Both the position numbers and the translations under genes were made by a program. A stretch of 13,026 nt of DNA from Patescibacteria group bacterium UBA4664 (GTDB taxonomy: Bacteria > Patescibacteriota > Saccharimonadia > CAILAD01 > BJGX01): the NCBI GenBank assembly GCA_943353705.1, contig CALRAY010000011.1, positions 1 through 13,026 on the forward strand, in the 5' to 3' direction. How positions within the stretch are numbered: position 1 is the stretch's first letter; each line of letters opens with the position of its first letter. Below the pieces are notes generated by a model. It was not told where the DNA came from, did no database searches, and worked only from the letters and a program-made list of their open reading frames with translations. Positions 1 to 13,026 of the stretch are shown piece by piece.

Positions 1-924
1 GATCTTAAAACGCAAATTCAAAATATTAAAGACCTCGGCAAGACAATAAAAGGCTACAACTATAGCCGTAAGATAATTAAACAATTTAAGCCAGACGCCG
101 TATTTATAAAGGGTGGTCATGTCGGCTTGCCTATCGGTGTGGCTGCGTCTAAGCTAGGTGTGCCATACGTTGTTCATGAGTCAGACGCAGTTATGGGTAA
201 GGCAAATAAAATTCTTTCTAAGAAAGCATCGGCTATTGCAGTAAGTTTTCCGGTTGAAGCATACGCCGAAATCACAAATCCTAGGCTTTATTTTACGGGC
301 AATCCTGTAAGGCCAGAATACTACATTGGTGCCGATGCTAAGCCTAAATCTAAGATTGAACAAAAACCGAACATAATGATATTTGCAGGTTCCCAGGGGG
401 CTGAATCTATTAATGATATTGTGTTTGATAATATTGAGCTACTGCTTAAGAATTTTAATATATTGCATATAGCAGGGGATAGGGGAATAGAGAGGGCTAG
501 GGTAGTCAGGCACAGGCTCCCGGCTGAACTAAAGCGAAATTATGAAGTATACGGATTTTTGACTGACGAAATGATAGCCGCGTATAACTGGTCAGACATA
601 ATTGTATCAAGAGCCGGAATGAACTCACTAAGCGAAATCGCTGCTCTCTCAAAGCCAGCAATTATTATTCCTTTACCGAGCTCAACTAATAATCATCAGA
701 TGAAGAATGCCTCATACTTAGCAAAGCATGGATCTATAAGACTACTAAAACAAGATGATGCCATGGGTATGGGTCTTATTAACGAAATATCAAAATTATC
801 TAGCGACAGGGAAGCTATGAACTATCTGGCTCAATCAATACATAAGCTATTCAAGCCACATGCATCATCAGATTTAGCAAAGATTGTATTATCCCTTGCC
901 AGCAAAAACAGTAGGAGTAAGTAG
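1..924 (+). CDS. murG: MurG, lipid II-forming GlcNAc transferase (5' truncated by window)
   Basis: This enzyme transfers GlcNAc from UDP-GlcNAc to lipid I, making lipid II at the inner face of the membrane. The reading frame is open from base 1, so the TTG at 127 is an internal Leu and not a start; 307 codons are visible of a family that usually has about 350-370. The end of the N-terminal Rossmann domain shows GGHVG near 109-123 followed by the GVAASKLGVP helix and VVHES, matching the family's GGYVSGP and LHEQN region. The C-terminal GT-B domain shows AGSQGAESIN near 385-414, then SRAGMNSLSEIAAL near 607-648, the UDP-GlcNAc-binding segment, then NNHQMKNA. The TAG stop directly abuts the next start, so it is co-transcribed with the ftsQ-like gene. 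Identity is secure; only the missing N-terminus limits it. Confidence 0.95.
   Translation, partial: DLKTQIQNIKDLGKTIKGYNYSRKIIKQFKPDAVFIKGGHVGLPIGVAASKLGVPYVVHESDAVMGKANKILSKKASAIAVSFPVEAYAEITNPRLYFTGNPVRPEYYIGADAKPKSKIEQKPNIMIFAGSQGAESINDIVFDNIELLLKNFNILHIAGDRGIERARVVRHRLPAELKRNYEVYGFLTDEMIAAYNWSDIIVSRAGMNSLSEIAALSKPAIIIPLPSSTNNHQMKNASYLAKHGSIRLLKQDDAMGMGLINEISKLSSDREAMNYLAQSIHKLFKPHASSDLAKIVLSLASKNSRSK
913..917 (+). promoter_or_regulatory. Shine-Dalgarno sequence of ftsQ
   Basis: AGGAG lies inside the end of murG, 7 nt before a TTG codon at 925. It decides in favour of the TTG start over the in-frame ATG at 964, which has no comparable purine-rich site. It is the clearest Shine-Dalgarno in the window; most other starts here have weak or none. 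Confidence 0.6.
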
Positions 925-1758
925 TTGAGACGTCGCCAAGTAAAAAGATCATATAATTTGTCGATGCCCACAGACAAAAAAATAAAAAGGGAAGACTCCG
1001 GAATTATTAAAAAGCCTGTAAAGATTAGCTGGCCAAAGCTTGTTAAAAGATACGGTATTTATGTATTTTTACTGCTCATTTTGTCTTATATTGTATTTTT
1101 TTCTGACATATTCAAGATAAGTAGGGTAGACGTACAAGGACCGAACAAGGAAATTACACAGAGCCTAGAGGTTGAAACCAATAAATATATTAAATCGCTC
1201 TTAACAAATAATAATTGGATATTCTTGAATTCGGAAGATCTAAAAAAACAATTACAAAAAACTTTCACAGGTCAAGAATCTATTATCGTTAAAAAGAAAT
1301 TCCCTAATAAGCTGGAAGTAAAAACTGACGCCCAAAAATCAGCGATAATCTGGAAGACTGGTAGGCAGAGCTATGTTATTTCGGTTAGCGGTAGGGCTAT
1401 AGGGGAGACTAATGACAAGAAAACTTCAGGCAGCATGCCTACAGTAGTGGATGGCAGTAATATTCCAGTTGATATTGGCAGTAAAGTAGTGGCAAGAGAC
1501 TTCATTGATTTTGTAATGAAACTGGATGGCTACTTTAAAACGAATAAAATTGCGATAGAGCAATATTCTGTGGCCGAAACCACCAGTGAACTTAATGTTA
1601 AAATTAATGGTGGATATACTATAAGATTCAATACCTCCGATAGTGCGGATTCGCAGCTAAGATCACTTACAGCCACGCTAGACCTTCTCAAGAGTCAAAA
1701 TAAGGCACCGCTAGAATATCTCGACTTGCGGGTCACCGGGCGAGCATTCTATAAGTAA
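925..1758 (+). CDS. ftsQ: FtsQ/DivIB-like cell division protein
   Basis: This is probably the bitopic divisome protein that links FtsB/FtsL to septal peptidoglycan synthesis. The 277-aa product has a basic cytoplasmic N-terminus (residues 1-42, rich in Arg and Lys), one membrane segment at about 44-62, and then an extracytoplasmic part. That part begins FKISRVDVQGP (63-73), the typical first strand of a POTRA domain, and continues with the helix and strand pattern ending in FPNKLEVKTDAQKSAIIW, close to the FtsQ/DivIB family. Length is normal for the family. It starts at TTG immediately after the murG stop with a good ribosome site, so the two genes form one transcription unit, as in many dcw clusters. 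Assignment rests on topology, POTRA pattern and neighbour; overall sequence conservation in this family is low. Confidence 0.82.
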   Translation: MRRRQVKRSYNLSMPTDKKIKREDSGIIKKPVKISWPKLVKRYGIYVFLLLILSYIVFFSDIFKISRVDVQGPNKEITQSLEVETNKYIKSLLTNNNWIFLNSEDLKKQLQKTFTGQESIIVKKKFPNKLEVKTDAQKSAIIWKTGRQSYVISVSGRAIGETNDKKTSGSMPTVVDGSNIPVDIGSKVVARDFIDFVMKLDGYFKTNKIAIEQYSVAETTSELNVKINGGYTIRFNTSDSADSQLRSLTATLDLLKSQNKAPLEYLDLRVTGRAFYK

Positions 1759-1916
1759 TAAACTTATACATTAACCAGCCTACCCTATGTTCGGTTTTTG
1801 TTTAATTACTAATAATCAATAAACATGAGGCTATCAAAGCATCAACATATTAGAGAAGGTAGCAGCTTCGCAAAAAATAATAAAAATTAAAAAAGGCGAG
1901 TACAAATAATAATAAA

Positions 1917-1961
1917 TTAATCTTTTAAATAATCTGCATTAATAAACAGATTATTGATTAA
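1917..1961. repeat. Nested inverted repeat, possible weak terminator
   Basis: The outer arms TTAATC (1917-1922) and GATTAA (1956-1961) and inner arms AATAATCTG (1928-1936) and CAGATTATT (1947-1955) form a 15-bp stem with a 5-nt bulge and a 10-nt loop. Read on the - strand it is followed by a U-rich but broken tract, so it might end transcription arriving from the ATPase gene; on the + strand the tail is poor. The stem is almost all A-T, which weakens the terminator reading. The palindrome at 1961-1988 begins at its right edge. Confidence 0.4.
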
Positions 1962-1988
1962 TGTCGCAAAAGATATATTGTGCGACAC
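1961..1988. other. dif: Candidate dif-like Xer recombination site
   Basis: The 28 bp divide into an 11-bp left arm (ATGTCGCAAAA), a 6-bp centre (GATATA) and an 11-bp right arm (TTGTGCGACAC). The arms are near-perfect inverted repeats of each other (TGTCGCAnAA against TTGTGCGACA). This is the 11-6-11 layout of XerC/XerD sites; the left arm agrees with the remembered proteobacterial consensus RNTKCGCATAA at 9 of 11 positions and the centre shares TATA. The right arm agrees less well (6 of 11). It sits in a gap where gene direction switches from + to -, as at a terminus. A chance palindrome or a protein-binding operator is the alternative. Confidence 0.45.
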
Positions 1989-2091
1989 GCTAATTAAGTA
2001 TAATAGTTGGTGCATAGTAGGCCTATTTAGCTTTGTATAAAGGATAATATTCGGTATGCCAGTCTTGCCACTGGGCTCCGGTATAGTACAA

Positions 2092-4749
2092 TTAGTTGTT
2101 ACGTCTCGGCTTATTGTAATGGTTCGATTTATTATTCTTATTTTTAATTAAGTCACTATATCGCTTAGGCTCAACGCCTGCTATTTCAGGGCGATTCTGA
2201 GGCGGCCTAGCGGCTTGCTGGTTGTCTTTATGGGTGTTTGCATGGCTATTGTGTCCAGTGTTTGAGCGGGCCCCCTGTGAGCTCTCATTTGTTTTGTTAG
2301 AATCACTACTGGCTCCAGCCCAATCATTTATCAAATCCTCGACATCGGATCTGGACATAGAGTATTTACTTCGGGAATTCTCAATAATCCGATCGGTGTA
2401 ATCATGGGAGGGAGATGGCATCAAGAGGCTTTTGCCGCTAAATGGACTCGATGTCTGTCCGTCGATACTCATACTTACGTAAATATTTTGCTTATCAAGA
2501 TTTACTAAGTCAACCGGCTCAAATACTGGTGTGAAATATTTTGATAGATATTCGGCATCATCCGCCCCTACCCTGAAGGTAACCATAGACCCGACATTAC
2601 CAAACACTGCATCCCTCACCTCTTCTGGCATCTGCGATACGTATTGGTTTGCAACAGTCAGTCGAAGTCCATATTTTCGAGCTTCAGAAAGAATTACCGC
2701 AAAAGATTCGGTTGCAAAATTCTGAAATTCATCTACGTATAGATAGAATGGTCGGCGCTCTTCAATATTAGATACATCTGCTCTGCTCATCGCATCAAGC
2801 TGAATCTTTGTAATGATTAATGAGCCTAGGATGGCTGCATTATCTTCGCCAATTTTACCTCGGCTGAGGTTAACAATTATAATTTTGCCTTCATCCATGG
2901 CATTACGGATATTAAATGAACTCTTAGGCTGGCCAATAATATTTCTTACTAGAGGCACGGCTGTGAAAGCTCCTACTTTATTGAGCACCGGCTGGACGGC
3001 TTCTGCTGCGAACTTATCATTCCAGGAGGCAAATTCAGTTATCCAGAATGCCTTGACGACTGGATCCTTAATATTGTCTACAATCGATTTGCGATAGTTT
3101 TTGTCTGTTAACATCCTTGTAATACCAAGCATTGTCGTGCCTGGTGTTTCAAGCAAGGCGAGCAATGTAAAACGTAGAATATGTTCGAGTCGTGGACCCC
3201 AGCTGTCTCCGAACATCTTTTTTAGAACTCCAACTATCTCGGAGGCGATATTATTTCGTCGGCTTTCATCGGCGTATTCCATAGGATTAAAAGCTACCGG
3301 GAAATCCGCATCATCAGGATTAATGTATATTACATCATTAATCCTATTCTCAGGGATGTACTTCATAATATCCTGCGCATAATCACCGTGCGGATCAACA
3401 ACAGCAAAGCCTTCATTTTGGTAGATATCAGAGAGTGTTAACAGGTTTAATAGGAATGACTTACCAACTCCGCTTTTACCGATAATGTACAAATGACGCT
3501 CTCGGTCTTTGCGCTTTATTCCAAACTTAATCTCGCCCTGCCTAAACGTAGTAGCCCCAAATAGACTAATGTCCTCTGGCTTAGTATTAGCAAGTGTTGG
3601 CAATAGCGCTGGGGGCTCCCCTACTTTAGTTGATGTGTATGCAATATTTGGCGTTTCAACGCTAGTATGAGGTAGGTGAAATACACTTGCAAGCTCTTCA
3701 ATATTTAATATAAAGCCAGAGTCCTCAAATGTTCGGTTCTGGAATGCCTTTAGGCCTTCATCCCCGATTACCATTGGAGTGCCTTCAAAGCCATTTAGAT
3801 TCACCGTGTTGAATTGCTTAAAACCACCAATCAAGGCTTGGATTCGTTGCTTAGCAGCCTGCTCATTTTCGCCTATATAACAAATTCGTATTTTAACGGC
3901 GTAGCCTAGCTTTTCAGCTTTTGCCTCAATCGCTGAGAGCGATGTCGTCTGGCCAGGTGACAATTCTTTCTTGCCGGGGCCCGCTGCCGACTTAGCCGAC
4001 TGACTGTAGTAAACATCTGGAGTAAAGAAAGCTGTAAAAATATCTTTAATAATGCTACCAGGGGCTGATATCCAGCCATCTAACACTCCCTTTTTCTTGC
4101 CATTTCTTACCTCATCAACATAGCTCAATGATTTAGAATGCCAGCTGTCACTGACTGGTTCTGCTAAAATCTGAATCCACATCTCTTCATTATTGCCGAG
4201 GCTAGCGAGTACGGTCGTGAGCCCAGCCAGTGGATCCACTTCGAAGGTTGCAAAGGTTTTTATCGGAAATATCTCATTTTTGCTCAGAACTACTTCAGTC
4301 GAGTAGGCATTGCGGTTGTCGAGTTCTTTTCTACTGTAGTCAGAATCCATTTCTGTAATTTGAATCGATGGATATTGAGCATAAACTTGGCTTTCTACAT
4401 AATCCTTAAGGTGCCTAGGACACCACACGTAGAAATAAATCAGATGGTCATGAGAAACAATCTCAAAGCTAATATGTTCTTGGATTCCTTCATTGTCCGA
4501 AGCTGGTCGTAGAATTCCATGTAAGCTAGCAAATAGCTGTTCGGCTGATAATTCTTTCTTTTCATTATCCTTAGGAACTATTATCTGCAGCATTGTGTGC
4601 TCGGAACGTTCAATATAGGATACTTTTTGATTATTCTTTTTGATTAAGTAAAAAAGCCAACCAGCGATAAAAACCCAGCCCCAGAATTTAAAGAGGACAG
4701 TGCTGACGATTTGTATTAGAGTTGAAAAAATAGTGATTATTATGTCCAT
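2092..4749 (-). CDS. Membrane-anchored TraG/VirD4-HerA-type ATPase (DUF87-like)
   Basis: This 885-aa P-loop ATPase belongs to the HerA/FtsK/VirB4-VirD4 group, which pumps DNA or protein through membranes. Residues 4-36 form one or two hydrophobic segments, followed by a basic KKNNQK, so the bulk is cytoplasmic. Residues about 45-390 form an unassigned region seen in CPR type IV secretion-like ATPases. The motor follows: Walker A GKSGVGKS (424-431), VVDPHGDY (450-457), Walker B FYLYVDEFQNF (668-678), and ANQYVSQMPEEV (700-711) as a sensor-like motif. The tail from about 811 is low-complexity, rich in Asn, Ser, Gln and His and ending in a basic stretch, probably disordered. It follows the sigma-4/HARE gene by 39 nt and is probably co-transcribed. 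No other secretion genes are in view, so substrate and partners are unknown; coupling protein, type IV pilus-related ATPase or DNA translocase all remain possible. Confidence 0.8.
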   Translation of the reverse strand: MDIIITIFSTLIQIVSTVLFKFWGWVFIAGWLFYLIKKNNQKVSYIERSEHTMLQIIVPKDNEKKELSAEQLFASLHGILRPASDNEGIQEHISFEIVSHDHLIYFYVWCPRHLKDYVESQVYAQYPSIQITEMDSDYSRKELDNRNAYSTEVVLSKNEIFPIKTFATFEVDPLAGLTTVLASLGNNEEMWIQILAEPVSDSWHSKSLSYVDEVRNGKKKGVLDGWISAPGSIIKDIFTAFFTPDVYYSQSAKSAAGPGKKELSPGQTTSLSAIEAKAEKLGYAVKIRICYIGENEQAAKQRIQALIGGFKQFNTVNLNGFEGTPMVIGDEGLKAFQNRTFEDSGFILNIEELASVFHLPHTSVETPNIAYTSTKVGEPPALLPTLANTKPEDISLFGATTFRQGEIKFGIKRKDRERHLYIIGKSGVGKSFLLNLLTLSDIYQNEGFAVVDPHGDYAQDIMKYIPENRINDVIYINPDDADFPVAFNPMEYADESRRNNIASEIVGVLKKMFGDSWGPRLEHILRFTLLALLETPGTTMLGITRMLTDKNYRKSIVDNIKDPVVKAFWITEFASWNDKFAAEAVQPVLNKVGAFTAVPLVRNIIGQPKSSFNIRNAMDEGKIIIVNLSRGKIGEDNAAILGSLIITKIQLDAMSRADVSNIEERRPFYLYVDEFQNFATESFAVILSEARKYGLRLTVANQYVSQMPEEVRDAVFGNVGSMVTFRVGADDAEYLSKYFTPVFEPVDLVNLDKQNIYVSMSIDGQTSSPFSGKSLLMPSPSHDYTDRIIENSRSKYSMSRSDVEDLINDWAGASSDSNKTNESSQGARSNTGHNSHANTHKDNQQAARPPQNRPEIAGVEPKRYSDLIKNKNNKSNHYNKPRRNN

Positions 4750-4757
4750 TTTATTTT

Positions 4758-4771
4758 AGTACTAATGTACT
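4758..4771. repeat. Short palindrome between regulator and ATPase genes
   Basis: AGTAC, TAAT, GTACT form a perfect 5-bp inverted repeat in the 39-nt spacer just upstream of the ATPase start at 4749. It could be a small mRNA hairpin near the start codon or an operator. It is short enough to be chance. Confidence 0.25.
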
Positions 4772-4788
4772 TTTGCTGCCTTATATGA

Positions 4789-5805
4789 TTATTTTTTTTC
4801 TAGCGTGTAAACGCCTTTATTGACGCGCTTAAATTGGGGTTTTTCTTGCAGATTAAGAACTATCGTAGTTGTTTTGACTTGCCTTCTGGCGAGTACTCTT
4901 TTTACAATTTCGTCCTTCGTAAGCGGTGCCGCTTCTTCTTTCAAGACTTCCTCTATGATATCAGCAACAGTTCCTGAGCGGTAGCCCCATTCCGCTAATG
5001 CATATATACCCCTGCCTATTAGAACAAATCTTTTATCCTTTATTAATTCATTGTGTACTGCTTGCGTTGTAACTCTCTTAGGGTTAGCTGCAAGTGTAGA
5101 TATCTTGCTTGCGATATCGGAAAAATGCAATGGCCGGCCAGTTCTTTTGAGCACTAAATATATCTTATCGCGGATACTTCGGGGGTTTACTTCTGGCCAC
5201 GTAGCTAATCCCCATAGTCCGTCAAGTTCACTTATAAGATTAGATGATTTAGCTAGCTCCCGAAGTGTTTCAATACTATGAGGTCCATCAATTAGTTTAT
5301 AGATATTATCAAATTTAGATGGCTTTGCTGTTCCTTTTATGATCTGGAGTAGATTATCGTGGAGAAGCTTTACTTTGTCTGAGTTAAACATGCTAGCATC
5401 AGCTACCATACTAGAATAGTGGTCATTCCTATCGATATAATCAAAATCAGGGTTAATCTTAATTAAGAAAACTGCATGTGGCTCAAGTTTCTTGTCGATG
5501 CTTATTTCATCGCTTAGGCTAGAAAGGCCGATTAGGCCACCCTTTTTAACTATAAATTCAGATGTTGCCGTAGAAAACTCATGCTTATTATTGGAGTTTT
5601 CTCGAAGCCTAGAAAGAGCCGCTTTTTCAATTTGCCTAACCCGCTCGCGGGTGATATTCAGGTCTTGGCCTATTTGTTCAAGAGTTTGGGGTTCGACATT
5701 TATGCCTCCACGCCTGCGAAGTACTTCCTTATCCCGGTCCTTTTTGAGTGTATCTAGGGCTGAGTCAACTAAATTATTGAGTTGTAATGTGGTGAGTTGC
5801 TTCAT
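4789..5805 (-). CDS. Sigma-70 region 4 fused to HARE-type winged helices, transcription regulator
   Basis: This is probably a promoter- or polymerase-associated regulator. Numbered from the ATG at 5805 (338 aa), residues about 28-69 match sigma-70 region 4, with a preceding KEVLRRRGGI and the helix-turn-helix TLEQIGQDLNITRERVRQIEKAALSRLR split over about 41-68. Regions 1-3 are absent, so it cannot act as a normal sigma factor. Residues about 209-275 (SIRDKIYLVLK, GRPLHFSDIA, GIYALAEWG) resemble the HARE-HTH winged helix of the RNA polymerase delta subunit; residues about 279-337 look like a second such domain ending GVYTLEKK. The middle is unassigned. An in-frame GTG at 5844 would add 13 residues but lies only about 7 nt from the predicted transcript start and within a palindrome, so I prefer the ATG, though no good Shine-Dalgarno precedes it. 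It heads a unit with the ATPase gene. Confidence 0.8.
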   Translation of the reverse strand: MKQLTTLQLNNLVDSALDTLKKDRDKEVLRRRGGINVEPQTLEQIGQDLNITRERVRQIEKAALSRLRENSNNKHEFSTATSEFIVKKGGLIGLSSLSDEISIDKKLEPHAVFLIKINPDFDYIDRNDHYSSMVADASMFNSDKVKLLHDNLLQIIKGTAKPSKFDNIYKLIDGPHSIETLRELAKSSNLISELDGLWGLATWPEVNPRSIRDKIYLVLKRTGRPLHFSDIASKISTLAANPKRVTTQAVHNELIKDKRFVLIGRGIYALAEWGYRSGTVADIIEEVLKEEAAPLTKDEIVKRVLARRQVKTTTIVLNLQEKPQFKRVNKGVYTLEKK

Positions 5806-5826
5806 ATAGTTATAATAATCTATAAA

Positions 5827-5843
5827 TGGCCTATTAAAGGCCA
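5827..5843. repeat. Perfect palindrome in the leader of the sigma-4/HARE gene
   Basis: TGGCCT and AGGCCA flank a 5-nt spacer, a perfect 6-5-6 inverted repeat just downstream of the predicted transcript start near 5851 and upstream of the ATG at 5805. It could be an operator for autoregulation by the encoded DNA-binding protein or a 5' mRNA hairpin. Confidence 0.45.
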
Positions 5844-5857
5844 CTTAAATCTTTATT

Positions 5858-5886
5858 ATTATATCATTTATGCCTCTTACGGTCAA
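5858..5886 (-). promoter_or_regulatory. Sigma-70-type promoter of the sigma-4/HARE and ATPase unit
   Basis: On the - strand, TTGACC (5886-5881, 5 of 6 to consensus) and TATAAT (5863-5858, 6 of 6) are separated by 17 bp. Initiation is expected near 5851. The promoter sits entirely in the short gap after the topA stop, so this unit can be expressed apart from topA. Confidence 0.7.
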
Positions 5887-5887
5887 C

Positions 5888-8179
5888 TTATTTTTTTGTT
5901 TTCTTGCCCTTTTTGCTCTTCTCGGCTAGTATTTTTTTGCAGTCTTTCAGGGTTAATTCCTTAGGTTCAGTATCCTTAGGTATTTTGGCATTTACTGTGC
6001 CATCGGTGATATATGGTCCAAATCTACCATTTAGAACCTGAATACCTTCTTTCTCGAAATTAGATATTACCCTCTCATCGAGCATTTTCTGGTGTTCTGC
6101 GACTAGTTCATTAGCCCTCTTATCGGTAACGGTAAAGGGATCCTCTCCTTTTAGAGCTACATTTATGCTGCCAACTTTCATATATGGTCCGAATCTGCCA
6201 ATTTGAGCAATTATTTCAATGCCTGCTGGTGTTTTACCGACAATTCTGGGTAGTTCGAACATCTTTAAGGCTTCATCGAGCGTGACGTCGGATATTTTCT
6301 TACCTTCTGGCATTGGGGCAAATTTAGGCTTTTCTTCATCTTCTACCTCACCTATCTGTATCATTGCGCCGAAGCGACCTAGCCTAGCTATGACTGGTTT
6401 TTTGCTTTTTGGATCTTTTCCAAGTACTCGACTCTGGTTTGCTTCTCCCCTGCTTATTCCTTCAGATTCTTCGACAAGTTTGTGGAATGGTTTGTAAAAA
6501 TCACCAATCATCTTTTCCCATTCCTCTTTGCCTTTAGCGATTTCATCAAATTGCTTCTCTACTTTTGCAGTAAATTGATAGTCAAGGATATCCTTAAAGT
6601 ATTTTACTAAGAAATCTGTAACAATTGCACCTGTATCAGTTGGCACTAATCTGCTTCGATCGGTGTCATAGCGCTCCTCTTGTTCGGTTTTTGTCACTGA
6701 CCCACTATTTAGCTCAAGTAAAGTGATATTGCGCATTTTACCGTCTCCTTGTGATTTTTCTACATAGCCTCTGGCCTGTATGACAGAGATAGTTGGAGCA
6801 TAAGTACTTGGCCTGCCAATACCTTCGGCCTCGAGTTTTTTAACCAGTGAAGCTTCTGAATACCTGGCTGGTGGACGCGAAAAAGTTTCGGTCGCAGTTA
6901 TAGTTTGGGTTGCTAGACTATCGCCGTTTTTGAGATCAGGCAGAATATTGGGGTCGGCCTGTTTGGCTGATTGATAGGCTTTAAGGTAGCCCTCAAATAC
7001 TACTATTTCACCTTTAGCTAGGAACTCTCTACTTATGTCAGCCGCTTTAATGGATATTTCGGTTTTTTCTATTAAAGCCTCTGACATCTGAGATGCCATT
7101 GCTCTAGACCAGATCAATTTGTATAGCTTGGATTGCTTAGGGTCGCTGCCAGCCTCTCTGTTCTTGAAGTCAGTTGGTCTGATGGCTTCATGGGCTTCCT
7201 GGGCATTAGCCGACCTTGATTTGAAAAATCTCTCATTATAATACTTACTACCAAAGCTTGAAATAACCTCTTTCTTAATCTGGTCGAGTGCGGTTTTAGA
7301 GAGATTAAGTGAGTCAGTACGCATATAGCTTATGTGCCCGTCTTCATAGAGTCTTTGAGCCAAAACCATAGTTTGCTTTACTGAGTAGCCCAGTCGGCTC
7401 GATGCTGCTTGTTGCAAGGTAGAGGTTGTGAATGGCGGTGCCGGACTTTTTTTAGCGGGCTTTTGGGCGATTGCATCAACATTAAATTGCTTCGACTTAA
7501 TACTATTTAAAAATTCCTCTGCTTCTTTGGCAGTTTTGATTCTCTCTGATAATTCAGCTTTTATTTGATCGTTTTTATTCGTTTTAAATAGTGCAACTAC
7601 CTTATAGTCAGATTTTTGCTCAAACTTTTCAATCTCACGTTCTTTGTCGGCAATTAGCCTTACTGCAACAGACTGAACTCTGCCAGCACTTAGGCCTGTT
7701 TGGATTTTTTTCCAAAGCACAGGACTAAGTTCGTATCCAACAAGCCTATCAAGTATACGGCGGGCTTGTTGAGCATCAACTGTAGCTAGGTTAATAAGTC
7801 TAGGGTTCTTAATTGCCTCTTCGATAGCCGGCTTAGTTATTTCGTGGAATGTAATTCTTTTGGTTGTTTTGGGGTCTAGCTTTAAGACACTACAAAGATG
7901 CCAGCTAATTGCCTCACCTTCGCGGTCTTCATCGGTAGCCAGCCACACATCTTTGCCCTTAGCGGCTTTTTTGAGTGCATTTACAATCTTTGTTTTGTCT
8001 GGAGAAATTTCATAGGTTGGCGCAAATTTATTCTTCGTATCAATTCCAAGTCCGCCGCCTTTCTGGGGTAAGTCGCGAATATGACCCATACTGCTAAGTA
8101 CCTGAAAATCACTACCGAGATATTTCTCGATAGTTTTGGCTTTGGCAGGTGATTCTACTATTACTAAGTTTTTAGGCAT
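5888..8179 (-). CDS. topA: DNA topoisomerase I
   Basis: This type IA topoisomerase relaxes negative supercoils by passing one strand through a break made by a tyrosine. The 763-aa product opens with the Toprim domain: VESPAKAKTIEKYLG (8-22), SSMGHIRDLP (29-38), and the metal-binding DEDREGEA (83-90). The catalytic tyrosine is Tyr285 in HISYMRTDS, and LSAGRVQSVAVRLI (163-176) is the usual conserved helix. The C-terminus carries several RFG-type repeats (RLGRFGAMIQIG, QIGRFGPYMKVG, NGRFGPYITDG) of the topoisomerase C-terminal repeat family and a Lys-rich tail. It has no Cys4 zinc ribbons, unlike the E. coli enzyme but like several other lineages. The ATG at 8179 is the first residue of the conserved MPKNLVIVESP start. 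It has its own promoter just downstream of the structured RNA. Confidence 0.97.
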   Translation of the reverse strand: MPKNLVIVESPAKAKTIEKYLGSDFQVLSSMGHIRDLPQKGGGLGIDTKNKFAPTYEISPDKTKIVNALKKAAKGKDVWLATDEDREGEAISWHLCSVLKLDPKTTKRITFHEITKPAIEEAIKNPRLINLATVDAQQARRILDRLVGYELSPVLWKKIQTGLSAGRVQSVAVRLIADKEREIEKFEQKSDYKVVALFKTNKNDQIKAELSERIKTAKEAEEFLNSIKSKQFNVDAIAQKPAKKSPAPPFTTSTLQQAASSRLGYSVKQTMVLAQRLYEDGHISYMRTDSLNLSKTALDQIKKEVISSFGSKYYNERFFKSRSANAQEAHEAIRPTDFKNREAGSDPKQSKLYKLIWSRAMASQMSEALIEKTEISIKAADISREFLAKGEIVVFEGYLKAYQSAKQADPNILPDLKNGDSLATQTITATETFSRPPARYSEASLVKKLEAEGIGRPSTYAPTISVIQARGYVEKSQGDGKMRNITLLELNSGSVTKTEQEERYDTDRSRLVPTDTGAIVTDFLVKYFKDILDYQFTAKVEKQFDEIAKGKEEWEKMIGDFYKPFHKLVEESEGISRGEANQSRVLGKDPKSKKPVIARLGRFGAMIQIGEVEDEEKPKFAPMPEGKKISDVTLDEALKMFELPRIVGKTPAGIEIIAQIGRFGPYMKVGSINVALKGEDPFTVTDKRANELVAEHQKMLDERVISNFEKEGIQVLNGRFGPYITDGTVNAKIPKDTEPKELTLKDCKKILAEKSKKGKKTKK

Positions 8180-8246
8180 ATAAATTTTGTCTACTTGATT
8201 ATGCTAATGTTTAATTGTGATTTTTGCAAATAGGCATAGGGAAAAA

Positions 8247-8276
8247 ACTATATCTTACTAATATAAGCTTTGTCAA
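8247..8276 (-). promoter_or_regulatory. Promoter of topA
   Basis: On the - strand, TTGACA (8276-8271, perfect) and TATAGT (8252-8247, 5 of 6) are 18 bp apart. Initiation near 8240 gives a topA leader of about 60 nt. It begins only about 10 bp after the U-tract that ends the upstream RNA gene, so topA is insulated from it. Confidence 0.65.
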
Positions 8277-8286
8277 ATATGCCTGT

Positions 8287-8334
8287 AAAAGAGTTCGGGC
8301 CCCGGCGAGTGCACTATGTGCATCACCGGGGCCC
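8287..8334 (-). terminator. Intrinsic terminator of the structured RNA
   Basis: Arms at 8326-8334 and 8297-8305 pair as 9 G-C base pairs, extended by three more pairs including a G-U and an upper GCAC/GTGC stem with a 3-nt loop. The - strand continues with GAACTC and then four Us (8290-8287). The stem stacks directly on the closing helix of the RNA at 8335. Confidence 0.75.
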
Positions 8335-8634
8335 AAGTTCCTTATGTAAGAGCTATCGTCGCCAACGATAGTAGCTTTAAGGCGGCCAGCCCTACACATC
8401 AAGCGACACGGAAAGGACGAACACAATCCAAGCCACAACCGTCTTCCCACTATTTGCTTGTCTCATCTGGAGACTAAATAGGTGCTCAGGGGTCTGCATT
8501 GACGCGTAAATTAGAATGCTGGCGGGATACCATATGTCACTAATAGTTAGTAGCACATTTAACCGCGTTCGGCTGGTACCCCTTAAGGTAAGGAGTTAAC
8601 CATAGCCTGCACCTAATTATATAAGGAACTTACG
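8287..8634 (-). ncRNA. Large structured RNA of unknown class
   Basis: A promoter at 8641-8669 and an intrinsic terminator at 8287-8334 bound a transcript whose mature body is about 300 nt. The ends close in a perfect 11-bp helix (8621-8631 with 8335-8345). Inside I can pair 8609-8618 with 8476-8485; hairpins 8590-8596/8578-8584, 8470-8474/8460-8464 and 8365-8371/8353-8359; 8557-8568 with 8502-8511 (10 bp, 2-nt bulge); and 8440-8447 with 8410-8419 (8 bp, 2-nt bulge). AATGC (8515-8519) and GCATT (8496-8500) would make a pseudoknot. Several pairs are G-U only when read on the - strand (for example in 8578-8596 and the terminator), which fixes the strand. tmRNA is unlikely (no TTCGA T-loop, no CCA-type acceptor) and so is RNase P RNA (no GAAAGUC or ACAGAA core). 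The reading frame through 8450-8211 has no coding support. Confidence 0.65.
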
Positions 8635-8640
8635 GGCAAT

Positions 8641-8669
8641 ATTATAATATATTAATCTTTAAATTACAA
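8641..8669 (-). promoter_or_regulatory. Promoter of the structured RNA
   Basis: On the - strand, TTGTAA (8669-8664, 4 of 6) and a perfect TATAAT (8646-8641) are 17 bp apart. Initiation near 8634-8633 coincides with the 5' edge of the closing helix, which supports both calls. Its -35 is about 20 bp from the -35 of the divergent + strand promoter. Confidence 0.65.
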
Positions 8670-8689
8670 TACATATATGGAATAGGTAA

Positions 8690-8717
8690 TTGACAAAGTT
8701 ATTAAATAGTATAAAAT
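8690..8717 (+). promoter_or_regulatory. Promoter of the alpha-CTD-like gene
   Basis: A perfect TTGACA (8690-8695) and TAAAAT (8712-8717, 5 of 6) are 16 bp apart, with initiation near 8724. This is one of the best promoters in the window and rules out the in-frame TTG at 8690 as a start codon, since that TTG is part of the -35 box. Confidence 0.7.
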
Positions 8718-8761
8718 ATCCTTTTAGTACCACTATTCGCCTCGGCGAGAAAAGAGATAAA

Positions 8762-9199
8762 ATGCCTCTATCATTGGCAATAACAGATAGAATCAGAGAG
8801 AACATCGAAGAAGCGCTAGAACAGCGCTACATCGATGGCTTCAATAAGGGTCATGAAGTTGGCTATAAGGCTGGTTTCGATGAGGTGCTTAAAGAACTCG
8901 AGGCTCATCTTGATCCGATGACTCCCTCAAGCCCCGCTCGCATTATGGGGGCTGACGAGTTTGAAATCATCGAGGGTCCATTCGTGCCAAAGCCACGGAA
9001 AACCCGTCTCGTGTCTGTAAAAGCCCTCGGGCTATCAAGCAAGACACAAAACGCTCTTACTAATGCTGGAATCACCAAGGTCAAGCAACTGACAGAGATT
9101 TCGGCTACCGAGCTTCGCAAACTTCCTCGTATTGGCAATGTGGCTATTAATGAGGTAGTCGGAGCACTTAAGAAGCACGGACGGTCTCTAAGGGCCTAG
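8762..9199 (+). CDS. Stand-alone RNA polymerase alpha-CTD-like protein
   Basis: This 145-aa protein may act as a free alpha C-terminal domain that touches promoter DNA or regulators; its role is not established. Residues about 83-143 match the alpha-CTD fold: VSVKALGLSSKTQNALTNAG, a helix ITKVKQLTEISATEL, and a helix-hairpin-helix LRKLPRIGNVAINEVVGALKK (119-138), ending HGRSL, very like the LKTPNLGKKSLTEI and RGLSL of alpha. There is no alpha N-terminal assembly domain. Residues 8-50 are a charged helix with a GFNKGHEVGYKAGF segment, possibly a coiled coil for dimerisation, then a Pro-rich linker (52-80). The ATG at 8762 follows a purine-rich GAGAAAAGAG and a clear promoter. It is monocistronic, ending in a strong terminator. 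Other helix-hairpin-helix DNA-binding proteins are the alternative, but the alpha-CTD match is good. Confidence 0.8.
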   Translation: MPLSLAITDRIRENIEEALEQRYIDGFNKGHEVGYKAGFDEVLKELEAHLDPMTPSSPARIMGADEFEIIEGPFVPKPRKTRLVSVKALGLSSKTQNALTNAGITKVKQLTEISATELRKLPRIGNVAINEVVGALKKHGRSLRA

Positions 9200-9212
9200 T
9201 AATAGTTTGTTC

Positions 9213-9255
9213 CCGCTCTAAGCGGCGATTAATCGCTCTGCTTGGAGCGGTTTTT
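9213..9255 (+). terminator. Intrinsic terminator of the alpha-CTD-like gene
   Basis: CCGCTCTAAGC (from 9213) pairs with GCTTGGAGCGG (ending 9250) over 11 bp with one G-U that is valid only on the + strand, and an inner GCGAT/ATCGC stem sits between. Five Ts follow (9251-9255). It lies 14 nt after the stop and just before the end of the convergent dprA gene; the reverse strand has no U-tract, so it serves the + strand only. Confidence 0.88.
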
Positions 9256-9258
9256 CGT

Positions 9259-10110
9259 TTAATTCAATATCCAACTTCCTGCACCAAGATTGCGAATTTT
9301 GCCAGTAATTTCCATAAGGCTTATTATGCTTGCAATACTAACTGCATCAATCTTCGTTTCGTCTATGATTTGCTGGGTCGTAAGTGATTTTTCAGACAGT
9401 AAGCCCATTACTAAGGCTTCTTCTTTGCTATCAGCCTTAGGCTTAACCTTGACGAGCTGGGGGCTTTGCATACCCAAGAAAGCTAATACATCGCTCGCAC
9501 CAGTTATCAGTTGCGCTCCATTTTTAATCAAATTATTTGGCCCTGCCGATCTTAAGCTAGTAATATTACCGGGCACTGCCATGACTGTTCTATTTGCCTG
9601 AATGGCAAAATTAGCAGTAATCAGGCTTCCTGATTTAGCATCGGCTTCGGTTACTATTGTGGCTAGGCTAATCCCGGCAATAATTCTATTGCGTGCTGGA
9701 AAATTAGACCTGTAAGCTTCAGTTCCATTGGCGTATTCGCTGATAACTCCACCACCAGAATCGACAATACTATTAAATAGTCCATGATTGCTTCTAGGAT
9801 AAGGTCTGTCTAGCCCACAACCTAAAACTGCTAAGGTTGCACCCTTGGCGTCTAATACGGCCTTGTGGGCGATAGTATCAATTCCTAGAGCCATACCGCT
9901 AACTATGCAAAAGCCTGAGCTGGCAAGCTCGTAGGCGAGTCTATAGGTTACCTCTTCCCCGTATTTGGTGGGCTTGCGAGTGCCAACAATCGAAACCATT
10001 GGTAGATTAGGAATAGCTCCAGAAAGATAGAGACCTTTGGGTGGGCTAGCTATGTCTCGCAAAATATGCGGAAAACTATTGTCATTATGTGAAATATATT
10101 GTATATTCAT
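9259..10110 (-). CDS. dprA: DprA, DNA-processing protein / RecA loader
   Basis: DprA binds incoming single-stranded DNA during natural transformation and loads RecA. The 283-aa protein has the Rossmann-like core motifs in order: VSIVGTRKPTKYG (39-51), VSGMALGIDTIAHKAVL (70-86), AVLGCGLDRPYP (94-105), FPARNRIIAGIS (137-148), SGSLITANFA (160-169) and VPGN (179-182) with LIKNGAQLI (194-202). A C-terminal winged-helix segment follows (about 228-283, LLSEKSLTTQQIIDETKID). There is no N-terminal SAM-like domain, so it is short compared with longer DprA proteins, while the core is complete. The ATG at 10110 begins right before the core. dprA and topA are neighbours in many bacteria; here they keep the same strand but are separated by the alpha-CTD-like gene and the structured RNA. 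I could not find a convincing promoter for it. Confidence 0.96.
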   Translation of the reverse strand: MNIQYISHNDNSFPHILRDIASPPKGLYLSGAIPNLPMVSIVGTRKPTKYGEEVTYRLAYELASSGFCIVSGMALGIDTIAHKAVLDAKGATLAVLGCGLDRPYPRSNHGLFNSIVDSGGGVISEYANGTEAYRSNFPARNRIIAGISLATIVTEADAKSGSLITANFAIQANRTVMAVPGNITSLRSAGPNNLIKNGAQLITGASDVLAFLGMQSPQLVKVKPKADSKEEALVMGLLSEKSLTTQQIIDETKIDAVSIASIISLMEITGKIRNLGAGSWILN

Positions 10111-10166
10111 ATTCTTGCTTCATCTGGGAGTTAAAAATGTTTATAAAACATAAGAGGTATTTAGTA

Positions 10167-10195
10167 TTGACAATATACTGCTTATGTGATAACAT
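10167..10195 (+). promoter_or_regulatory. Promoter of the long-hairpin RNA
   Basis: A perfect TTGACA (10167-10172), a 17-bp spacer and TAACAT (10190-10195, 4 of 6) with an upstream TG giving the extended -10 form TGnTAnnnT. Initiation is expected near 10202. There is no coding sequence downstream on this strand. Confidence 0.6.
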
Positions 10196-10238
10196 ACTAA
10201 CCGTTCTTTAAATAAGCACATATTTACATGTTTTTTTC

Positions 10239-10314
10239 AAGGGAGTAATCTGCTCCGCGAGGCTTAATCTAAGACTCACCCTCCTTTTAGATCTCGCGAG
10301 CAGATTACTCCCTT
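10239..10314 (+). repeat. Near-perfect long inverted repeat
   Basis: Arms 10239-10261 and 10293-10314 are complementary over 22 bp, differing by one extra C in the left arm, with 31 nt between them. It could also be read as a relic of a small inverted-repeat element, but I see no target duplication at its edges and its position between a promoter and a terminator favours an RNA hairpin. Confidence 0.85.
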
Positions 10315-10385
10315 TAATGCCACGGCCTTATTATTACTATTGATGGTCGCACAAATCCCTCTATGGGGGCTTTAAAGGGAATAAT

Positions 10386-10428
10386 AAACAGATCAGTTCG
10401 AGTTTATACGGCTGGTCTGTTTTTATTT
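10386..10428 (+). terminator. Intrinsic terminator of the long-hairpin RNA
   Basis: AAACAGATCAG (10386-10396) pairs with CTGGTCTGTTT (10412-10422) over 11 bp with one G-U that fits only the + strand, a 15-nt loop, and a T-rich tail to 10428. On the - strand it has a weaker tail (TTTATTATT) and could partly stop transcription leaving pth. Confidence 0.8.
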
Positions 10429-10507
10429 CTATTTTTTGTATTTGTTAAACCTAGCTTAGCAAGCCAAAAATTTAATTGCTAGCATGGAGCGGAATAAACT
10501 TTAAAAA

Positions 10508-11062
10508 TTATTTTATTGAGGTGTGTTCAATGCCATTGTCGAGCGATTCGAGTACTAATTCGCTTGCTTTTAGACATATACCTTCAAGACTTGTAAGCTC
10601 TTCTTTGTTGAACTTTTGTAAGACAAATTTTTCAGTTGGAACTTTCTCCAGCATGCTATTTTTTATCCCTACCCTGAAGCGCGTAAAGTCTGCCCCGACT
10701 TTGCTTATAATATCTTTGAGTCCGTTGTGTCCCCCGCTGCTTCCACCAACTCGCACCCTGATGGTTCCAAAATCCAGTGCCAAATCATCCGAAATAACCC
10801 AGATGTCTGTGGGGTGGATTTTATAAAAGTTTGCAATCTTGACCACACTGTCACCGCTCAAATTAACGAAGGTCTGGGGCTTTGCTAGTATTATGGTTTC
10901 CCCTGCTCGCATAGTGACATAGATATCAGCCTTGAGCTTTTTTTCGAATTTCATGGTGACTTTAATTGTTTTACAAATCTCGTCTATTACCTGAAAGCCG
11001 ATATTATGGCGTGTGCCAGCGTATTCTGTTTCGGGATTACCAATACCTACGATAAGTTTCAT
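10508..11062 (-). CDS. pth: Peptidyl-tRNA hydrolase
   Basis: This enzyme releases peptides from peptidyl-tRNA that has dropped off ribosomes, recycling tRNA. The 184-aa length is typical. It shows MKLIVGIGNPETEYAGTRHNIGF with the catalytic His19 and Asn9, FVNLSGDSV with Asn67, SDDLALDFG with Asp92/Asp93 for the catalytic base region, and GGSSGGHNGLKDI with Asn113, all at the family positions. It starts 15 nt after der, so both belong to one transcript. No strong ribosome site is visible, as for most genes here. Confidence 0.97.
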   Translation of the reverse strand: MKLIVGIGNPETEYAGTRHNIGFQVIDEICKTIKVTMKFEKKLKADIYVTMRAGETIILAKPQTFVNLSGDSVVKIANFYKIHPTDIWVISDDLALDFGTIRVRVGGSSGGHNGLKDIISKVGADFTRFRVGIKNSMLEKVPTEKFVLQKFNKEELTSLEGICLKASELVLESLDNGIEHTSIK

Positions 11063-11077
11063 AATCTATATTATAGC

Positions 11078-12400
11078 TTACTTCTCTTTGTACTTGCTCT
11101 TGAATACCAGTTTAATTGGCATGCCTGTTAGTTCAAAGTTTTTGCGAATCTGGTTTTCGATGTATCTCTGATAGCTAAAATGTATTAAGTCCGGGTGTGT
11201 TCCAAATATACTTAGCTCAATGGGGTTAGTGTTGGTTTGAGTTATATAGTTCATTTTGGCATGAAAACCTCTGGTGGTTACTGGGGGTTGCTTAAGAACA
11301 GCCATTTTAAGCATTTCATTTAGCTCAGTTGTGGGTAATTTAGTATCTCTTCGGCTATTAACTTCAACGATAATTTGCTTTAATTTCTCGAGGTTTTGAT
11401 TCTCCACGCTAGATGTAAAAATAAGCGGTGCCCACCAAACATATTGCAGATTATGGCTTATAGAGCTGCTCATGTCGTGCATTGTATTTTCTTCTTTGTC
11501 TTCAATTGCATCCCACTTCGTAACAACTACTATGAGGGATTTCATTGAATCCTTAACCATGCCTACGATGTGTTCATCTTGGTTCGTAAGTCCTTCTGTG
11601 CCATCGATTAGAACCAAACAAATGTCAGCCTTCTCGATAGCCGATTTGGTTCTCGTGGCTGAAAAGAATTCTATTCCTTTTGATATTTTACCGCGCCTAC
11701 GTAAGCCTGCCGTGTCAAAGAAATCCAATAAAGTATCTTTGTATTTTACTTCGGCCGAATTGACATCGCGCGTGGTGCCTGCGATATCGCTAACTAAAGC
11801 CACATCTTCATTGGCCAGTGAATTGATAAGCGCACTTTTGCCTACATTAGGTCTTCCCAGAATGGCAACCTTGATTGATTCCTTTATTTTTACAGTCTTC
11901 TTTCGGGGTATTTGTTTTACTACTTCATCGAGAAGATCAAGGATGCCCTGGCCATTTTGGGCTGATGCCTGCATGATATTTTCAAAGCCTAGTTTTCGGT
12001 AGTAGCTGAATTCACCGTTAAATTCTTTTTTATCTAGCTTATTGATTAATAAGATAGTATTAAGCTTTGATTTTAAGATGAGCTTTGCAAGCTTTAAATC
12101 ATCTTTGTTTAATTGGCTGGTTCCATCGGCGACAAATATAACCAAATCGCTTGATTTTACAGCGCTCTCTATTTGCAATATAGCCATTTTATTTAGCTCA
12201 TCGGTTGGCTTTGCGAAGCCTGCACTATCGACCAATTCAAATTGAACAGAATTGTGTTTTACGACTCCTCTGTTTTGATCTCTGGTGGTATGAGCGATAT
12301 GCGAAGTAATCGCCTGATTTGAATGTGTCAGACGATTGAATAAAACACTCTTGCCGACATTGGGCTGACCAACTATTATTACTCTTGATAAATTCTTCAT
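11078..12400 (-). CDS. der: Ribosome biogenesis GTPase Der (EngA)
   Basis: Der has two tandem GTPase domains and a KH-like domain and acts in maturation of the large ribosomal subunit. In this 440-aa protein the first domain has G1 GQPNVGKS (11-18), HTTRD (37-41), G3 DSAG (58-61) and G4 NKLD (120-123). The second has G1 GRPNVGKS (182-189), GTTRDV (208-213), G3 DTAG (229-232) and G4 TKWD (294-297), where the usual Asn is Thr. The KH-like domain occupies about 350-440 (NYITQTNTNP, HPDLIHFSYQRYIENQIRKNF, MPIKLVFKSK). Only one base separates it from the upstream carboxypeptidase stop, so translation is probably coupled. Identification is secure. Confidence 0.97.
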   Translation of the reverse strand: MKNLSRVIIVGQPNVGKSVLFNRLTHSNQAITSHIAHTTRDQNRGVVKHNSVQFELVDSAGFAKPTDELNKMAILQIESAVKSSDLVIFVADGTSQLNKDDLKLAKLILKSKLNTILLINKLDKKEFNGEFSYYRKLGFENIMQASAQNGQGILDLLDEVVKQIPRKKTVKIKESIKVAILGRPNVGKSALINSLANEDVALVSDIAGTTRDVNSAEVKYKDTLLDFFDTAGLRRRGKISKGIEFFSATRTKSAIEKADICLVLIDGTEGLTNQDEHIVGMVKDSMKSLIVVVTKWDAIEDKEENTMHDMSSSISHNLQYVWWAPLIFTSSVENQNLEKLKQIIVEVNSRRDTKLPTTELNEMLKMAVLKQPPVTTRGFHAKMNYITQTNTNPIELSIFGTHPDLIHFSYQRYIENQIRKNFELTGMPIKLVFKSKYKEK

Positions 12401-12401
12401 T

Positions 12402-13026
12402 TTATTGCCAAATATAGTTCTTGAAGGACCATTCTACCATATTTTTGCTTTCTTGGAAACGGTCAGGGCTATTTAGTACGATTGTTATGATGCGCCGGCC
12501 ATTGCGCTGGGCGGCCGTAATAAGGCATTGGCCTGCCTCTAAGGTAAAGCCAGTCTTCATTCCAACCACCCCACCTAGCCCTAATATCTTATTGGTGGTA
12601 GTTATGTCGTAGCTTTTGCCAGACAGATTACTTACCTTTGTGTAAGCCGTTGAAGTAATATTTTTGAATGTATCGTTGACCGAGAGGATGTTTGCAATCT
12701 TTAGTAGGTCATTAGCACTGCTTATGTTATTAGGACTAAGCCCGGAAGGCTCCTCGAATTTAGTTTTAGTTAGGCCCCACTGCGTAGCTTTATCGTTCAT
12801 CTTGATACTAAAATTCTCCAAAGATTCGCTATCATAAATTGCAAGCGCATTGGCCGCATCATTGGCAGAGTATATTAATAAAGCTTTAAGTAGTTCACCT
12901 ACTTCAATTTCTTCACCTTCAACCAGTCCCATCTTCTGATCTTCTAGGCCGAGTATAGGCAACTTGCCTACAGTAACTATCTCGCTTGGCTTATGATCCT
13001 CCCTAATTATAAGTGCTGTCATAAGC
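12402..13026 (-). CDS. D-alanyl-D-alanine carboxypeptidase, S11 family (5' truncated by window)
   Basis: This serine peptidase trims the terminal D-Ala of peptidoglycan pentapeptides outside the membrane. The frame is open to the window edge; the ATG at 13022 falls inside the family's SxxK-x-MTAL segment, and the preceding codon is Leu, so the catalytic Ser and Lys lie just outside the window. Counted from that Met, YSANDAANAL carries the SxN motif (Ser52-Ala53-Asn54), EEPSGLSPNNISSANDL is typical of the family, and VVGMKTGFTLEAGQCLITAA carries the KTG triad (156-158). It ends at NYIWQ shortly after the catalytic domain, with no PBP5-like beta domain or C-terminal amphipathic anchor. It is the first visible gene of the carboxypeptidase-der-pth unit. 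Confidence 0.93.
   Translation of the reverse strand, partial: LMTALIIREDHKPSEIVTVGKLPILGLEDQKMGLVEGEEIEVGELLKALLIYSANDAANALAIYDSESLENFSIKMNDKATQWGLTKTKFEEPSGLSPNNISSANDLLKIANILSVNDTFKNITSTAYTKVSNLSGKSYDITTTNKILGLGGVVGMKTGFTLEAGQCLITAAQRNGRRIITIVLNSPDRFQESKNMVEWSFKNYIWQ

Follow-up and report, generated by a model that had tools for sequence, protein, structure and literature searches.

The spacer upstream of topA in this Candidatus Saccharibacteria genome is best explained by a stand-alone gene for a non-coding RNA, whose family is not in Rfam and which has so far been seen only in part of one Saccharibacteria family; we put the probability of this reading at about 0.7. The gene is recognized by a promoter of conserved spacing, a fixed position after dprA, compensatory changes in its helices and the lack of any Rfam match. 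It is very likely that a stand-alone structured RNA gene is present, a confidence that was slightly lowered in view of the displaced T run behind the terminator stem. As far as our models see, this is probably a real RNA, new to Rfam and restricted to one lineage. A sequence-only reading of the same DNA had suggested an RNA specific to a lineage of CPR bacteria, and this fits, as every copy found lies in a single Saccharibacteria family.

Genomic context and parts of the predicted gene

The window, i.e., the whole stretch of 13,026 nucleotides that was analyzed, is contig 11 of an assembly of 398,658 bases that is 69% complete. On its minus strand lie dprA (9259-10110) and a gene at 5888-8179 that we take to be topA from reading its sequence. 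The RNA gene is located between topA and a plus-strand gene at 8690-9199. The latter, which is divergent from the RNA gene, codes for a small protein in which an RNA polymerase alpha-CTD domain stands alone (PF03118, E 3.2e-10); among the 13 family genomes compared, a relative of it adjoins the RNA only in genome G005. In both G000, the genome of the window, and G005, this opposite-strand gene separates dprA from the RNA. Read along the minus strand from 8637 to 8287, the predicted gene of about 350 nt consists of a promoter, a multi-domain fold closed by helix P1 and a terminator-like hairpin, with the following parts:

8641..8669 (-): promoter TTGTAA-17-TATAAT; the same spacing is best in 6 of 7 homologs and tied in the seventh
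8287..8637 (-): entire predicted ncRNA gene with its terminator-like hairpin, about 350 nt; 69.1% identity to G005 over 330 aligned positions
8620..8631 (-): 5' strand of closing helix P1; in the window, 11 of its 12 columns are paired
8605..8618 (-): P2 5' strand; both-sided change in 13 of 14 pairs
8584..8604 (-): P3 hairpin; its pyrimidine-rich loop, UUAACUCCUUA, is at 8599-8589; weakest helix, 78% of cells paired; CCUU in the loop in 6 of 7
8574..8582 (-): P4 5' strand, ending in ACCA; 88.7% of cells paired, both-sided change in 4 of 9 pairs
8562..8573 (-): P5 hairpin GCC..GGU; all cells paired, 3 of 4 pairs invariant
8534..8558 (-): P6 hairpin, length varying among genera; both-sided change in 4 of 4 basal pairs
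8524..8532 (-): P4 3' strand, starting with UGGU; from the covariation alignment of the 5' domain
8509..8523 (-): P2 3' strand; from the covariation alignment of the 5' domain
8499..8507 (-): P7 5' strand; both-sided change in 8 of 11 pairs
8450..8481 (-): P8a hairpin; both-sided change in 5 of 7 pairs
8407..8443 (-): P8b helix around hairpin P8c (8429-8415); both-sided change in 1 of 5 and 4 of 5 pairs (helices 3 and 4 of the 3' domain)
8394..8402 (-): P7 3' strand; from the covariation alignment of the 3' domain
8372..8391 (-): H-type pseudoknot PK9; both-sided change in 4 of 4 stem-2 pairs; not recognized in G006
8391-8389 with 8383-8381 (-): PK9 stem 1, GGC/GCC
8388-8385 with 8375-8372 (-): PK9 stem 2, UGGC/GCUA
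8347..8371 (-): variable hairpin region P10 (window: CUAUCGUUGGCGACGAUAG); left out of the covariation counts
8335..8346 (-): P1 3' strand, adjoining the terminator-like hairpin; from P1 column pairing across homologs
8287..8334 (-): terminator-like hairpin GGGCCCCGG..CCGGGGCCC, then GAACUCUUUU; unflagged by the generic scan
8247..8276 (-): separate topA promoter TTGACA-18-TATAGT, 3' of the hairpin and outside the RNA

The minus-strand promoter announced by the sequence-only reading is indeed present as a sigma-70 type TTGTAA-17-TATAAT at 8669-8641, upstream of the RNA, and its spacing is kept among the homologs. The best promoter is TTGNNA-17-TATAAT in six of seven (window's copy counted), the exception being G006, where TTGCAA-17-TATTAT ties with an 18-nt spacing. 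Equally, the ends of the RNA had been said to pair perfectly over 11 bp; closing helix P1 does form 11 perfect pairs in the window (AAGUUCCUUAU/AUAAGGAACUU), and 10 to 12 of its 12 columns are paired in each of the seven homologs. The transcript had been put at about 300 nt. Positions 8335-8634 correspond to the P1-closed part, while the whole gene (8637-8287) is nearer to 350 nt. As for the claimed terminator, a GC-rich hairpin begins 0 to 2 nt past the last P1 pair in all seven homologs; that of the window (8334-8297) has 17 pairs and a single bulge and is followed by GAACUCUUUU. However, the window's T run is displaced, starting several bases beyond the hairpin stem, and a generic terminator scan of the window did not flag the hairpin at 8334-8297; for both reasons we call it terminator-like rather than a textbook terminator.

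Conserved secondary structure

Single-sequence folding is weak evidence here, being only modestly better than that of shuffled sequences on the minus strand (z -2.14, with 2 of 200 shuffles equally good). On the plus strand it gave z -3.44, with 0 of 200 shuffles equally good, and taken alone it favors the plus strand. Comparison across homologs favors the minus strand for the RNA, since the paired columns contain 35 G-U cells, which pair on the minus strand only, versus 8 A-C cells, which would pair on the plus strand only; this is in line with an earlier claim that the G-U pairs hold on just this strand. The two-sequence consensus energy was -100.2 for the minus and -75.2 for the plus strand.

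According to the hand alignment, the architecture comprises P1, a 5' domain in which P2 encloses P3 and P4 (the latter enclosing P5 and P6), a 3' domain in which P7 encloses P8a and P8b (the latter enclosing P8c), a pseudoknot and P10. Alignment of relatives with a test for covariation had been proposed as a check, and 23 of the 39 pairs in the 5' domain and 23 of the 36 in the 3' domain were found to have changed on both sides, counts that are inflated because the alignments were hand-made to fit the structure and that come from seven sequences at most, four of them from one genus, g3. In the 5' domain (seven sequences, 249 cells), 90.8% of the cells are paired; none of 500 shuffles equaled the alignment on any of five measures, and sliding it left 27.4 to 46.4% paired. 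The 3'-domain alignment holds six sequences and 200 cells, G006 having been left out as its 3' half was not alignable, and replaces a MAFFT alignment that was set aside after a P7 strand had been moved. Here 95.5% of the cells are paired, 0 of 500 shuffles scored as high and slid versions reached 37.1 to 51.4%. Stem 2 of the pseudoknot reads UGGC/GCUA in G000 and GUCA/UGAC in g3, with one unpaired cell (G005). The P4/P5 junction, ACCA-GCC..GGU..UGGU, is nearly invariant. Pairwise identity among the homologs ranges from 39.9 to 91.8%; the fold was kept across genera while the sequence changed (identity down to 40%).

Distribution and inheritance

Homologs were found in seven of the 13 family genomes, belonging to four genera and each located 3' of dprA on the same strand. 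The carriers are G000, G005, G006 (genus g7) and the four g3 genomes G002, G012, G008 and G011. The sequence-only reading had proposed to collect the dprA-topA region of related genomes, and the element is conserved there at the same place. A DNA search of 61 genomes returned one clear relative, in G005 (same family, another genus; E 1.6e-24), where the gene order around the RNA is that of the window; the next best match covered 27 bases (E 0.002). ORFs 5' of topA were tabulated in 28 loci and eight spacers were inspected, and RNA-like spacers after dprA were observed in G002, G012, G008, G011 and G006. Against these eight spacers, the matches of a two-sequence profile in G008 (E 3.4e-5) and G002 (0.003) fell at the first bases expected; in G012 there were only weak ones (0.067 and 0.23), and in G011 and G006 none. 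Copies without a clear profile match were recognized by eye from the promoter, P1, the AGCC..GGU hairpin and the terminator-like hairpin.

Covariance models were built for the 5' domain (R1) and the 3' domain (R2), and each matched six genomes out of the 392 of the class, every one of them a family member. R1 did not report G012 in this search, but this copy was found directly (E 3.6e-5); G006 is absent from the R2 matches. Among 379 phylum genomes, R1 returned at E<=0.01 the window's own copy only. In the 392 class genomes the matches of both models were training sequences, with no new copy and none outside the family, limits that are those of the models, as searches of more than 40 genomes used strict filters and more diverged copies may be missed. 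A further model, R3, found nothing at E<=2 in G001, G003, G004, G007, G009 and G010. R3, which was trained without G006, missed this genome under default filters; with the filters off, it ranked the syntenic place first in the 5,277-base locus, over the full model but with a marginal score (16.1 bits, E 0.012). R2, which had no G006 sequence in its training, did not recover G006 (best overlap 2.1 bits, rank 9 of 19), and because of this failure the 3' half of the G006 copy appears to be either lost or unrecognizable. Since six of the 13 genomes lack a detectable copy, the family can apparently do without the RNA.

Several matches outside the syntenic loci were examined and set aside. In plasmid and phage collections, the RNA had no counterpart at E<=1e-3. 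The pattern GGGAAGACGGTNGTGGCT fetched 58 loci from genome_contigs and two from viral_contigs. Against these and the other loci collected, the two-sequence profile matched at full length only in loci of G000 and G005. Locus L125 (Aquificaceae; 15.8 bits, E 0.0012) passed the inclusion line and was discounted, the match being centered on the fetching pattern. The five pattern loci inspected out of the 60 (L074, L075, L100, L123 and L124) appeared by eye to be protein-coding, with the pattern spelling GKTVVA. In L021, a relative's locus containing CCCCTGAGCACCT (E 0.041), nothing further in common was seen around it.

With respect to inheritance, the five carriers with a long enough DprA sequence form one clade in the DprA tree (99/97), apart from three non-carriers. 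The carriers are not united in the TopA tree, and two changes are needed there, because g3 falls outside the other family members. TopA of all four g3 genomes is placed among the outgroups with weak support, unlike DprA of G002 and G012, which groups with the family; TopA of g3 thus looks as if it had been replaced or were fast-evolving. We prefer a reading in which the RNA was gained a single time and then inherited vertically without changing its place; the TopA tree speaks against this.

A second likely non-coding RNA was observed elsewhere in the window, between pth and dprA (10238-10428, plus strand), with a TTGACA located by eye at 10167. It consists of a long hairpin (about 29 pairs, interrupted by small bulges), followed by a terminator-like hairpin, and its fold is far better than expected (z -8.89, 0 of 200 shuffles). 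This RNA is better conserved than the dprA-topA RNA (identity to G005 is 90.4% in 363 nt, that to G001 79.0% in 195 nt), its loop region CUCACCCUCCUUUUAGA does not differ among G000, G005 and G001, and G001 carries it while the first RNA was not found there. Against Rfam it gave no match at gathering threshold and, at E<=5, five weak ones, all to microRNA or snoRNA families; the exact loop pattern was not found in viral_contigs. In addition, a minus-strand gene at 4789-5844 encodes a protein with a sigma-70 region 4 and a HARE-HTH domain.

Possible role and alternative explanations

The anatomy and evolution of the gene point to a stable RNA that would be transcribed from its own promoter, independently of topA, and would work in trans. 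Most likely it would be bound by protein, although we advance a trans-acting, protein-bound mechanism only tentatively. Its functional face would be the nearly invariant P4/P5 junction together with the pseudoknot, while P6 and P10 would tolerate change. Transcription itself is an inference. It is conceivable, at somewhat less than even odds, that we are dealing with a new class of RNA, about 350 nt long, whose origin lies in one branch of Saccharibacteria and which forms the RNA core of a putative ribonucleoprotein.

An antisense RNA, also acting in trans, whose pyrimidine-rich P3 loop would pair with Shine-Dalgarno or other purine-rich sites of mRNAs, is unlikely, yet it is the alternative that survives best. 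The loop contains CUCCUU in G000 and G005, CCUUUC in g3 and CCUU in six of seven homologs, and its exact stretch in common with ACCUCCUU amounts to six letters in G000 and seven in G005. However, the other five homologs have only three or four letters in common, so that the resemblance to an anti-Shine-Dalgarno sequence is good in two of seven. Furthermore, GGAG, AGGA or GAGG occurs within 25 bases of only one of eight gene starts inspected in the window (starts hand-chosen), and antisense action would leave most of the conserved 300-nt fold unexplained. Pairing of the P3 loop elsewhere within the RNA was also considered: six sequences would, by eye, allow a CCUU/AGGG pairing, which is invariant, and no consistent covarying partner was found.

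The location of the RNA just 5' of topA, on the same strand and ending in a terminator-like hairpin, could suggest a cis-acting leader or riboswitch of topA with this hairpin as expression platform. Nevertheless, topA has its own promoter past the hairpin (TTGACA-18-TATAGT, 8276-8247, minus strand), and a similar topA promoter and leader can be seen by eye in G003 and G009, genomes where the RNA was not found. Moreover, an ORF separates the RNA from topA in G008 (180 aa) and G011 (177 aa). In all seven homologs, P1 and the hairpin stem are neighbors, 0 to 2 nt apart and without overlap, so no competing fold is evident. Judged from sequence, then, neither a transcript contiguous with topA nor a fold competing with the terminator was found, and a topA leader is quite improbable. 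The 5' leader of topA itself (8180-8246, minus strand; TTTGCA .. AAACATTAGCATAATCAA) is alike in the family loci inspected, including G003 and G009, and is possibly regulatory.

Comparison with known RNA families

A cmscan search, the first check that had been proposed, gave no match to any Rfam family in the window at gathering threshold. In a relaxed search at E<=10 over 581 bases, only mir-1278 (E 1.2) and nos_TCE (E 2.8) appeared, both unrelated and far below their gathering scores, and the six homologous loci (29,591 bases) gave no Rfam match at E<=5. A strongly diverged copy of tmRNA, RNase P RNA, 6S RNA or SRP RNA is highly improbable, given the lack of an Rfam match at these thresholds in the window and the six homologous loci. 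The size of the RNA does resemble that of tmRNA or RNase P RNA; indeed, RNase P RNA is also about 350 nt long, P1-closed and multi-domain, and tmRNA is of similar length and has pseudoknots. The cores of both had been reported missing, which agrees with the lack of any RF00010, RF00023 or ARAGORN match in the region and of any tmRNA found by ARAGORN in the window. Separate copies also exist elsewhere. RNase P RNA is present over cut-off in 13 of 13 genomes examined, a set that includes five carriers but not G011 and G012, the copy of the window's genome being at C6:10105-10516. Similarly, tmRNA is over cut-off in 16 of 17 genomes, a set from outside which come G011 and G012; the 16 include the carriers G002, G005, G006 and G008, while none was found over cut-off in the window's own assembly, which is 69% complete. 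G005, G007 and G014 each have two tmRNA matches over cut-off, and G010, a large genome (2.2 Mb, 630 contigs) that is possibly mixed, has four.

For 6S RNA, a single long hairpin with a central bubble, no RF00013 match was found in the region, and the supported fold is multi-branched. At E<=0.001, 6S RNA was detected in four of 13 family genomes, two of them over cut-off, and in one of seven carriers: G006 has a separate match (E 2e-8) just under the cut-off (45.1 bits versus a gathering score of 46.4). The SRP models of Rfam matched neither the window nor the six homologous loci. RF00169 found SRP RNA in none of the 13 family genomes, while 11 of 14 control genomes matched; the family may have an SRP RNA of a different type, or a diverged one. 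As judged by the Rfam tests, tmRNA, RNase P RNA and 6S RNA are excluded, and presence in seven of 13 family genomes does not suit a universal RNA. Finally, chance folding of a GC-rich spacer with no functional RNA, for which the modest minus-strand energy and the better plus-strand one could be cited, is implausible to the point of dismissal, given covariation far beyond the shuffled and slid controls and the separate evidence of a conserved promoter and position.

Reduced genomes keep few dispensable genes. If the stand-alone RNA gene is real, its maintenance in a much reduced genome would imply a real benefit. We know of no cultivated carrier. A covarying RNA that, after an apparently single gain, has stayed at its place in four genera would offer a defined target for probing and pull-down, and genetic tools are described for cultivated Saccharibacteria (PMC10633639).

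The RNA is predicted to belong with the large orphan structured non-coding RNAs, being longer than 200 nt, with a covarying multi-helix structure, its own promoter and no known family. OLE, ROOL and GOLLD are large orphan structured bacterial RNAs that probably act in trans; they are usually longer and have other folds, and the present RNA has no Rfam match. Among the literature matches listed, which left preprints and most subscription papers outside their scope, no title concerns the present RNA, and the main texts, as distinct from the complete publications, of PMC11109978 and PMC8632094 do not mention Saccharibacteria, TM7, topA or candidate phyla. The former regards large structured RNAs that lack a family as rare among bacteria (PMC11109978). 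The same text describes the Soda Lake RNA (smtA motif, HRC-65-1), an RNA of more than 350 nt found in Thioalkalivibrio upstream of smtA, which its authors judged too long for a riboswitch (PMC11109978). Compared by description and not by homology, the two RNAs differ in host and in the gene that follows, but they are alike in being large, in having a complex covarying structure, in their restriction to one lineage and in a function yet to be determined (PMC11109978).
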